Below the pieces are notes generated by a model, which ran no database searches, was not told where the DNA came from, and saw only the letters and a program-made list of their open reading frames with translations. This document shows positions 1 through 64,000 of a stretch of 64,000 nt of DNA, one piece after another; positions within the stretch are counted from its first letter, which is position 1; every line of letters begins with the position of its first letter. The translations under genes and the position numbers were made by a program. The stretch spans positions 186,001 through 250,000 of the forward strand of contig NZ_BIFH01000026.1 in assembly GCF_003967355.1 (NCBI RefSeq), read 5' to 3'. Source of the stretch: Embleya hyalina. GTDB taxonomy: Bacteria; Actinomycetota; Actinomycetes; Streptomycetales; Streptomycetaceae.

Positions 1-1
1 C

Positions 2-370
2 ATGCGGGCCAACGGCGGCGCGATCGTCAACATCGCGTCCAACCTCGGCGCGCACGGCCGGCTGGCCGACCTCGGCGCCTACGTCACCTCGAAGGCCGCG
101 GTCAGCGCGCTCACCCGCAACGCCGCCCTGGACCACATCGGCGACGGCGTCCGGATCAACGCGGTCAGCCCCGGCCCGCTGGCCACCACGATGTCGCTGC
201 GCAGCGGCGAGACCGAGGCCGAGCGGTCGGACCGGATGAAGGCGCAGAACCCGTCCGGCCGGGTCGGCGACCTCGCCGAACTCGCCGCCGCCGTGCTGTA
301 TCTGGCCTCGGACGAGGCGGGCTTCGCGGTGGGCACCGACCTGGTCCTCGACGGCGGCGCCACGGCCTGA
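2..370 (+). CDS. SDR family oxidoreductase, C-terminal part (5' end outside window)
   Basis: This is the C-terminal 122 residues of a classical short-chain dehydrogenase/reductase. The catalytic Tyr-x-x-x-Lys is visible as YVTSK about 27 residues in, followed by the helix that starts AAVSALTRNAA and the NAVSPGPL segment that closes over the cofactor. The end matches the family's usual C-terminus, with LASDEAGFAVGTDLVLDGG. The Rossmann glycine motif and catalytic Ser lie upstream of the window, so the Met at base 2 is internal. Substrate cannot be read from this part. It converges on the tetR gene that follows, with about 80 bases between the stops. Confidence 0.9.
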   Translation: MRANGGAIVNIASNLGAHGRLADLGAYVTSKAAVSALTRNAALDHIGDGVRINAVSPGPLATTMSLRSGETEAERSDRMKAQNPSGRVGDLAELAAAVLYLASDEAGFAVGTDLVLDGGATA

Positions 371-451
371 CCTGCGGATCCCCTCGCCCCGGCCCGGCCG
401 CCGACGCGCGCCCCGGCCGGGGGGTGGGTGGCGCCGACGATCGCGCCGGGT

Positions 452-1072
452 TCAGGCCGAGGTCGTCGGGATCGCCAGTTCCAGACTCGCCGGGATCGCC
501 GCGAAGGCCCGCTCCAGATGCCCGGCCAACCCCGGCCCGGCACCCCGCGCGGTCCACTCGCGCTGTGCCCAGTGCCACGCCGCGAGCATCGTGTCGAGCG
601 GCAGATGCAACAGGATCCGGTCCGGCGCGTCCGGACCGAGCCGGTCGGCGAGCGTATCCACCACCGCATCGGTGGTGTCCGCGCAGAACCGCAGGCTGAG
701 CGCGTTCAGCGCGGGGGTGGCGTCGGCGATCCGACGACTGGCGGCGAAGCGATCCGCCCAGTCCGCCGGCATGGCGTCGAGGGTCTCCGTGAGGGCGTCC
801 TGATAAATCGTCAGGACGGGTCCCGCCAACGGGCGTTCGCCCAGGTCGACGAGATAGGCGGTCCACAGCTCGCGCTCGGGCGCGAGGGCCACGTCCTCCT
901 TGGACGCGAAGGTGCGGAAGAACGTGCGCTTGGAGACCTCCACCGCGCCGACGATCTCGTCGAGGGTCGTCGCGTCGAAGCCCTTGGTCGTGAACAACTC
1001 CAGGGCCGCCGCGGCCAACGCCTGCCGTGTGCGCAGCTTCTTGCGTTCCCGCAGCGGCAGTTCGGTGGTCAT
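452..1072 (-). CDS. TetR family transcriptional regulator
   Basis: A 206-residue TetR-type repressor. Residues about 10-60 form the HTH: LRTRQALAAAALELFTTKGF, then TTLDEIVGAVEVSKRTFFRTF. The C-terminal 145 residues are the variable ligand-binding part. The ATG at 1072 was chosen because it lies just before the HTH; the frame stays open far upstream without homology. The gene is divergent from the quinone oxidoreductase at 1209, and a perfect palindrome lies between them (1128-1142). It most likely represses itself and the oxidoreductase. The inducer is unknown. Confidence 0.93.
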   Translation of the reverse strand: MTTELPLRERKKLRTRQALAAAALELFTTKGFDATTLDEIVGAVEVSKRTFFRTFASKEDVALAPERELWTAYLVDLGERPLAGPVLTIYQDALTETLDAMPADWADRFAASRRIADATPALNALSLRFCADTTDAVVDTLADRLGPDAPDRILLHLPLDTMLAAWHWAQREWTARGAGPGLAGHLERAFAAIPASLELAIPTTSA

Positions 1073-1127
1073 GATCCCCACCCTATCCTCATCCGCCCAT
1101 CGGTCGCCAAAGCCTCTTGTGCGCAAA

Positions 1128-1142
1128 TGCCACTCAGTGGCA
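1128..1142. promoter_or_regulatory. Inverted repeat TGCCACT-C-AGTGGCA, probable TetR operator
   Basis: A perfect 7-bp inverted repeat around one central base sits in the 136-base gap between the divergent tetR (452-1072) and oxidoreductase genes. Size, symmetry and place fit a TetR-dimer operator. The same GCCACT/AGTGGC core recurs at 46664 and 57607. Confidence 0.65.
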
Positions 1143-1208
1143 AAGTGAGCCGCGCCGAGCCCGTCGGTCGGGCTCGGCGGCCCAGCCCGCACCAGCCCCG
1201 GAGCCACC

Positions 1209-2159
1209 ATGCGTGCCCTTGTCATCGACCACGCCGTCGCGTCCCATCTCACCCTCGCCGAGGTGCCCGACCCCGTACCCGCGCCGGACGAGGTGCTGGT
1301 CCGGGTCCGGGCGATCTCGATCAACGCGGGTGAGGCGCACTTCGCGGTGCCGTCCGGGGCGACCGGCACGATCCCCGGCTGGGACGCGGCCGGCGTCGTG
1401 GAGCGGGCCGCCGCGGACGGGTCGGGCCCCGCGGTGGGCACGCCCGTGACCACGCTCGGCGGAGACGGCGCCTGGGCCGAACTGCGTGCCGTCCCGACCC
1501 GGCTGCTGGGCACGCTGCCCGCCGGAATGCCCATGGCGTCGGCCGCGGCGCTGCCCGTGGCGGCCCTGTCCGCCCTGCGCGTCCTGCGTCGCATCGGCCC
1601 GATCCTGGGTCGGCGCGTGCTGATCACCGGCGCGGGCGGCGGGGTGGGCCGGTTCGCCGTACAACTGGCCGCGCGCGGCGGCGCCGAGGTGATCGCGGCC
1701 ACCGGGGATCCGGCCCGGGTCGACGAACTGCGAGCGCTGGGCGCGACCGAGGTGCTGACCGACGGCCTCCCGTACCGAACGGCCCCTGTGTACGGCGTGC
1801 TGGACAACGTCGGCGGGCCGCATCTGACCGCCGCGTACGACCTGTTGGCCCCCGGCGGCACGCTCGTCGCCCTCGGTCATTCCACGGGCGTGGGTGAGCA
1901 TTTCGCGTTCGGCGCGCTGTTCGGCGACGCGGGCCGGCACAACCGCTCGATCGTCACCTACTTCCTGCTCGACGACCTCGCGGGCGTGGACGCCGACCTC
2001 ACCTGGCTCGCCGCCCGAACCGCGCGCGGCGACCTCGACCCACAGATCGCCTGGCGCGGCTCGTGGACCCGCATCGCCGAGGCCGCCGCCCTGCTGACCG
2101 ACCGCAAACTCGGCGGCAAGGCGGTGCTGACCGTAACGGAGGACCCCACGGAGGCGTAA
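1209..2159 (+). CDS. MDR-family zinc-independent quinone oxidoreductase-like protein
   Basis: A 316-residue medium-chain dehydrogenase/reductase of the NADPH:quinone oxidoreductase branch. The N-terminal GroES-like half includes [11 protein letters not shown] (about residues 60-70). The Rossmann half carries [21 protein letters not shown] (about 140-160), the usual AxxGxVG-type NADP(H) loop. Structural zinc cysteines are not evident, as expected for quinone oxidoreductases. The ATG at 1209 begins directly with [10 protein letters not shown]. The divergent TetR gene and the palindrome between suggest induction by an electrophile or quinone-like compound; the substrate is not visible. Confidence 0.92.
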
Positions 2160-2169
2160 CCGGGCGCCC

Positions 2170-2199
2170 GGGCGGGGGCGGACCGTGCGGCCCCCGCCC
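2170..2199. terminator. GC-rich hairpin between convergent genes
   Basis: GGGCGGGGGC pairs with GCCCCCGCCC across a 10-base loop. It lies between the convergent stops at 2159 and 2211, with no U tract, so it could serve as a bidirectional terminator. Confidence 0.5.
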
Positions 2200-2210
2200 G
2201 AGCCCGCCCG

Positions 2211-3023
2211 CTACGCCACGTCCAACACCTCGAACAACGCGTCCGCGAATTCGTCCGGCCGCATGATGTGGCCCACGTGGTCGGCCGGGAATTCGGTGAG
2301 TGAGAGATCCAGGCGCTCGGCGAGCACCGCGGCGGTGCGATACAGCGGGGTGTGTGCTCCCTCGTCGCCGGCCACCAGGCTCAGCGGCGCGCCGCGCAGT
2401 GCGGCGAGGTCGGGTTCGTATCGGCTGAAGGAGCGTATTTCGTAGGCCAGGTTGAAGTCCACGTTGGCGAACACCCGGTCGAGCATCTCGCGCGCCGGGT
2501 CGGACAGTTCGGCCGGTTCCACGGTCGGGACGGACACGTCGAACAGCCGGATCAACTCCTCCGTCGCGGCCTCCCGTCCGCTGCGCAGGAAGAGGTCGTG
2601 GATCTCGTCGAAGGTCTCGCGCCAATACTTCGCGTCGGGCAGCACGCCGGGCAGGAACGGCTCGTGGGCGACCAACAGGCGGACCTGTCCGGGGTGTCGG
2701 GCCAGCAGGTCGAGCCCGATCGTGGCTCCGGTCCCGTTGCCGAACACGGTCGCCGGTTCGTCGGTGAGGGCGGCCAGGAGGCGGTGCGCGTCGTCGGCGT
2801 GCTCCTCGATCCGCTGTTCGGTGGGCGGTTCGGTGAGCCGGCTGTGCGAGTTGCCGCGCCGGTCGTAGGTGACGACGGTGTGATGGGCCGCGAGTCGTTC
2901 GGCCAGGGTCGTGTACAGACCGGTGTCGGCGTTGCCGCCGCTGATCAACAGCAGTACGGGGCCCGACCCGTGCACCTGGTAGTACAACTCGGCCCCGGGT
3001 ACGGCCAGGGTGGCGGAATCCAT
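2211..3023 (-). CDS. Alpha/beta hydrolase fold protein lacking the usual Ser nucleophile
   Basis: A 270-residue alpha/beta hydrolase. The oxyanion segment is HGSGPVLLLISGG near residue 20, and YDRRGNSHS follows near 53. The acid region is VAGDEGAHTP, and the C-terminal His is in FPADHVGHI. The nucleophile elbow reads FGNGTGA at residues 94-100. Relatives with the same flanks read FGNSSG or FGSSSG, so the serine position holds Gly97. The protein may therefore be non-hydrolytic, or a ligand-binding or lyase-like member. It follows the XRE regulator gene after 26 bases on the same strand, so the two are probably co-transcribed. Confidence 0.9.
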   Translation of the reverse strand: MDSATLAVPGAELYYQVHGSGPVLLLISGGNADTGLYTTLAERLAAHHTVVTYDRRGNSHSRLTEPPTEQRIEEHADDAHRLLAALTDEPATVFGNGTGATIGLDLLARHPGQVRLLVAHEPFLPGVLPDAKYWRETFDEIHDLFLRSGREAATEELIRLFDVSVPTVEPAELSDPAREMLDRVFANVDFNLAYEIRSFSRYEPDLAALRGAPLSLVAGDEGAHTPLYRTAAVLAERLDLSLTEFPADHVGHIMRPDEFADALFEVLDVA

Positions 3024-3049
3024 GAGTTCTGCCTTCCCGTCGGAAGTCG

Positions 3050-3913
3050 CTACCCCTCCAAGCTACGGACCCCGGAGACGTCGTGTCCGCCGAATCCGGC
3101 TTCCGTTCCCGCCCGGCCGGCCATGTGCGCGATCGTCTCGGCGTCGACGGGCGTGCCCACCAGCACCGTCGCGTCCGGCGCCGCCGCGGGTGTCAGCAGG
3201 GACATCGCGAACCGCGGCGACACGCCGGGAACCGGCCGGGTCGCCACCGTCCGGGGCGCGAACACCCCGACCGCCCGGCATGCCCACCACGCCGCCAGGT
3301 CCGGGCGCGCCGACCGCAGTTCGGCGGCGATCTCGGCGCCGCGCGGGTGTTCGGCGCGGGTGCGCAGGTGGCGCACCAGGTCGAGGGCGATCGCCTCGTG
3401 CGCGGGGAAGCGCGCACGATACGCGGGATCGGTCAGCAACATCGACAGCAGGTTGCGGCGCTCGGCGGGCACCTCGGCCGGGTCCGGCGCGATCACCCGC
3501 CAGGCGTGGTTCCAGGCCACCAGGTCCAACGCGGGATCCAACACCAGCGCCGGACTGATCGGCCAGCCCTCGACCATCGCCCGCAGTGCGTCGACCGGCA
3601 TCGGGCCGGGCCCGGCCGGCACGTGGAAGCCGGCGAGTTCCAGGACGTGCCGGTGGGCGTCGGCGTCCAGGCGCAGCGTGAGCGCCACCGCGTCGAGCAC
3701 CTGCCGCGAGGTGTCCACCCGGCCCTGCTCCAGCCACGTGTACCAGGCCACGCCCACCCCGGACAGCGCGGCGACCTCCTCGCGGCGCAGCCCGGGGGTG
3801 CGGCGGCGCGGGGAGCGGGGCAGCCCGATGTCCTCGGGGGCGAGCAGTTCGCGGTGCGCGCGCAGGAACGTGCCCAACTCGTGCCGGTGATCGTGCTCGT
3901 CCCGAATGGCCAT
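3050..3913 (-). CDS. XRE-family regulator with MmyB-type ligand-binding domain
   Basis: A 287-residue regulator. The N-terminal helix-turn-helix (residues about 10-80) has the family signature RTPGLRREEVAALSGV followed by WYTWLEQGR. The C-terminal two thirds match the MmyB-like domain: LDLVAWNHAWRVIAPDP near residue 130, then LLTDPAYRARFP, then GVSPRFAMSLLTP. Such proteins usually control a neighbouring oxidoreductase or hydrolase gene in Streptomyces. Here the hydrolase-fold gene follows by 26 bases. A VOC-family gene is divergent at 4060. Confidence 0.93.
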   Translation of the reverse strand: MAIRDEHDHRHELGTFLRAHRELLAPEDIGLPRSPRRRTPGLRREEVAALSGVGVAWYTWLEQGRVDTSRQVLDAVALTLRLDADAHRHVLELAGFHVPAGPGPMPVDALRAMVEGWPISPALVLDPALDLVAWNHAWRVIAPDPAEVPAERRNLLSMLLTDPAYRARFPAHEAIALDLVRHLRTRAEHPRGAEIAAELRSARPDLAAWWACRAVGVFAPRTVATRPVPGVSPRFAMSLLTPAAAPDATVLVGTPVDAETIAHMAGRAGTEAGFGGHDVSGVRSLEG

Positions 3914-4059
3914 CGGCCCAGCCTATGACCGCCGCTCACCGTACAAGCCGGAGCCTGGCTCGACGCCGGCGGCGGCGCGAGGGTGGCGGACGTACCGACG
4001 AACACCGCCGGGCGGCACCGCCGAGGGCCGCCGGCCACCCGAAAAGGAACCCGTTCCCG

Positions 4060-4536
4060 ATGACCGACACACCCGTCACCGCCCCCGCGTCGACCGGGGA
4101 CACCCCCGCCGACCCCGCCGCCGACATCATGTGGCGCCGCAGCAACGACTCGTCCACGCTCACCACGCCGCGCGCGCTCATCCGCGTCTTCGTGGAACCC
4201 GGCGGCCTGGAGGCGGCCGCCGGGTTCTACGAGGAACTCCAGGGGGTGGAGCGGGACATGTGGTTCACCTTCCGCGAGTTCGGCATCGCCCTCGCCGCGG
4301 TCGGCGGCTTCCTGTTGATCGAGGGCGAGCCGGCCACGGTGGAGCGGTTCCGATCCACCACCGGCACGCTCCTGGTGCCCGAACTGGCGCCCTACCTCGA
4401 CCGCCTGGCCGCGGTCGGGGCCGAGATCACCGAGCCGCCGCGCCGCGTCCCGACCGGATCCGGGTTCACCGCGCGGCACGCCGACGGCACCGTGGTGGAG
4501 TACGTCGAGCATCGCCCGACGGCGGACGGCCGCTGA
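4060..4536 (+). CDS. VOC (glyoxalase/bleomycin-resistance) superfamily protein
   Basis: A 158-residue protein. After a 35-residue polar leader, LIRVFVEPGGLEAAAGFYEE starts a beta-alpha-beta unit typical of the vicinal oxygen chelate fold. It ends with FTARHADGTVVEYVEHRP, matching the last strand and its Glu. Metal ligands are not complete enough to name a reaction. The ATG at 4060 was preferred over one at 3925 because AAAAGGAA lies 10-15 bases upstream and the longer version only adds Arg-rich sequence. It is divergent from the XRE gene. Confidence 0.8.
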   Translation: MTDTPVTAPASTGDTPADPAADIMWRRSNDSSTLTTPRALIRVFVEPGGLEAAAGFYEELQGVERDMWFTFREFGIALAAVGGFLLIEGEPATVERFRSTTGTLLVPELAPYLDRLAAVGAEITEPPRRVPTGSGFTARHADGTVVEYVEHRPTADGR

Positions 4537-4544
4537 CCCGTCCG

Positions 4545-5078
4545 CTACCCGGTGTGCGCGGCGCGGTCGCCGAGCACCCGGTCGCACTCGTCCCGGGCGG
4601 CGGTGCTGAGCAGGGGGCGAAAGCCCGCCAGCAGGTCCCGCAGGCCCGCGCCGTAGCGGTCGCGGGCCTCGGGGTCGACCCGGACGATGTCGAGTTCGTT
4701 GGCCGCGGTCAGTTCGGCGAAGTCGCGGCGTTCGGCCTCGGCGGGCAGGTAGGTCCGGCCGGTGAAGCGGTCCCGGAACGGGCCGTCGACCAGGGTGGGG
4801 TGGCCGGCGGCCCGGTCGCAGCTGGCGTAGAAGTAGACGATGCGCTCGGCGTCCACGCCGATCCGGCCGGCCAGTTCCGCGCGGCGGTCCAGCGGGAGCA
4901 GGCGGGGGGCGAAGCCGTCCGTGCCGTAGAACGCGTGACACAGGCCGGCCGTACGCAGTGTCGGTCGCGCGCCCCAGGAGTCGAGCAGCGCCTCGACCCG
5001 GGTCAGGTGGGCCAGCAGGGTCCCGCCGGGATGTTCGATGCGGTCCGCGCCGAGCATCCGGATGTAGTCGACGATCAT
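4545..5078 (-). CDS. DUF6817/HD-like conserved protein
   Basis: A 177-residue protein of a conserved actinobacterial family, DUF6817 as I recall it. The text GGTLLAHLTRVEALLDSWG (about residues 18-36), then AGLCHAFYGTDGF, resembles an HD-domain arrangement: a His on an early helix, then a Cys-His pair and a Tyr-Gly-Thr-Asp. This suggests a metal-binding helical domain, but no activity is known to me. The stop is 8 bases from the convergent VOC gene's stop. A perfect 15-bp palindrome lies upstream (5155-5169). Confidence 0.75.
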   Translation of the reverse strand: MIVDYIRMLGADRIEHPGGTLLAHLTRVEALLDSWGARPTLRTAGLCHAFYGTDGFAPRLLPLDRRAELAGRIGVDAERIVYFYASCDRAAGHPTLVDGPFRDRFTGRTYLPAEAERRDFAELTAANELDIVRVDPEARDRYGAGLRDLLAGFRPLLSTAARDECDRVLGDRAAHTG

Positions 5079-5154
5079 GTGTACCCCTTGCCATGTAGTG
5101 GGTCGGCGCCGGTTGTCCGGTGGCCGCCCGATGACGTCGGGGGAAACGATAGCG

Positions 5155-5169
5155 CTGACGGGCCGTCAG
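5155..5169. promoter_or_regulatory. Inverted repeat CTGACGG-G-CCGTCAG
   Basis: A perfect 7-bp inverted repeat with a single central base, in the 217-base gap between the divergent genes at 5078 (minus) and 5296 (plus). It could be an operator for either. No regulator is adjacent. Confidence 0.4.
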
Positions 5170-5295
5170 ATCACAGCACCTCGGTCATCCGGGTACGGGC
5201 GATCGACCTGCCGGGAATGCCTGCGCGAGCGTCCGCTTTGTGGATAGGGATGGATCGGAAGCGGTAACGAACGAACGAGTACGGAGATCTGCATC

Positions 5296-5841
5296 GTGGG
5301 ACCCGATCAGTTCTGTCTGGTGTTGTTGCGACGCATGGGCGATTACCAGCCCGATCTGGTGGCCGACGCGATCCGCGAGTTGGAGTTCACCCGGGCCCGG
5401 ATGCGCGAGGTGAACGCGCAGTGGCAGCGCATGGTGCGCAGCCGGGCGATCGGCGGCCCCGGGCGCGCCTACCGGGCCGCGCTCGGCGAACCGCACGGCC
5501 GCGCGCGGCGCGCGATCGGGGACCTCACCGCCGAGGCGCAGTGGTGGGAGTTGCCGCTGTGGCCGGAGTTGCGTTTCGAGATCCTGACCGGTCCCGACGG
5601 ACGGGTCTGGCAGGAGTGGCTGGTCCGCGCCGACCCTTCCACGACCCCGCCCGCCGAAACGGTGGCGGACCTGCGCCCCTGGCGCTTCGTGATCGCCGAC
5701 GTCGCCGCCGCCTTCCCGACCCTGCGCCACACCGAGGGCTCCGCCCCCGGTCGCTGGGCGAGCGTGATCACCGAGAACGGCGTCGAGCACCGCGTCGACT
5801 TCACCTGGGGCCTGCTCCAGAACGTCACCCGCCTCGACTGA
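5296..5841 (+). CDS. Conserved hypothetical protein (181 aa)
   Basis: I do not recognise this protein. It starts at GTG (5296) with MGPDQFCLVLLRRMGDYQPDLVADA. The first half is helical and Arg-rich; the second half has WWELPLWPELRFEILTG and WQEWLVRADP, suggesting a Trp-rich beta domain. No signal peptide, membrane segment or known catalytic motif is visible. Coding is supported by third-position GC bias and absence of a better competing frame. It converges on the P450 gene, 15 bases between stops. Confidence 0.75.
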   Translation: MGPDQFCLVLLRRMGDYQPDLVADAIRELEFTRARMREVNAQWQRMVRSRAIGGPGRAYRAALGEPHGRARRAIGDLTAEAQWWELPLWPELRFEILTGPDGRVWQEWLVRADPSTTPPAETVADLRPWRFVIADVAAAFPTLRHTEGSAPGRWASVITENGVEHRVDFTWGLLQNVTRLD

Positions 5842-5856
5842 GCGGGCGTGCCCGGC

Positions 5857-7113
5857 TCAGCGCCCGAACCGGACCGGTAGCGACTCCGGGCCGCGCAGCG
5901 CGGTGCCGAGCAGACCGCGTACCCGCGTGGGTGCGGTGAGCCGCAGCTCCGGCAGCCGTTCGAGCAGTACCTTCAGCGCGGCCCGGATCTCGGCGAGCGC
6001 CAACCACGTGCCCGGGCACACGTGGGGTCCGTCGCCGAAGGCGAGCGTCGCGCGCACCCGGCGGCCGATGTCGAACACGTCGGGATCGGGATACCGGGCC
6101 GGGTCCCGATTCGCGGCGGTGACGGCGAAGATCAGCGGGGTCTCCCCCGGGATGTCGAGGCCGAGGCCCTGCCAGTCGGACACCGGAGCGGGGCACATCC
6201 TCGGCAGCAGGCCCACCGGCGGCTCCCAGCGCAGTGCCTCCTCGACCGCCCACTCGAGTTCGGCGTCCGGGTCCGCGAGTGTCCGGGACAACTGCTCGGG
6301 ATGGGTGAGCAGGGCGAACAGGGCGTTGCCCAGGCCCAGGTAGGTGGTGTCGGCGCCGGCCGGGAAGAGCAGCCGCAGGAAGGACAGGATCTCCTCGTCG
6401 GTGAGCCGACGCCCCTCCGCCTCGGTGTGCGCGAGGGTGGAGAGCAGGTCGTCGCCGGGATCCCGTCGCCGACGCGCGACGATCGGCGTCACGTACTCGG
6501 TGAACTCGCGGGACGCGCGCTCGGCCGCCTCCGGCGCCATCGGGAAGTGGAACAGGTCGACCGCCCAGCGCCGGAAGCGGTCCTCGTCGTCCATCGGCAG
6601 CCCGAGCAGCCGGGTGATCACCCGGACCGGATAGCCGTGGGTGAACTCGGTGACGAGGTCGGCCTCGCCGCGCGCCGCGAAGCCGTCGACCAACTCGTGG
6701 GCGAGCGGTTCCAGGATCGCCTCGACCTGCTCGGTGACCACCCGACGTCGGAAGGCGGGAACCACGAGCTTGCGGTTGACCCGGTGCTCGGCGCCGCGCA
6801 TGCACTGGATGGTGTGCCCGAGCACGGGTTCGGTGGTGGCGGCGTAGATCGCGGACGCCGGAAAGGCCTCCTCGTCCTTGAACGCGGCGGTCACCAGGTC
6901 GTGGGTCAGGAACAGCAGCGCCCTGGTCCCCAGGAACGGCACGACGGCGTACGGCTTGCGCGCCCGTGCGGCGGCGAGCACGCCGTGCAGGTCGGGGATG
7001 TCGTCGAAGGCGAAGTCGTGGCCCTCGATGTCGAAGGGCGCGCCGGGGTCGAACGGGTCGAGGGGCGCGACCGCCGCCCCCGCCGTCTCGTCGGCCTCGA
7101 TTCCTCGGGTCAT
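5857..7113 (-). CDS. Cytochrome P450
   Basis: A 418-residue soluble bacterial P450. The I-helix oxygen-activation motif is AGADTT, the K-helix ExxR is EALRW, and the heme loop FGDGPHVCPG has the thiolate Cys near residue 366. Length is normal. The ATG at 7113 was chosen because GAGGAGG sits 6-12 bases upstream; a longer start would add 16 Arg/Gly-rich residues. No ferredoxin or ferredoxin reductase is adjacent, so it must use redox partners from elsewhere. It is divergent from an IclR gene, with two palindromes between them. Substrate unknown. Confidence 0.96.
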   Translation of the reverse strand: MTRGIEADETAGAAVAPLDPFDPGAPFDIEGHDFAFDDIPDLHGVLAAARARKPYAVVPFLGTRALLFLTHDLVTAAFKDEEAFPASAIYAATTEPVLGHTIQCMRGAEHRVNRKLVVPAFRRRVVTEQVEAILEPLAHELVDGFAARGEADLVTEFTHGYPVRVITRLLGLPMDDEDRFRRWAVDLFHFPMAPEAAERASREFTEYVTPIVARRRRDPGDDLLSTLAHTEAEGRRLTDEEILSFLRLLFPAGADTTYLGLGNALFALLTHPEQLSRTLADPDAELEWAVEEALRWEPPVGLLPRMCPAPVSDWQGLGLDIPGETPLIFAVTAANRDPARYPDPDVFDIGRRVRATLAFGDGPHVCPGTWLALAEIRAALKVLLERLPELRLTAPTRVRGLLGTALRGPESLPVRFGR

Positions 7114-7169
7114 ACAGCCTCCTCGGCCGAAGCTCCGGCGACGGCGGCAGCCCGTCGGCATGACCGGGT

Positions 7170-7204
7170 GACGAATATTCGTCGTCGAAGTGACGTATAT
7201 TCGT
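7170..7204. promoter_or_regulatory. Two palindromes (GACGAATATTCGTC and ACGTATATTCGT), probable IclR operators
   Basis: The first site (7170-7183) is a perfect 14-bp palindrome. The second (7193-7204) is the same core with one mismatch. Their centres are 22 bp apart, two helical turns, so proteins on both would face the same side. They lie in an unusually AT-rich spot between the P450 and IclR genes. Confidence 0.6.
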
Positions 7205-7238
7205 TGACTCTAGGGATGCCGTCCGACCGGAGCAAGGG

Positions 7239-8108
7239 GTGCCCATGGTCGCGTCACCGCCCACCGAACGGGTCGTGGCCGTCGTCGAGTTGCTGGCCGC
7301 CACGCCGCACGGGTCGAGCGTGTCCGAGGTGGCGGCCCGACTCGATCTGAACCGGTCCACCGCGACCGCGGTGCTCGCCGCCCTGGAGGCGCCCGGTTGG
7401 GTGCAACGCGGTCCGGATCGGCTGTACACGCTCGGCGCCGGACTGCTCGCCGTCGCCGACGCGGTGCGTGCCCGGGTACGGCTGCCGGCCGCCGCGGCGG
7501 AGATGTTGGCCGAACTCGCGGCGCGGGTCGGGTGCGGGGTGGCCCTGTCGCTCGTCGGCGTCGATCAGGTGGTGTTCGTCGCGGTCGAACCGGGACCGGG
7601 TCGGGTGCCGGCCGGGATCGCGGTGGGCACCCGGCTGCCGCTGCGCCCGCCGGCCGGCGCCGCGGTGATGCCCTGGCGGCCGGCCGCCGAACGGGCCGCC
7701 TGGCTCGCACACGCACCCGAGTCGGCCCCGGTGCTGGACACGATCCGCGCGCACGGCGTGGCCGCGTGGCGACCGCGCCGCGACTCGGCCGAGTTGTTGC
7801 CCGTACTGCGGGACGTGGTGGGCCTGTTGGACGAACATCCCGGACGGGCCGAGCTGCGCGCGCGGGTGCTCGACCAACTCGCCGCGATCAGCGCGCACGC
7901 CTACACCGACGCCGAATTGACCTCGGACCGCACCCTGCCCCTGAGCCACCTGGCCGCGCCGGTACGGGACGCGCACGGTCGGCCGACCCACGAACTCCAG
8001 ATCGGCCCGCTGCGGCCCGCCGTCGGCCCGACCGAACGCCGGCACTACATCACCGAGTTGCGCGCGGCGGCGGAGCGCCTGTCGGCCGCCGGACCGGCCC
8101 TTGCTTGA
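7239..8108 (+). CDS. IclR family transcriptional regulator
   Basis: A 289-residue IclR-type regulator. Residues about 7-65 are the winged helix, with VVAVVELLAATPHGSSVSEV, then LDLNRSTATAVLAALEAPGW and YTLGAGLL. The rest is a GAF-like effector domain. It starts at GTG 7239, with an ATG three codons later that has AAGGGG just upstream, so the true start may be 7245. It is divergent from the P450 gene and 31 bases ahead of a decayed monooxygenase, so it once probably controlled both. Inducer unknown. Confidence 0.9.
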   Translation: MPMVASPPTERVVAVVELLAATPHGSSVSEVAARLDLNRSTATAVLAALEAPGWVQRGPDRLYTLGAGLLAVADAVRARVRLPAAAAEMLAELAARVGCGVALSLVGVDQVVFVAVEPGPGRVPAGIAVGTRLPLRPPAGAAVMPWRPAAERAAWLAHAPESAPVLDTIRAHGVAAWRPRRDSAELLPVLRDVVGLLDEHPGRAELRARVLDQLAAISAHAYTDAELTSDRTLPLSHLAAPVRDAHGRPTHELQIGPLRPAVGPTERRHYITELRAAAERLSAAGPALA

Positions 8109-8139
8109 CCGGGTCCGGCATCCGGGTTCGGCTGGGCTC

Positions 8140-8985
8140 ATGAAACTCCGCATCGGCGTCGGCCTCGGGCCGCGCGACCCCGCCGACCCCGTCACGTTCG
8201 GCGACCCGGTCGTGCGCATGGAGCAACTCGGGGTGGATTCGCCGTGGTTGCCCGACGCGCTCGGCGCAGACCTGCCCGATCCCCTCGTCGGCAGCGGGGT
8301 GACCGTACTGCCGGGACGCAATCCGGTCGTGGTGGCCAAGGAGTTGGCAACCCTGGCCGCGCTCGCGCCGGGCCGGATCCTGCCGGTGTTCGACGTGCGA
8401 CACGCGACCGCGCGCGAGCGGCCGCTGTTCCCGATCCCGGGCCCGCGCGGCGAGGTGACGGACGAGGCGCCGACCGTCGTGCGGCTGCTCCTCGAAGGGG
8501 AGGACATCTCGTTCGAGGGCAAGTACCACACCCTCGACCATGTCACCATCGGCCCGCGCCCGGTCCGCCCCTTGGACCTGTGGCTGGGCGGCGGCGGACC
8601 ACGATAGTTGCGCCGGGTGGGCCGGCTCGGCGACGGATGGCTCGGCGCGGCGCTGACCCCCGACGCGGCCGCCGAGGCGCGACGCACGATCGAGGCCGCC
8701 GCGGCACAGGCCGGGCGTACCGTCGACGACGACCGCTACGGAATGCGCCGGATCGTCGCGTTCGACGACGAACCGGGCCGCGACTTCGGCGCGTTGCGCC
8801 GGCGGCGACCCGACGTGTACCTCGCCGAACCGGTACCGACCGGATGGGCCGCCACACGCGCGTTGATCGGGCGCTACGCGGCGGCCGGGGTGGGCAAGTT
8901 CGTGATCCGCCCCGCCACGACACCGCGCTCGTGGACCGCGTTCCCGGCCGCGTTCGCCGCCGAGCTGTCGCCGTTGGAGACCTGA
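8140..8985 (+). pseudogene. LLM-class (luciferase-like) flavin-dependent oxidoreductase, disrupted by in-frame TAG
   Basis: The reading frame encodes a luciferase-like monooxygenase: MKLRIGVGLG at the start, LGVDSPWLPDALGADLPDPL, VLPGRNPVVVAKELATL, then LDLWLGGGGP. A TAG at 8605-8607 stops it. The same frame continues at once with LRRVGRLGDGW to a stop at 8985, matching the family's C-terminal half. The family usually has Glu before LRRVGRLGDGW, so GAG to TAG explains the stop. From memory of the family, some 15-20 residues between DPL and VLPGRNP are also missing. It is most likely a decayed gene that once formed a unit with the IclR regulator. Confidence 0.82.
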
Positions 8986-9082
8986 ACGATCCCGCCGTAT
9001 CCGGACATCGACGCCCCGCACGCGAGATTGTCGCGGTCCTCGGATCCGCCCGCCCCCCGACCCGGCCGCGCGCCCCGCCTCC

Positions 9083-9400
9083 TCACAACCCCAGAACGGC
9101 CCGCAACGCCACGTCCACCTGCTCCATTTCCTCCGGCCCGACGTCGCCCAGGTACGTCCCCTGCTCGAACCGGTGATGGCGCGACGTGTACAGGTCGGGC
9201 GCGAGCACGACACCCTCGACCGGGCTGGTGATCCGGACCGTGACCAGCGACTCGCGGCGGTCGCCGATGGTGTCCACCAGCGCGCACAACGCCGCGCCCG
9301 GATGCAGCGCGGCGACGTGGTCGTTCTGCACGATCATGAAGGTGCGTTCGCGGCCGACGGTGGGAATCGTCCACACCTGACCCCGCCTCAGTGGCCGCAC
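9083..9400 (-). CDS. PemK/MazF-like protein (possible endoribonuclease toxin)
   Basis: About 105 residues. The N-terminus LRRGQVWTIPTVGRERTFMIVQND matches the first strands of the PemK/MazF fold, where RGxVW is the usual start. VRITSPVEGVVLAPDL and TYLGDVGPEEMEQVDVALRAVLGL complete the fold's C-terminal part. A GTG at 9400 was chosen as it starts right before this motif; a GTG at 9466 would add a Gly/Pro-rich leader. No antitoxin-like gene touches it, so the toxin role is inferred from family only. Confidence 0.7.
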   Translation of the reverse strand: MRPLRRGQVWTIPTVGRERTFMIVQNDHVAALHPGAALCALVDTIGDRRESLVTVRITSPVEGVVLAPDLYTSRHHRFEQGTYLGDVGPEEMEQVDVALRAVLGL

Positions 9401-9720
9401 GGCCGCGCCCCCGCTCTCTTCCGGCGGCCGAATGCGCGCGCGGCCGAACCCGCCGGCCGGCCCCACCGGGCCGCCGGCGTCGAACGGTCGCGCTCGGGGA
9501 CGAAGCGGTTGCCGGTAGCCATGCCACCAGTCGTACCAGACGCGACGCCACCCGCATCGCCAACAGGGCGCGCGTTCGCCGCCGGCGCACGGATTCGATC
9601 GTCACCGAGTGGTCCCACCGCGCCGCCGCACCCCGGGTGAGCAGATCCCCCGCGAGAGCGAAGCGCCGCCGAACGCGCAACCGCGACACTGTCGGAGACG
9701 TCCACCCAGGAGTACGCCGT

Positions 9721-10995
9721 ATGTCCGACCACCTCGCCACGCGCGACGCCGACCGCTGCGCCGATCGGCACGCCGCGCCTCGCGCCGCGCACGACGCGGA
9801 CCGCCACGTCCGCGACCGCGCCCGGCACACCCGCGACGTGATGCGGCGGATCGATCCGCGACTCCTCGACGTGATGATCGCGCTGCTGGTGCAGTTCCTG
9901 GTGTCGCTGCCGTTCCTGATCTACCTGCGGTCGCCGTACCGGCTCGGGTTCCTCCTGCTCAGCGGAACCGCGATCCCGCTGATCTGGCGGCGCCGGCAGC
10001 CGTTCGTGGTCGCGTGTGTGGTCGCGCTCTTCGCGGTACCGGCCTCGCTGCACCATCGGCCCGGCCAGTCCTTCCAGTTCGGCATGACGATCGCCATCTA
10101 CACGGTCTTCTCACTCGGTCGGCGCTGGGAGCGGATCGCCGTCGCGGCGCTGGCCCTGCCGATCACGCTGATGGTGGAGTTCGCCAAGGCCCAACCGCCG
10201 CAGCAGGCCACCTTGGACATCCTGACGCTGACCGCCGCCGCCGCCTTCGGGCTGGCCACCCGGCACCGCACCGCCTACATCGCCGAGATCGAGGAGCGCA
10301 CCCGGCGGCTGGAGCACGAGCGCGACCTGGAGATCCGCCGCGCCGACGCCGAGGTGGCCCGGGCCGCCGCCCGCGAACGGGCCAGGATCGCCCGCGACAT
10401 GCACGACATCCTGGCGCACGCGGTGAGCCTGATGACCGTACAGGCGGAGGCCGGCCCGGTGGTGGTGCGCAGCGATCCGGCCCGCGCGGAGGCGGCGTTC
10501 GACGCGATCGCCGACGCCGGGCGCGACGCGATGGTGCAACTCCGGCGCATCCTGGGCACGCTCAAGGACGACGAGGAGGCCGGCGCCCGGGCGCCGCAGC
10601 CCACCGTGGCCAATATCGCCGACCTGGTCGCCGAGGTCGGGCGGACCGATCTGAAGGTGGTGTACGAGAGCGTCGGCGAGCGTCGACCGCTGCGCTCCGA
10701 CGCGGAGATCGCCGCGTACCGTGTGGTCCAGGAGGCGCTGACCAACGCGGTCAGGCACGCGCAGGCCACGACGGTGACCGTACGACTCGAATGGGGCGAG
10801 GACACGATGGGGATCACCATCACCGACGACGGGCGGGGCGGCCGGCCGCGCCCGGGCGGGGGCCACGGGCTGATCGGCATCCGGGAGCGGGCCAGCGCGT
10901 GCGGGGGCAGTGTGGTGGCCGGACCGCGGGTGACCGGGCCCGGGTTCGAGGTCGCGCTGCGCATCCCGCTCGACGCGACGCGGGCGGTCCGATGA
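9721..10995 (+). CDS. NarL/DesK-type sensor histidine kinase
   Basis: A 424-residue membrane kinase. Residues about 45-180 hold hydrophobic spans such as LLDVMIALLVQFLVSLPFLI. A coiled-coil linker rich in Glu/Arg follows. The HisKA_3 H-box is RIARDMHDILAH, with His228. The HATPase domain shows VVQEALTNAVRHA (N-box), TDDGRGG (G1) and GGGHGLIGIRERA (G2). The ATG at 9721 follows a GGAG-like region. The next gene starts inside its stop codon (ATGA), so kinase and regulator are translationally coupled. The signal is unknown. Confidence 0.95.
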   Translation: MSDHLATRDADRCADRHAAPRAAHDADRHVRDRARHTRDVMRRIDPRLLDVMIALLVQFLVSLPFLIYLRSPYRLGFLLLSGTAIPLIWRRRQPFVVACVVALFAVPASLHHRPGQSFQFGMTIAIYTVFSLGRRWERIAVAALALPITLMVEFAKAQPPQQATLDILTLTAAAAFGLATRHRTAYIAEIEERTRRLEHERDLEIRRADAEVARAAARERARIARDMHDILAHAVSLMTVQAEAGPVVVRSDPARAEAAFDAIADAGRDAMVQLRRILGTLKDDEEAGARAPQPTVANIADLVAEVGRTDLKVVYESVGERRPLRSDAEIAAYRVVQEALTNAVRHAQATTVTVRLEWGEDTMGITITDDGRGGRPRPGGGHGLIGIRERASACGGSVVAGPRVTGPGFEVALRIPLDATRAVR

Positions 10996-11663
10996 CGATC
11001 AAGGTGGTGGTCGCCGACGACCAGGGGCTGGTGCGCAGCGGCTTCGCGATGATCCTGGACGCGCAGTCGGACATCTCCGTGGTGGCCGAGGCGGGCGACG
11101 GGGTGGCGGCGATCGAGGCGGTGCGCGCGCACCGGCCCGACGTACTGCTCCTGGACATCCGGATGCCGCGGATGGACGGCATCGAGGCGGCCCGGGTGGT
11201 GTCCGCCGAGGCGCCGGCGTGTCGGATCGTCATGCTGACCACGTTCGACGTCGACGAGTACGTCTACGACGCGCTCTACGCGGGCGCGGCCGGGTTCCTG
11301 CTCAAGGACGTACGGCGCGACGACCTGGTGCACGCGGTGCGCATGGTGGCGAGCGGCGAGGCGCTGCTCGCGCCGTCGGTGACCCGGCGGCTGATCGCCG
11401 ACTACACGCGGCGACTGCCACGTACGGAGCAGCAGGCCCAACCCTCCGAGCGGTTGGCCGTGTTGACCACGCGCGAGCGGGAGACGATGCGCTGTCTGGC
11501 CCTCGGGATGTCCAACGCGGAGATCGCCGAGGCCCTCGTGGTCAGCGAACATACGGTGAAGACGCACGTCAGCAGCATCCTCGGCAAGCTCGGCCTGCGC
11601 GACCGGGTACACGCGGTGATCTGTGCCTACGAGACCGGGCTGGCCGTGCCGGGCGCCGCCTGA
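10992..11663 (+). CDS. NarL/LuxR-type response regulator
   Basis: A 223-residue response regulator. The receiver domain (1-120) has the acidic pair Asp9/Asp10, phospho-acceptor Asp55 in LLLDIRMPRMDG, the Thr in MLTTFD, and Lys in GFLLKDV. The C-terminal LuxR-type HTH has LTTRERETMRCLALGMSN and ALVVSEHTVKTHVSSILGKL. It overlaps the kinase gene by four bases and is certainly its partner. No clear export or target operon is attached downstream, so the regulon is likely elsewhere. Confidence 0.96.
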   Translation: MTIKVVVADDQGLVRSGFAMILDAQSDISVVAEAGDGVAAIEAVRAHRPDVLLLDIRMPRMDGIEAARVVSAEAPACRIVMLTTFDVDEYVYDALYAGAAGFLLKDVRRDDLVHAVRMVASGEALLAPSVTRRLIADYTRRLPRTEQQAQPSERLAVLTTRERETMRCLALGMSNAEIAEALVVSEHTVKTHVSSILGKLGLRDRVHAVICAYETGLAVPGAA

Positions 11664-11834
11664 AGTCCGCGCCTCGCTCGTTCGGGGGAGTAGCGAGCGG
11701 AATCTCCGTCCTACAGGGGGAGTAGACGGTGTCGCGGAAACGGTTCGTACAGCCGATGCGGCGCAGCACCCCGAAGGCGAATCCTGGGGTGGCCCGAGGG
11801 GACTGACCCGTCGGGGGCTTCGAACGGGGGCGCC

Positions 11835-12257
11835 ATGAGCGACGTGATGCAGCAGACGACCGCCGAACTGTATCTGCGGCTGAGCGACTGCACGATGCGC
11901 GTGGGCAGGGGCTCGCGGGGCCGCCCGGCGCTGGAGGTATACGCGGGCTACCGTCTGATCGACGTGGCGGTGGCCGGTTCCACCCTGGCGCCGACGCTGT
12001 TGCGCGGCGCGCTCCGCTCGGCCCGTCGCGAGCCGGCCTGGGCCCTGGCGTGGGGGGTGCTGCCCGACGACGGTGTGCCGCCTCGGGTCGAGTTCCGCCG
12101 AGGCCGCTTCGTGCTCCAGGCGCCCGCGACGATCTTCGCCGACCGCTTCTGGGTGGCCACGGTCCCCGGCACCTACCGCGCCCTGGCCGTCCGCACCACG
12201 GACGACGCCCCCGTGGAGGGCGGCCGCCTCACCCGGATGCGCCTCCCCCGGCTGTAG
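11835..12257 (+). CDS. Conserved hypothetical protein (140 aa)
   Basis: I do not recognise this protein. It begins MSDVMQQTTAELYLRLSDC, and the middle has EVYAGYRLIDVAVAGSTLAP; the C-terminal half is Arg- and beta-rich with PRVEFRRGRFVLQAPA. No signal peptide, membrane span or metal motif is seen. The region 11664-11834 upstream holds no gene. The downstream neighbour is convergent. Coding is supported by base composition and an acceptable ATG, not by family recognition. Confidence 0.6.
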   Translation: MSDVMQQTTAELYLRLSDCTMRVGRGSRGRPALEVYAGYRLIDVAVAGSTLAPTLLRGALRSARREPAWALAWGVLPDDGVPPRVEFRRGRFVLQAPATIFADRFWVATVPGTYRALAVRTTDDAPVEGGRLTRMRLPRL

Positions 12258-12369
12258 CCCCACACCCCCGAGGCCGCCCACCCACACCCAACCCCTCACG
12301 CACGCGCGGCGACGAAGCACCGCCACGCCTCGAACCGACGGACCCGGCCGGCCGCGTCGGACCGGGGCC

Positions 12370-13788
12370 CTAGCGCGGCAGGGTGATCCGGAAGGTGGTG
12401 CGGCCCGGTTCGGAGTCGACGGTGAGCGTGCCGTCGTGGCGCTGGACGATGATGCGGTACGAGATGTCGAGGCCCAGGCCGGTGCCCTCGCCCAGGGCCT
12501 TGGTGGTGAAGAACGGCTCGAAGATCCGGTCCTGGATGTCGGGCGCTATCCCGGGGCCGGTGTCCTCGATCTCGATCACCACCGACGCGGTGTCGGCGCG
12601 GGCGCGCAGGGTCAGCGTGCCCTTGCCGCCCATCGCGTCGGCGGCGTTGTCGATCAGGTTCGTCCACACCTGGTTCAGCTCGGCCGGATAGGCCTGGATC
12701 CTGGGCAGGTCCTCGGCGTACTCGCGCTCGACCCGGATGTCGCGCAGCGGGCCGGCCAGCATCGCCACCGTGCTGTCCAGGCCCTTGCGCAGGTCGGTCT
12801 CCTGGTAGGGGGCCCGGTCCATCTGGGTGTACTGCCCGGCGGCGGCGAGCAGATCGGTGATCCGGCCCAGCGCGTCGGCGACCTCGTCGAGCAGCGCCTC
12901 GCCCTCGAGGTTGGCCGCGAGCCAGGTCAGTCCGGGGCGCGCCGCCGCGCCGAGGGCCGCGCCCGCGTCCCGGGCCCAGTCCTCGTACAGGCCGACGTTG
13001 ACGAACGACGGCGCCGTCTCGTACGCGTCCGGCAGGTCCAGGTCCTCGAAGATCTCGGCCACTTCGTCGGTCCGGTCGGCGAACTCCAGCGGGCGCAGCC
13101 GAGGCGGCTCCACCTCCCGTCGGGCCAACACCTCGCCCTGGAGCCGGTCCAGTGCCTCCAGCGCGTCGGCGGCGGCGCCGCAGCGGGCCAGTTCGGCCCG
13201 GGCCCGGCGCAACTCCCCCAGCCGGGTGCGCAGGTTCGCCGCGGCCCGCTCGGCCGCCGCTGCCGGGTTGCCCAGTTCGTGGGTGAGCCCGGCGGTGAGC
13301 GTGCCGAGCGCCACCATGCGCTCGCGCTGCCCGACCGCCGAACCGGTCCGGCGCCCGCCCAGGAACATGCCCGCGACCAGGTGCGCGGCCATCGGGAACC
13401 ACTCGGTGAAGGCCTGCGCCAACTGGGCGGCCGGCAGCACGAAGAAGGTCGAATCGACGTGCGTGCGCGCGGTGTTGCCGTACGCGTGCACCGCCGGGGT
13501 CGCGCCCTCGCCGTCCAGGGCCAGTGCCGCGCCGACGTAGGCGCCGCGCATCGACGAGCGGTGCACCTCCAACTCGCCGCCGCGCACCGTGCGGTTCATC
13601 GTGACCTCGCCGGAGAGCAGCACGAAGAAGCACTCGCCGGGATCGCCCTCGTGGTAGAGCGTGGTGTTCGCCGGGAACGCCTCGACCCTGCCGTGCGCAC
13701 ACAGCCAGTTCAGGTGTTCGTCGGGCAACTTCTCGAACAGGAACAGGGTGCGCAGTTCCTCCGGCGGCAACACGTCGCACACACTCAT
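12370..13788 (-). CDS. Histidine kinase with N-terminal cyclic-nucleotide-binding-like domain
   Basis: A 472-residue soluble kinase. Residues about 15-135 are a CRP/cNMP-binding-like beta roll, with LYHEGDPGECFFVLLSGEV (44-62) as its core. The H-box is TAGLTHELGNPAAAAERAAANL with His170. A helical linker with conserved-looking acidic patches follows. The HATPase part shows NQVWTNLIDNAADAMGG (N-box), IEDTGPGIAPD (G1), FFTTKALGEGTGLGLDI (G2). There is no membrane span, so it senses an internal signal. Its ATG overlaps the stop of the response-regulator/TrxR fusion (ATGA), which is probably its partner. Confidence 0.93.
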   Translation of the reverse strand: MSVCDVLPPEELRTLFLFEKLPDEHLNWLCAHGRVEAFPANTTLYHEGDPGECFFVLLSGEVTMNRTVRGGELEVHRSSMRGAYVGAALALDGEGATPAVHAYGNTARTHVDSTFFVLPAAQLAQAFTEWFPMAAHLVAGMFLGGRRTGSAVGQRERMVALGTLTAGLTHELGNPAAAAERAAANLRTRLGELRRARAELARCGAAADALEALDRLQGEVLARREVEPPRLRPLEFADRTDEVAEIFEDLDLPDAYETAPSFVNVGLYEDWARDAGAALGAAARPGLTWLAANLEGEALLDEVADALGRITDLLAAAGQYTQMDRAPYQETDLRKGLDSTVAMLAGPLRDIRVEREYAEDLPRIQAYPAELNQVWTNLIDNAADAMGGKGTLTLRARADTASVVIEIEDTGPGIAPDIQDRIFEPFFTTKALGEGTGLGLDISYRIIVQRHDGTLTVDSEPGRTTFRITLPR

Positions 13789-15533
13789 CGCGATGCCTCC
13801 GTCGCCGGGGTGCGGGTGTCGGCCGGGGTCCGCGCGTCGCCCGGTCGGCCCGGATCGTCGCCCGGCTTCCGGGTGTCCAGGGTGTCCAGATAGCGGTGCA
13901 CGAGCATCACCGTCATCGCGCCCTCCCCGACCGCCGAGGCGACCCGCTTGACCGAGGCCGCGCGCGAGTCGCCCGCGGCGAAGACCCCGGGCACCGCCGT
14001 CTCCTGGACGAACGGCGGCCGGCTCCAGCCGTCGAGTTCGCCGTCGCAGTCGTCGAGCAGTTCGCCGCCGGTGAGGATGTAGCCGTCCCGGTCGCGCCGC
14101 ACGCCGCTGCCGTCCAGCCACGCGGTGCGCGGGCTGGCGCCGATGAAGACGAACAACCACGACGCGGGCACGGTCTCCTCCGTGCCGGAGTCCCGGTCGC
14201 GCAGGGTGAGTTCGCGCAGTCGGCCGGTGCCGTGCGCCCGGGAGACCTCGGTGCGGACCCGGACCTCGACGTTGGGAATCTGCTCCAGTTGCTCGATCAG
14301 GTAGTGCGACATGGACGCCTCCAGGCCCGCGCCGCGCACCAGGATGATCACCCGGCGGGCGTAGCGGGCGAAGAACACCGCCGCCTGCCCGGCCGAGTTG
14401 GCCGCGCCGACGATGTAGACGTCCTGGTCACGGGTGTCCGGCCCGGTGGTCAGCGCGGCGCCGTAGTACACGCCGCGGTCGGTCAACTCGGCCAGGCCCG
14501 GCGCGTCCAGGGTGCGGTAGGACACGCCGGTCGCGAGCACGACCGCGTGTCCCCGGGCGACGACGTCGCCGTCGCAGGAGATGGTGCGCACGTCGCCGTC
14601 CACGTGCAGACCGGTCACGTCGCGCGTACTGACCATCTCCGCGCCGAACTTGAGCGCCTGGCGGCGGGCGCGGCCGATGAACTGCGATCCGGAGATGCCG
14701 TCGGGGAAGCCGAGGTAGTTCTCGATCCGCGAACTCTGCCCGGCCTGCCCGCCGGTGGCCTGCCGCTCCACGAGCAGTGTGCGCAGCCCCTCGCTGGCCG
14801 CGTACACCGCGGCCCCGAGACCGGCCGGGCCGCCGCCGACGATCACCACGTCGTACAGGTCGTCGGACGCGGTCACCGACAGGCCGACGTACTCGGCCAG
14901 TTCGCCCTTGGACGGGCCGCGCAGCACGGTCGAGTCGGGGGCGATCACCACCGGCACGTCGGCCTCGGTGGTGCCGGTCTCGCGCAGCAGCCGGCGCGCC
15001 TCGGCCTGGCCGACGTCGTACCAGCGATACGGCACGCCGTTGTTGGCGAGGAAGTCGCGCAGCTCGAAGGACGGCGCGGAAAAGCGCGCGCCGATCACCG
15101 TGGCCCAGCTCTCGTCCGGCACCGGCGCGGTCTCCCACGCGGTGATCAGCGAGTCGAGCACGGGGTAGAGCCGTTCCTCCGGTGGATCCCACGGCTTGAG
15201 CAGGTAGTGGTCGATGTCGACGTCGTTGATCGCCCGGATCGCGGCCCCGGTGTCCGCGTAGGCGGTGAGCAGCACCCGTTTCGCGCGTGGGTACCGGTGC
15301 GCGGCCTGTTCCAGGAAGGCCACGCCGTCCATCTGCGGCATGCGCTGGTCGGCGATCAGCACCGCGACCTGCTCGCCGCGCTCGTGCAGCTCGGCCAGCG
15401 CCTCCAGGGCCTGCGCACCGGATTCGGCGCGGACCACCCGGTGCCGGTCGCCGTACTGTCGCCGCAGGTCGCGGGCCACCGCACGGGAAACGGCCGGGTC
15501 GTCGTCGACGGTCAGCAGGACGGGCTTGTCCAC
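13785..15533 (-). CDS. Response regulator / thioredoxin-like / FAD-dependent TrxR-like fusion
   Basis: A 582-residue three-part fusion. Residues 1-130 are a receiver domain with Asp62 (LIADQRMPQMDG), Thr90 and Lys113. Residues about 140-220 look like a thioredoxin/glutaredoxin fold (FELRDFLANNGVPYRWYDV, then VPVVI) without its Cys pair. Residues about 225-550 are a thioredoxin-reductase-like flavoprotein: IVGGGPAGLG, ATGGQAGQSSRIENYLGFP, and AAGDSR near the end. The place where TrxR has CxxC reads VYYGAAL, so the disulfide is missing. The GTG at 15533 has GAGGA 7-11 bases upstream. It probably passes electrons in a phosphorylation-controlled way; partner is the overlapping kinase. Confidence 0.93.
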   Translation of the reverse strand: MDKPVLLTVDDDPAVSRAVARDLRRQYGDRHRVVRAESGAQALEALAELHERGEQVAVLIADQRMPQMDGVAFLEQAAHRYPRAKRVLLTAYADTGAAIRAINDVDIDHYLLKPWDPPEERLYPVLDSLITAWETAPVPDESWATVIGARFSAPSFELRDFLANNGVPYRWYDVGQAEARRLLRETGTTEADVPVVIAPDSTVLRGPSKGELAEYVGLSVTASDDLYDVVIVGGGPAGLGAAVYAASEGLRTLLVERQATGGQAGQSSRIENYLGFPDGISGSQFIGRARRQALKFGAEMVSTRDVTGLHVDGDVRTISCDGDVVARGHAVVLATGVSYRTLDAPGLAELTDRGVYYGAALTTGPDTRDQDVYIVGAANSAGQAAVFFARYARRVIILVRGAGLEASMSHYLIEQLEQIPNVEVRVRTEVSRAHGTGRLRELTLRDRDSGTEETVPASWLFVFIGASPRTAWLDGSGVRRDRDGYILTGGELLDDCDGELDGWSRPPFVQETAVPGVFAAGDSRAASVKRVASAVGEGAMTVMLVHRYLDTLDTRKPGDDPGRPGDARTPADTRTPATEASR

Positions 15534-15741
15534 GGTGTTCCTCACGGGCCTGGAGTGGTGCACAAAACGGGACCACTGCCCGGTACCGGCCGCGACCATG
15601 CGCCGGGCAGCGCGTGCGCCACGTTATCCCCTATCCGAAATCCGCAGCCGGGGAGTTCGGGGCCGGCGCCGGCGGCGACACCTTCGGCGAAGTCGGGCGC
15701 TTTGCCGGTCGGACCACCACGAACATGCCTAACGTGGCGCT

Positions 15742-15975
15742 ATGTCCGAGAATCGACGCCGCCCGCAGCGCGAGACCGTACAGGCCCTCGTCGGGGTGAC
15801 GGTGATCGTGATCGGCCTGCTGGTGACCCTCGTGCTGCACCTGACCCACGACTCGCACGACCCGGAGCCGAGCCCGAGCCCGCTCCCGACCGCCACATCG
15901 CGGTCGGCGTCCCCGTCGGTGGCGGCGGCCGGACACCAGGCGCGGCACCCGGGGAGACGGCGCGGGCAGGATTAG
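15742..15975 (+). CDS. Small single-pass membrane protein (77 aa)
   Basis: The peptide begins MSENRRRPQRETVQ, followed by one hydrophobic span (about residues 15-36, ALVGVTVIVIGLLVTLVLHL) and a Pro/Ser-rich tail. Charge distribution suggests an N-in topology. No family is recognised. Its ribosome binding site is weak and its stop touches the first ArsR-site repeat, so it is a tentative gene. It is divergent from the TrxR-like fusion. Confidence 0.5.
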   Translation: MSENRRRPQRETVQALVGVTVIVIGLLVTLVLHLTHDSHDPEPSPSPLPTATSRSASPSVAAAGHQARHPGRRRGQD

Positions 15976-16027
15976 CAGAGACTTCTCTGCAAAAAATGCA
16001 GAGAACCCTTTGCAGAGACTTCTCTGC
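15975..16027. promoter_or_regulatory. Two 16-bp palindromes GCAGAGACTTCTCTGC plus a half site, ArsR operator
   Basis: The palindrome occurs identically at 15975-15990 and 16012-16027, 37 bp apart. A half site GCAGAGAA lies between (15998-16005), next to an A6 run. The second palindrome ends 16 bases before the GTG of the arsR-like gene, so binding would block its promoter and that of the exporter behind it. Confidence 0.75.
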
Positions 16028-16043
16028 GTATTACGGTGGGGAT

Positions 16044-16682
16044 GTGACCGACTCCCGCCGGCGGATCGACGCCCGCAGCCTGCGCGCCCTCGCCCATCCC
16101 CTACGCATGCGCCTGCTCGAAATGTTGCGCCTCGACGGCCCCTCGACGGGCACCCACCTGGCCGCCCGCGTCGGCGAGAGCACCGGGACGGTCAGCTGGC
16201 ACCTGCGCCACCTCGCCGAACACGGCTTCATCGAGGACGTGCCCGAGCGCGGCACCCGCCGCGAACGCTGGTGGCGTGCCGTGGTCGACCCGCGCGACCT
16301 GCACACCAGCGAATTCCGCCAGGACCCCGAGGCCCGGGGCGCGCTCGACGTCTACATGCACGAGTTCTTCCGGCAGCAGGGCGAACGTCTGCTGGAGTCG
16401 TTCGCCGACGCCGACGAGATGGGCCCCGAGTGGGTCCGCGCCCGCATCGCCTCGGACTGGAGCGGCGTGCGCCTGACCGTCGACCAGCTGGCCGACCTCA
16501 ACCGCCGGGTCGTCGAACTGATCCACGAGGCCACTCGCGGCCCGGAGCAGCCGGGCGCGGCCACGGTCGTCCTCCAGTTCCAGTCCTTCCCGCGCCGGCC
16601 GAAGGACGGGACGGCGTCGGCCGATCCGAGCGAAACCACCGAAGCCGATCCCCCCACCGAACCCGACGAGGACTCCCGATGA
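16044..16682 (+). CDS. ArsR-family winged-helix regulator
   Basis: A 212-residue regulator. Residues about 5-85 form the ArsR-type winged helix: SLRALAHPLRMRLLEMLRLDG, then TGTVSWHLRHLAEHGFIEDV and the wing RGTRRERWWRA. The C-terminal part is helical, long for ArsR, with no Cys cluster, so it is probably not a metal sensor. It starts at GTG 16044 after GGTGGGG. The exporter ATG overlaps its stop (ATGA). The palindromes just upstream imply autoregulation. Confidence 0.9.
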   Translation: MTDSRRRIDARSLRALAHPLRMRLLEMLRLDGPSTGTHLAARVGESTGTVSWHLRHLAEHGFIEDVPERGTRRERWWRAVVDPRDLHTSEFRQDPEARGALDVYMHEFFRQQGERLLESFADADEMGPEWVRARIASDWSGVRLTVDQLADLNRRVVELIHEATRGPEQPGAATVVLQFQSFPRRPKDGTASADPSETTEADPPTEPDEDSR

Positions 16683-17959
16683 GCGGCCTCCTGCACCGCC
16701 ACCGCGACTTCCGTCTGCTGTGGTTCGGCGAGACCACCGGCAAGTTCGGCGCGTCCGTGACCGGCGTGGCGATGCCGCTGATCGCGATCTCGACCCTGGA
16801 CGCGAGCACCTTCGAGATCGGCCTGCTCGGCGCCGCGGCCTGGCTGCCGTGGCTGCTGATCGGCCTGCCGGTCGGCGTCTGGGTGGACCGGATGGCCCGC
16901 CGCCCGATCATGCTCGCCGCCGCCGCGACCTCGTGCGCGCTGTTCCTGGCCGTCCCACTGGCGCACCGGGCGGGCCTGCTGAGCATCGGTCTGCTCCTCG
17001 CCATCACGCTGGCGACGGGGGTGTCCGCGGTGTTCTTCCAGACCGCGTACACCGCCTACCTGCCCGGCATCCTGCTCCCCGCCGACCAGGCCGAGGGCAA
17101 CAGCAAGCTGCACGGCAGCGCGTCCGCGGCACAGATCGCCGGGGTCGGCGCGGGCGGCCTGATCGCGCAGCTCGCGGGCGCCGTGAACGGCATGTTCGTC
17201 AACGCCGGCACGTTCCTGACCTCGTTCGTCTGCCTGTTCCGCATCCGCCACCGCGAGCCCGAGTCGAAGCCGGCGCCCGAGGAGCGCGCCGAGCGCTCGC
17301 TGGTCGGCGAGATCGGCGAGGGGCTGCGCCTGGTCGCGCACGACCCCTGGCTGCGGGCGTTCGCCCTCTTCGGCGGCGTGTCCAACCTGGGCCTGATCGG
17401 TCTCCAGTCGCTCCAACTGGTGTTCCTGATCCGCACGGTCGGCATCGACGAGGGCCTGGCCGGCGCGCTGATCGCGGCCGGCGCCGTCGGCGGCGTGGCG
17501 GGCGCGTTCGTCTCCCGCCGGGTGTCCTCCCGGATCGGCACCGCCCGCGCGTTCCTCCTCTTCGAGCCCGGTGTGTCGAGCCTGGTCCTGCTCATCCCCC
17601 TGACCACGGCGGGCCCGGGTCTGACGGTGTTCGTCTGCGGTTCGTTCGCGATGTCGGCGGGGGTGGTGGCGAGCAATGTGATCAAGTCGAGCTTCCAACA
17701 GCAGTACTGCCCACCGCGGTTGCTCGGCCGGATCACCGCGAGCATGCAGTTCGTCAACTACGGCACCATCCCGCTCGGCGCGGTCCTGGCCGGCGCGCTG
17801 GGTTCGGCGTTCGGGGTCCGTACCGCCCTGTGGGTGATGGCGGTGGCCATCTCGGCCTCCGGCCTGATCCTCATCCTGTCCCCGGTGGGCCGCTGCCGCG
17901 ACCTGCCGACCACCGTGCGAGCCGTCGCCGTGTCCGGGGCGCCGCGCAAGGTCGCCTGA
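16679..17959 (+). CDS. MFS transporter (macrolide-efflux/EntS-like branch)
   Basis: A 426-residue major-facilitator protein with twelve predicted spans. It begins HRDFRLLWFGETTGKFGASV, typical of the MFS_3-type drug or siderophore exporters; the loop 2-3 motif is VGVWVDRMARRPIM. A basic/acidic central loop lies near residue 195-215. It overlaps the arsR-type gene, and that regulator with its palindromic operators probably controls it in response to a transported drug. The substrate is not visible. Confidence 0.93.
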   Translation: MSGLLHRHRDFRLLWFGETTGKFGASVTGVAMPLIAISTLDASTFEIGLLGAAAWLPWLLIGLPVGVWVDRMARRPIMLAAAATSCALFLAVPLAHRAGLLSIGLLLAITLATGVSAVFFQTAYTAYLPGILLPADQAEGNSKLHGSASAAQIAGVGAGGLIAQLAGAVNGMFVNAGTFLTSFVCLFRIRHREPESKPAPEERAERSLVGEIGEGLRLVAHDPWLRAFALFGGVSNLGLIGLQSLQLVFLIRTVGIDEGLAGALIAAGAVGGVAGAFVSRRVSSRIGTARAFLLFEPGVSSLVLLIPLTTAGPGLTVFVCGSFAMSAGVVASNVIKSSFQQQYCPPRLLGRITASMQFVNYGTIPLGAVLAGALGSAFGVRTALWVMAVAISASGLILILSPVGRCRDLPTTVRAVAVSGAPRKVA

Positions 17960-17978
17960 CCCGCGGGCACGGCCCGAC

Positions 17979-18019
17979 GGGGCGGCCGGCGCCGGGAGTT
18001 CCCGGCGTTCGGCCGCCCC
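17979..18019. terminator. Long GC-rich hairpin between convergent exporter and narK
   Basis: GGGGCGGCCG...CGCCGGGA pairs with CCCGGCG...CGGCCGCCCC around a three-base loop with one small internal bulge. It sits between stops at 17959 and 18040 and could terminate both strands. Confidence 0.7.
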
Positions 18020-18039
18020 GCGCTCGCCCGGGAGCCGGC

Positions 18040-19371
18040 TCAGATCCGGGCGGACCGACCCCGCGCCGGCCGCAGATACACCGCCCACGTGAGCACCAGA
18101 CAAAACGCGTAGTAACCCAGGAAGGCCAGATAGGCGGCGTCCCCGCGCCCGGAATTCAGAAACGACTCGCGAAACGCGACGTTGACCAGAACCCCGCCCA
18201 ACGCGCCGACCGCCCCCGCGATACCCATCAACGCACCCGAAGCCCGCCGCGCGGCCGGTTCCGAGCCGAGCCTGACCGCGAATATCGCGGGGATCATCTT
18301 GTACGCCGAGCCGTTGCCCAGACCGCTGAACACGAACAGCAGCACGAAGCCGGTCAGGAACAGACCGAGCGATTCCTGCCGCGAGGCGACGTAGACCGCG
18401 AACGCGGCGCCGGCCATCGCGACGAAATTCCAGAACGTCACCAGCGCCCCGCCCCACCGGTCGGCGAGCAATCCGCCGACCGGCCGCACCAGCGACCCGA
18501 GCAGCGGTCCGAGAAAGGTCAGATAGGCGGCCTTGACCGGTGTCGCGAACTCGGCGTGAAACTGCACCTGCAATACCTGCCCGAAGGCGAAGCCGAATCC
18601 GATGAACGACCCGAACGTGCCGATATACAGCAGCGACATCACCCACGTGTGCGGATCCCGCGTCACCTCCCGCATCGCGCCCTTGTCGTTGCGCAACGAC
18701 GGGAGGTTGTCCATGTACCGCGCGGAGAGCACCGCGGCGACCACGATCAGCGGGATGTACACCGCGAGCAGCAGCCGAGGATGCTCGGCGCCGGCCGTCG
18801 CCAGCACGGCCAGTCCGACCAGTTGCACGGCGGGCACCCCGAGATTGCCGCCACCGGCGTTGACCCCCAGCGCCCACCCCTTCAACCGCTGCGGGTAGAA
18901 CGCGTTGATATTGGCCATCGACGAGGCGAAGTTGCCGCCCCCGACGCCGGCCACCGCCGCGACCAGGAGCAGCGTGCGATACGAGACACCGGGCTCCAGC
19001 ACGATCGCGATCGAGATCGTCGGTGCCAGCAACAGCAGCGCGCTCACCACGGTCCAGTTCCGGCCGCCGAAGCGAGCGACCGCGAAGGTATAGGGAATGC
19101 GCATCGCCGCGCCGACGAGCGTCGGTACGGCGGTCAGCGTGAACTTCTGCGCGGGGTCGAACCCGTACTCGGGCCCGAGGAAGAGCACGATGACCGACCA
19201 CAGACTCCATACGGAGAAGCCGATGTGCTCCGACAGTACCGAGAACACCAGGTTGCGCCGGGCGATGCGAGCGCCCGCCCGATCCCAGAACGCCTCGTCC
19301 TCGGGCCGCCAGTCGTCGAGCGGCCGATCGCTCCGGGCCGGTGCGCTCACGGTTGTCGTCGTTGTCGTCAC
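18040..19371 (-). CDS. narK: Nitrate/nitrite MFS transporter, NarK type
   Basis: A 443-residue MFS protein with twelve spans. Near residue 100 it has MRIPYTFAVARFGGRNWT, and near 150-175 GGGNFASSMANINAFYP, the Gly- and Asn-rich nitrate signature of the NNP family; a second Gly-rich segment is FSGLGNGSAYKMIPAIF. It imports nitrate and/or nitrite across the membrane. The nirBD genes on the same strand 1.8 kb upstream and nnaR nearby support an assimilatory role. The N-terminus has a run of Thr codons. It may be regulated by NnaR and GlnR, which are known to control such genes in Streptomyces. Confidence 0.93.
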   Translation of the reverse strand: MTTTTTTVSAPARSDRPLDDWRPEDEAFWDRAGARIARRNLVFSVLSEHIGFSVWSLWSVIVLFLGPEYGFDPAQKFTLTAVPTLVGAAMRIPYTFAVARFGGRNWTVVSALLLLAPTISIAIVLEPGVSYRTLLLVAAVAGVGGGNFASSMANINAFYPQRLKGWALGVNAGGGNLGVPAVQLVGLAVLATAGAEHPRLLLAVYIPLIVVAAVLSARYMDNLPSLRNDKGAMREVTRDPHTWVMSLLYIGTFGSFIGFGFAFGQVLQVQFHAEFATPVKAAYLTFLGPLLGSLVRPVGGLLADRWGGALVTFWNFVAMAGAAFAVYVASRQESLGLFLTGFVLLFVFSGLGNGSAYKMIPAIFAVRLGSEPAARRASGALMGIAGAVGALGGVLVNVAFRESFLNSGRGDAAYLAFLGYYAFCLVLTWAVYLRPARGRSARI

Positions 19372-19421
19372 GGGAACCTACCTGTCCGGAAGGGCATGGG
19401 AACCGATGTCGGGTGACGGTA

Positions 19422-19436
19422 GAAACCCCAGGTTTC
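19422..19436. promoter_or_regulatory. Inverted repeat GAAACC-CCA-GGTTTC upstream of narK
   Basis: A perfect 6-bp inverted repeat lies 50 bases upstream of the narK start. The GAAAC half sites recall GlnR boxes, but the spacing (no GTnAC partner at 11 bp) does not fit the consensus. It could belong to NnaR. Confidence 0.35.
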
Positions 19437-19647
19437 CGCACGACGCGCCCTGCGCCTCGACGACGCTACATCTCGCTCAACACCCCGATCCCCGGCTGTG
19501 AGAATCCCTCGGGCGACCGTCGCGGATCGGCCGGCACCCGCGGCCTTCGCCCGCCTACCTGACACTCACCCGACTACTTGACGGCCGCCCGGCCGGTTTC
19601 GGGAGAGAGTGGGACGCGCATCGGCCGCCCGAGATCAGGAGTCACCC

Positions 19648-21075
19648 GTGCCCGCGACCAACGCCCCCTCCCCCGCCCCCGAGCACGACCCGGAGTTCGC
19701 CGTCGCGGTCAAGGCCCTGAACACGCGCCTGACCGGCGCCGCGCTCACCCCCGACGATCCCGGCTACGACACCGAACGCACCGGATTCCAGACGGCCTTT
19801 CGACAGCGACCGGCCCTGATCGTGGCCGCCGCCTCCGCCGAGGACGTGCGGCTCGCCGTCGAGTTCGCCCGCACGCACGCGCTGCGCGTGTCGGTCCAGG
19901 CCACCGGACACGCGCCCGCCGACGCCGCGCCCGGGGGCCTGCTGATCTCCACCCGCCGGATGGCCGAGGTACACGTCGACCCGGCCGCCCGGAGCGCCCG
20001 GGCCCAGGCCGGGGCACGCTGGGCGGCCGTGGTCGCCGCGAGCACCCCGCACGGCCTGGCCCCGCTCAACGGCTCGGCGCCGCACGTGGGCGTCGTCGCC
20101 TACACCCTCGGCGGCGGCCTGAGCCTGCTCGCCCGCGAGTACGGCTACGCGGCCGACCACGTACGCGCCATCGACGTCGTCACCGCCGACGCCACGCTGC
20201 GCCACGTCACCGCCGAAAGCGACCCGGACCTGTTCTGGGCGCTGCGCGGCGGACGGGACAACTTCGGCATCGTCACCTCGATCGAGGTGGACCTGGTGCC
20301 GGTGGCGCGGGTGTACGGCGGCTCGCTGATCTTCGACGCCGACCTGGTCGAGGCGGCGACCGCGGCGTATCTGGCCTGGACCGAGACCGTCCCGGAGGAG
20401 GTGACCTCCTCGATCCTGTTCATCGGCCTGCCCGACATCGAGCACGTGCCGCCGCCGCTGCGGGGTCGGCACACCGCGGCGATCAAGATCGTGTACAGCG
20501 GCGACGCCGCCGACGGGGAGCGCCTGGTGGCCCCGCTGCGGGCGATCGGCCCGCGCCTGGTGGACAACCTGGCCGACCTGCCGTACGCCGAGTCGCACAC
20601 GATCCACGCCGACCCGACCTACCCGCACGCCTACCTCGGCGACAACGTCCTGGTGCGCGACCTGGACGCCGCCGTGGTGGGCAAGGTGTACGAACTGACC
20701 GGTCCCGAAGCGCCGATGATGGTCGTGCACGAGGTGCGCCACCTCGGCGGCGCGCTGTCCCGGCAGCCCTCGGTGCCCAACGCCGTCGGCGGTCGCGACG
20801 CGGGCTACATCGTGCGCGTGGTGGCGATGGTCGAGGGCCCGGGACCGGACGCCGCGCGCGCGTTGCTGGCCGACGTGCACGCCGTCCTCGACCCGCTGTC
20901 CGTCGGGCGCAACCTCAACTTCGTCTACGGCGACGGCGTCCCCTCCGATCCGGACCGGGTCGCGTCGATGTACGACCCGCGGAGCTGGACGCGGCTGCGC
21001 GAGCTCAAGGCGGCGCACGACCCGGGCAACCTCTTCACCGGCAACCACAACATCGCGCCCGCCGACGCCTCGTGA
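19648..21075 (+). CDS. FAD-binding oxidoreductase, BBE-like (PCMH flavoprotein)
   Basis: A 475-residue flavoprotein. The FAD domain has VQATGHAPAD with His88, the usual site of covalent 8-alpha-histidyl FAD, and VGVVAYTLGGGLSLLAREYG. Where bicovalent enzymes have Cys in GxCxxVG, this one reads GSAPHVG (Ala144), so only a single covalent link is expected. The C-terminus ends with LKAAHDPGNLFTGNHNIAP, typical of berberine-bridge enzymes. The GTG at 19648 follows AGGAG by 6 bases. It lies between narK and nirD on the opposite strand, without evident connection to nitrogen metabolism. Confidence 0.92.
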   Translation: MPATNAPSPAPEHDPEFAVAVKALNTRLTGAALTPDDPGYDTERTGFQTAFRQRPALIVAAASAEDVRLAVEFARTHALRVSVQATGHAPADAAPGGLLISTRRMAEVHVDPAARSARAQAGARWAAVVAASTPHGLAPLNGSAPHVGVVAYTLGGGLSLLAREYGYAADHVRAIDVVTADATLRHVTAESDPDLFWALRGGRDNFGIVTSIEVDLVPVARVYGGSLIFDADLVEAATAAYLAWTETVPEEVTSSILFIGLPDIEHVPPPLRGRHTAAIKIVYSGDAADGERLVAPLRAIGPRLVDNLADLPYAESHTIHADPTYPHAYLGDNVLVRDLDAAVVGKVYELTGPEAPMMVVHEVRHLGGALSRQPSVPNAVGGRDAGYIVRVVAMVEGPGPDAARALLADVHAVLDPLSVGRNLNFVYGDGVPSDPDRVASMYDPRSWTRLRELKAAHDPGNLFTGNHNIAPADAS

Positions 21076-21081
21076 CACGGG

Positions 21082-21123
21082 GCCGCCGGGCGAGGGCGCG
21101 ACGCTGCGCCCGCGCCCGGCGGC
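21082..21123. terminator. Strong GC hairpin between convergent genes
   Basis: GCCGCCGGGCG...GGGCGC pairs with GCGCCC...CGCCCGGCGGC around a six-base loop. It lies in the 52-base gap between the flavoprotein stop and the nirD stop, and could serve both. Confidence 0.65.
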
Positions 21124-21127
21124 GGTT

Positions 21128-21496
21128 TCAGGAACGGACCCGCACCCGCCAGGTCGGCAGGGCCGCCGGCGTCCCGTCCGGCGTGGTCGGCTCGTCCAGG
21201 CACTCGCCCGTGCGCAGGTCGAAGGCCTGCTGGTACATCGGCGACGTGACGATCGGCACCTCGCCGCGCCGACCCACGATGCCGCGCGACATGACGTAGG
21301 CGCCGCTGAACGGATCGCGGTTGCCCAGCGCGTACAACTCGCCCGCACGCGTGCGGAAGACGGCCACCTGCTCGCCCTCGATCAGCGCCGCCACGCCACG
21401 CCCCGGGGTCAGCCGGTCGTACGGGCAGATCGTGACCCACCCGGTCCCGGTGGCGATCTCGACCGTCGTCTCGACGGTGGTCCCGGTCGCACCCAT
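21128..21496 (-). CDS. nirD: Nitrite reductase (NADH) small subunit NirD
   Basis: A 122-residue Rieske-fold subunit. It has GWVTICPYDRLTPGRGVAAL, then VAVFRTRAGELYALGNRDPF and GEVPIVTSPMYQQAFDLRTGEC. The Rieske Cys/His ligands are absent, which is usual for NirD. The ATG at 21496 has GGAGG 10-14 bases upstream. It forms the nitrite reductase with NirB, reducing nitrite to ammonium in the cytoplasm. The start overlaps the stop of a 28-codon ORF that itself overlaps the nirB stop. Confidence 0.92.
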   Translation of the reverse strand: MGATGTTVETTVEIATGTGWVTICPYDRLTPGRGVAALIEGEQVAVFRTRAGELYALGNRDPFSGAYVMSRGIVGRRGEVPIVTSPMYQQAFDLRTGECLDEPTTPDGTPAALPTWRVRVRS

Positions 21497-21582
21497 CACC
21501 CGCACACCTCCGATTCCTCGAACACCGCGGAGTCGATCCGCTCCCGCTCGGCCGCGCACCACCCGTTCCCTGGTCCGCTCAT
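21496..21582 (-). CDS. Possible 28-residue micro-ORF between nirB and nirD
   Basis: The ATG overlaps the nirB stop (ATGA), and the TGA overlaps the nirD ATG (TGATG). The peptide begins MSGPGNGWCAAERERID and ends EESEVCG. So ribosomes leaving nirB could read it and pass into nirD, keeping the 82-base gap translated. It may be only a coupling device. No homology known to me; it contains two Cys (residues 9 and 27). It is too short to prove coding from sequence. Confidence 0.4.
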   Translation of the reverse strand: MSGPGNGWCAAERERIDSAVFEESEVCG

Positions 21583-24134
21583 CGCCCACGCACCTCCAAC
21601 CTCTCGAACAACACCGGCTTGATCTGCTCGCGCTCCGGCGTGAACCGCACGGTCGGGTCCGGCACGCCCGGCGCGTTGGCGAACGACACGAAGCGGCGCA
21701 CCCGTTCCGGGTCGGCCAGGGTCGCGGCCCATTCGTCCTCGTAGGTCTCCACGTGCCGGCCCATCAACTCGTCGAGGTCGGCGCAGATCCCCAGCGCGTC
21801 GTCCATGACCACCGCGCGGACGTGGTCGAGGCCGCCCTCGATCCGGGTCAGCCACGAGGCGGTGCGCTCCAGGCGGTCGGCGGTGCGGATGTAGAACATC
21901 AGGAAACGGTCGATGGTGCGGATCAGCGTGTCGTGGTCGAGGTCGCTCGCGAGCAGTTCGGCGTGGCGCGGGGTGGTGCCGCCGTTGCCGCCGACGTACA
22001 GGTTCCAGCCCTCGGCGGTGGCGATCACCCCGAAGTCCTTGCTCTGCGCCTCCGCGCACTCGCGGGTGCAGCCGCTCACCGCGGACTTGAGCTTGTGCGG
22101 CGAGCGCAGCCCCCGGTAGCGCAGTTCCAACTCGATCGCGAGCGCCACCGAGTCCTGCACGCCGTAGCGGCACCAGGTCTGCCCGACACACGACTTCACC
22201 GTGCGCAGCGCCTTGCCGTAGGCGTGGCCCGACTCGAATCCGGCCGCCACCAGGCGCTGCCAGATGCTCGGGAGCTGGTCGACGGTGGCGCCGAACATGT
22301 CGATCCGCTGGCCGCCGGTGATCTTGGTGTAGAGGCCGAAGTCCCGGGCGATCTCGCCGATGGTGATCAGCCCTTCGGGGGTGACCTCGCCGCCGGGGAT
22401 GCGCGGCACCACCGAGTAGGAGCCGTTGCGCTGGAGGTTGGCCAGGAAGTGGTCGTTGGTGTCCTGGAGCGCGGCCTGTTCGCCGTCCAGGATGTGCCCG
22501 CCGGACAGGCTCGCCAGGATCGAGCCGACGGCGGGCTTGCAGACCTCGCAGCCGTCCGCGTCGGGCCCTTCGGCGCTGCCGTGTTCGTCGATCAGCCGGG
22601 CGAAGCCGCCGATCCCCTTGACCCGGACGATCTCGTACAGTTCGGCCCGGGTGTAGCGGGCGAAGTGCTCGCACAACCCGCGCCGGGTCTCGATGCCCGC
22701 CGCGGCCAGTTCCTCGGTGACGATGCCGCCGATCAGCTTCACACAACCGCCGCAGCCGGTACCGGCCTTGGTGCGGCGTTTGACGCCGGGTACGTCGACC
22801 ACGTCGTGCTCGGTGACCGCGGCCCGGATGGTGCCCTTGGCGACGCCGTGGCAGGAACAGACCACGGCCGTGTCGGGCAGCGCGAGTCGCACGCGCGGGC
22901 CGGCCGCGGTCGGCAGCACCAGCTGTTCGGGCGGGACGGGTAGCGGGCCGCCGGTGAGCGGGCGCAACTGGGCGTACGCGTCGGCGTCGCCGACCAGGAC
23001 GCCGCCGAGCAGCCGGCCGTCGGCGCCGATCACCAGCTTCTTGTAGACGCCCGCCTGCGGGTTCGAGTACAGCACCTCCACGCAGTCCTCGGCGACCCCG
23101 TGCGCGTCGCCGAAGCCGGCCACGTCCACGCCGAGCAGTTTGAGGCTGGTGGACAGGTCGGCGCCGGTGAAGGTGCGGTCCGGGTCGGGCGGGCCGGCGA
23201 CGAGTTGCCGGGCGGCCACCTCGGCCATCGCGTAGCCGGGCGCGACCAGGCCGTACACCCGCCCGTCGACGGCCAGCGCGCATTCCCCGATGGCCAGCAC
23301 GTGCGGGTCGGCGGTGCGGCAGTACTCGTCCACCACGATCCCGCCGCGTTCGCCGACCGCCAGTCCGGCCGCGCGGGCGAGTTGGTCGCGGGGGCGTACC
23401 CCGGCGGAGAAGACCACCAGGTCGGCGGCCAGTTCGGTGCCGTCGGACAGCACCATGCCGGCGACCCGGCCGGCCCGGTCCACGATCGCCCGGGTGCCGG
23501 CGCCGGTGTGTACCGTCACGCCCAGGTCCTGGATCTTGCGGCGCAGCACCCGGCCGCCGCCGTCGTCGATCTGCAACGCCATCAGGCGTGGCGCGAACTC
23601 GACCACGTGCGTGTCCAGGCCCATCGCGGTCAGCGCCCCGGCGGCCTCCAGGCCGAGCAACCCGCCGCCGACCACCACGCCGATCCGGGCCCGGTCGGCG
23701 GCGGCCTTGATCGCCTCCAGGTCCTCGATCGTGCGGTAGACGAAGCAGCCGGGGGTGTCGTGTCCGGGCACGGGCGGTACGAACGGGTAGGAGCCGGTGG
23801 CCAGGACGAGCGTGTCGTAGCCGACGGTGTGGCCGGCCCCGGTGGTCACGGTGCGGGCGGCGCGGTCGATCGTCTCGACCGGGTCGCCGAGCCGGATGTC
23901 GATCCCGTGCTCGGCGGCGAACCCGTCGCCGCACAGGGACAACTCCTCGGCCGTGGTACCCGAGAACCACGAGGTCAGGTGCACCCGGTCGTAGGCGCGC
24001 CGGGGCTCCTCGGCCAACACCGTGATGCGCAGCCCCGGCGGTCGGGGCTCGGCCTCGGTCAGCGCTTCGAGAAAGCGCTGACCGACCATGCCGTGGCCGA
24101 CCAGGACCACGTGCGTCTGTTGGGCGTCGGTCAC
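21579..24134 (-). CDS. nirB: Nitrite reductase (NADH) large subunit NirB
   Basis: An 851-residue assimilatory nitrite reductase. Residues about 8-320 are the FAD/NAD(P)H oxidoreductase part, including IGVVVGGGLLGLEAAGAL. The BFD-like [2Fe-2S] domain shows Cys426, Cys428, Cys461 and Cys464. The C-terminal sulfite/nitrite reductase domain shows Cys649 and Cys655, then Cys689 and Cys693, the siroheme-[4Fe-4S] ligands. The GTG at 24134 has AAGGAG 8-13 bases upstream. It transfers six electrons from NADH to nitrite. It is divergent from nnaR; siroheme synthesis genes are not in the window. Confidence 0.96.
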   Translation of the reverse strand: MTDAQQTHVVLVGHGMVGQRFLEALTEAEPRPPGLRITVLAEEPRRAYDRVHLTSWFSGTTAEELSLCGDGFAAEHGIDIRLGDPVETIDRAARTVTTGAGHTVGYDTLVLATGSYPFVPPVPGHDTPGCFVYRTIEDLEAIKAAADRARIGVVVGGGLLGLEAAGALTAMGLDTHVVEFAPRLMALQIDDGGGRVLRRKIQDLGVTVHTGAGTRAIVDRAGRVAGMVLSDGTELAADLVVFSAGVRPRDQLARAAGLAVGERGGIVVDEYCRTADPHVLAIGECALAVDGRVYGLVAPGYAMAEVAARQLVAGPPDPDRTFTGADLSTSLKLLGVDVAGFGDAHGVAEDCVEVLYSNPQAGVYKKLVIGADGRLLGGVLVGDADAYAQLRPLTGGPLPVPPEQLVLPTAAGPRVRLALPDTAVVCSCHGVAKGTIRAAVTEHDVVDVPGVKRRTKAGTGCGGCVKLIGGIVTEELAAAGIETRRGLCEHFARYTRAELYEIVRVKGIGGFARLIDEHGSAEGPDADGCEVCKPAVGSILASLSGGHILDGEQAALQDTNDHFLANLQRNGSYSVVPRIPGGEVTPEGLITIGEIARDFGLYTKITGGQRIDMFGATVDQLPSIWQRLVAAGFESGHAYGKALRTVKSCVGQTWCRYGVQDSVALAIELELRYRGLRSPHKLKSAVSGCTRECAEAQSKDFGVIATAEGWNLYVGGNGGTTPRHAELLASDLDHDTLIRTIDRFLMFYIRTADRLERTASWLTRIEGGLDHVRAVVMDDALGICADLDELMGRHVETYEDEWAATLADPERVRRFVSFANAPGVPDPTVRFTPEREQIKPVLFERLEVRGR

Positions 24135-24368
24135 GGATGGACTCCTTCGGGGCGGGGGCGGGGCGGGTGACTGCTGCTCACCGAAGCGTCCCGAGCCGCT
24201 GTTACGGGTCCTGGTCCCCGATGTTGCGCGAGCGGTACGGCCGGCTCACCCGGGGCGGCGGCGACGGTGAGAACCGCGACACGATCGGGTGCGTTTCGGG
24301 CGCGAGCCCTTACCCCCGGGTGATCGCCCGGCAATACGTCCGTAACACCGGTCCGTCAATCTCACGAC
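24135..24368. promoter_or_regulatory. nirB/nnaR divergent control region
   Basis: A 234-base gap with two divergent starts. In Streptomyces, GlnR and NnaR are known to act on nirB promoters. I find only a weak GlnR-like pair, GTGAG and GACAC six bases apart (24267-24282), and no perfect palindrome. The exact boxes cannot be assigned by eye. Confidence 0.45.
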
Positions 24369-25496
24369 ATGGTTACTCGTACAGGTGCGGCCGAACCCCT
24401 CGTCGGGCTCACGGTCGCGGTCACGGCGGCCCGGCGGCGCGACGAACTCGTCGCGCTTCTGGAGCGCCGGGGCGCGAAGGTCGTGGGCACGCCGACGATG
24501 AGCATCGTGCCGCTGCGGGAGGACCGGGAGCTGCGGCGGGCGACCGAGCGCTGCCTGGTCGAGCCGCTGGACTACGTGGTGGCCACCACCGGGGTCGGTT
24601 GGCGCGGGTGGATGAACGCGGCGGAGGGGTGGGGGCGTTCCGGCGAGGTGCGGCGGGTGTGCGCGGCGGCGACGGTGATCAGCCGTGGGCCCAAGGCCAC
24701 CGGCGCGGTGCGCGCGTCCGGATTGCGGGAGATGTACTCACCGGGTTCGGAGGCCAACGACGAGCTGCTGCACTGGTTGTTGGCGCGCGATCTGCGCGGC
24801 CGGCGGATCGCGGTCCAGGAACACGGCGCGCCACTGGACGGCTTCGCGACGGCGCTGCGCGAGCGTGGCGCCGAGGTGATCGAGTTGCCGGTGTACCGGT
24901 GGGGGCCGCCGGAGGATCCGGCGGCCGTGCGTCGCCTGGTCGAGCAGGTGGTCCGGGGCGAGGTGCACGCGATGACGTTCACCAGCGCGCCGGCGATCGA
25001 CGCGTTCCTGGCCGCGGCGGGCGAGGCGGGTCGGCGCGAGCAGGTGCTGGACGCGCTGCGCGCCGACGTGTTGCCGGTGTGCATCGGCGCGATCTGCGCG
25101 AAGCCGCTGTCGGAGGAGGGTGTGCCGGCGTTGTGGCCGGAGCGCGGGCGGCTGGGGTCGATGGTGCGCACGGTCACCGAGACACTGCCGGCCCGGGTGC
25201 GGCGCGAACTGGACACCGGGACGGATCGGCTGGTGCTGCAGGGCAACGCGGTGCTGGTCCGGGGTGGGGTGATCGCGCTGTCGCCGGTCCCGGCCGCGGT
25301 GTTGCGCGCGCTGGCGGAAAAGCCGGGATGGGTGCTCAGCCGCGCCGAGCTGCTGCGCCGCGTCTGGCAGGGCGCGAGCGCGGACGAACACGCGGTCGAG
25401 GCCGCGGTGGCCCGGCTGCGGAGCGCCCTGGGGCCGCACAAGGGGCTGGTCAAGACGGTGACGAAGCGGGGGTATCGCTTGGCCGTGCCGGTGTGA
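24369..25496 (+). CDS. nnaR: HemD-like/winged-helix regulator NnaR
   Basis: A 375-residue fusion. Residues about 10-265 form a uroporphyrinogen-III-synthase-like domain: LTVAVTAARRRDELVALLERRGA, MSIVPLRED, VVATTGVGWRGW, and AMTFTSAPAIDAFL. Residues about 280-375 are an OmpR-type winged helix: LSPVPAAVLRALAEKPGWVL, then DEHAVEAAVARLRSALGPH and KRGYRLAVPV. This architecture is that of NnaR, a known activator of nitrate/nitrite assimilation in Streptomyces and mycobacteria. Its divergent place next to nirB supports it. Whether it still makes uroporphyrinogen III is doubtful. Confidence 0.85.
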   Translation: MVTRTGAAEPLVGLTVAVTAARRRDELVALLERRGAKVVGTPTMSIVPLREDRELRRATERCLVEPLDYVVATTGVGWRGWMNAAEGWGRSGEVRRVCAAATVISRGPKATGAVRASGLREMYSPGSEANDELLHWLLARDLRGRRIAVQEHGAPLDGFATALRERGAEVIELPVYRWGPPEDPAAVRRLVEQVVRGEVHAMTFTSAPAIDAFLAAAGEAGRREQVLDALRADVLPVCIGAICAKPLSEEGVPALWPERGRLGSMVRTVTETLPARVRRELDTGTDRLVLQGNAVLVRGGVIALSPVPAAVLRALAEKPGWVLSRAELLRRVWQGASADEHAVEAAVARLRSALGPHKGLVKTVTKRGYRLAVPV

Positions 25497-25705
25497 TCGG
25501 GGGCGGGGCCGGCGCGCTCCGGGGGCGTGATTCGGCCATCGCCGGGCGTGGGCGAAGCCGTCGACGACACGCCGAACGACCTCGGACGACACGGCCACGA
25601 TCGGCCCGGGAACCGCCTGCCGACACGGCCGAGGCGGCCGTCGGCATCGGCCGGATCCGGCCGAAGGGTGGAAGGTCCCCATCCGGAGCGCCGCGTGTTC
25701 ATACG

Positions 25706-25719
25706 ATCATTCGAACGAT
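25706..25719. promoter_or_regulatory. Near-palindrome ATCATTCGAACGAT directly before the pucR start
   Basis: One mismatch pair in 14 bp, centred on TTCGAA, ending at the base before the ATG at 25720. Such a position fits an autoregulatory operator, or means that the real start is the GTG at 25747, which would leave a normal leader. Confidence 0.35.
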
Positions 25720-27750
25720 ATGGACGACGGGCTTGGGGGCACGGCGGTGCGGGTCGACGATTTGTTGGGCATGCCCGAGCTGCGACTGGCCCTGCTGGCG
25801 GGTACGGGGCGGCTCGGCCGCGAGGTGCGGCGCGTGTCGGCGTACGATCCCACCGCCCCGGGGCGGGGTCTGGCCGGCGGCGAACTCGTGGTGGCCGGCG
25901 AAGTGCCCGCATCCCCCGCGGAGTCCGCCCGCCTCGTACGCGCCCTCACCACGAACGGCGCGGCGGCCCTGGTGCTCTCGCCCCGGGCGCCGGTGGCCGA
26001 GCCCGGTCCCGACGACGTGCCATATCCCCTGGTCGAGGCCTGTGTTCGGGCCGGCCTGCCGCTGTTCCTGGCGCCGCACTCGATCCCGGCGGTCCGCGTC
26101 GCCGAGGTGGTCGCCCACCGCATGGCCCGGGAGGCCGACCCCACCGCCGAACGCTCCCCCAGCCGCCAGACCCGCCTGCTCACGGCCCTGACCAACGGCG
26201 CCGACACCCGAGCCCTCCTCACCCTCCTGGCCACCGAACTCGACACCCACTGCCACGTGATCACCCCGGCGGGCCGCCTCTTGGCATCGGCGACACCTAC
26301 GCCGGAGGGCACGACGGCGGAGCGGGGCGGGCCGGCCGAAGCGGACGGGGCGGCGGGGCCGGGCGGGAGAGCGGCGCGAGGCGAAGCGGACGGGGCGGCG
26401 GCGGGTAGGGGGGTCGGGGCGGAGCGGCCCTCTCGGTCGAGCGAGGAGCCGGGGCCGGGTGGGCCCGCCAGGGTGACGCCGTCGGCGCGTCCGCCGCGAG
26501 GAGCGTCGGCCGGGGCGGACGGGATCGTGGCACGGCTGGGCGGCGCGGGGCCGCGTACCTCGGCCGGGCCGCGTGAAACGACGGGTTCGCGCGAAGTCGT
26601 GGGGGCCGGCGGAGCGGTCGGGGCCGGTGCGGCGCTGGGGGCTGGTGCGGCGCCCGGGGCCGGTACGGCGCCCGGGGCGCACGTGGCGAATCGCTTCGGC
26701 GTGGTTGCCCGGCCGGAGGCGGCGGCGCTCGGCGAGGGTCCGCCGGGCGGCCGTTGCTCCGGCGGCCCCGGCCCCGGCCGCGGTGAGGTGGCCCGGGTCA
26801 TGGCCCGGACCGGTGGCCGGTTGCCGGTTCTGGTGGGCGGGGACACGGTCTTCGCCGTGGGGCGGGGGGCCGGCCTGGTCGGGTATCTGGTCTGCGGTGG
26901 GGATCGCCGTACCGACGAGGCGCTGGCGCGTGTGGCCGACCTGTTCGTGCTCGGCGACGCGCGGCGCGCCGAGCGGGCGGCCGTGGAACGGTCCTACGCG
27001 TGGGAGTTGGTCGACCTCGTCGAGTCAAATGCGGCCCCGGACACGATTCGGGCCCGCCTGGCTGCGGCCGGCCTCCCACCCGACGCGGCGCCGATCGTCT
27101 GCTCCGCCGCCGGCCACGGCGCCGACGCGGCGACCGGACGCCTGGTCACCGACCTGATCGAGCACGCGCTGGACGAGGAGCCGACGGCGCGGTGGGTGGT
27201 GGCCGTCGGCAAGGCCGAGGTGGTCGTGTTCGCCTCGGCCGGAACCGGGCCCGGCGGCGCGACGCGCGTCGCTCGCGCGCTGGAGCGGGCGGCCGACTGG
27301 TGGGAGCCGCTCCTCGGGCCCGAGCGGCTGGCGATCGGCATCGCCGGGACGTCACCCACGTGGGGGACGGCATTGGCCGAGGCCAGGGGCGCGCGGGACC
27401 TCGCATGGACGCGCCCCGGCCGGCTCACCGTGGCCGAAGGCCCCGAGATCGACGCATACCCGGCCCTGCTCACCGCGGTCCCCCCGCCCGTCCGCGCCGC
27501 GTTCGCGGAGCGGGTGCTGGGCGGGCTGCGGGCGTACGACGCCGAACACGGCACCGACCTGATCGACACCCTGGCCGCGTTCCTGGCCGCCAACGGCGCC
27601 TGGCAGCGCTGCGCCGGAACGCTCGGCGTACACGTCAGCGCACTGCACCAACGCATGGGCCGGGTACGGGATCTGACGGGCCGTGACCTGTTCTCCGCCC
27701 GAGACCGGGTGGACCTGCTCCTGGCCCTGGAAACCGACCCGACCGGTTGA
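25720..27750 (+). CDS. PucR-family transcriptional regulator with large low-complexity insertion
   Basis: A 676-residue regulator. Residues about 10-150 are the PucR N-terminal domain (VRVDDLLGMPELRLALLAGT). A GAF-like part starts near 160 with LTALTNGADTRALLTLLATEL, interrupted at about 200-355 by a Gly/Ala/Pro/Arg-rich stretch with short repeats such as GAGAALGAGAAPGAG. It resumes with LPVLVGGDTVFAVGRGAGLVG. The C-terminal PucR HTH has LIDTLAAFLAANGAW and TLGVHVSALHQRMGRVRDLTG. A GTG at 25747 is an alternative start. No purine or transport operon adjoins, so targets are unknown. Confidence 0.88.
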   Translation: MDDGLGGTAVRVDDLLGMPELRLALLAGTGRLGREVRRVSAYDPTAPGRGLAGGELVVAGEVPASPAESARLVRALTTNGAAALVLSPRAPVAEPGPDDVPYPLVEACVRAGLPLFLAPHSIPAVRVAEVVAHRMAREADPTAERSPSRQTRLLTALTNGADTRALLTLLATELDTHCHVITPAGRLLASATPTPEGTTAERGGPAEADGAAGPGGRAARGEADGAAAGRGVGAERPSRSSEEPGPGGPARVTPSARPPRGASAGADGIVARLGGAGPRTSAGPRETTGSREVVGAGGAVGAGAALGAGAAPGAGTAPGAHVANRFGVVARPEAAALGEGPPGGRCSGGPGPGRGEVARVMARTGGRLPVLVGGDTVFAVGRGAGLVGYLVCGGDRRTDEALARVADLFVLGDARRAERAAVERSYAWELVDLVESNAAPDTIRARLAAAGLPPDAAPIVCSAAGHGADAATGRLVTDLIEHALDEEPTARWVVAVGKAEVVVFASAGTGPGGATRVARALERAADWWEPLLGPERLAIGIAGTSPTWGTALAEARGARDLAWTRPGRLTVAEGPEIDAYPALLTAVPPPVRAAFAERVLGGLRAYDAEHGTDLIDTLAAFLAANGAWQRCAGTLGVHVSALHQRMGRVRDLTGRDLFSARDRVDLLLALETDPTG

Positions 27751-27780
27751 CCCCCCGGTCCGGGCAACCTCGCCCAACGG

Positions 27781-28005
27781 CTACTTGGCGCCGCTGTCCT
27801 GGAGGTCGGCGAGCGACGCGGCCCAGCGGAAGTACTTGTTGCGGCCCAGGTCGCCGATGGTGGTGATCTTCAGCGACGCCAGGTGCTCGGCGTGCGCGTC
27901 GGTGATCCCGGCCAGTCCGGCGACCGGCGCGGCCAGGACCTCGCTGAGCGTCTTGTTCTCGTAGGCCTTGTCGAGCAGCTTGTCGAGGTCGGCGGTCACG
28001 GGCAT
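27781..28005 (-). CDS. Small helix-hairpin-helix-like protein (74 aa)
   Basis: A 74-residue protein: MPVTADLDKLLDKAYENKTL, then LAAPVAGLAGITDAHAEHLASL, then TIGDLGRNKYFRWAASLADL. The pattern GITDAHAEHLASLKITTIGDL resembles a helix-hairpin-helix unit. It is a family seen across bacteria without a defined role that I know of. The ATG at 28005 has GGGAGAA 4-10 bases upstream. The frame remains open upstream to 28347, see the entry there. It converges on pucR. Confidence 0.75.
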   Translation of the reverse strand: MPVTADLDKLLDKAYENKTLSEVLAAPVAGLAGITDAHAEHLASLKITTIGDLGRNKYFRWAASLADLQDSGAK

Positions 28006-28347
28006 GGGTTCTCCCTGCGGGTTCGAAGCGGCCGGTCGCCGCGATTCGCCCCCATATTCCGTCGGAATTGTCGATGATTCCGACATTTGCCCGATTACGC
28101 GTGTCGCAGATCGAGTACCGGATGGCGCGGCCGACCGCATGGCGCCACATGGCACGGCGCGGGCGGCGACCGGCGCGACCTCCCGACCGGCGAGTCGATC
28201 GGCGCGACGCCGCGCGATCTCCCGCTGCCGGCGCCACCGTTCCAACGGCGCGAGGGCCGCGAGGATCAGTACCGCGCACAGCAGGGGCATCGGCACCGGA
28301 TGCGGTAACGGCCAGACGCCGCCGGACACTTCGGGTGCGGCCCACAT
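28006..28347 (-). other. Open stretch upstream of and in frame with the 74-aa gene; possible N-terminal extension or remnant
   Basis: This 373-base gap (to 28378) has no clear gene. On the minus strand an ATG at 28347, with AGAGGA 7-12 bases upstream, opens a frame that runs without a stop into the 74-residue gene. It would encode a hydrophobic stretch (PMPLLCAVLILAALAPLERW) followed by Arg-rich sequence. DUF4097 genes are often followed by ABC transporter genes, absent here; this could be a remnant, or a membrane-anchored longer form of the small protein. Confidence 0.3.
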
Positions 28348-28378
28348 GAGCTGTCCTCTCCGCTGCGTGCTTCGGACG

Positions 28379-29224
28379 TCAGGACCGACGGATCACGATG
28401 TCGCCCGACAGCGTGCGGGCACGCACGTCGACCGTGTCGTCGGTCGGCGCCGGGCCGTCGACCGAGGCCAACGAGGTATGCACCTTGCCGGCCATCGAGT
28501 TCAGGTCGAGCCAGGCGGCGGTACCCTCGCGGATCCCCACCTCCAGTTCGCCGGACGCGGTCTCCAGCCGGATCGCGCCGTGCACCACCTCACCGATCCG
28601 CACGCTGCCGGACACGGTCTTGGCGCCGACGGTGGTCAGCGCCCGGTCCACGGTGATGTCGCCGAGCGTGCTGTTCAGGCGCAGGTCGCCGCTGACCGCG
28701 CCGAGCGAGATGCCGCCGGCGGTGTTGCGGACCACCGCCGTGCCGTCGATCTTGCCGACCCGGATCTCGCCCGCCGCCGCGCTGATGTCGGTGTGGCCCA
28801 CCGAGTGCGCCACGGAGACGTCACCGGCGGTGGAGTTCAGCCGCAGCGCGCCGGTGCGATCCAGTCGGATGTCGCCCGAGGCGACCGAGAGCCGGGTCTC
28901 GCCGACCCGCCCCTCGACGTGGATGTCCGCCGCGGCGGCCTGGCCCTCGATCCGGGAGCCGGTGGGCAACTCGATCGTCACGTCCACCGAGGCACTGCGT
29001 CCGAAGAACGAACGGCTCTTGTTCCTCGGCACGCGCACCGACAGTCGCCCCGAGGTACAGGTGACCGACGTCTGCTCGGCGGCCTGTACGGACGCGGTGT
29101 GCGACGGGTCGGTGGGGCGTACCTCGACGACCGTGTCGACGCGGTCGCTCGCGCTGATCCGAAGGCTGCCGACGACCAGATCGACGGTGGCGAAGATCGG
29201 CTTGGGGGTATCGAAAGCAGGCAT
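28379..29224 (-). CDS. DUF4097 family beta-strand repeat protein
   Basis: A 281-residue protein built of repeating beta units, e.g. GDIRLDRTGALRLNSTAGDV, then AGEIRVGKIDG, then SGDLRLNSTLGDITVDRA. This is the right-handed beta-helix-like DUF4097 pattern. There is no signal peptide: it starts MPAFDTPKPIFATVDLVVGS, so it is cytoplasmic or moves by another route. No enzymatic role is known. The ribbon-helix-helix gene upstream on the same strand (29422-29964), 197 bases away, is its usual partner in Streptomyces. Confidence 0.92.
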   Translation of the reverse strand: MPAFDTPKPIFATVDLVVGSLRISASDRVDTVVEVRPTDPSHTASVQAAEQTSVTCTSGRLSVRVPRNKSRSFFGRSASVDVTIELPTGSRIEGQAAAADIHVEGRVGETRLSVASGDIRLDRTGALRLNSTAGDVSVAHSVGHTDISAAAGEIRVGKIDGTAVVRNTAGGISLGAVSGDLRLNSTLGDITVDRALTTVGAKTVSGSVRIGEVVHGAIRLETASGELEVGIREGTAAWLDLNSMAGKVHTSLASVDGPAPTDDTVDVRARTLSGDIVIRRS

Positions 29225-29421
29225 GACATCCCGTCCTGGGAGTTGAAGGTCGTACCGGGCGTACTCCGTCGTGCACGCACCCGCCGCCCGCGGGGCACGC
29301 GTGCGGCGCGGGCCGATCGGGCGCGTGTCTCGCGGCAGTCGCGCCGGCGTCCGGCCGCGGCCCGATCGTGTCCGCCGTCGGGTGCCGCGTGCCGGTGCGG
29401 GTTCGCCGGCCGGGCATCGGG

Positions 29422-29964
29422 TCACCGCACCCAGCCGGTGTACCGCTGCCTGCTGCGCGAGGTGCCGCGCCGTTCGCGCCCGCGCTCCTCGGCGGGGTCG
29501 AGCGCGGCGGTCACCGTACGAACCAGCCAGGCGTTGACGGACAGACCCGCCCGACCGGCGGCCTGCTCGATCCGAGGCTTGATGTGCTCGGCGAGCCGCA
29601 GCGTGATCCGTGCCGTGCCGCCCTCCTCGGGCTCCGGCGCGGACGCGGCGGGCGGCGGCCCGGGTCGCTCGTCCGGCTCGTCGTCGAAGGCACCGCCGCC
29701 GGCCTCCTCGAACGAGCGGGCGACCGCCGGCGACACCACGAAGTCCGGGTCGAGCCCGCGCAATCGCATGTCGACCGACCCCGGCGCGAGGTCGCGGCTG
29801 ATCTCGTCGGCGGCGGCGGACAGCGCGCTCAGCAGCGCGAGCCTGGTCGCCGATTCGAGCGGCCCGATCAACCGCTCGGCAAGCGCCCGTGCCTCCGCGC
29901 CGTTCGCCTCGGCGGCAACCGCCAGTTCACGGCAGAGCTTGTCGACATACGGCGTGAGGTCCAT
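29422..29964 (-). CDS. Ribbon-helix-helix (HicB-like) DNA-binding protein
   Basis: A 180-residue protein. Residues 1-75 are helical (MDLTPYVDKLCRELAVAAEA). A Pro/Glu-rich linker follows. Residues about 117-156 form the ribbon-helix-helix: ARITLRLAEHIKPRIEQAA, then GLSVNAWLVRTVTAALD. It ends with a basic tail. The HicB antitoxin-like type has no HicA toxin here; it is found next to DUF4097 genes and is probably an autorepressor. The TGACG(T/C)CA array begins in its start codon, so binding would stop both transcription and translation. Confidence 0.85.
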   Translation of the reverse strand: MDLTPYVDKLCRELAVAAEANGAEARALAERLIGPLESATRLALLSALSAAADEISRDLAPGSVDMRLRGLDPDFVVSPAVARSFEEAGGGAFDDEPDERPGPPPAASAPEPEEGGTARITLRLAEHIKPRIEQAAGRAGLSVNAWLVRTVTAALDPAEERGRERRGTSRSRQRYTGWVR

Positions 29965-30036
29965 GACGTCATCATGACGCCACAGTGACGTCATGGCAAG
30001 CTCGACATCAGCACACCTTGACGCCACATGACGTCA
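29964..30036. promoter_or_regulatory. Array of five TGACG(T/C)CA sites, ribbon-helix-helix operator
   Basis: TGACGTCA occurs at 29964, 29986 and 30029; TGACGCCA at 29975 and 30019. The first three start exactly 11 bp apart; the last two lie 10 bp apart and 33 bp further. This is the pattern of cooperative ribbon-helix-helix dimers on one face of the helix. The array overlaps the start of the ribbon-helix-helix gene. Confidence 0.8.
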
Positions 30037-30863
30037 CAGCCCCCCGGAAAGCCCCCCACGAGGGGCCGGCGACAACACCGCCCACCGGTCCCGGCACCGC
30101 CCAAACCACCCCCACCGAGGCCACCCACACCCCCACCCACGACTCCACGCCCCGACCAACTCACCGCAACCCCACACCGGCACCACAACCAACCAAGACA
30201 AGCCCCTCGCCGAAAACGCCCGCCCCCTCGGGAAAGCCCCGCAGACGCGACCAACCCCCCCCTCCCGCCCGCCATCGCCCCCCCACTTCTCGCCAAGCAA
30301 CACACCCACCCCGCAGGAAAGCCCCAGCCTCGAAGCCCCACACACCAACGGCAACCCACCACCGACCCCAACCGGCCCCCGGCACCACAACCGGTCGAGA
30401 CACGCCCCTCGCCGGAAAGCCCGACCCACTCGGGAAAGCCCCCGCGGACTCGACCGACCCCCTTCCCCGCCGGCCATCGCCCCCGCTTCTCGCCGAGCAA
30501 CACACCCACCCCCCGCCGGAAAGCCCCGGCCTCGAAGCCCCACACACCGACGGCGCCTCATCACCGACCCCAACCGGCCCCCGCACCGGGACCGCAACCG
30601 ATCGAGACGCGACGCCCGCCGGCACACCGCCCCCGAACTCACGCCCCCGGCACCCCACTCACGACCCCGACGCCCCGACCCCGCCCCGCTCACCCCGCGA
30701 CGCCGGCCCACCGCTCCCGACCTCACGCCCCGGCGTCCCGAGACCCGCCACCCACCTCGCGGCCCGCCCCACGCAACCCATCGCGCACCCCCGCCCCACC
30801 AGCGCGAGCCACCGGCAACCGGCGGCAACCGCCCCCGTGTCGGCGCGCCTTAGACTTCGGGCC
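30037..30863. repeat. C-rich, strand-skewed region with roughly 200-bp imperfect tandem repeats
   Basis: An 827-base region with no convincing gene. The plus strand is made almost wholly of C, A and isolated G. Two and a part copies of a unit of about 200 bp are seen. For example CTTCTCGCC(A/G)AGCAACACACC begins at 30286 and 30486, CTCGGGAAAGCCCC at 30227 and 30429, and CACCACAACC at 30181 and 30383. Several frames stay open on both strands only because stop codons are rare; none shows a domain. It separates the operator array from the XRE gene. Confidence 0.75.
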
Positions 30864-31712
30864 GTGAGTGAGAACGAGCTTGGTGGCTTCCTCCGTGACC
30901 GTCGCGCGGCGGTCACCCCCGCCGAAGTCGGGCTGCCCGACGGGCCCCGGCGCCGTGACCCGGGGTTGCGGCGGTCCGAGTTGGCGGGCCTGGCGGGGGT
31001 CAGCGTGGAATACCTGACGCGGTTGGAGCAGGGGCGCGACCGACGCCCCTCCGGCCAGGTACTCGCGGCGCTCGCCGACGCGCTCCGGTTGACCTCGGAG
31101 GAGCGGGTCCACGTGCGGCTGCTCGCCAGGGCCGCCACCGGCAACGCGTTCTCCTACGCGGCGGTCGAACCGCCCGCACGCGCGATCCGGCCCACCGTAC
31201 GCGCGCTGCTCGACCGGCTCGAACCGGCCCCCGCGCTGCTGGTCGACCGGCTCGGCAACGTGCTGGCGTTCACCAACGGCTACGAGCGGCTGGCCCGCCC
31301 CCTCGGCATTCTCGACCCGGACCAACCCAACCTGGCGCGCTACGTGTTCACCGATCCCCGAGCCCGCACGGCCTACCCCGACTGGGAGCGGATAGCCGAC
31401 GAACACGCCGCGATCCTGCGCACGGCCGCCGCGTTCGCCGATCCCTACGTCCAGGACTTCCTGGACGGCCTCGCGATCACCGCCGGCACCGTGTTCAGCC
31501 GCCGACTGGCCGCGCCGGCCACCCCGCCGCGCCGGGTCGGCGTGGAACGACTGGCCCACCCGGAGGCGGGCGAACTGCGCCTGGAACGCGAGATCCTGGA
31601 CCTCGCCGACGTCGACCAGACGCTGGTCGTCTACCTCCCCTGCGACGAACCCACCTCCGCCGCGCTCGACCACCTCACCGGCCGCCACCCGGGCGCGCTG
31701 CGCGCGGTCTGA
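30864..31712 (+). CDS. XRE-family regulator with MmyB-type ligand-binding domain
   Basis: A 282-residue regulator. The HTH is RRRDPGLRRSELAGLAGVSV followed by EYLTRLEQGRD (residues about 28-62). The MmyB-like domain has LLVDRLGNVLAFTNGYERLA (about 124-143), then ARYVFTDPRARTAYPDWE and FLDGLAI. The GTG at 30864 follows a weak ribosome binding site. Unlike most of its family, no oxidoreductase gene is divergent; upstream is the C-rich repeat region. It is the second MmyB-type protein in the window (also 3050-3913). The frame is open far upstream through the repeats but without homology. Confidence 0.9.
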   Translation: MSENELGGFLRDRRAAVTPAEVGLPDGPRRRDPGLRRSELAGLAGVSVEYLTRLEQGRDRRPSGQVLAALADALRLTSEERVHVRLLARAATGNAFSYAAVEPPARAIRPTVRALLDRLEPAPALLVDRLGNVLAFTNGYERLARPLGILDPDQPNLARYVFTDPRARTAYPDWERIADEHAAILRTAAAFADPYVQDFLDGLAITAGTVFSRRLAAPATPPRRVGVERLAHPEAGELRLEREILDLADVDQTLVVYLPCDEPTSAALDHLTGRHPGALRAV

Positions 31713-31720
31713 CCGCCGCC

Positions 31721-31748
31721 GCCTTCCCCGCCCGCACTCGGGGAAGGC
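31721..31748. terminator. Perfect 10-bp hairpin after the XRE gene
   Basis: GCCTTCCCCG pairs with CGGGGAAGGC across an 8-base loop. It lies between the convergent stops at 31712 and 31761. Confidence 0.7.
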
Positions 31749-31760
31749 ACGACTCGTCGA

Positions 31761-32444
31761 TCAGGTACCGGACTTGCGGCCGTACACGTACACCTCGTCA
31801 CCGGTGTGCAGCAGGTCCCAGTAGGCCTTCGCGTCGGCCGGCCGCATGTTGACGCAGCCGTGCGAGCCGGGCGGCGAGGTGACCGAGCCGTCGATCGCGT
31901 GGAAGGCGATGCCGCCGTCGAAGAACTGGCTGTACGGCATCGCCACGTCGTAGAGCGTCGACCAGTGGTTCGGCACCCGGTAGTAGATCTTGTGCAACCC
32001 GGTGCGGGTGGCGAAGTCGGCCCGCCCCGAACGGATCTGCACCGGCCCGTACACCCGCTTCGCGCCGTCCTGGATCCAACTGACCTGCCGGCCGAGGTCC
32101 ACACACGCGATCCGCCCGACATCGGTCGGACACCCGCCCTCGCCGCCGGCGGCCCGCCGCTTCAGCGCCGCGTAGGTGACCGGACCGGCGTAACCGGCCG
32201 CCGGGCGAATGCCGTTGTCGGCCTGGTACGTCCGGATGGCCCGGCAGTCGGCCGCGGACTCCCGTCCGTCCACCGGCAGTCCGAGCGCCGCCTCGACCTG
32301 CCGCTGATACGGCCCGGTTCGCGAGGTACAGGCCGTGGGCCCCGCACTCGCCGGCGCGGCGACCACCACCCCCAACGGCACCACGACCCCGGCCGCGACC
32401 ACCACCGTCCCCACCCGCCGACACACCCGCCCGAACACACCCAT
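31761..32444 (-). CDS. Secreted L,D-transpeptidase (YkuD domain) with peptidoglycan-binding domain
   Basis: A 227-residue exported protein. The signal peptide has an Arg pair at 9-10, a hydrophobic core, and cleavage likely after PASA near residue 34. Residues about 45-95 look like a PGB1 peptidoglycan-binding domain (YQRQVEAALGLPVDG, then AIRTYQADNGI). The catalytic domain has His182 and the SHGCVNM motif with Cys197. It forms 3-3 cross-links in the wall outside the membrane, or anchors proteins. It is a single-gene unit between an XRE gene and the DHA2 exporter. Confidence 0.94.
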   Translation of the reverse strand: MGVFGRVCRRVGTVVVAAGVVVPLGVVVAAPASAGPTACTSRTGPYQRQVEAALGLPVDGRESAADCRAIRTYQADNGIRPAAGYAGPVTYAALKRRAAGGEGGCPTDVGRIACVDLGRQVSWIQDGAKRVYGPVQIRSGRADFATRTGLHKIYYRVPNHWSTLYDVAMPYSQFFDGGIAFHAIDGSVTSPPGSHGCVNMRPADAKAYWDLLHTGDEVYVYGRKSGT

Positions 32445-32645
32445 CGCCGCCCCCTTCGCAGTCGACTCCGCCCGCCCGCGCCGCCGTTCGACCCACGGAC
32501 GCCCCGGTCACCGGCAGGTACGGGACCTGCCACACGCCGTCAATCCTGCCCGCGCCCGACGGTGCCGCACACCCACCAACGGGTCTTTTCACACGACGCG
32601 GCGGGACGGCGCGCCGCGACAACCGCACCCGACGCGCGAACTCCC

Positions 32646-34118
32646 CTACGTCACCGTCGACTTCGTCGGCACCAGCAGCACCGCGACGACCGCGGCGACC
32701 AGCAACAATCCACCCGCCGCACCGAGCGATACCGCGTAGCCGTGGGCGAGTTCGCGCTTCGACGCCCCTTCTTCGGGTCCGGTCACCGACGCGGCCAGGG
32801 TGACCAGCGCGGCCAGGCCGATCGAACCACCGATCTGGCGCGAGCTGTTGATCAACCCGCCGGCCATGCCCGCCTCGTGCGCGGCCACGCCGGAGGTGGC
32901 GGCGGTACCCAGCGGAACGAAGCACAGGCCCGCGCCGATGCTCGCGACCAGCGACGGCCCCAGGATCGAGCGCAGGAACGTACCGTCCGCGTCGAAGGCC
33001 AGCCCGAACCACCCGAAGCCGACCCCCACCAGCACCCCGCCCAGCGCGAGCAACCGCCCGAGCCCGACCCGGGCCACCACCTTGGTGGCCAGCACCGAGC
33101 CGATCAACACCCCGAGCGAGAAGGGCAGGAACGCCACCCCGGCGGCGGCCGGACCGTAGCCGAGCACCTGCTGGAGATACAGCGAGGTGAAGTAGAACGC
33201 GGCGAACTGCCCGGAGAACAACAACATCATGAACAGGTTCGCGCCGACCACCGGCCGACGGCTCAGCAGTCCCATCCGCAACAGCGGTGTGGCCACCCGC
33301 AGTTCGACCAGGACGAAGGCAACGAGCAAGACCACCGCGGCGGTGAGCGTGCCGATCGTGACCATCGATCCCCAGCCCTGCCGTTCGGCCCGCACCACAC
33401 CGAGGACCAGCGTGGTCGCCCCGGCGGTGACCAGCAGCGCACCCGCCGGATCGAGCCCGCCGCCGGCACCCCGCGCGGGCCGGTCGCCGGGCAGCCGCCG
33501 GGCGGCGAGCAGCGCGAAGGCCACGATCGGCACATTGATCAACATCACCGCCCGCCACCCCACCGACTCGGTCAGCAGCCCACCGATCAGCACCCCGCAC
33601 GCACCCCCGGCCGCCGCCGTCGCACCCCACAGGCCGAGCGCCCGGGAACGGGCCGGCCCGGCCGGGAAGGTCACCGTGATCAGCGCGAACGCCACCGGCG
33701 CCAGCGCCGCGGCCCCGACCCCCTGTACCGCGCGGGCCGCGATCAGCGCCGCCGGCGAGGAGACGAAGCCGCCCGCCAGCCCGGCCAGGCCGAACACGGC
33801 GAGGCCGCCGATCAGCGTGCGCCGCCGACCCACCAGGTCACCGACGCGCCCACCCAGCATCAACAACCCGCCGAAACTCAGCGCATACGCGTTGACCACC
33901 CACGGCAGCCCGTCGACGCCGAAGCCGAGGTCGTCCCGGATGTCCGGCAACGCCACATTGACCACCGACATGTCCAACGCGACGGTGAACTGCACGGTCA
34001 ACACGACCAGCAGCAACAGCCGGGTGCTCGGCAGCGCCCGGCCCGCGCCGACCGAAGCCGCGATCGTCCCGGTCGTCCCGGTCACCCCGGTCGTCGTCCC
34101 ACCCCTCGCCCCGGTCAT
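32646..34118 (-). CDS. DHA2-type MFS drug exporter (14 spans)
   Basis: A 490-residue MFS protein of the EmrB/QacA family. The first span has LTVQFTVALDMSVVNVALPDI, the motif D1/A region is GGRVGDLVGRRRTLI, and motif C-like text is GLWGATAAAGGACGVLIGGLL, the drug-antiporter signature. It probably expels drugs with protons. A 56-residue gene overlaps its start (ATGA), and a TetR gene is divergent with two operators. The substrate is not visible. Confidence 0.94.
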   Translation of the reverse strand: MTGARGGTTTGVTGTTGTIAASVGAGRALPSTRLLLLVVLTVQFTVALDMSVVNVALPDIRDDLGFGVDGLPWVVNAYALSFGGLLMLGGRVGDLVGRRRTLIGGLAVFGLAGLAGGFVSSPAALIAARAVQGVGAAALAPVAFALITVTFPAGPARSRALGLWGATAAAGGACGVLIGGLLTESVGWRAVMLINVPIVAFALLAARRLPGDRPARGAGGGLDPAGALLVTAGATTLVLGVVRAERQGWGSMVTIGTLTAAVVLLVAFVLVELRVATPLLRMGLLSRRPVVGANLFMMLLFSGQFAAFYFTSLYLQQVLGYGPAAAGVAFLPFSLGVLIGSVLATKVVARVGLGRLLALGGVLVGVGFGWFGLAFDADGTFLRSILGPSLVASIGAGLCFVPLGTAATSGVAAHEAGMAGGLINSSRQIGGSIGLAALVTLAASVTGPEEGASKRELAHGYAVSLGAAGGLLLVAAVVAVLLVPTKSTVT

Positions 34119-34285
34119 CCCCGCACCCCGACCCCGTCGGCGCGCGGGTCGGCATCGATCTCCACCCGGAGGACGGCCACCCGCCACTCCACCGCGCCCC
34201 CGGCCGGCCGGCGCTCCCCGACCTCGATCCGGCCACCGGCTTCGGCCGATCGCACCGCGGGTTCGAACAGGTCGACATACGTCAT
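34115..34285 (-). CDS. 56-residue protein translationally coupled to the DHA2 exporter
   Basis: The gene starts at ATG 34285 with AAGGAG 7-12 bases upstream, the best ribosome binding site of this locus, and ends overlapping the exporter ATG. The peptide begins MTYVDLFEPAVRSAEAGGRI and has alternating charge, e.g. EWRVAVLRVEIDADPRADG. It has no membrane span. I recognise no family. It is the first gene of the exporter operon, so it may be a regulator of the pump or simply a translational starter. Confidence 0.65.
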   Translation of the reverse strand: MTYVDLFEPAVRSAEAGGRIEVGERRPAGGAVEWRVAVLRVEIDADPRADGVGVRG

Positions 34286-34338
34286 CGAAACTCCTTGCCA
34301 CAGGGAAAAGCACGCCGGGAGACACCGGCGACGCGTTG

Positions 34339-34386
34339 ACGTACTCTGTACGTGAACAGCCTCAGTCGAACACGTACGCCGTACGT
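34339..34386. promoter_or_regulatory. Two identical-arm operators ACGTAC-N3-GTACGT, 33 bp apart
   Basis: Sites at 34339-34353 (spacer TCT) and 34372-34386 (spacer GCC) have the same 6-bp arms. Centre distance is 33 bp, three helical turns. They lie between the tetR gene and the exporter operon; the second one ends 18 bases before the tetR ATG. They are the likely operators for that TetR. Confidence 0.8.
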
Positions 34387-34404
34387 ACGTCAAGGAGGAG
34401 CACC

Positions 34405-35091
34405 ATGCCCGCGCCCCGAAAGTTCAGCCGCGAACAACTGCGCGCCGCGGCCCTGACCCTGGTCGACGCGCACGGCCTCGCCGCGCTGACCATGCGCAGC
34501 CTCGCGGCGACGCTCGGCACCGGGGCGATGACCATCTACAACTACGTGGACGGGCGCGAGGGCCTGGAGGGGCTGCTCGTCGAGGCCGTCCTGGCGGACG
34601 CGCTCCCCGCGACCGAACCCGGCGCCGAGGCGGACGACTGGCGGAGCGAGGTCCGCCGGCTGGCCGAGGCGAACTGGCGCGCCGTACGCGCCCACCCGGA
34701 CGTGATCCCGCTGATCCTCACCCGCCGGATCACCGACGAGGCGACCCTCGTACACGGCGAGGCCCTGCTGCGTGCCCTGGCCCGAAGCGGTCGCCGCGGT
34801 GTCGAGCTGCTGTACGCCTTCCGCACCGTGACCGGCTTCGTCACCGGCTTCGCCCAGGCCGAACTCGCCGGCCCGCTCTCGATCGCACCCGACGAGGACG
34901 TGCGGTCCATCACGGACCGGGCTCGGGCGCTGCCCGCCGACCGCTTCCCGTACCTGATCGAGATCGCCGGCGCGGCGGCCGAGAGCTCACCGTCCGACGA
35001 GTTCCGGGCGGGCCTCGACCTGCTGCTGGCCGGCCTGGAGCGCCGCCCGGCCGGACCGGACGGCGGCCGACGCGACCCCGCCGTCGCATAG
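34405..35091 (+). CDS. TetR family regulator of the DHA2 exporter
   Basis: A 228-residue TetR protein. The HTH is FSREQLRAAALTLVDAHGLA, then LTMRSLAATLGTGAMTIYNYV (residues about 8-50), with the classic TetR-class text MTIYNYVDGREGL. The C-terminal TetR_C-like part has FRTVTGFVTGFAQAEL. AAGGAGG lies 7-13 bases before the ATG. It is divergent from the 56-residue gene and exporter; paired operators lie between. It likely releases DNA upon binding the exported compound. Confidence 0.94.
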   Translation: MPAPRKFSREQLRAAALTLVDAHGLAALTMRSLAATLGTGAMTIYNYVDGREGLEGLLVEAVLADALPATEPGAEADDWRSEVRRLAEANWRAVRAHPDVIPLILTRRITDEATLVHGEALLRALARSGRRGVELLYAFRTVTGFVTGFAQAELAGPLSIAPDEDVRSITDRARALPADRFPYLIEIAGAAAESSPSDEFRAGLDLLLAGLERRPAGPDGGRRDPAVA

Positions 35092-35542
35092 GGCTTCGAC
35101 ACCGCCGCCGAATACGCGCCGAAATCGCCGGGAATGACCCCGGCGGCTCGCTCGTTGTACGGAGCAGTCGGTGAGCGGGTGTCCCCGGGCCCAATCATTG
35201 CCGCCGCGAGTTACCGTTCGGCTGGAATCGCGGTGTGCCACCCGCCGAGAGGTGATCTCGTTCACCGACCCGAATACGACGGCGTCGCCCCCTCCCCCCG
35301 AGGGCGGCGCCGTCCCTCGTTCGGCCGGGCCCGTGCGCCCGGCGCCCGGACCGAACCCCCGGCATCTTGGACGATGCGCGCTGCAACCGTCCCGCGCCCG
35401 GGACCGTCCGTCTTCCCGAAGGCCGCCGGCACGATGATCCGCGACCGGTACATGTACGGTCCGTTCCGGCCGCCCGATACGGTGTCGAGCCAGTCCGCCG
35501 CAACGCGACGTCGGTCCGACGACAGCATTCTCGGGGGTTGTT
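35092..35542. other. 451-base gap without a recognised gene, LCP upstream region
   Basis: Between the tetR stop and the LCP start. It has a small hairpin (GCCGGG/CCCGGC, 35127-35144) that might terminate tetR, and a perfect 10-bp palindrome GTACATGTAC at 35448-35457. Short open frames on both strands show no family features. The promoter of the LCP gene must be here but I cannot assign it. Confidence 0.5.
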
Positions 35543-37318
35543 TTGAATTCCGTTCCGGAGCACGGCGGGCGCCGCCGGCGTACTCCCGAGTCCGCGCCCC
35601 CCGACCCGGTCGTGCCCACCGATTCCGCGGTCGAGGGCGGCCCCGAGGCGGCCGGAGCCGACGACACCGGCGCGGGCGTACCGCCTCCCCGACGTGCCGA
35701 CGGCCGGGGCCGCGCCCGCTCCGGACGCAAGGCCAAGCCCACCGGCCACGGCAAGCCGCGCCGCTTCCGCAAGCTCAAGATCACCGCGATGGTGTTGTCG
35801 TTGGCGCTGGTCGCGATCGGGATCACCGGCTTCGTGATCTACCAGAAGCTGAACGGCAACATAAAGCACAGCAAGCTCAACATCAGCGATGTGGACGTGC
35901 CCAAGGAGGGCCCCGACGCGTTCGGGCGCACCCCGATGAACATCCTGATGCTCGGCTCGGACGGCCGCGACAACCCGACCGACTGCAAGCTCGGCGGCGC
36001 GTGCGACGGCGGACCGCCGCGCGCGGACGTGCAGATGTTGCTGCACGTGTCCGCGGACCGGAGCAACGCGTCGGTGATCAGCATCCCGCGCGACACCCGG
36101 GTCCAGGTCCCGACCTGCGTCGACCCGAAGACCAAGCAGAAGTTCAACCCGATCAACACCACGATCAACGAGGCGCTGGGCCGCGGCGGGCCCGGTTGTG
36201 TGGTCGGGGCCTGGCAGTTGCTCACCAAGATCCACATCGACCACTTCATGATGGTGACCTTCTCCGGCGTGGTCTCGATGGCCGACGCGGTCGGCGGGGT
36301 CGAGGTGTGCGTGCAGTCCAACATCCAGGACGAGCAGATCGAGTACCGCGACGGTGTGCGGCACGAGATCGGCTCGCACCTGAAGTTGACCGCCGGCAAG
36401 CACAACATCCAGGGCGAGGACGCGCTGAAGTGGCTGCGTACCCGGCACGCCTTCGAGGACGGCGGCGACGTGGGCCGCACGCACGCGCAGCACATGTACC
36501 TCAACTCGATGGTGCGCACGCTCAAGTCCAACAGCACGATCACCAACCCGATCAAGCTGTTCAAGGTCGCCGAGGCGGCCACCAAGGCGCTGACCGTGGA
36601 CGACGGGCTCAACGGCATCCCGAAGCTGACCTCGCTCGCGACCACGCTGAACAAGGTGAACACCAACCGGATCACCATGACGACGATGCCGAACGTGCCG
36701 GACCCGCAGGCGCCGAACGAGCATCTGGTCCCGGCCGCGTCCGCGGAAACCCTGTTCAAGATGGTGCGTTCCGACGTGGCCTTCGACAAGAACGGCCCGC
36801 CGCCCGGCACCGAGACCAACCCGCCGACCACGCCCGAGCCGCCGCCCGCCCCGCCCCTGGACAAGGCCGCCGTCCGGGTCACGGTGGTCAACGGCACGAC
36901 CAGGACGAGCCTGCCGGGCCTGGTCACCGACCGGCTGATCGCCCAGGGCTTCACCAAGGCCGTCCGGGACTCGACCCCGCTCAAGCGGCAGACCAGTACG
37001 GTGATCCACCCGGCCGACGCCAAGGACCAGGCCCAGGCCGTCGCGGACTCGCTCGGCCTGCCGGCGAGCGCCCTGTCCGCGCAGTCGAACGCGACGCACA
37101 TCACGGTCCAGATCGGCACCGACTGGGGTTCGGAGGCCACCTTCAAGGGCGGCAAGGGCAACCCGACCTCGGCGCCTCCGTCCACCCCGCCGCCACCGCC
37201 GCCGGCGGGCGAACTCCCCAAGGATTCGGCCGCGTTGAACGGTGCCGACGAAAGTGCGTGCATGAAGGTCTACACCGAGGCCAAGGACCGCAACGGGAAG
37301 CCGATCTACACCTGGTGA
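35543..37318 (+). CDS. LytR-CpsA-Psr (LCP) family protein with LytR_C domain
   Basis: A 591-residue envelope protein. Residues 1-75 are a basic, Gly/Pro-rich cytoplasmic tail; one membrane span follows (ITAMVLSLALVAIGITGFVI). The LCP domain begins with MNILMLGSDGRDN, includes RADVQMLLHVSADRSNASV, SIPRDTRVQVP, and FSGVVSMADAVGGVEVCV, and ends with ALKWLRTRHAF, holding the usual Asp and Arg residues. The LytR_C domain is near 425-530 (VRVTVVNGT). It transfers polymers from undecaprenyl carriers to peptidoglycan. TTG at 35543, with GGGGG upstream, is the chosen start. Confidence 0.93.
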   Translation: MNSVPEHGGRRRRTPESAPPDPVVPTDSAVEGGPEAAGADDTGAGVPPPRRADGRGRARSGRKAKPTGHGKPRRFRKLKITAMVLSLALVAIGITGFVIYQKLNGNIKHSKLNISDVDVPKEGPDAFGRTPMNILMLGSDGRDNPTDCKLGGACDGGPPRADVQMLLHVSADRSNASVISIPRDTRVQVPTCVDPKTKQKFNPINTTINEALGRGGPGCVVGAWQLLTKIHIDHFMMVTFSGVVSMADAVGGVEVCVQSNIQDEQIEYRDGVRHEIGSHLKLTAGKHNIQGEDALKWLRTRHAFEDGGDVGRTHAQHMYLNSMVRTLKSNSTITNPIKLFKVAEAATKALTVDDGLNGIPKLTSLATTLNKVNTNRITMTTMPNVPDPQAPNEHLVPAASAETLFKMVRSDVAFDKNGPPPGTETNPPTTPEPPPAPPLDKAAVRVTVVNGTTRTSLPGLVTDRLIAQGFTKAVRDSTPLKRQTSTVIHPADAKDQAQAVADSLGLPASALSAQSNATHITVQIGTDWGSEATFKGGKGNPTSAPPSTPPPPPPAGELPKDSAALNGADESACMKVYTEAKDRNGKPIYTW

Positions 37319-37342
37319 TCCGGCGATCCCGGTGACACGACG

Positions 37343-37366
37343 GGCCGGTGGCGAACGCCACCGGCC
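37343..37366. terminator. Perfect 10-bp hairpin after the LCP gene
   Basis: GGCCGGTGGC pairs with GCCACCGGCC around a GAAC loop, 24 bases after the LCP stop. Confidence 0.75.
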
Positions 37367-37790
37367 ACCGGCCCGATCGCGCCGATTCTCTCTGTTCGCC
37401 ATCCCGAACACGGCGGCAAATAAAGCCGGTTCATGACGATATGTACCGACGCCATGTCGGCCTCCCGTCGAAATGACGGTAAGGTGGCCGTACCGAAGAC
37501 ATTCCGTACGTCGGCTTCCTTGTCGACGCCGTCCTCGGTGGGCGACGACGCCGGCCGTGCCGGCGGGTCCGAAGGCGAGTGCACCGGCTGTCCGTGCGGC
37601 CCGCCTTGCGTCCGCCGACCAGCGCACAGCGCCATCACCCGGCGCGGGCCCGGCCGCCCGCATCGAGTCCCGTGACCTCGCCGCCTCTTCGGCCCCGCGC
37701 GCCTTCGCGCGGCCTGCGACGACACGGGCCCGGGTGCCCCGCCGCCCGACTCCGGTCCCACCGGACGACTCGAAACCAGGTGCGTACCCG
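37367..37790. other. 424-base gap, CBS-gene leader
   Basis: No convincing gene. An ATG-started 80-codon frame (37433-37675) is Cys- and Arg-rich in its tail and shows no family; AT-richer text near 37425-37450 could hold a promoter for the CBS gene, which would then have a leader of 250 bases or more. Confidence 0.4.
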
Positions 37791-38234
37791 ATGACCAACC
37801 TCCCCCACCATCCCCCCACCGCCCCCGGCACGCCCACGGTCGCCGACGCCATGCGACCCGCCGAGGTGCGGATCGACGCGAACACCATGGTCGACAAGGC
37901 GATCGACCTCGTCCACGCGGCCGACGCCGACCACACGATCCTGCACGCCGAGGACGGCCGCTGCCTGGGCATCGTGCGCCGCGCGCAACTCGCGCCGTAC
38001 CAGAACCGTTCCTGGTACACCGCGCGTACGCCGATCCGGAACATCACCCACGAACGCGGCCCCTTCGCCCGGCCCACGACACCCGCCGCCGAGGCGCTGG
38101 CCACGATGCGCGCCCGCGGCCTGCGGGTATGGGCGGTGACCGACCCGGAGGGCCGAGCCGTCGGCGTCCTGACCCCCGAGTCCCTGCGCGCCGTGCTCAC
38201 CGACACCGACCGCCCGATCGGCGCGGCGGCGTAA
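37791..38234 (+). CDS. CBS-domain pair protein
   Basis: A 147-residue protein with two CBS motifs. The first (about 18-65) has VADAMRPAEVRIDANTMVDK, then LHAEDGRCLGIVRRAQL. The second (about 85-140) has AAEALATMRARGLRVWAVTD and GRAVGVLTPESLRAVL. Such stand-alone pairs bind adenine nucleotides or related ligands. No attached enzyme domain is present, so the partner is unknown. The ribosome binding site is weak (CCAGG). It is alone between a long leader and a hairpin. Confidence 0.88.
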   Translation: MTNLPHHPPTAPGTPTVADAMRPAEVRIDANTMVDKAIDLVHAADADHTILHAEDGRCLGIVRRAQLAPYQNRSWYTARTPIRNITHERGPFARPTTPAAEALATMRARGLRVWAVTDPEGRAVGVLTPESLRAVLTDTDRPIGAAA

Positions 38235-38254
38235 CTTCCGACCATCCGACGGCG

Positions 38255-38287
38255 GTTCGTGCGGTACGGGGTCCGTACCGCACGAAC
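38255..38287. terminator. Perfect 15-bp stem with 3-base loop between convergent genes
   Basis: GTTCGTGCGGTACGG pairs with CCGTACCGCACGAAC around GGT. It lies between the CBS gene (stop 38234) and the ene-reductase (stop 38400). There is no U tract. Confidence 0.75.
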
Positions 38288-38399
38288 ACCCGCGTGCCGC
38301 ACCACGATCCGCCGTCGATTCGCGCATTGCCCGTGGGCCGTGCGCCGTTGCGGGCCCGACCCGGTCCGCGACCGACCCGACCCGCGACCGACCCCGACC

Positions 38400-39515
38400 C
38401 TAGACCCGCTCCGGGACGGTGATCGCCGGATAGTCCACGTAGCCGCGCGCACCGCCGCCGTACACATCCGCCACCGGCGGCGGGGCCGGCGGCAGCCCCC
38501 GGGCGATCCGCTCCGGCAGGTCGGGGTTGGTGATGAACAACCGCCCGAACGCCACCACGTCGGCGAGGCCGTCGGCGATCAGACGCTCGCCGATGGCCGG
38601 GTCGACCGGGGTCGGGCCGTTGTGGTTCGCGATCAACATGCCGGACCAGCGCGGCCGCAGGTCGGCGAGCGCCGCGTAGGCACCACGTTCGAGGACGTGC
38701 AGGTAGGCCAGGCCGATCGGATCCAGCGTGTCGACCAGCGCGCGGTAGGTGCCGCGCGCGTCCGGCTCCACGAGTTGGTTCTCCGGGTTGTCCGGCGAGA
38801 TCCGCAGCCCCACCCGGTCCGCGCCGATCTCCGCCACCACCGCCCCCACCACCTCGAACACGAAACGCAGCCGGTTCTCCCGCGAACCGCCGTAGCGGTC
38901 GGTGCGCAGGTTGCTGTTCTCGGCCAGGAACTGCTGGAACAGGTACCCGTTGGCGCCGTGGATCTCGACGCCGTCGAACCCGGCCTCGATCGCGCGACGT
39001 GCGGCGCGGGCGAACGCAGCGACCACCTCGGCGATTTCGGCGACGGTCAGCGCACGCGGGGTGACGTGCGGGAGCAGGCCGTCGCGGGTGTGGATCGGCG
39101 CTTCGGTGATCCGCACCGCCGACGGCGCGGTGGGCGTCTCGCCGTCCAGGGTCACCGGATGGGTCATCCGGCCCACATGCCACAGCTGGGCGAAGATCCG
39201 CCCACCCGCGTCGTGCACGGCGGTGGTGACCTCGCGCCACCGGGCCGCCTGTTCGTCCGTACGCAGCGCCGGAATGCCCGGTCCGGCCTTGCCGAGCGGG
39301 TGCACCGAGATGCCCTCGGTGATCAACAGCCCGGCGCCGGCGCGCTGTCGGTAGTAGGTGGCGGCGAAAGCGCTCGGCACGCCGGTGGCGTCGTCGGCGC
39401 GGCCTCGGGTCATCGGGGCCATCGCGATCCGGTTGGGCAGATCCAGGCGGCCGTGGCGATAGCGGGTCAGCAGCGGGTTGGCGGTGCGGGTCGGGGAAGT
39501 CAACGCGGTATCCAT
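38400..39515 (-). CDS. Old-yellow-enzyme family alkene reductase
   Basis: A 371-residue FMN enzyme of the NemA/OYE class. Text NRIAMAPMTRGRA near residue 30, LITEGISVHPLGKAGPG, FAQLWHVGRMTHP, and GFDGVEIHGANGYLFQQFL with the His/Asn pair binding the substrate carbonyl; the loop GRLFITNPDLPERI ends the barrel. It reduces activated C=C bonds with NADPH. It is 49 bases behind the RidA gene, and a MarR gene is divergent from them. Together they look like an electrophile- or quinone-response unit. Confidence 0.95.
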   Translation of the reverse strand: MDTALTSPTRTANPLLTRYRHGRLDLPNRIAMAPMTRGRADDATGVPSAFAATYYRQRAGAGLLITEGISVHPLGKAGPGIPALRTDEQAARWREVTTAVHDAGGRIFAQLWHVGRMTHPVTLDGETPTAPSAVRITEAPIHTRDGLLPHVTPRALTVAEIAEVVAAFARAARRAIEAGFDGVEIHGANGYLFQQFLAENSNLRTDRYGGSRENRLRFVFEVVGAVVAEIGADRVGLRISPDNPENQLVEPDARGTYRALVDTLDPIGLAYLHVLERGAYAALADLRPRWSGMLIANHNGPTPVDPAIGERLIADGLADVVAFGRLFITNPDLPERIARGLPPAPPPVADVYGGGARGYVDYPAITVPERV

Positions 39516-39564
39516 TCCTGTGGTGATCGTGGTCGGGTGGCCCGGTGGTGACGGTTTCGCGGAC

Positions 39565-39999
39565 TCAGCGGTCCAGCGCGGTGACCTCCACCTCGATCAG
39601 CCAGTCGGGCCGGGCCAGGGAGGAGACCTCGACGAGGGTGTCCGCCGGGTACGGCAGGGACAGGAACTCCTCGCGCAGCCGGATCACCTCGTCCAGGTTC
39701 TCCGCCATGTTCCGGACGTAGATGCCGACCTTGACCACGTCGGCGAAGGTCGCCCCGGCCTCGGCGAGCACCCGCTCCACGTTGCGGAAGGCCTGCCGCC
39801 CCTGGGCGAGGAAGCCGCCGTCGACGGTGCCTCCGCCCTCGTCGAACCCGGCCTGCCCGGATACGAAGATCAGGCCGCCGGCGCGGACGGCCTGGGAGAT
39901 GCGGTACGGCTCGTACCAGTCGGGGGTGGTCGCGACGCGCTCGATCCGGGCGCGGACGGTGTCGGTGGCGGCGTCGTCGTGGGCGGTGGTGACGGTCAT
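39565..39999 (-). CDS. RidA family protein
   Basis: A 144-residue RidA/YjgF-like protein. The strand pattern is YRISQAVRAGGLIFVSGQAG near residue 33, then AFRNVERVLAEAGATFADVV and FLSLPYPADTLVEVSSLARP. The Arg of canonical imine deaminases (R105 in the common motif) is not obvious: the site reads PADTLVEVSSL. It may be a non-canonical member. GGAG 9-12 bases upstream of the ATG at 39999 supports the start. It is first in a RidA/ene-reductase unit. Confidence 0.88.
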   Translation of the reverse strand: MTVTTAHDDAATDTVRARIERVATTPDWYEPYRISQAVRAGGLIFVSGQAGFDEGGGTVDGGFLAQGRQAFRNVERVLAEAGATFADVVKVGIYVRNMAENLDEVIRLREEFLSLPYPADTLVEVSSLARPDWLIEVEVTALDR

Positions 40000-40024
40000 C
40001 GCATGCTCCAAGGTCAAAAGAATC

Positions 40025-40074
40025 TGCATGCACATGCATGATTTGCTTGCGCATGCATAATCTGGCACTGCATG
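40025..40074. promoter_or_regulatory. Cluster of TGCAT motifs between ridA-like and marR genes
   Basis: TGCAT occurs at 40025, 40035, 40054 and 40069 in an AT-rich 50-base stretch; GCATGCA is repeated at 40026 and 40051. MarR sites are often AT-rich palindromes. It lies between divergent starts and probably holds both promoters and operator sites. Confidence 0.5.
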
Positions 40075-40161
40075 TAATCTGCTGTCAACAGCGAATCGAT
40101 CCACGCTCGGCCCACCGACGGCCGGACACGGGATCGACGGGGCCGGAGAAGGGACGGGGTC

Positions 40162-40587
40162 ATGGACGCGAGGCTCTGGGAGCAGGTCGTCGTGCTGCAC
40201 GCGCGCGTCGAGCACGACCTCGGTCGGACACTTCAGCGACGACACGGCATCGGCCTGTCCGAGTACCGCGCGCTGTCCCGACTCGCGGTCGCGCCCGACG
40301 GCGAGTTGCGGATGCAGGAGTTGGCCGACTCGATCGGGCTCAACCAGAGTTCGGTCAGCCGCCTCGCGGTCCGGCTGGAGACCGACGGCCTCACCCGACG
40401 CGACCTGTGTCCCAAGGACCGCCGAGGGGTGTACACGGTGATCACGGACGACGGCCGCGCCCGTCTGACCGAGGCGGGCCGAACCTACGCCCAGGCCCTG
40501 ACCACGGCCCTGGAAAAGGCCGCCACCGACCCCCAGCTGGCAGAGGTGGCGACGGCCCTGGGCGCCGTCCCGGCCCCGGTGGGCTGA
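40162..40587 (+). CDS. MarR family transcriptional regulator
   Basis: A 141-residue MarR-type protein. The winged helix is GLSEYRALSRLAVAPDGELR, then LADSIGLNQSSVSRLAVRLE, then the wing LTRRDLCPKDRRGVYTVITD. One Cys in the wing could sense redox state, but this is only a guess. The ATG is preceded by GAAGGGACGGG. It is divergent from the RidA/ene-reductase unit and probably represses it. Confidence 0.92.
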   Translation: MDARLWEQVVVLHARVEHDLGRTLQRRHGIGLSEYRALSRLAVAPDGELRMQELADSIGLNQSSVSRLAVRLETDGLTRRDLCPKDRRGVYTVITDDGRARLTEAGRTYAQALTTALEKAATDPQLAEVATALGAVPAPVG

Positions 40588-40673
40588 GCCCGCGAAAAAC
40601 GGGGCCTCGAGCGCGGCCGGAACACGAGCCGATCACCGGCCGGCCCATACCCACGCTCGGCTCGGCGGCCCGT

Positions 40674-41714
40674 TCAGCGTCCGGCCAGGAAGCGCCGCTG
40701 GTCGGCCAGATAGCCGTCGACGAACAGGTCGCGCGGTGCGAAGACCGCGGTGAGGAAGGTCTTCGTCTCCGAGCCCTCGATGTCCGCGTCGACCATCGAG
40801 TGCGCCGCGTCCGGGTAGTGACGTACCGTCAGTTCGGCCCGCCCGGCGAGCAGTTTGCGATACTCCGCCTCGGTCTCGGCCACGTCCACGTTCACGTCGT
40901 GCCCCCCGAGCATCAGCAGCACCGGAACCCGCACCCCGGCCAGGTCCGCGCTCGCGTCGGCTCCGGCGTTCTTGCGCACGAAGTTCCACCGGTCCGCCGA
41001 CATGGTCGCCGCCGAGCCCAGCGCGGCGCGGTACTCCTGGTGCCCCGCACCCCGCTCGATCAGCCGCCGAGTCTCGTCGCTGCGCCGGACCTCGGTGTCG
41101 ATCCGGGCCTGCGACGCGTGCTCCGCGCGCAACTCGGCGAGCAGGTTGAACCGGCCCTGCCGCAGCCAGTTGATCGCCGGCGACACGGCGATCACGAACT
41201 TCACGTCGGGCGTGCGCGCCGCCACCTTCGGCAGCACCCAGCCCGCCTGACTGGCACCCCACAGGCCGACCCGCGCATGATCCACGTCCGGCCGGGACCG
41301 GCTCCAGGCGATCGCCGCCTCGGTCTCCCGGGCCCGGTCCTCCATGCTCTGGTCGAGCCAGTTGCCCGGTGACCCGGACACGCCCGGCTTGTTCCAGGAC
41401 AGCGTCGCGTAGCCGGCCCGCGCGTACGCCTCCATCTGCGGCCGATAGAAGCCGTCGTTGGTGGCGTTCCGGGCCCCGTCGCCGTGTACGAGGAGCACCA
41501 GGCCGTACGGACCACGTCCGTGCGTGGGTTTGGCCAGCACGCCGTCCAGTCGCTGCGCGCCGTCGTGGAACACGATCCGCTCCTCCCTCAGGTCGTAGGT
41601 GTTGGCCCGGTCCGCGTACACCACCGCGCCCAGTCCCACCGTGAGCAGCAGGGCGAGGATCGCCGCGCAGATGGTCAGCACCCGATGGCGTCGAACGAAC
41701 CCGCGGATCCCCAT
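40674..41714 (-). CDS. Membrane-anchored alpha/beta hydrolase
   Basis: A 346-residue protein. Residues 12-34 form one membrane span (VLTICAAILALLLTVGLGAVVY) preceded by Arg/His residues, so the catalytic domain is probably outside. It shows VLLVHGDGARNATND, YATLSWNKPGVSGSPGNWLD, and the elbow GLWGASQAGW with the nucleophile Ser. The acid is in LMLGGHDVNVDV, the His in YPDAAHSMV. Possible substrates are peptides or esters; dienelactone-hydrolase or acyl-aminoacyl-peptidase types are similar. It is divergent from an acetyltransferase gene. Confidence 0.9.
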   Translation of the reverse strand: MGIRGFVRRHRVLTICAAILALLLTVGLGAVVYADRANTYDLREERIVFHDGAQRLDGVLAKPTHGRGPYGLVLLVHGDGARNATNDGFYRPQMEAYARAGYATLSWNKPGVSGSPGNWLDQSMEDRARETEAAIAWSRSRPDVDHARVGLWGASQAGWVLPKVAARTPDVKFVIAVSPAINWLRQGRFNLLAELRAEHASQARIDTEVRRSDETRRLIERGAGHQEYRAALGSAATMSADRWNFVRKNAGADASADLAGVRVPVLLMLGGHDVNVDVAETEAEYRKLLAGRAELTVRHYPDAAHSMVDADIEGSETKTFLTAVFAPRDLFVDGYLADQRRFLAGR

Positions 41715-41876
41715 GTCGTCATCTCCCTTCGAACAACGTCTGCGATACCGAATCTATCAAATCACAAACGCTCGTGACGCAAACGAACGTTTTCACTTCT
41801 GCATATACTGGCCTCGGATGGCCCGGCCACAGCCCCACTCGCCCGTCGGGCGCCACCCACCGGCCCGGAGGCGGCA

Positions 41877-42554
41877 ATGGACCAGGAACGGACACCACAC
41901 CCACACGACGGCCCGAAGCCCCCCGGCCCGCACCGGCCGCACCCCGGCCCACCGGCGATCGGCCGCGGCCTGCCGGACGGCACACGGCGGCGCGCGGCCG
42001 AGCTGTACTGGGAGGCGTTCGGTCGCAAGTTGGGCGCCGGCCTGGGCCCCGCCGAGGCCGGGATCGCGTTCCTGGCCGAACACCTGCACCCGGACCGCGC
42101 CGTGGTCGCGACCCGGAACGGCGAACTGGTCGGCCTGGCCGGCTACACCCACGGTGGCCGCGGCCTGACCGGCGGAACCGCCGGCGACGTGCTCCGTGCC
42201 TACGGCGGAATCCGCGCGCTGCCCCGGCTCGCCGTCCTCGCCCTGTTCGAACGTCGGCCCGGGCATGGGGAGTTGGTGATGGACGGCATCTGCGTCGACG
42301 CGGCGCAGCGCGGCACGGGCGTCGGCGGCCTGCTCCTCGACGAGGTCGCCGCCGTGGCTCGCGAGCTCGGCTGTCGGCGGATCCGGCTCGATGTGATCGA
42401 CGTCAACCCTCGGGCCCGGGCGCTCTACGAGCGGCACGGCTTCGTGGCGACCTCGACCCAGCGAACTCCCTTTCTGCGCGCGCTGATGGGCTTCGGCGCG
42501 GTGACCACGATGGTCCGCCGGGTCGAGCCCGCGCGTCCGGGCGGGCTCGGGTGA
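41877..42554 (+). CDS. GNAT family acetyltransferase
   Basis: A 225-residue protein with a His/Pro-rich start of 30 residues. The GNAT core shows ELVMDGICVDAAQRGTGVGG, which is the Q/RxxGxG/A acetyl-CoA loop, then LLLDEVAAVARELGCRRIRL and NPRARALYERHGFVATST. GGAGG lies 6-10 bases before the ATG. The next gene, paaX-like, starts 38 bases behind it. Substrate unknown. Confidence 0.88.
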   Translation: MDQERTPHPHDGPKPPGPHRPHPGPPAIGRGLPDGTRRRAAELYWEAFGRKLGAGLGPAEAGIAFLAEHLHPDRAVVATRNGELVGLAGYTHGGRGLTGGTAGDVLRAYGGIRALPRLAVLALFERRPGHGELVMDGICVDAAQRGTGVGGLLLDEVAAVARELGCRRIRLDVIDVNPRARALYERHGFVATSTQRTPFLRALMGFGAVTTMVRRVEPARPGGLG

Positions 42555-42592
42555 GTGCGAGGGCACGGGTGCGGCGCTCGTATGCTCGGAAC

Positions 42593-43462
42593 ATGCCAGG
42601 AACGCCGGACACGGGCCGCGTCGAAATCCCCACCCGCACCCTCGTACACGCGCTCGTACACGGCGACGGCAGCGTCGACACCGGGGAGCTGTACACCGTC
42701 GCGGGCGCGCTCGGCATGTCCGACCAGCAGGTGCGACTGTGCGTCAAGCGCCTGGTCGCCGAGGGCCGCTTCACCCACGAGGGACGCGGACGCAAGGCGG
42801 TGCTCAGGGCGACCGAGGATGCCCGACGCACACTCGAACCCAACGTCGAGTTCGTGCGGCACGCGTTTCGCCAGGATCGGGGCGAGGCGCCGTGGGACGG
42901 CGCGTGGCGGCTGGTCGCGTTCGCGATCCCGGAGTCCGCACGATCGGCACGCGACGCGCTGCGCGACACGATCGTGTGGCTGGGCGGCGCGGCACTGCAC
43001 GGCGGGCTGTACGCGGGCGCCAACGACTGGACCGAGCTGATCTCGGCCGAGGCACACCGCCTCGGCGTGTCCGACGCGGTCACCCAGCTCACCAGCCGAG
43101 ACCTGCGCATCGGCGCGATCGACCAACCACGGTCCCTGGCCGCCAAGTTGTGGCCACTGGACGAAATCGCCGGACGCTACGCCCGGTTGCTCGAAATCGT
43201 CCGCCCCCGCTTGGCCCGCCTGCAATCGGGCAACGACTTCACCGACGTCGAACTACTCACCATCGGCGTCGAGTTGGGCGTCGAATTCAGCCGTGCGATC
43301 GAACCGGACCCCCTCCTGCCCCCGGAACTCCTACCCACCCCATGGCCCGGCCGGCAGGCCCGCACCCTGCTCACCCAGGCCTGGTCGACACTGTCCGAAC
43401 AGGATCAAACGAACACAACGCACAGGCTGTACCGCCTGTACGAGGACCTGTCCCGCCCCTGA
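42593..43462 (+). CDS. PaaX-family transcriptional regulator
   Basis: A 289-residue regulator of the PaaX type. The winged-helix domain has IPTRTLVHALVHGDGSVDTG, then AGALGMSDQQVRLCVKRLVA and GRKAVLRATED. The middle domain has EAPWDGAWRLVAFAIPESAR, then LRDTIVWLGGAALHGGLYAG. The C-terminal PaaX domain continues to LYRLYEDLS. PaaX usually controls phenylacetate genes; none are here, so it may regulate the adjacent acetyltransferase. The ribosome binding site is weak. Confidence 0.88.
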   Translation: MPGTPDTGRVEIPTRTLVHALVHGDGSVDTGELYTVAGALGMSDQQVRLCVKRLVAEGRFTHEGRGRKAVLRATEDARRTLEPNVEFVRHAFRQDRGEAPWDGAWRLVAFAIPESARSARDALRDTIVWLGGAALHGGLYAGANDWTELISAEAHRLGVSDAVTQLTSRDLRIGAIDQPRSLAAKLWPLDEIAGRYARLLEIVRPRLARLQSGNDFTDVELLTIGVELGVEFSRAIEPDPLLPPELLPTPWPGRQARTLLTQAWSTLSEQDQTNTTHRLYRLYEDLSRP

Positions 43463-43568
43463 TCCGGCACCGAGGACGAAACCCACCACGCGCACCACAC
43501 GCTCGGTCGTACGAAGAGCCGTGCCGGGACCGGATATTCGGTGTCCGTGCGCCCCGTGAGGACGCAAG

Positions 43569-44150
43569 ATGGTGCGCATGACTCTGGCCACCCCCGTACT
43601 GCGTACCGCTCGCCTGCGGCTGCGCCCCTTCACCGACGCCGACACGGACTCCCTCTTCGCGCTGCACAGCAGCACCTACGTGATGCGCTACTGGGACTCC
43701 CCGCCGTGGACCGAACGGGCCCGCGCCGAGCGGTTCGTCGGGATGTGCCGGACGATGGCGGACGACGGCACCGGGGCCCGCGTGGCCATCGACCGTGCCT
43801 CCGATGGGGCCTTCGTCGGCTGGTGCGGTCTGACCGCATGGGACGAGGACTGTCGCAGCGCGTCGTTGGGCTACTGTCTCGGCGATGCGATGTGGGGACA
43901 CGGCTTCGCGACGGAGGCCGCGCACGCCGTGCTGCGGTGGGCGTTCGAGACGCTGGACCTGAATCGGGTTCAGGCCGAGACCGATACGCGCAACGTGGCA
44001 TCCGCCCGGGTCCTGGAAAAGATGGGATTCGTGCGGGAAGGCACGCTGCGGGAGGACTGCGTCGTGAACGGCGAGGTATCCGACTCGTGGGTGTTCGGGT
44101 TGCTCAGGCGGGAGTGGCAGCCGTCGGCTGTGCCGGATCCGGTCGCGTAG
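43569..44150 (+). CDS. GNAT acetyltransferase (RimJ/RimL-like)
   Basis: A 193-residue protein. Start text LATPVLRTARLRLRPFTDAD is typical for the RimJ/RimL branch; GYCLGDAMWGHGFATEAAHA holds the acetyl-CoA loop, and LNRVQAETDTRNVASARVLE, then MGFVREGTLRE complete the family pattern. A second ATG at 43578 is possible. The target could be a protein N-terminus or small amine. It is monocistronic. Confidence 0.92.
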   Translation: MVRMTLATPVLRTARLRLRPFTDADTDSLFALHSSTYVMRYWDSPPWTERARAERFVGMCRTMADDGTGARVAIDRASDGAFVGWCGLTAWDEDCRSASLGYCLGDAMWGHGFATEAAHAVLRWAFETLDLNRVQAETDTRNVASARVLEKMGFVREGTLREDCVVNGEVSDSWVFGLLRREWQPSAVPDPVA

Positions 44151-44172
44151 TTCACGTCGACGGCCCGGGCCG

Positions 44173-44391
44173 CGGGCAATCGGCGTGACCGCCGCGCGGG
44201 TGGCGATCGCCCGGACCCGGGCGAAGTCGCGCGCCGTACACCCGATCATCGGCGCCCGCTCGGTCGAGCAACCGCGCGACAACCTCGGCGCCGCGAACGT
44301 GGTGTTGCCCGAGCACGCGCTCGGCCGGTTGAACGCGGCGACCGAGTCCGCCGCCGGATTCCCGACCGACTTCGTCGCGTCCCCGATCTCG
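44173..44391 (+). pseudogene. Aldo/keto reductase C-terminal remnant
   Basis: Only the last 70 residues of an aldo-keto reductase survive: RAIGVTAARVAIARTRAKSR, then HPIIGARSVEQPRDNLGAAN, then PEHALGRLNAATESAAGFPTD. These match the family's C-terminal helix and cofactor segment. The barrel before it is missing and no stop separates it from the SDR remnant that follows in the same frame; a deletion probably fused both. Confidence 0.8.
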
Positions 44392-44960
44392 CTCGTCACC
44401 GGAGCCAATCGCGGCATCGGCCACGAGGCGGCCCGCCGACTGGGCCTGCACCGTGCCGGTCGGCGCGCGCTCCGAGGACGCCGCCGAGACCGCCGCGCGC
44501 GAACTGCGCGCGGCGAGCCCGGCCGCCCTTCCCCTGCTCCTGGACGTGACCGACGCGGTCGGCGTGCGGCGCGCCGCCGCCGAGGTCGAGCGGCGTTTCG
44601 GCGTACTCGACGCGCTGGTCGACAGCACGGAGATCACCTACGACACCCGGCAACGCGCCGTCACCGCCCACCCGGACGTGGTGGCCAAGGCGACCGACAC
44701 CAATCCGTACGGGCCGTGGCGCACGACACAGGCGTTCCTGCCCCCGCTGCGCCGCTCGGCGCACCCGCGCATCGTCGACGTGAGCAGCGCGGCCGCGTCC
44801 CCGACCGACATGGGTGGCGGCACCCCCATCGACATGGGCTGCCCGGGCGGCCGCCCGATCGAAGCCGGCGCGAAGGGCATCGTCCGGGCCGCCACCCTCC
44901 CCGACTCGGTCCCCACGGGCGCCTTCTTCCGCGACACCCACCCCCTGCCCCGGCAGAACG
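44392..44960 (+). pseudogene. SDR remnant: frameshift and loss of the active-site region
   Basis: It starts with ISLVTGANRGIGHEAARRLG in the frame of the AKR remnant, then shifts near 44448 to the frame reading VPVGARSEDAAETAARELRA. It continues through YGPWRTTQAFLPPLRRSAHP and VDVSSAAASPTDMGGG, then jumps to GRPIEAGAKGIV. The segment with Tyr-x-x-x-Lys is gone, apparently by deletion between two GACATGGG copies (44807 and 44831). The N of the NAG motif is also lost (VDSTEI). It cannot be a working dehydrogenase. Confidence 0.85.
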
Positions 44961-45136
44961 TCGCCGAACGCGCCCACCGCTCCGACACCGGCGCGGGACA
45001 GCGTCGGCCGACGACTCGGTCCGATCGGCGTGCGCGTCGAACGTGCGGGCTCCGGTGTGCCGGGCCTCCCGTGCACGAGAATCCACCCGCGGCCGTGCAA
45101 CCATCGAGGCCGTGAGGCCCGGGTGCAGAGGGAGTA

Positions 45137-46525
45137 GTGGTCGTGGACGTCGAGCAGTTCGCCGTGGTGCTCGGGGAGCGGATGGGGCGCCCTCGACGCA
45201 ACGAGCGCCGGTCCCGTGGTGAACGGTTGTCCGACGCGCTGCGCGACCTGGTCGAGGGCGGCGAGTTGCTGGCCGAGACCCGCCTGCCGTCCGAGCGCGC
45301 GCTCGCCGACGCCCTCGGGTTCAGCCGGGGCACCGTCGCGACCGCCTATCTCTCGCTGCACCGGATCGGCCTGGTCGAGCGCCGCCACGGCAGCGGGTCC
45401 TACGTGCGCGCCGGCGGCCGGCCGACCTTCGCCCGCTGGCTGCGCGAGGGCACCATCGTCGTCGACCTGGCCAAGGCCGCCGTCCCCGACACCTCGCTCC
45501 TGCCGCACACCGCGCTGCGGGTCGAGGACCTGCTCGACTCCCGTCCCCCGGACGGCTACGGGCCGACCGGAGACCCGCGGCTGCGCGAGCTGATCGCGGC
45601 GCACGAGTTGCCCGCCGGCTTCAGCGCCGACGACGTCGTGGTGACCTCCGGGGCGCAGCAGGCGATCCATTTGATCGCCGACGCGCTGCTCGTACCCGGC
45701 GACCGGGTCCTGGTCGAGCCGACCACGTATCCCGGGATGCTCGCGGCGGTGTACCGCTTCGGCGCCGAGGCGATCCCGGTCCCGGGCGACCGCCACGGCT
45801 TCGACCCGGAGGCGCTGCGCGCGGCGATCCGCCGGTACCGGCCCGCCTACGTGTTCTCGCTGCCGGTGCACAACCCGACCGGCGCGGTGGTCTCGGCCCG
45901 ACGGGCGAAGGCGATCGCCCGGGTCGCCGCCGAGGAGGGCGGGCTCCTGGTCGAGGACCGCACGCTCGCGAGCCTGGCCGACGGGCCGGTGGCCTCGGCG
46001 GTCGAGCACGTGTCGGACCGTACGGTCTGCCTGGGCTCGTTGTCCAAGACCACGTGGGGCGGCCTGCGCCTGGGCTGGATCGCCGCGCCCCCGGGCGTGC
46101 GCTCGCTCCTCGTGGAGGCCAAACAACGCACCGACCTGGCCACCTCGACCCTGGACCAACAGCTGGCGATCCACCTGCTGCGCGACCCGGGCCGCCCGGC
46201 CCGGGTCGGCGCGTGGTTCGCCGATCTGACCCGGCGCCGCGACCACTTCACCGCCGAACTCGCCGAGCGCCTGCCCGACTGGGAGTGGACGACGCCGCGC
46301 GGCGGCCTGTCCCTGTGGGCCCGACTGCCCGGCGTGGACGGCGAGGACTTCGTCGCCACCGCCCTGCGCCACGGCGTCGCGGTCTCCCCCGGCGCGGTCT
46401 TCGCCCCCGCACCGCACACCGCCGGCGACCGCATCCGCCTCGGCTACGCCTGGCCCGAACCGGTCCTGTCCCAGGCGGTGGACCTCCTCGAAGCCGCCTG
46501 GCGCGAGACCCCGAAGAAGGCCTGA
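45137..46525 (+). CDS. MocR-type regulator (GntR HTH fused to aminotransferase)
   Basis: A 462-residue fusion. Residues about 20-95 are a GntR winged helix: LSDALRDLVEGGELLAETRL, then LADALGFSRGTVATAYLSL, then RHGSGSYV. Residues about 110-460 are a fold-type I aminotransferase domain, with YGPTGDPRLRELIA, LPVHNPTGAV and the PLP lysine Lys304 in GSLSKTTWGGLRLGW. Such proteins sense PLP or amino compounds. A later GTG at 45143 has a better ribosome binding distance. The fold-type IV aminotransferase gene downstream, past a 25-bp palindrome, is the probable target. Confidence 0.92.
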   Translation: MVVDVEQFAVVLGERMGRPRRNERRSRGERLSDALRDLVEGGELLAETRLPSERALADALGFSRGTVATAYLSLHRIGLVERRHGSGSYVRAGGRPTFARWLREGTIVVDLAKAAVPDTSLLPHTALRVEDLLDSRPPDGYGPTGDPRLRELIAAHELPAGFSADDVVVTSGAQQAIHLIADALLVPGDRVLVEPTTYPGMLAAVYRFGAEAIPVPGDRHGFDPEALRAAIRRYRPAYVFSLPVHNPTGAVVSARRAKAIARVAAEEGGLLVEDRTLASLADGPVASAVEHVSDRTVCLGSLSKTTWGGLRLGWIAAPPGVRSLLVEAKQRTDLATSTLDQQLAIHLLRDPGRPARVGAWFADLTRRRDHFTAELAERLPDWEWTTPRGGLSLWARLPGVDGEDFVATALRHGVAVSPGAVFAPAPHTAGDRIRLGYAWPEPVLSQAVDLLEAAWRETPKKA

Positions 46526-46663
46526 CCCACCCCCGCCCCTCCGGCGCCGCACGGGCCACGAACGCCCGTACCCCCGGCGCTTCTTCGGCCTGCCCAGGAT
46601 CGAATCGGCGCCGGCCCGTCCGATCCGTGAACACCCCCTAGTGGACCAATATCGATGCGACTA

Positions 46664-46688
46664 ATGTGCCACTTGGCAAGTGGCACAT
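46664..46688. promoter_or_regulatory. Perfect 25-bp palindrome with GTGCCACTTG / CAAGTGGCAC arms
   Basis: Twelve-base arms around a central G, lying 95 bases upstream of the aminotransferase start and 138 bases after the mocR stop. GTGGACCAAT at 46641 and its inverse ATGATCCACTT near 46702 flank it. It may be the binding region of the MocR protein or of a TetR protein with the same core. Confidence 0.65.
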
Positions 46689-46782
46689 CGACACACTCGC
46701 CAATGATCCACTTTCTCGGGCAGCGAATCGAACCGCATCGAGTCGACCCGAGTCGAGTCGAGCGACCACGGTGGGAGCAGCG

Positions 46783-47700
46783 ATGGCACTGATCGAAGCG
46801 GACCGGATCTGGATGAACGGCGCGCTCGTGCCGTGGGCCGACGCCAAGGTGCACGTACTCAGCAACGGCCTGCACTACGGCACGGGCGTGCTCGAAGGCA
46901 CCCGCGCGCACGCCACCCCGCGCGGCCCCGCCGTGTTCCGCCTGGACGACCACCTGCGCCGGTTCCGGGAGAGCGCGCACATCCTGGGCTTCGAACCGCC
47001 CTACGACTCGGCCGCACTGCGTGCCGCGACGCTGGAACTGATCGCGGCCAACGGGCACGACGAGTGCTACCTGCGCCACCTCGCGCACCTGGGCTACGGC
47101 GAGATGGGACCGGGCTTTCACCCCGGACTGCCGGTCGAGGTGAGCATCGCGGGCTGGGAGTGGCACACCTACCTCGGCGACGGCGCCGAGCGCGGCATCC
47201 GGCTCGCCACGAGTTCGTGGCGGCGCAACGACCCCAACGCGATGCCGCCGGCGGCCAAGGCCACGGCCGGCTACCTCAACTCGGCGCTGGCCAAGACCGC
47301 CGCGCTGCGCGCCGGTTACGACGACGCGCTGCTGTTGAACGCGGACGGGTACGTCGGCGAGTGCAGCGCGGCCAACGTGTTCGCGATCCGCGAGGGCGTG
47401 CTCTGCACTCCGCCGCCGAGCGCCGGCGCGCTGCGCGGGATCACCCAGGACACCGTGCTCACCCTCGCCCGCGACCTGGGCATCGAGGTGCGGGTGCGGA
47501 ACCTGCTGCGGACCGATCTGTACACCGCCGAGGAGGTGTTCGTCACCGGCACCGCCGCCGGCGTGATCCCGGTGGCGTCGCTGGACGACCGCGAGGTGGG
47601 CAGCGGTCCGATCACCCGCAAGCTCCGAGCGGCGTACACCGCGGCGGTCACCGGAAGGGACGAGCGATACGAGCACTGGCTCACCCTCGTGGACCAGTGA
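46783..47700 (+). CDS. Branched-chain-aminotransferase-like fold-type IV PLP enzyme
   Basis: A 305-residue enzyme. It starts with ADRIWMNGALVPWADAKVHV and SNGLHYGTGVLEGTRAH, typical of IlvE-type proteins. The PLP lysine is Lys159 (PPAAKATAGYLNSALAK), the Glu side of PLP is in LNADGYVGECSAANVFAI. The text AGALRGITQDTVLTLARDLG and VFVTGTAAGVIPV also fit. It transfers the amino group of Leu, Ile, Val or a related compound. GGGAG 6-10 bases upstream supports ATG 46783. The MocR gene upstream suggests specialised metabolism rather than house-keeping. Confidence 0.9.
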   Translation: MALIEADRIWMNGALVPWADAKVHVLSNGLHYGTGVLEGTRAHATPRGPAVFRLDDHLRRFRESAHILGFEPPYDSAALRAATLELIAANGHDECYLRHLAHLGYGEMGPGFHPGLPVEVSIAGWEWHTYLGDGAERGIRLATSSWRRNDPNAMPPAAKATAGYLNSALAKTAALRAGYDDALLLNADGYVGECSAANVFAIREGVLCTPPPSAGALRGITQDTVLTLARDLGIEVRVRNLLRTDLYTAEEVFVTGTAAGVIPVASLDDREVGSGPITRKLRAAYTAAVTGRDERYEHWLTLVDQ

Positions 47701-47755
47701 CGGCGGCCGAACGGGTCGCGGCCGGCGACGGACGCGCGCCAAACAGCCTAAATAT

Positions 47756-47766
47756 CACATGATGTG
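47756..47766. promoter_or_regulatory. Palindrome CACAT-G-ATGTG in AT-rich text before the His-rich gene
   Basis: An 11-bp perfect inverted repeat within AAATATCACATGATGTGCAT, 58 bases before the start of the small secreted protein. It is one of the few AT-rich spots in the window and likely marks its promoter or operator. Confidence 0.4.
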
Positions 47767-47823
47767 CATTTTTTAGGATATTGGCAGCTCGCCCTACTCA
47801 CGCACACTCCTTGGGAGATGACC

Positions 47824-48027
47824 ATGCGTATCCGTACCACCCTGGTCGCCGTCGCCGGCGCCGCTCTGTTCGCCTTCGCCGGCGCCGGGACCGCCCAGGC
47901 CCACGAAAGCGGCGTCGAGGTCGACCACACCACCGTCTCCGGCGTACTCATCGCGAACGGCTGCGGTCACCACGGCGGCAAGCTCGCCGCGTTCCACGTC
48001 GAGGACACGCACGTCTCGATCCACTGA
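47824..48027 (+). CDS. Small secreted His-rich protein (67 aa)
   Basis: The start is MRIRTTLVAVAGAALFAFAG, a signal peptide with cleavage likely at AQA-HES near residue 26. The mature part of about 41 residues has seven His and one Cys, e.g. GCGHHGGKLAAFHVEDTHVS. This suggests metal binding outside the cell. It does not match chaplins. GGGAG 7-11 bases before the ATG at 47824 was decisive over the ATG two codons earlier. A terminator hairpin follows. I know no family for it. Confidence 0.8.
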   Translation: MRIRTTLVAVAGAALFAFAGAGTAQAHESGVEVDHTTVSGVLIANGCGHHGGKLAAFHVEDTHVSIH

Positions 48028-48049
48028 CGTACGCCCGCAGCGAACGCGG

Positions 48050-48088
48050 AAAGCGGCCCGTCCACCCCCGGGGTGGGCGGGCCGCTTT
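48050..48088. terminator. Strong hairpin after the small secreted protein gene
   Basis: AAAGCGGCCCG...CCACCCC pairs with GGGGTGG...CGGGCCGCTTT with a single mismatch and a short loop. It lies 23 bases after the stop. Confidence 0.85.
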
Positions 48089-48154
48089 GCTGTGTACGGT
48101 GCACAAGGGCCGGCGACGGCCCCAGGGCATCGACGCATCCCGGTCGCCCGCGCC

Positions 48155-48185
48155 TTGACTTCAAGTCGACTTGAAGTCCTACGGT
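48155..48185 (+). promoter_or_regulatory. MerR-type promoter: 22-bp palindrome inside a 19-bp spacer
   Basis: TTGACT (48155-48160) and TACGGT (48180-48185) are separated by exactly 19 bp, the overlong spacer typical for MerR-activated promoters. A perfect 22-bp palindrome with arms GACTTCAAGTC / GACTTGAAGTC (48157-48178) fills it. It points to the ABC exporter genes. No merR gene is found within the window. Confidence 0.82.
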
Positions 48186-48277
48186 TCGAACCGAAGTCTC
48201 CACGGTTTCGACGTGTCGCCTGGGCACCGTCGCCGGCCCGCGTCCGGCATCTTGGACCACTCACGGGGAGATCCGCC

Positions 48278-48511
48278 ATGCACAGCCCGCCGTCCACCGA
48301 CGTCCACCCGCACCACCACCCGGCCGTCGCGCGCAATACGATCGACCGTCCCGGCCACGGGCACTACCGTCGGGACCAGGACCCGCCCCGACGACGAGCG
48401 CCCGACCCGTACCCCGGACCGGCGCTCCGCACGAACCCCCGCCCGAGGCCGCTCCCCACCGGCGCCTCCTGTCGGCCGCGCTCCTCCGACCCGAAGAGGA
48501 CATCGTGCTGA
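48278..48511 (+). CDS. Possible His/Pro/Arg-rich leader ORF (77 aa) overlapping the exporter start
   Basis: An ATG at 48278 has GGGGAG 8-13 bases upstream and lies behind the MerR-type promoter. The peptide starts MHSPPSTDVHPHHHPAVARN and becomes Pro/Arg-rich. It ends 7 bases into the first ABC gene, so it could couple translation. The tail looks like ordinary GC-rich noise, so coding is unproven. Confidence 0.35.
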   Translation: MHSPPSTDVHPHHHPAVARNTIDRPGHGHYRRDQDPPRRRAPDPYPGPALRTNPRPRPLPTGASCRPRSSDPKRTSC

Positions 48512-50238
48512 TCCGACTGCTGCGCGCACATCTGCGCCCCTACGCCAAGCCGATCGGCCTGGTGGTACTCCTGCAACTGATCCAGACCCTCGCCACCCTG
48601 TATCTGCCGACCCTCAACGCCGACCTGATCAACCACGGCGTGGTCGAGGGCGACACCGGCTACATCCTGCGCGTCGGCGGCGCGATGATCGGCGTCACCC
48701 TGGTCCAGATCGTCTGCGCCGCGATAGCCGTGTACTTCGGTGCCCGCATCGCCATGGGCGTCGGCCGCGACATCCGCTCCGCCGTGTTCGACCGGGTGCA
48801 GACCTTCTCCGCGCGCGAGGTCGGCCGCTTCGGCGCCCCGTCGTTGATCACCCGCACCACCAACGACGTGCAACAGGTCCAGATGCTGGCGCTGTTGACG
48901 CTGACCCTGATGGTGTCCGCGCCGATCATGTGCTTCGGCGGCATCCTGATGGCGGTCAACCAGGACGTCCCGATGTCCCTGCTGTTCCTGCTGATCGTGC
49001 CGGTGCTGATCCTGGCCGTGGGTTGGATCGTACGGGCGATGCCGCCGCTGTTTCGCACGCTGCAGGGCCGGATCGACAACGTGAACCGGATCATGCGCGA
49101 GCAGATCACCGGGATCCGGGTGATCCGCGCGTTCGGCCGCGACGGCCACGAACAGGCCCGCTACGCGGACGCCAACGCGGACATTCGCGACGTGTCGCTG
49201 TCCGTCGGCCGGCTGATGGCGTTCATGTATCCGTCGGTCCTGCTGGTGTGGGAGACCTCGGCGATCGTCATCGTGTGGATCGGCGGACACCGAATCGGCG
49301 ACGGGTCGATGGACATCGGCGCGCTGGTCGCCTTCCTCAGCTACCTGATGCAGATCCTGACCTCGGTCATGATGGCCACCTTCATGACCATGATGATCCC
49401 GCGCGCGGCGGTGTGCGCCGACCGGATCACCGAGGTCCTGGACACCGAGACCAGCCTGACCGTGTCGAAGGCACCGGTGACCGCGCTGCACGCGCACGGC
49501 CGGCTCGAACTGCGCGACGTGAGCTTTTGCTACCCGGGCGCGGAGGAACCGGTACTGCGCGGCATCGACCTGATCGCCCGGCCCGGCGAGACCACCGCGG
49601 TGATCGGCAGCACCGGCGCGGGCAAGACCACCCTGCTCGGCCTGATTCCGCGCCTGCTCGACGTGACCGGCGGCTCGGTGCTGATCGGCGGCGTGGACAC
49701 CCGCGAGATCGAAGCCGGGCTGCTGTCGCGCACGGTGGGCCTGGTCCCGCAGAAGCCGTACCTGTTCTCCGGCACCGTCGCCTCCAACCTGCGCTACGGC
49801 AATCCGGACGCCACCGACGAGGAGTTGTGGCGGGCCCTGGAGATCGCCCAGGCCCGCGACTTCGTCGAGGCCCTGCCCGAGCGGTTGCACGCGCCGATCG
49901 CCCAGGGCGGCGGCAACGTCTCCGGCGGCCAGCGGCAGCGCCTGGCGATCGCCCGGCTGTTGGTGGTCAAACCGGAGATCTACCTGTTCGACGACTCGTT
50001 CTCCGCGCTCGACTACGCCACCGACGCGGCGTTGCGCGCGGCGCTGCTCGCGGAAACCGCCGAGGCCACCGTGGTGATCGTGGCCCAGCGGGTGGCCACC
50101 ATCCGGCACGCGGACCGGATCGTGGTGCTGGACGAGGGCCGTGTCGTCGGCACCGGCACCCACACCGAGTTGATGGCCGACAACGACACCTACCGCGAGA
50201 TCGTGCTGTCCCAGCTCACCGAGGAGGAGGCGGCGTGA
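48505..50238 (+). CDS. ABC exporter subunit 1 (half transporter with degenerate NBD)
   Basis: A 577-residue half transporter. Six spans cover about residues 20-310. The NBD has Walker A GSTGAGKTT near 367, signature VSGGQRQR, and Walker B YLFDDSF, where the catalytic Glu is replaced by Asp. The switch His is Gln (IVAQRV). So this site is likely the degenerate one of a heterodimer. The GTG at 48505 has GAGGA upstream. The second half overlaps its stop (GTGA). The pair probably exports drugs or lipids, perhaps induced by a MerR protein. Confidence 0.94.
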   Translation: MLIRLLRAHLRPYAKPIGLVVLLQLIQTLATLYLPTLNADLINHGVVEGDTGYILRVGGAMIGVTLVQIVCAAIAVYFGARIAMGVGRDIRSAVFDRVQTFSAREVGRFGAPSLITRTTNDVQQVQMLALLTLTLMVSAPIMCFGGILMAVNQDVPMSLLFLLIVPVLILAVGWIVRAMPPLFRTLQGRIDNVNRIMREQITGIRVIRAFGRDGHEQARYADANADIRDVSLSVGRLMAFMYPSVLLVWETSAIVIVWIGGHRIGDGSMDIGALVAFLSYLMQILTSVMMATFMTMMIPRAAVCADRITEVLDTETSLTVSKAPVTALHAHGRLELRDVSFCYPGAEEPVLRGIDLIARPGETTAVIGSTGAGKTTLLGLIPRLLDVTGGSVLIGGVDTREIEAGLLSRTVGLVPQKPYLFSGTVASNLRYGNPDATDEELWRALEIAQARDFVEALPERLHAPIAQGGGNVSGGQRQRLAIARLLVVKPEIYLFDDSFSALDYATDAALRAALLAETAEATVVIVAQRVATIRHADRIVVLDEGRVVGTGTHTELMADNDTYREIVLSQLTEEEAA

Positions 50239-52142
50239 CCACCACCGACGAGGGCACCGGCCCGGGCGAAACCGAGACCGACACCGAGGCCGCCGTCCCC
50301 GCCCGCCGCCCCGGACCGCAGGCCGGCGGTGGGCCGATGACGCGGATGATCGGCGGCCCGCCCGTCGAGAAGTCGATGCACTTCAAGGCCAGCAGTCGGC
50401 GACTGCTGCGCATGATGGCCCCCGAGCGCGCCCGGCTGTACGCACTGCTGTTCTGTGGCATCGCGGGCGTCGGCCTGGCGGTGCTCACCCCGCGACTGCT
50501 CGGCAAGGCCACCGACGCGATCTTCACCGGCGTGGGCGGCGGCGGGGGCATCGACTACGACCACGTCCGCGACATCCTGCTCGTCACCTTCGCGGTGGTG
50601 GCCGGCTCGGTGCTGTTCGCCTTCGTCCAGGGCCGACTGACCGCGACCATCGTGCAGCGCACCACCTACCGGCTGCGCGAGCAGGCCGAGACCAAGCTGT
50701 CCCGGCTGCCGCTGAACTACTTCGACAAGCAGCCCCGGGGCGAGGTGCTCTCGCGCACCACCAACGACATCGACAACATCGCGCAGACCCTCCAGCAGGC
50801 GATGGGCCAGATCGTGCGCTCGCTGCTGACCATCGTCGGCGTGCTGGTGATGATGTTCTGGATCTCCCCGCTGCTCGCGCTGGTCGCGCTGATCAGCGTG
50901 CCCACCTCGATCCTGGTCACCGTGGTGATCGGCAAGCGCGCCCAGCCGCAGTTCGTCAAACAGTGGTCGAGCACCGGCAAGCTCAACGCGCACATCGAGG
51001 AGATGTACACCGGTCACGCGCTGGTCAAGGTGTTCGGTCGGCAGAAGGAGTCCGCCGAGGTCTTCAACAAGCACAACGAGGCGCTGTACACGGCCGGTTT
51101 CAAGGCCCAGTTCATCTCCGGCCTGATCCAGCCGGCGATGTCCTTCGTGGGCAACCTCAACTACGTGCTGGTCGCGGTGATCGGCGGGCTGCGGGTGTCC
51201 TCGGGCGCGATGACGCTCGGCGACATCCAGGCGTTCATCCAGTACTCGTACGAGTTCAACGGACCCGTCACCCAGGTTGCCGCGATGTCCAACCTGCTCC
51301 AGTCCGGAGTGGCCTCGGCGGAGCGGGTGTTCGCGCTGCTCGACGCCAAGGAGCAGTCCCCGGACCCGGAGCCGGCCGTACGCCTGGAGAAGGTGACCGG
51401 TCACGTCGCCTTCGAGGGGGTCTCCTTCCGCTACGAGCCGACCAAGCCGCTGATCGAGAACCTGGACCTGGAGGTGCACCCGGGCCAGACGGTGGCCATC
51501 GTCGGGCCGACCGGCGCGGGCAAGACCACGCTGGTAAACCTGCTGATGCGGTTCTACGAGGTCACCGAGGGACGGATCACCGTGGACGGCGTGGACATCG
51601 CCACGACGACCCGCGAGGACCTGCGCGCGCCGATCGGGATGGTGCTCCAGGACACGTGGCTGATCGGCGGCACGATCGCGGACAACATCGCGTACGGCGT
51701 CGGCGACGTCTCGCGCGAGCGCATCGTCGCGGCGGCCCGGGCCACCCACGCCGACCGCTTCGTGCGCACCCTGCCCGACGGATACGACACCGTGCTCGAC
51801 GACGAGGCCGGCAACCTCAGCGCCGGCGAGAAGCAACTGCTCACCATCGCTCGGGCGTTCCTGACCGAGCCGCAGATCCTGGTGCTCGACGAGGCGACCA
51901 GCTCGGTGGACACCCGCACCGAGGTGCTGATCCAGAAGGCGATGAACTCGCTGCGCCGGGGCCGGACCAGCTTCGTGATCGCGCACCGGTTGTCCACGAT
52001 CCGCGACGCGGACGTGATCCTGGTGATGGAGTCGGGCTCGATCGTCGAACAGGGCACACACGAGGCGCTGTTGGCCTCGGATGGCGCCTATGCCCGGCTG
52101 TACGCCTCGCAGTTCGCCCAGCCGGCGGCGGAAGTCCTCTAG
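50235..52142 (+). CDS. ABC exporter subunit 2 (half transporter with canonical NBD)
   Basis: A 635-residue half transporter. A 65-residue polar N-terminal part precedes six spans (about 80-370). The NBD has Walker A GPTGAGKTT near 425, the variant signature LSAGEKQ, Walker B ILVLDEATSSVD with the catalytic Glu, and switch His in IAHRLST. It thus carries the active ATP-hydrolysis residues that its partner lacks, as in TmrAB- or BmrCD-like heterodimers. The start overlaps the stop of subunit 1. Confidence 0.95.
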   Translation: MTTTDEGTGPGETETDTEAAVPARRPGPQAGGGPMTRMIGGPPVEKSMHFKASSRRLLRMMAPERARLYALLFCGIAGVGLAVLTPRLLGKATDAIFTGVGGGGGIDYDHVRDILLVTFAVVAGSVLFAFVQGRLTATIVQRTTYRLREQAETKLSRLPLNYFDKQPRGEVLSRTTNDIDNIAQTLQQAMGQIVRSLLTIVGVLVMMFWISPLLALVALISVPTSILVTVVIGKRAQPQFVKQWSSTGKLNAHIEEMYTGHALVKVFGRQKESAEVFNKHNEALYTAGFKAQFISGLIQPAMSFVGNLNYVLVAVIGGLRVSSGAMTLGDIQAFIQYSYEFNGPVTQVAAMSNLLQSGVASAERVFALLDAKEQSPDPEPAVRLEKVTGHVAFEGVSFRYEPTKPLIENLDLEVHPGQTVAIVGPTGAGKTTLVNLLMRFYEVTEGRITVDGVDIATTTREDLRAPIGMVLQDTWLIGGTIADNIAYGVGDVSRERIVAAARATHADRFVRTLPDGYDTVLDDEAGNLSAGEKQLLTIARAFLTEPQILVLDEATSSVDTRTEVLIQKAMNSLRRGRTSFVIAHRLSTIRDADVILVMESGSIVEQGTHEALLASDGAYARLYASQFAQPAAEVL

Positions 52143-52169
52143 CGCGGTGGGCGGTCCGGCGCCGGTGGG

Positions 52170-53444
52170 TCAGGCGCCGGACCGCCGGGCGGGTGCCGGC
52201 GCGGCTTCGGGTTCGGCGGCGCCGGCCGCGCCCCGGCCGCCGGACAGCACCAGGCCGACCAGGAGTTGGCCGACGGCGGTGACCACGAGGGCCGCCATCG
52301 GCACCGTCCAGCCGCCGGTGGCGCCGTGCATCAGGCCGAGCGCGAACGGGCCGGTCGCGGCGACCCCGTAGCCGAGCGACTGGGCCAGCGTGGACAGCGC
52401 GGTCGTCTCGGCGGCGCCGGCGCCACTGCCCCCGATCACCGAGAGCACCAGCGGGAACGAGCAGAAGCCCACCCCGACCGCCACCGCCCACACCACCGGC
52501 GCCGCGACCGGCGCGATCAGCAGGCCGGTGAAGCCGATCAGCATGCTCACCGAGACCAGGACGAACGCCGGCCGCAGCCGCCCGGTGGCCCGCACGAACG
52601 CGAGCAGCGCGAACGTGGCCGGGATACCCGCGCCCTGGGTGATCGCCAGCATCGCGCCCGCGCCGCCGTGGCTCATCCCCCGGTCCGACAGCAGGGTGGG
52701 CAACCACCCCACCAGCGCGTAGCAGTTCAACGCCTGAAGCGCGAAGTAGGCGGTGACCAGGCGGCCCAGGCGGGTGTGCGCCATCGCCCACGGCGACACG
52801 TGCCCCGCGGCGCCGGTGCCGCCGGCCGCCGCGTGCGGGGCCCGGACCAGGGACCACACGAGCAGCGCCGCCACCGCCGGGATCGCCCACACGGCCAGGC
52901 CCAGCGAGGGCGAGTCGAACCCGTCGGCCACGGGCACCGCCACCGCCGCGGCCAGCGTCGCGCCCAGCGCCATCACCGTGGTGTACACCCCGGTCAGCAC
53001 CGACACGCGGTGCGGGAAGTGCCCGCGCAGCAGGGCGGGCAGCAGCACATTGCCCACGGCCAGCCCCGACATGCCCACGACGGTGCCGGTCAGCAGCGCC
53101 CAGGTGGCCGGCACCATCCGCAGCCCCAGCCCGGCGGCGAGCGCCACCAGCGCCACCAGGACCGCGCGCTCGGTGCCGAACCGGCGGGCCAGCGGCGAGG
53201 CGGTCAGCCCGGCGGCGGCGAAGCACAGGGTCGGCAGGGTGGGCAGCAGCGACGCGGTCACCGCGCCGAAACCCAGCGTGTCGCGCAGCGCCTCCAGGAG
53301 CGCCGCCGCGCTGCTGATGCCGAGCCGCAGGTTGAACGCGATCAGCACGATGCCCACACCGGCCAACCACGCGGCGCGCCGACGGGCGACCGGATCGGCG
53401 GTCGGCGCCGCGAGCGAGGTGGGGGTGGGGGCGGCGGAAGTCAT
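52170..53444 (-). CDS. CynX/NimT-type MFS transporter
   Basis: A 424-residue MFS protein with about twelve spans. It begins VGIVLIAFNLRLGISSAAAL, the typical first span of CynX/NimT (cyanate/2-nitroimidazole) transporters, and has LTASPLARRFGTERAVLVAL and LNCYALVGWLPTLLSDRGMS. It is divergent from the FadR gene, 230 bases apart, with a palindrome between. It may move a small amino or organic acid used by the PLP enzyme behind fadR. Confidence 0.9.
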   Translation of the reverse strand: MTSAAPTPTSLAAPTADPVARRRAAWLAGVGIVLIAFNLRLGISSAAALLEALRDTLGFGAVTASLLPTLPTLCFAAAGLTASPLARRFGTERAVLVALVALAAGLGLRMVPATWALLTGTVVGMSGLAVGNVLLPALLRGHFPHRVSVLTGVYTTVMALGATLAAAVAVPVADGFDSPSLGLAVWAIPAVAALLVWSLVRAPHAAAGGTGAAGHVSPWAMAHTRLGRLVTAYFALQALNCYALVGWLPTLLSDRGMSHGGAGAMLAITQGAGIPATFALLAFVRATGRLRPAFVLVSVSMLIGFTGLLIAPVAAPVVWAVAVGVGFCSFPLVLSVIGGSGAGAAETTALSTLAQSLGYGVAATGPFALGLMHGATGGWTVPMAALVVTAVGQLLVGLVLSGGRGAAGAAEPEAAPAPARRSGA

Positions 53445-53486
53445 GGGTCAAAGGTAAGACGTCTGATGAATCCTGTCCAGGTGACA

Positions 53487-53499
53487 TCCGATCATCGGA
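53487..53499. promoter_or_regulatory. Inverted repeat TCCGAT-C-ATCGGA, probable FadR-type operator
   Basis: A perfect 13-bp repeat between the divergent transporter (start 53444) and the fadR-like gene (start 53675). It also resembles GTCTGATGAATC at 53461. Size fits a GntR/FadR site. Confidence 0.55.
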
Positions 53500-53674
53500 C
53501 GTGTGCGGAGGTATCCTGAGGTCCCGCGACGGTTTCGGGGCCTGTCGTCGAATTCCGGTCGCAAGCCGATCGTCGCAAGCCGGTCGTCGACGACCCGTCC
53601 TCGAACTCCCGTCGTCGCCCGCAGGGCGGCCGCCCAGGCCGCCGCCGACGTCCCAGGTCAGGAGCCCGCGCGCG

Positions 53675-54430
53675 ATGAGCAGCCTCGAATCCGTGCGCCG
53701 GCCGGCGCTGTCCGCCGAGGTGATCGCCCGGCTGCGCGAGCGGATCACCTCCGGCGACTGGCCGGTCGGCGACCGCATCCCGCCCGAGCCCGAACTGATG
53801 ACACAGCTTCAGGTGGCCCGGGGCACGCTGCGCGAGGCGGTGCGCGCGCTCGCCCACGCGGGCCTGCTCGACGTGCGCCAGGGCGACGGCACGTACGTCC
53901 GCGCGGTCAGCGAACTCTCCGGCGCGGTCGAACGCCTCTACGGCGGCAGCGACATCGGCCCGGTCCTGGAAGTCCGCCAGGCGCTCGACCTCCAAGCCGC
54001 CCGGCTCGCGGCGATCCGGGCCGAGGAGGGCGACCTGGCCGTGCTCGACGACGCGCTGCGCCGGCGCCGGGCGGCGTGGGACGCGCGCGACTTCGACGCG
54101 TGGATCACCGCCGACTGGGAGTTCCACCTGGGCGTCGCCGACGCGGCGCACAATCCGCTGCTGGCCGAGCTGTACCGCAACCTGTCCGGCCCGGTGCGGG
54201 CCTCGGTCGCCGACTCCTGGACCGACCCGGGCTACCAGGGCGCGGCACCCGCCGGCCACGAGGACCTGCTCCGCGCGCTGCGCGAGCGTGATCCGGCCGA
54301 GGCCGCGCGCCAGGCCGACGCCAACCTGACCGACACCCACGACTGGCACGCGGTGCGCTCGCCGAACCGCCCGGAGCAACAGGCGAGTCGCCCGGCGGCG
54401 GAGCCGCGGCGTCAGGCTCGACCGTCATGA
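53675..54430 (+). CDS. FadR-subfamily GntR regulator
   Basis: A 251-residue regulator. The winged helix has LSAEVIARLRERITSGDWPV, then MTQLQVARGTLREAVRALAH and VRQGDGTYV (residues about 10-72). The FCD domain has VLEVRQALDLQAARLAAIRA and DWEFHLGVADAAHNPLL, with His ligands for a metal that often participates in effector binding. The ATG at 53675 has AGGAG 10-14 bases before. The PLP enzyme gene starts within its stop (ATGA). It probably responds to a substrate of that enzyme. Confidence 0.93.
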   Translation: MSSLESVRRPALSAEVIARLRERITSGDWPVGDRIPPEPELMTQLQVARGTLREAVRALAHAGLLDVRQGDGTYVRAVSELSGAVERLYGGSDIGPVLEVRQALDLQAARLAAIRAEEGDLAVLDDALRRRRAAWDARDFDAWITADWEFHLGVADAAHNPLLAELYRNLSGPVRASVADSWTDPGYQGAAPAGHEDLLRALRERDPAEAARQADANLTDTHDWHAVRSPNRPEQQASRPAAEPRRQARPS

Positions 54431-55668
54431 TCTCCGAAGACTCCTCGCCCCGGTCGAACCCGTCCGGCCCGGGTGAATCGCTGGCCACGGTGCAGCGTTC
54501 GCTGGGCGATCCGAGTGTCGAGTTTCCGCTGTGGCCGCCGCTGGTGTCCGGGTGTCCGGTAACCAGCACCGACGAGGTCGCCTATCCGGTCGAGGTGGAC
54601 TACGCCTACGACCGGGTCGAGCCGGAACTGTTCGCGCCGGGTCGGCCGCGCACCGGTTCGGCCCGCTGGGCGCCGCTGCTGCCGCCCCTGCTCGGGCCGG
54701 GTCTGGGCGAGGGCGACACACCGCTGATCGAGTTCGGCGACGGGGTGTACGTCAAGGACGAGTCGCGCAACCCCACCTGGAGTCACAAGGACCGGATCAA
54801 CCGCTGTACCGTCTCCGCCGCGCTCGCGGTGGGCGCGCCCGGCGTCGTGGTGTCCTCCTCCGGCAACCACGGCGCGTCGGCCGCCGCCTTCGCGGCCCGG
54901 GCCGGGCTGCCGGCGGTGGTGTTGGCGTCCTCGGACGCGCCGCCGGCGGTGTACTCGTTCCTGGAGGCGTACGGCGCGACCGTGCTGCCCGTACCGGCCG
55001 AGGCGCGGTGGGGGCTGATGCGCGAGATCGTCGACCGGCTCGGCTTCCATCCGCTGAGCAACCTCACCGCCACGCACACCGGCCACGCCTTCGGCCCCGA
55101 GGGCTACAAGACCATCGCGTACGAGATCCACGCCGAACTCGGCGTCCCGGCGGCGGTGTTCGTCCCGACCGGATACGGCGAGCTGCTGTTCGGGGTGTGG
55201 AAGGGCTTCGCCGAACTGCGCCGCCTCGGCCTGACCGACCGCACACCCCGGCTGTTCTCCTGCGAGCCGGCCGCCGGCGGGCCCCTGGCCGCGGCGGTGC
55301 GCGCGGGCCTGCCGGCCGCACGCGTCCCGGTCGGCCGGACCACCGCGTACGCGATCGACTGCCCCGTCGGCGGCTACCGGGGCGTCCTCGCCCTGGAGCA
55401 CGACGAACGACGGGCCCTGCTCCTGACCGACGACCGACTGGCGGCGGCCCGCACGGAGTTGAGCCGCCAGGGCATCTGGGTGGAGACCTCGGCCGCGGCG
55501 GGCCTGGCGGGCCTGCGCGCGCACGGGCCGATCGACGGCCCGGTGGTGTGCGTGGCCACGTCCAGCGGCTTCAAGGACCTCGACGTCGGCACCCACCGGC
55601 CGGAACCGGTGGAGCCGACATGGGCGGGGGTCGAGGCGCGCCTGCGGGCGTCGGGAATCGCCGTGTAG
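54427..55668 (+). CDS. Fold-type II PLP enzyme (threonine synthase/ammonia-lyase-like)
   Basis: A 413-residue enzyme. The PLP lysine is Lys121 in NPTWSHKDR, and the phosphate loop is SSGNHGA near 144-150. Text GEGDTPLIEFGDGVYVKDES is typical of threonine synthase-like members, as is VFVPTGYGELLFGVWKGFAE. It is not a standard threonine synthase in length or neighbours; it may be a diaminopropionate or hydroxyamino-acid lyase-like protein. It overlaps fadR by four bases and is likely regulated by it. Confidence 0.85.
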   Translation: MISEDSSPRSNPSGPGESLATVQRSLGDPSVEFPLWPPLVSGCPVTSTDEVAYPVEVDYAYDRVEPELFAPGRPRTGSARWAPLLPPLLGPGLGEGDTPLIEFGDGVYVKDESRNPTWSHKDRINRCTVSAALAVGAPGVVVSSSGNHGASAAAFAARAGLPAVVLASSDAPPAVYSFLEAYGATVLPVPAEARWGLMREIVDRLGFHPLSNLTATHTGHAFGPEGYKTIAYEIHAELGVPAAVFVPTGYGELLFGVWKGFAELRRLGLTDRTPRLFSCEPAAGGPLAAAVRAGLPAARVPVGRTTAYAIDCPVGGYRGVLALEHDERRALLLTDDRLAAARTELSRQGIWVETSAAAGLAGLRAHGPIDGPVVCVATSSGFKDLDVGTHRPEPVEPTWAGVEARLRASGIAV

Positions 55669-55740
55669 CCGCGGCGCCGGGCCGGCAAACCCGCCCCGGC
55701 CCGAACCGGCACGACTTCGACGTCGGCCGCCGGGCCCCGG

Positions 55741-56355
55741 TCAGCCCGTCGCCACCCGCTCGCCCGCGCGCAGGACCCGGAACACGTGCTCCACGGTGGA
55801 TTGCTTCTCGCCGACCGGGGCCACGTAGTCGATCGCCGCCCGGGCCGCCGCCTCGCCCAGGGTTCGGGTGATCGTCCAGGCGGCCAGGTACTGCGAGGCC
55901 ATGCAGCCGCCGGCGGTGGCGATCGGGCCGGACGTGTGGAAGGGGGCGTCGAGGACCTCGACACCGGCCGCCTCGACCCACGGCCGGGAGGTGGCGTCGG
56001 TACAGGCGGGCAGGTCGGTCAGCAGGCCGAGTCGGGCCAGGACCAGGGCGCCGGAGCACTGGGAGCCGACGAGTTGCCGGCCGGGGTCGAGCGGCAGGCT
56101 CGCGAGCAGCGTGTCGTCGGCGACCACGTCGCGGGTCCTGATGCCGCTGCCGATCAACACCACGTCGGCCTCGGGGATGAAGTCGAACGCGCGTTGTCCG
56201 GTGATCTCCACGCCGTTCATCGAGGTGACGGTCGGTGTGGGCGTGGTGATGTACGCCGTCAGACCGTCCCGGCGACAGCGGTTGACGATGGCCGCCGCCA
56301 CGAAGCTGTCCAGTTCGTTGAAGCCGTCGAAGGTGACCACGGCAACCTGGGTCAT
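55741..56355 (-). CDS. DJ-1/PfpI family protein
   Basis: A 204-residue protein of the DJ-1/PfpI fold. It begins MTQVAVVTFDGFNELDSFVA, the ThiJ/isonitrile hydratase type, with an acidic residue at position 15 of the pattern and the nucleophile elbow VGSQCSGALVLA with Cys100. It may hydrate or deglycate small molecules, or be the enzyme part of a GATase-like regulator without HTH. It converges on the PLP enzyme gene. Confidence 0.88.
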   Translation of the reverse strand: MTQVAVVTFDGFNELDSFVAAAIVNRCRRDGLTAYITTPTPTVTSMNGVEITGQRAFDFIPEADVVLIGSGIRTRDVVADDTLLASLPLDPGRQLVGSQCSGALVLARLGLLTDLPACTDATSRPWVEAAGVEVLDAPFHTSGPIATAGGCMASQYLAAWTITRTLGEAAARAAIDYVAPVGEKQSTVEHVFRVLRAGERVATG

Positions 56356-56452
56356 CGGTCCGTCCCCGTTCGCGTCGGTGTGCCCGCACTCTCCCGGCAG
56401 GCTACGCCTCGACGGCCCGACAACCCCACGGCGGTCGAGCGCGGCCCCGCCC

Positions 56453-56854
56453 CTACACCGTCCCCATCCGCCGAGTCACCGCGATCTCGATCACCACCCG
56501 CTCCGGATTCACCCTCGGCTCGCGGTAGCGCTCGGTGTAGCGCCGCACCGCCTCGGCGACGGCCTCCGGATCGCGGTCGACCGTCGCGATCCCCTCCAGC
56601 GTGGACCAGCGCCGCCCGGCGACCTGGGAGAGCGAGACGCGGGCACCCGGAGCCGCCGCGAGCACGTTGCGGACCTTCTTGCTCGCACCGTGCGAGATGA
56701 CCCGGGCGATCCCGGACACGTCGTCGTACGTGGCGCCGACGGGCACCTGGTGCGGTGTGCCGTCGGGGCGGTGGGTGACCAGCAGGCACAGGTGTCGTTC
56801 CCGCCAGAAGTCCCGGAACTCCGCGGTGATGGTCGGCGGAACGTGCAACGTCAT
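56453..56854 (-). CDS. PPOX-class (pyridoxamine oxidase-fold) F420/flavin protein
   Basis: A 133-residue split-barrel protein: FRDFWRERHLCLLVTHRPDG, then VPVGATYDDVSGIARVISHG, then KVRNVLAAAPGARVSLSQVA and RRWSTLEGIATV. These match F420-dependent TIGR03618-type PPOX proteins. The ATG at 56854 has a poor ribosome binding site; the frame stays open to 56935. It is possibly a flavin- or F420-dependent reductase. It lies 120 bases from the tetR gene on the same strand. Confidence 0.82.
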   Translation of the reverse strand: MTLHVPPTITAEFRDFWRERHLCLLVTHRPDGTPHQVPVGATYDDVSGIARVISHGASKKVRNVLAAAPGARVSLSQVAGRRWSTLEGIATVDRDPEAVAEAVRRYTERYREPRVNPERVVIEIAVTRRMGTV

Positions 56855-56974
56855 CGAGATCAGGTCTTTCACGATCGAGCCGGCCGGATCCGGCGAGGCC
56901 GTCCCGGCCCCACCGCCCAGCAGTATGCCGCCCACCGCCCCGCCCTCCGCGTCGCGGCCCGTTCGACGGCGCCG

Positions 56975-57565
56975 TCAGCTCTCGGGGAGCCGCGGCGGCA
57001 CCGGCCTCAGGCCGTCCAGGACGAGGTCGAGGAGGCGTTCGGCCTGCTCTCGCTGCTCGGGCCGGGCCGAGGTGAGCGCGATCCCGGCGAGGGCGGCGAA
57101 CATGTCGGTCGGACCGATGTCGGTCCGGATCGTCCCGGCGGCGGTATTGGCGTCCATGAGGGCGGAGAGGGCGGCCTGAATCAGCTCGCGACTGTCGGCG
57201 TAGGGGTTGGTTCCCGCGTCGACGACGGCACGCAGGGCCTCGGCCATGCCGAATTTGGCGGTGGCGTAGTCGATGAAGCGGCGCGTCCAGGCGCGCAGTG
57301 CCTCGGGCGGCGACATCGTCGCGAGGAGGCCGGGGACGGCGTCGCACAGCCGGGCCACCTCGTTGCGGTACGCCGCCTCGATCAGCGCCTCCCGGGTGGG
57401 GAAGTTGCGGTAGAGGGTGCCGGTTCCCACGCCGGCCTCCCTGGCGACGCGCTCGAAGTGCGCGTCCAGTCCCTCCTCGGTGAACACCCGTACCGCGGCG
57501 GCCAGGATCTTGTCCCGGTTCCGCTGCGCGTCGGCTCTCAGCGGACGTCCTGCTTCTCGGCCCAT
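56975..57565 (-). CDS. TetR family regulator next to SDR
   Basis: A 196-residue TetR protein. The HTH is RNRDKILAAAVRVFTEEGLD, then VAREAGVGTGTLYRNFPTRE (residues about 15-60). The C-terminal helix bundle includes YATAKFGMAEALRAVVDAGT, found in the SDR-linked TetR group. GAGGAG lies 9-14 bases before ATG 57565. It is divergent from the SDR gene at 57699, with three CCACTT/AAGTGG half sites between. Confidence 0.93.
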   Translation of the reverse strand: MGREAGRPLRADAQRNRDKILAAAVRVFTEEGLDAHFERVAREAGVGTGTLYRNFPTREALIEAAYRNEVARLCDAVPGLLATMSPPEALRAWTRRFIDYATAKFGMAEALRAVVDAGTNPYADSRELIQAALSALMDANTAAGTIRTDIGPTDMFAALAGIALTSARPEQREQAERLLDLVLDGLRPVPPRLPES

Positions 57566-57606
57566 CGGCGGCTCTCCTCGGCTCTGCAGGTTGCTGACCG
57601 GAGGCG

Positions 57607-57646
57607 CCGCCACTTAGTCTGGGCAAAGTGGCGGAGCCTCCACTTT
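57607..57646. promoter_or_regulatory. Three CCACTT/AAGTGG half sites forming two overlapping inverted repeats
   Basis: CCGCCACTT (57607-57615) pairs with AAGTGGCGG (57626-57634) in a 9-bp-arm repeat. AAAGTGG (57625) also pairs with CCACTTT (57640-57646) in a 22-bp repeat. They fill the space between the divergent tetR and SDR starts and are the likely TetR operator. Confidence 0.7.
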
Positions 57647-57698
57647 CACTCTAGGGCATGGCCCGCCCCCACTCCCTCTCCGAAAGGACTCGTCCGTC

Positions 57699-58430
57699 AT
57701 GTCGGGAATCCAAGGAAAAGTCGTCGCGATCACGGGCGCCGGCAGCGGCATCGGCGAAGCGACCGCGCTGCTCCTCGCCGAGCGCGGCGCGAAGGTCGTC
57801 CTCGGGGCACGCCGCACGGAACGCCTGGAGGCACTGGCCGCGCGCATCGTGCGGGCCGGCGGTGATGCCGCCTGGACCCGCACGGACGTGACACGTCGCG
57901 CGGACCTCTCCGGCCTGGTCGAACTGGCCCGTGATCGCCACGGCAGGCTGGACGTCCTCGTCGGCAATGCCGGGGTCGGCTTGCTCTCCCCTCTGGACGA
58001 CCTGCGCGTCGAGGACTGGGAGGAAATGATCGACGTCAACCTCAAAGGCGTCCTGTACGGGATCGCCGCGGCCCTTCCCGTCTTCCGGGAGCAGGGCTTC
58101 GGGCACTTCGTCAACACCGTGTCCACCGCCGGACTGCGCATCGTGCCCCTCCAGTCGGTGTACGCCGCCACGAAGAACGCCGTGCGCACCCTCTCCGAGG
58201 GCCTGCGCCAGGAGGCCGGCGACAGTCTGCGGGTGACCGTCGTCTCGCCCGGCGCCGTCCGCACGGATTTCGCCGAACGTATGGACCCGGCCGTGAAGGA
58301 CGGCATCGAGAAGATGATGGAGATCGGTCTTTCGCCGGACGCGGTGGCCCGGGCCATCGCCTTCGCCGTCGAACAGCCGGACGGGGTCGATGTGGGCGAC
58401 ATCGTCGTTCGCCCCACCGCCCAGGGATAG
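57699..58430 (+). CDS. SDR family oxidoreductase
   Basis: A 243-residue classical SDR. The cofactor loop is TGAGSGIG (residues 12-19), the NAG motif is LVGNAGVG, the catalytic Ser is in NTVSTAG, and Tyr/Lys in YAATK. The Arg pair after strand 2 (GARRTERL) favours NADP(H). It is complete. It is divergent from the TetR gene that likely represses it. Substrate unknown, often a ketone or quinone for such pairs. Confidence 0.95.
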   Translation: MSGIQGKVVAITGAGSGIGEATALLLAERGAKVVLGARRTERLEALAARIVRAGGDAAWTRTDVTRRADLSGLVELARDRHGRLDVLVGNAGVGLLSPLDDLRVEDWEEMIDVNLKGVLYGIAAALPVFREQGFGHFVNTVSTAGLRIVPLQSVYAATKNAVRTLSEGLRQEAGDSLRVTVVSPGAVRTDFAERMDPAVKDGIEKMMEIGLSPDAVARAIAFAVEQPDGVDVGDIVVRPTAQG

Positions 58431-58472
58431 GTCCGCGGCCGGGGATGGGCCCGCCGGCCACGCGACCCGGCC

Positions 58473-59300
58473 TCAGTCCGCCCAGTAGACCTCCGACATC
58501 GCCTGCGCCTGCGCGTACGTCGGCACTTCGCCCGCCGTCGCCTCCCCGTCGTGCGCGACCGCCCAGGCGAGGTCCACCGCGCTCCGCACCGCGACCCGGA
58601 ACAGCAGCGACCCCGTGCTGATCCGCCGCACGCCGAGCCGCGCGAGGTGGGCCCGGGACAGGCCGGTGGGGCTGTACAGGATGTTCAGCGGCGCGTCGGT
58701 GGCACCCACCAGCGTCTCGATCACCGCCTCGTCCTGAACACCGGGTACGAACACCCCGTCGGCTCCCGCCGCCCGATAAGCCCGGATCCGCCGCACCGTC
58801 TCGTCGAGCGAGGCGCTCGGCCCGCCCGCCCAGTACGTGTCCGTGCGCGCGTTGACGAACAGCGTCGGCGCGGCCTCCTTGATCGCGGCGATCACCGCGA
58901 CGTGGTGGTCCGCGTCGGTCAGCGTCCCGTCGGCCCGCCCGTCCTCGAGGTTGATCCCCGCCACCCCGGCCCGCGCCAGTTCGGCGCCCAACGCCGCGAC
59001 GTCCTGCGGACGCTCGGCGAAGCCGCCCTCGACGTCGACGCTGACCGGCACCGGCAGCCGCGCGATCCCGACCCCCAGGCGCAACGTCTCCTCGCGCGTG
59101 CCGCCGACCCCGTCCGGCTTGCCCGCCGCGATCGCGACGCCGAGGCTCGTCGTCCCGATCGCCGGGAACCCGCGCTCGACCAGCGCCGCCGCCGAGGCGT
59201 GGTCCCACGCGTTCGGCAACACCAGTGGCGCCCCGGCCCGATGCAGGGCCAGGAATTCCGCGTAACGATCGGCGTTGGCGGCCTGGTTCACAGTACTCAT
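58473..59300 (-). CDS. Isocitrate lyase/PEP mutase family protein
   Basis: A 275-residue TIM-barrel protein. Text PLVLPNAWDHASAAALVERG, then IGTTSLGVAIAAGKPDG, then VPVSVDVEGGFA and VAGINLEDGRADG match the 2-methylisocitrate lyase/PEP mutase superfamily of small bacterial members. The KKCGH catalytic loop of true isocitrate lyases is not visible. GGAGGG 10-15 bases before ATG 59300 supports the start. It may cleave a C-C or act on oxaloacetate-like acids; not assigned. Confidence 0.87.
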   Translation of the reverse strand: MSTVNQAANADRYAEFLALHRAGAPLVLPNAWDHASAAALVERGFPAIGTTSLGVAIAAGKPDGVGGTREETLRLGVGIARLPVPVSVDVEGGFAERPQDVAALGAELARAGVAGINLEDGRADGTLTDADHHVAVIAAIKEAAPTLFVNARTDTYWAGGPSASLDETVRRIRAYRAAGADGVFVPGVQDEAVIETLVGATDAPLNILYSPTGLSRAHLARLGVRRISTGSLLFRVAVRSAVDLAWAVAHDGEATAGEVPTYAQAQAMSEVYWAD

Positions 59301-59510
59301 CGAGCATGCCCTCCGGATCGACGACGACCGCCCGTTCACGGCCGGCCCCGACGATCCTCCCCCACCGCCCCGGCTCCCGACAGCCGAAACCCCGGCCTGC
59401 CCCCGAAGGTCCGAAGCCGCACCCGCCCGGGGCGACCGACGGCGGGCTCCCCCCTCGAAAACCCCGCCGCCCACCTGCGGTAGCGTCCGGGCGAGAAGGT
59501 CGGAGGCCCC

Positions 59511-61124
59511 ATGCTGCTGCACGAGATCCTGGTCGCCGCGGCTCGGGAGGTACCCGACCGCACCGCGCTGATCGTCCCCGGACACCCGTTCCGCACCACA
59601 CGGCCCGGCGCGGTCGCCGACCCGTCCCCCGGGCCCGCCGACCCGGCCACGACCTCCTGGACCTTCGCCGAATTGGCCGCCCGCTCCCGAGCCCTGGCCA
59701 CCACCGTGGCGAAGCGCACCTCGCCGGGCGCCCGGGTCGGGATCCTCGCGCACAATCGGGCCGAGTACGTCGCCGCCTACTACGGCGTCCCGTGGGCCGG
59801 ACGCGTCCTGGTCCCGCTCAACCCCCGGCTGCACCCGCGCGAATGGGCCGACCAACTCGCCCGCTCCGGGGCGGAACTGCTCCTCGGCGACGCCGACCTG
59901 CTCGGCACGCTCGCCTGGCCGGGCGGCCCGAGCCTGGAACTGGGCGCGGCCGTCACCGGCGAGCACACCGACGCCGGGTGGAGCGCCGCCGACCCCGGGG
60001 CGGACACCGCCTTCGACCCCGCCACCGACGAATCCGCCCTGACCTGGCTGCTGTTCACCTCCGGCACCACCGGCCCGCCCAAGGGCGTCCGGCTCACCCA
60101 CCGCAGCCTGACCGCGGCCATGCGCGCCTCGCTGGCCTGCCGCCCGGTCGACCCGGACACCGTCGTGCTGACCCCCTTCCCGCTCGCGCACGTGGCCGGC
60201 TACCAGGTGTCGGCACACCATCTGGCACGCCGCCCGGTGGTCGTGCTGCGCCGCTATCTGCCGGCCGAACTGGCGTCCGTGGTCCGCGAGTTCGGAGTGA
60301 CCAGCCTGTCCCTGGCGCCGACCATGATCGACGCGCTCCTCGACCACGTGCGGGAGGGCGACGGGTTGCGCGAGCGCGTCCGCTCGATCAGCTACGGTGC
60401 CTCGCCGATCACCCCCGAGCTGATCCGCCGGGTCGACGGGCTGCTCGGCTGCGGCCTCGGGCAGGGGTACGGAATGACCGAGTTGTCAGGCAACGCGGTG
60501 TTCCTGAACGCCGCCGACCACCGCGACGCCGCGACCGACCGCCCGCACCTGTACTCCGCCGCCGGGCGCCCCGGCCCGGGAGTGGAGATCCGGATCGTCG
60601 ACGACGCGGGCCAGCCGCTGCCCACCGGCGCCGCCGGCGAGATCTCGGTCCGGTCCGAACAGGTCGCGGACGGCTACTGGCAGGTGGACACGGGCGAGTT
60701 CGCGGCGGGCTGGTTCCGCACGGGCGACCTGGGCCGACTCGACGCCGAGGGCTATCTCTACGTCCTGGACCGCAAGAAGGACGTGATCATCACCGGCGGC
60801 GAGAACGTCAGCGCCCGCGAGGTGGAGGCGGTCCTGCGCGAACACCCCGGCGTACGCGAGGTCGCGGTGGTCGGCGAACCCGACACCCGGTGGGGCGAGC
60901 GGGTGGTCGCCGTGGTGGTCCCGACCGCCGGACACACCCTCGACCCGGACGAGTTGGTCACGCTGTGCCGCGCGCACCTGGCCGGCTTCAAGGTCCCGCG
61001 CCGGGTGGTGTTCACCGACGCGCTGCCGGTCACCGGCACCGGCAAGATCAGCAAGCCCGCCCTCCGCGAACGCGTCGTGGAATGGAGCCGCGCCGACACC
61101 CGGGCCGAACGCACACACTCCTGA
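59511..61124 (+). CDS. AMP-forming acyl-CoA/fatty-acid ligase
   Basis: A 537-residue ANL-family enzyme. The P-loop is TSGTTGPPKG, A5 is GYGMTELSG, A7 is GWFRTGDLG, and A10 has TGTGKISK with the C-terminal Lys. The N-terminal part includes ALTWLLF. It activates a carboxylic acid with ATP and loads it onto CoA. No thioesterase, carrier or oxidase is adjacent, so it is likely a stand-alone acyl-CoA synthetase. The ATG follows a short GGAGGC-type site. Confidence 0.93.
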   Translation: MLLHEILVAAAREVPDRTALIVPGHPFRTTRPGAVADPSPGPADPATTSWTFAELAARSRALATTVAKRTSPGARVGILAHNRAEYVAAYYGVPWAGRVLVPLNPRLHPREWADQLARSGAELLLGDADLLGTLAWPGGPSLELGAAVTGEHTDAGWSAADPGADTAFDPATDESALTWLLFTSGTTGPPKGVRLTHRSLTAAMRASLACRPVDPDTVVLTPFPLAHVAGYQVSAHHLARRPVVVLRRYLPAELASVVREFGVTSLSLAPTMIDALLDHVREGDGLRERVRSISYGASPITPELIRRVDGLLGCGLGQGYGMTELSGNAVFLNAADHRDAATDRPHLYSAAGRPGPGVEIRIVDDAGQPLPTGAAGEISVRSEQVADGYWQVDTGEFAAGWFRTGDLGRLDAEGYLYVLDRKKDVIITGGENVSAREVEAVLREHPGVREVAVVGEPDTRWGERVVAVVVPTAGHTLDPDELVTLCRAHLAGFKVPRRVVFTDALPVTGTGKISKPALRERVVEWSRADTRAERTHS

Positions 61125-61137
61125 ACCGGGGCCCGTC

Positions 61138-61839
61138 CTAGTCGGCGCCCGACAACCCCGCGTCGGCCTCCGTCGACCCCGTCTCGGGCCGGGTGCCCCG
61201 GGGTCGGATCTCGTACGCGCAGTGCGGCGCGCCGGCCACCATGTGGCTCACCCGCCGCACCTCGGTGTCGGGCAACGCCTCGCGCAGGAACTCCAGTTCC
61301 GACGAGCACGCGGTGCCGCACCGGATCGCCACGTCGAAGATCGCGCAGTTCTGCTCGACGATCAGCCAACCGCCGCCGTCCGCCAGGGGCCGCGCGGCGG
61401 CCAGGTAGCCGTCCTCGTCGAGGATGGCGGCGATCGCGGCCACCCGATCGGCGAGGTCGGGCGCGGTGGTCCGGGTCCGGGCACGCTCCAGGCGCCGCTC
61501 CCGGCGTCGGTCGAACAGGCGGTCCACGAAGCCGGGTTCCTCGGTCTGCGCGGTCTCCAGGAGGTCCCCGACCAGGTCGCCGTAACGCCGGGGGAACAGG
61601 TTCTCGCCGGCCGTGGTCAGCCGGTACACGTGCTTCGGCCGGCCCGGCCCCAATCGGGCCTGCCGGTGGGTCACATACCCCTCCGCGACCAGTCCGGCCA
61701 ACTGCTGGCGCATGCCGCTCGCGGTCATCCCGACCGCCTCGGCCAACTCCTCCGCGCGCAGTTCGCCCGCGCCCTTGAGGCGCCGCAATATCTCACGCCG
61801 GGTCTCGGGCAACAGTGCGAACGCGTCCTGCTCGCTCAC
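61138..61839 (-). CDS. SufR-like winged-helix regulator with four-Cys Fe-S motif
   Basis: A 233-residue regulator. The winged helix (5-80) reads LLPETRREILRRLKGAGELR, then LAEAVGMTASGMRQQLAGLV and the wing GPGRPKHVYRLTTAGE. The C-terminal part has Cys165, Cys174, Cys178 and Cys207 within EQNCAIF, RCGTACSS and PHCAYEI. This layout is that of SufR-type regulators that bind an iron-sulfur cluster. It lies 106 bases downstream of the superoxide dismutase gene on the same strand, so both are probably co-expressed. No suf operon is in the window. Confidence 0.85.
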   Translation of the reverse strand: MSEQDAFALLPETRREILRRLKGAGELRAEELAEAVGMTASGMRQQLAGLVAEGYVTHRQARLGPGRPKHVYRLTTAGENLFPRRYGDLVGDLLETAQTEEPGFVDRLFDRRRERRLERARTRTTAPDLADRVAAIAAILDEDGYLAAARPLADGGGWLIVEQNCAIFDVAIRCGTACSSELEFLREALPDTEVRRVSHMVAGAPHCAYEIRPRGTRPETGSTEADAGLSGAD

Positions 61840-61945
61840 CCCGCTCGCCTCCCTCGTTCGTCCCGAGTACCCCGAGTGCGTGTCACCCCCACCGGACGGG
61901 GCCGCACGGGAAGCCCCCGCGCGGCCCCGGACCGGACGTCGTTCC

Positions 61946-62554
61946 TCAGGCGCCCTTGGCGGCCGAGAGGCGCGTGGCGACGTCGTCCCAGTTGAAGACG
62001 TTCCACACGGCCTTGAAGAAGTCCGCCTTGACGTTCTTGTACTGGAGGTAGAACGCGTGCTCCCACGCGTCGATCGCGAGGAGCGGCACGGTGCCCTGCG
62101 GGATGTTGCCCTGGTGGTCGTAGACCTGGGTGACCACGATGCGCTGGGACAGCGGCTCCCACGCGGCGACGGACCAGCCCGACCCCTGCACGGTCATCGC
62201 GGTCTGCGTCATGTGCGCGCGGAACTGCTCGAAGCCGCCGAAGTCGACGCCGATCTGCTCGGCCAGGTCGCCGGTGGGCTCGCCGTTGCCGGTCGGGCCC
62301 AGGTTGGTCCAGAACAGGCTGTGCAGCACGTGGCCCGACACGTGGAAGGCCAGGTCCTTCTCCAGCTTGGAGATGGTGCCGTAGGCCTCCTTGTCACGGG
62401 CGTCGGCGAGCTGCTCGAGGGCGGTGTTGGCACCGGCCACGTACGCCGCGTGGTGCTTGTCGTGGTGCAGCTCCATGATGGCGCCGCTGATGTGCGGCTC
62501 CAGGGCGGCGTAGTCGTAGGTCAGGTCGGGGAGCGTGTAGACCGTGTCGGCCAC
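61946..62554 (-). CDS. Superoxide dismutase (Fe/Mn type)
   Basis: A 202-residue SOD. The metal ligands are His30 in MELHHDKHH, the His in GHVLHSLFW, and the Asp/His in [11 protein letters not shown]. The N-terminal helical hairpin and C-terminal alpha/beta parts are complete. It dismutates superoxide in the cytoplasm. Fe or Mn cannot be told with certainty; in Streptomyces the sodF type uses iron and is repressed under nickel by Nur. A region with TTAGG...CCTAA is upstream. The SufR-like gene follows. Confidence 0.96.
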
Positions 62555-62622
62555 GGGAGTTCCTCCTGCGCAGTGGTTGCGGTGACAGAGTCGACCCTAT
62601 GCTTCCCGCGGGAATACCGGCA

Positions 62623-62648
62623 AGTTAGGCAAGACTTAACTGTCCTAA
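62623..62648. promoter_or_regulatory. Candidate iron/redox operator upstream of SOD
   Basis: AGTTAGGCAAGACTTAACT (62623-62641) has AGTTA/TAACT arms in a 19-bp frame, and TTAGG (62625) is mirrored by CCTAA (62644-62648). GGCAAG is also repeated directly. It is the only AT-rich spot between the divergent SOD and the questin-oxidase-like gene, and recalls iron boxes only loosely. Confidence 0.4.
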
Positions 62649-62692
62649 CCGGAAGTCCCCGGTCCACACTCGGCACACGAAGGAAACGAACG

Positions 62693-63742
62693 ATGCGACA
62701 ACAAGCCGCCGAAGCCTTGGACGAAGCATTCGCACGTCTGCACCGCACCGGCTCCGAATTCGACGACAAGCTGTCCAATCACGGTCCGATGGCCGTCGAA
62801 GCCCTCGTGCACGCGGGCCAGTGGGAAGCCGTGCCCGCTTGGCTCGACTCCTACACCCGCCGGCTCGAACCGGTTCTGCGACCCACCGAGCGCATCGCCC
62901 GCGACGCGTGGCGCGAGGCGCTGGGCGACCGCGCCCGGGACGGTGACTGGATCGCCCTGTTCACCGACGAGATCGCCGAGCGGCCGTGGCGCGAGGTGCT
63001 CGCGCTGTGGTGGCCCAGGCTGCTCCCGGGGCTGCCCGGCGGCGCCACCCACGGGGTGATCCGGGTCGGACACGCGGTCCGCGCCCTGCTGGACCTCGGC
63101 GAGAGCCCGGTCCGCCTCGCCGAGTTCGCCCACGCGATGGCCTACTTCGCGTCGAGCAACCAGGCCCTGCCCGAACTGCCGCGGCTCGCGGGGGGCCGGA
63201 CGCCGTTCGAGGCACTGGACGCGGTCCCGCCCCTGCCGATCGACGAGAAGGACCACATCAGCCGCCGCCTGGACTTCCTCGCCGGGTGGGACGCGTGGCT
63301 GGCCCCGACCCTGTCGGTGCGCGAGGCCACGACCCCCGAGCAGGCACAGGCGCTGCTCGCCGACACCGTGCACGCGGCGACCCTGCGCTACCTGCGCCGC
63401 GGACACGGCAGCGGGGTGATGAACGTGCACGCGGTGACCGCCCCGAGCGCGGTGCTGCGGGTGTTGCCGGCGCTGCCGCGCGAGCAGTGGATCCCCTCGT
63501 ACACCACGGCCTGGGCCACCAGCAGCGCGGTCTTCGCGGTCTACTCGGGCCGCGAGGACGCGACCGGGACACCCGCTCCCGCGCCCGATCCCGTCGAGGC
63601 CGGACGGCGTGCCCTCGCACACGGCGACGAGCACGTGATCAAGCTCGTGGACACCGCGGTGGACGTGTTCGCCCGCTCCGGCGACACCCGCGCGCTGGCC
63701 GCCGGCACACTCGCGGCCGAGTTGATCGCGCCGGAGCACTGA
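62693..63742 (+). CDS. Questin-oxidase-like protein (DUF4243 type)
   Basis: A 349-residue protein of the questin oxidase family. Text EFDDKLSNHGPMAVEALVHA near residue 25, WLDSYTRRLEPVLRPTERIA, then WREVLALWWPRLLPGLPGGA and THGVIRVGHAVRALLDLGES fit its helical pattern, rich in conserved His and Trp. Fungal members perform Baeyer-Villiger-like ring opening of anthraquinones, without known cofactor; bacterial roles are open. AAGGAAACG precedes the ATG. It is divergent from SOD. Confidence 0.85.
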   Translation: MRQQAAEALDEAFARLHRTGSEFDDKLSNHGPMAVEALVHAGQWEAVPAWLDSYTRRLEPVLRPTERIARDAWREALGDRARDGDWIALFTDEIAERPWREVLALWWPRLLPGLPGGATHGVIRVGHAVRALLDLGESPVRLAEFAHAMAYFASSNQALPELPRLAGGRTPFEALDAVPPLPIDEKDHISRRLDFLAGWDAWLAPTLSVREATTPEQAQALLADTVHAATLRYLRRGHGSGVMNVHAVTAPSAVLRVLPALPREQWIPSYTTAWATSSAVFAVYSGREDATGTPAPAPDPVEAGRRALAHGDEHVIKLVDTAVDVFARSGDTRALAAGTLAAELIAPEH

Positions 63743-63885
63743 CCGGTCGCGCCGGGCAAGGCGACACGCCCTCGAACGGGTGAGATTCCCCCACTCGGCG
63801 CAGCCGATTGCGTTCGCTGGTGCCGCACGCACCGCATGGCACACGCCGTGCGGCACCGGCGAACCACTCAATGATCGGAGCCCCC

Positions 63886-64000
63886 ATGCGCATCACCCCG
63901 CTGCTCACCGCCGCGACGGTCGGCGCCCTGCTCGCCCTGACCCCGGCCGCCCCCGCGCTCGCCGACGGCCACGCGGACACCATCACGAGCGAGACCGTCC
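63886..64000 (+). CDS. Secreted protein, N-terminal part (3' end outside window)
   Basis: A new gene starts at ATG 63886 after GGAG (63877). The first 26 residues MRITPLLTAATVGALLALTP...ALA are a signal peptide with cleavage likely before DGHADT. Only 38 codons are inside the window, so the product cannot be named. Confidence 0.75.
   Translation, partial: MRITPLLTAATVGALLALTPAAPALADGHADTITSETV

Follow-up and report, generated by a model that had tools for sequence, protein, structure and literature searches.

The described systems that come closest to the locus considered here involve regulators and antitoxins of the ribbon-helix-helix (RHH) fold that act on repeated sites or on their own operons. 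Antitoxins of the HicB/AtaR/TacA type autoregulate a two-gene operon, and the met boxes of MetJ, the E. coli methionine repressor, are contiguous at 8 bp. According to the accessible portions of two papers, the met box consensus is AGACGTCT, with two or more boxes in tandem (PMC4239095), and the number of boxes varies by promoter, with five at metF (PMC3274233). For AmrZ, the accessible text describes an i, i+2, i+4 readout through Lys18, Val20 and Arg22 (PMC3325190). An earlier note on this DNA took DUF4097 loci to lack a known mechanism. Some context has nevertheless been published: the accessible part of PMC11237479 mentions an operon of actinobacteria in which a toastrack protein and an ABC transporter are combined with an RHH factor. 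A gene table for an antibiotic cluster, in the part of PMC9866976 available, has a DUF4097 gene adjoining a DrrA-type ATPase gene. Literature searches with TGACGTCA, and with TGGTGCCA together with Streptomyces, returned no account of the operator described below within a body of text from which most subscription papers were out of reach.

The site array and the promoter predicted beneath it

All coordinates refer to the window, the whole 64-kb stretch of DNA that was analysed, unless they are negative numbers, which count from the start codon of the RHH gene. The features are as follows.

29422..29964, minus strand: gene of the RHH regulator (180 aa, start codon ATG at 29964), with a conserved N-terminal part and an RHH domain at the C-terminus
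29596..29610, minus strand: putative DNA-reading beta strand R119-I-T121-L-R123, in which T121 tracks operator bases 3/6
28379..29224, minus strand: gene for the DUF4097/toastrack protein (281 aa; PF13349, E=1e-13), probably second in the operon
29964..29971, minus strand: candidate operator site O1, TGACGTCA; begins at -7 and overlaps the A of the ATG
29975..29982, minus strand: candidate operator site O2, TGGCGTCA on the coding strand (TGACGCCA on the plus strand); begins at -18 and overlaps the 5' end of the -10 element
29986..29993, minus strand: candidate operator site O3, TGACGTCA; begins at -29, inside the promoter spacer
30019..30026, minus strand: upstream site O4, TGGCGTCA on the coding strand (TGACGCCA on the plus strand); begins at -62
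30029..30036, minus strand: upstream site O5, TGACGTCA; begins at -72, 10 bp from O4
29994..29999, minus strand: predicted -35 element TTGCCA, at -35..-30
29971..29976, minus strand: predicted -10 element CATGAT, at -12..-7, 17 bp from the -35 element and 6 nt from the ATG

The five TGACG(T/C)CA sites lie exactly where the earlier note had placed them (TGACGTCA at 29964, 29986 and 30029; TGACGCCA at 29975 and 30019), and the array lies over the start of the RHH gene as claimed, reaching from the A of the ATG (29964-29962, minus strand) into the DNA upstream of it. Start-to-start spacings are 11, 11, 33 and 10 bp, which agrees with the claim of an 11-bp pitch for the first three sites. The same note had regarded the sites as half-sites for RHH dimers. 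We reject this because the 8-mers are palindromic or nearly so, as expected of a full dimer site, and because neighbours lie one full helical turn apart. TGACGYCA is found nowhere else in the window (8 matches, both strands counted). Given that dinucleotide shuffling leads one to expect 5.04 +/- 2.60 matches per window on both strands, and that 16 of 100 shuffles reach 8, the number of sites per window is unremarkable and it is their clustering that is the non-chance feature: a second-order Markov model gives 1.82 matches per window on one strand and a maximum of 1 within 73 bp (60 simulated windows), and a Poisson estimate for five sites within 73 bp is ~1e-12. Throughout the genome assembly (12,054,215 bases, 78 contigs, 97.93% complete), TGACGYCA-N2-3-TGACGYCA occurs at this locus only (3 matches; 0 for a reversed-pattern control), and TGACGTCA-N2-60-TGACGTCA is likewise restricted to it.

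Homologous loci were gathered by protein similarity from named genomes, from genus, family and class searches, and from 59 further stretches; the named-genome set comprises the best 80 of 569 confirmed stretches, and nearer relatives are therefore over-represented. Five of the loci (L001-L003, L009 and L010) are copies of the window locus, and a second piece of L007 is listed as L008. The 200 loci analysed (118 + 82) were reduced to 193 non-identical ones, the window locus included, by collapsing those with the same 60 upstream bases. At a match of at least 7/8 to TGRYGYCA, the -29 position is occupied in 176 of the 193 loci, the -18 position in 173 and the -7 position in 169; all three are filled in 142 loci, two in 45, one in 2 and none in 4. 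Thus the motif that was expected upstream of the RHH gene in homologous loci is indeed there, with at least two of the three positions filled in 187/193, whereas shuffled upstream DNA yielded one site in 80 of 3860 trials and two sites never. The loci with no site are L006, L016 and L017, which are paralogues within the window's genus, and L188, which was retained with its start misread by one codon. Further upstream, the O5 position is kept in an orthologue from a same-genus genome (L011). Since the pattern was picked after the first loci had been viewed, those fetched later provide a fairer test. In this later set of 24 loci (L207-L230), from which two partial matches (L222, L228) were omitted, 20 of the 22 loci examined belong to other classes of the phylum; L209 and L215 offer no usable start or residue, and L229 no residue. 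Between -45 and -5, at least two sites were found in 13/22, one in 2/22 and none in 7/22, indicating that the operator is not universal among distant relatives.

Two variants were seen among the paralogues and relatives. In five loci with a strand of type RINFR (L005, L014, L015, L041 and L076), NTNTGCCA replaces the -18 site and the CA of the -10 element is kept, so that the promoter array is partly eroded there. In the window's own genome, at C14:596885-598900 (L006, L007 and L008), two diverged RHH paralogues lie side by side, one with the strand ARADVRV and the other with RINFRPP, the latter without good sites at the three positions.

The sites at -29, -18 and -7 share letters with the predicted promoter TTGCCA-17 bp-CATGAT. 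TTG is present within -37..-32 in 173/193 loci, compared with 2-16/193 in ten control windows, and [CT]A...T at -12..-7 in 178/193. Because the -10 element owes part of its conservation to letters in which two sites end, further support for the promoter call is taken from the -35 element and from the A at -8, which is found in 85 of 112 loci of the first set. Shine-Dalgarno-like letters occur in 1/193 loci, and the window locus is without any. Together these letters suggest a leaderless transcript whose promoter and inferred start both lie beneath the array. With the transcript start placed by prediction at the ATG, the upstream sites would fall outside the transcript, which makes an element acting at the RNA level unlikely.

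Beyond the promoter, the exact sites between -100 and -36 (100 in 192 loci) show a 10.8-bp periodicity whose phase matches that of the -29 site (vector length 0.74, offset 0.35 bp), and the window's -62 and -72 sites fit this phase, as the earlier note had remarked. The slot near -40 holds no exact site; a site there would hit the -35 box. A distal array of three or more sites (at least 7/8) between -100 and -240 is found in 72/115 loci of the window's family and NCBI's Streptomycetaceae, against 2/76 in loci from elsewhere. Its sites are mostly 10, 20, 30 or 40 bp apart, and the stretch -600..-260 holds three or more sites in 16/191 loci. L019, L047, L091 and other Streptomycetaceae carry up to eight TGRYGYCA-like distal sites, at a 10-bp pitch vs 11 bp at the promoter. 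The window locus itself has no distal array. Between the two arrays, near -88 to -90 (for example, in L019, L047 and L091), GCAGGTC is present in 32/193 loci, or 36 anywhere within -150..-1, and is perhaps a site for a second regulator. Separately, the C-rich gap of ~830 bp that runs from the RHH gene to the divergent HTH/MLTR_LBD regulator at 30864 contains an imperfect direct duplication (30163-30583) at 200-202-bp spacing, with segments 79-94% identical.

The upstream sites lend some support to the idea that the RHH protein activates the operon, or both activates and represses it, with upstream sites recruiting polymerase and promoter sites tuning the outcome. Sites at about -50 to -72 and the distal array of Streptomycetaceae would suit such a role, and AmrZ and H. 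pylori NikR are dual regulators according to the accessible part of PMC3325190. However, the best-conserved sites overlie the predicted -10 element and start, where bound protein would block polymerase, and we regard activation as improbable, though it is the alternative that fares best.

Residue 121 and the operator bases

The RHH protein begins at the ATG at 29964 (MDLTPYVDKL...), a start agreed by homologues; the longest frame begins further upstream. We assign it to the RHH superfamily by a sequence pattern of a beta-strand followed by two helices and by modest structure matches. Its Pfam matches (NikA-like, HicB, TacA1) all lie below the Pfam cut-offs, and profile alignments to AtaR-type antitoxins and Arc have E values of 0.04-1.1; in the profile match to Arc residues 9-13, R119, T121 and R123 align with positions 9, 11 and 13. 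The predicted monomer model (mean pLDDT 79.9, pTM 0.45) leaves the strand unformed; over residues 115-165 it matches chains of CopG, PutA, Arc, AmrZ and AtaR at Z 4.2-4.9. Foldseek returned no match to the model at E <= 0.001 (best AtaR, E 0.38, prob 0.98). R119, R123, S142 and W146 are invariant in 80 sequences. The nearest named record, Embleya scabrispora L018, is 76% identical in the RHH protein, and a family match at E <= 0.001, weak ones included, was obtained in 150/394 genomes and 59/138 genera sampled from the class. For the N-terminal domain, a VIA-align search with residues 1-84 gave mostly SMC/Rad50-type chains at Z ~5, which is not distinctive. A HicB of a HicAB toxin-antitoxin pair is not indicated by a score of 16.9 bits against a cut-off of 21, with no HicA among the window neighbours. 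PADLOC listed no family at E up to 1 for either the RHH or the DUF4097 protein.

The operator bases vary with the middle residue of the strand. At -29 sites of at least 7/8, the loci with Asn at position 121 have G as base 3 in 104 cases and A in 7, whereas those with Thr have A in 26 and G in 3. The mean A/T share of bases 3/6 at the -29 and -18 sites is 0.08 for Asn (127 loci), 0.79 for Thr (42) and 0.56 for Ser (19). A majority call assigns every one of the 122 decided Asn loci to the G-type and 33 of the 35 decided Thr loci to the A-type; Ser loci are mixed (9 A-type, 5 G-type, 5 undecided). When protein columns were ranked as predictors of the operator, an approach chosen to allow for shared ancestry and confined to loci with a readable operator (188 for T121), residue 121 came first of 152 testable columns (adjusted R2 0.77), ahead of Q173 (0.64) and E126 (0.54), for which some correlation is to be expected from shared ancestry. 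It also came first in two subsets of lower identity, below 70% (52 loci; 0.72, with 0.51 for the next column) and below 60% (27 loci; 0.63, with 0.53 for the next). In the later loci, A:G counts of half-sites were 1:21 for Asn, 17:2 for Thr, 8:0 for Ser and 1:3 for Asp.

A tree computed with the strand left out shows a minimum of six switches of the residue class, the operator following each time; support for the switch branches is 39, 68, 91, 97, 99 and 100, so that two are weak. Residue and operator do not correspond one to one, as the operator class changes at least ten times against six for the residue class, and well-supported branches supply a single independent pair, too few for significance. 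The -7 site depends less on residue 121. Bases 4/5, the CG/TG/CA core, are not explained well by any column (best adjusted R2 0.18), and we therefore state the rule for bases 3/6 only. Among the putative strand readers (i, i+2, i+4), R119 and R123 are unvarying and hence uninformative, and the covariation concerns the middle residue. Since the operator bases follow residue 121, it is very probable that every RHH protein recognises the array at its own promoter.

The same tracking bears on the view that another regulator, for example one of the OmpR/PhoP type, binds the array and that the RHH protein has its role elsewhere or in a toxin-antitoxin-like partnership. Direct repeats at 11 bp are typical of OmpR-family sites, and the pitch of the array would suit them. 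However, the palindromic sites fit one symmetric dimer each, and a third-party regulator gives no reason why site bases should track a residue of the adjacent RHH protein, that residue ranking first of 152 columns and the tracking being seen also in later loci. We consider a regulator of this kind quite unlikely.

Operon partners

The gene downstream of the RHH gene encodes a toastrack protein by its PF13349 score of 51.7 bits against a cut-off of 22.9. A DUF4097 reading frame adjoins the RHH gene in 187/200 loci; by tblastn in the 194 loci with enough sequence, it lies on the same strand in 183, on the opposite strand in 3 and is absent from 8. Of the 128 loci with at least 2 kb downstream, 84 have a gene for a DrrA-like ABC ATPase there on the same strand and 1 has it on the opposite strand; in Streptomyces 56 of 58 loci have it. 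No such gene lies beside the window gene, the only matches within the window being ~20 kb away at 29-31% identity, and none is present in the 3 kb that follow L018 of Embleya scabrispora. A paralogue in the window's own genome (L005) has one. The other window neighbours are a gene without a Pfam match and the divergent HTH/MLTR_LBD gene.

These partners, together with the position of the sites, make it very improbable that the array is a centromere-like partition or chromosome-organising site, as parC is for ParR. The 10-11 bp pitch, the RHH protein and the two arrays near the promoter in Streptomycetaceae recall such sites; R1 ParR needs two 11-bp repeats and pB171 ParR binds 10-bp repeats, according to the accessible part of PMC9426499. 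However, a scan of six window proteins detected no ParM/ParA family, the genes usually found alongside encode DUF4097 and often an ABC ATPase, and the three core sites are locked to the ATG. Slippage can create short tandem near-identical units, but a chance or slippage-born repeat without function is already refuted by conservation of the site positions, two or three of which are kept in 187/193 diverged loci, the chance estimate for the window being ~1e-12.

Proposed mechanism and comparison with described systems

We believe, with a probability of roughly 0.86, that the array serves as the operator by which the RHH gene is autoregulated and through which RHH dimers limit the RHH-DUF4097 operon. 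The earlier suggestion of an autorepression array on this gene pair is thus supported as regards the operator array, by the conserved motif and the covarying bases, and fails as regards the half-sites.

In our model, in which physical binding, cooperativity, repression and the transcription start are inferred, RHH dimers would bind the 8-bp palindromes TGRYGYCA through an antiparallel beta ribbon. The middle residue of the strand, T121 here, would set bases 3/6, with Thr favouring A/T and Asn G/C; under this code, Thr at 121 would prefer TGACGTCA and Asn TGGCGCCA. Three dimers, 11 bp apart on one face of the DNA, would lie over the spacer as well as the -10 element and the point where transcription starts, and would shut RNA polymerase out of the leaderless promoter. 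Such repression by occlusion would limit the RHH-DUF4097 operon and, in many relatives, the DrrA-like exporter as well. The in-phase -62 and -72 sites should strengthen or extend the complex. The outcome would be homeostatic autorepression until the protein is removed from its sites, for which the toastrack protein might serve as a membrane-side sensor or anti-repressor, although this is a guess. A more elaborate version, which we put forward tentatively and think doubtful as a whole, is a phased switch: RHH oligomers would join the 11-bp promoter array to the 10-bp distal array ~100-240 bp upstream in Streptomycetaceae, toastrack protein docked close to the membrane would strip RHH protein from the DNA under envelope or drug stress so that the exporter operon opens, and the Asn-G/Thr-A code would have been switched repeatedly.

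Phased autoregulation by RHH proteins is already known, which lessens the surprise. What is gained is a candidate operator, promoter and specificity rule for a large uncharacterised family of actinobacterial regulators. Furthermore, the repeated Asn/Thr swaps with matching bases represent a natural experiment on DNA reading by RHH proteins, and the operator offers a handle on what toastrack (DUF4097) proteins and the adjoining exporters respond to.

How does the locus compare with described systems? Like the window protein in our model, MetJ of E. coli is an RHH repressor on tandem 8-bp palindromes with a very similar core, its consensus AGACGTCT comparing with TGACGTCA in the window. In contrast to the contiguous 8-bp boxes of MetJ, the window sites follow a pitch of 11 bp over the promoter and of 10 bp further upstream; the window protein carries its RHH domain at the C-terminus behind another domain, and its partner is DUF4097 rather than methionine genes. 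MetJ was not listed among Pfam matches at E up to 1 or solved structures at E up to 10; the two may nevertheless be related. Antitoxins of the HicB/AtaR/TacA type have in common with the window protein the RHH fold and a weak Pfam resemblance, but are partnered by HicA or an acetyltransferase toxin, whereas here the partner is a toastrack protein. The operon in the PSP survey is very probably the same neighbourhood, combining RHH, DUF4097/toastrack and ABC ATPase genes; its section on that operon, as far as the accessible text goes, gives no operator, promoter or specificity rule (PMC11237479), and the window copy is without the transporter. In ParR/parC of R1 and pB171, as the accessible part of PMC9426499 describes, an RHH protein acts on direct repeats of 10 or 11 bp that precede its own operon; in the window, by contrast, the sites are palindromes locked to a predicted leaderless promoter, with no partition partner among the six proteins scanned. 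By analogy with these systems, we propose that the RHH protein would act on its tandem sites in the manner of MetJ, at a pitch like that of ParR, and that the array probably represents a variant of RHH autoregulation.
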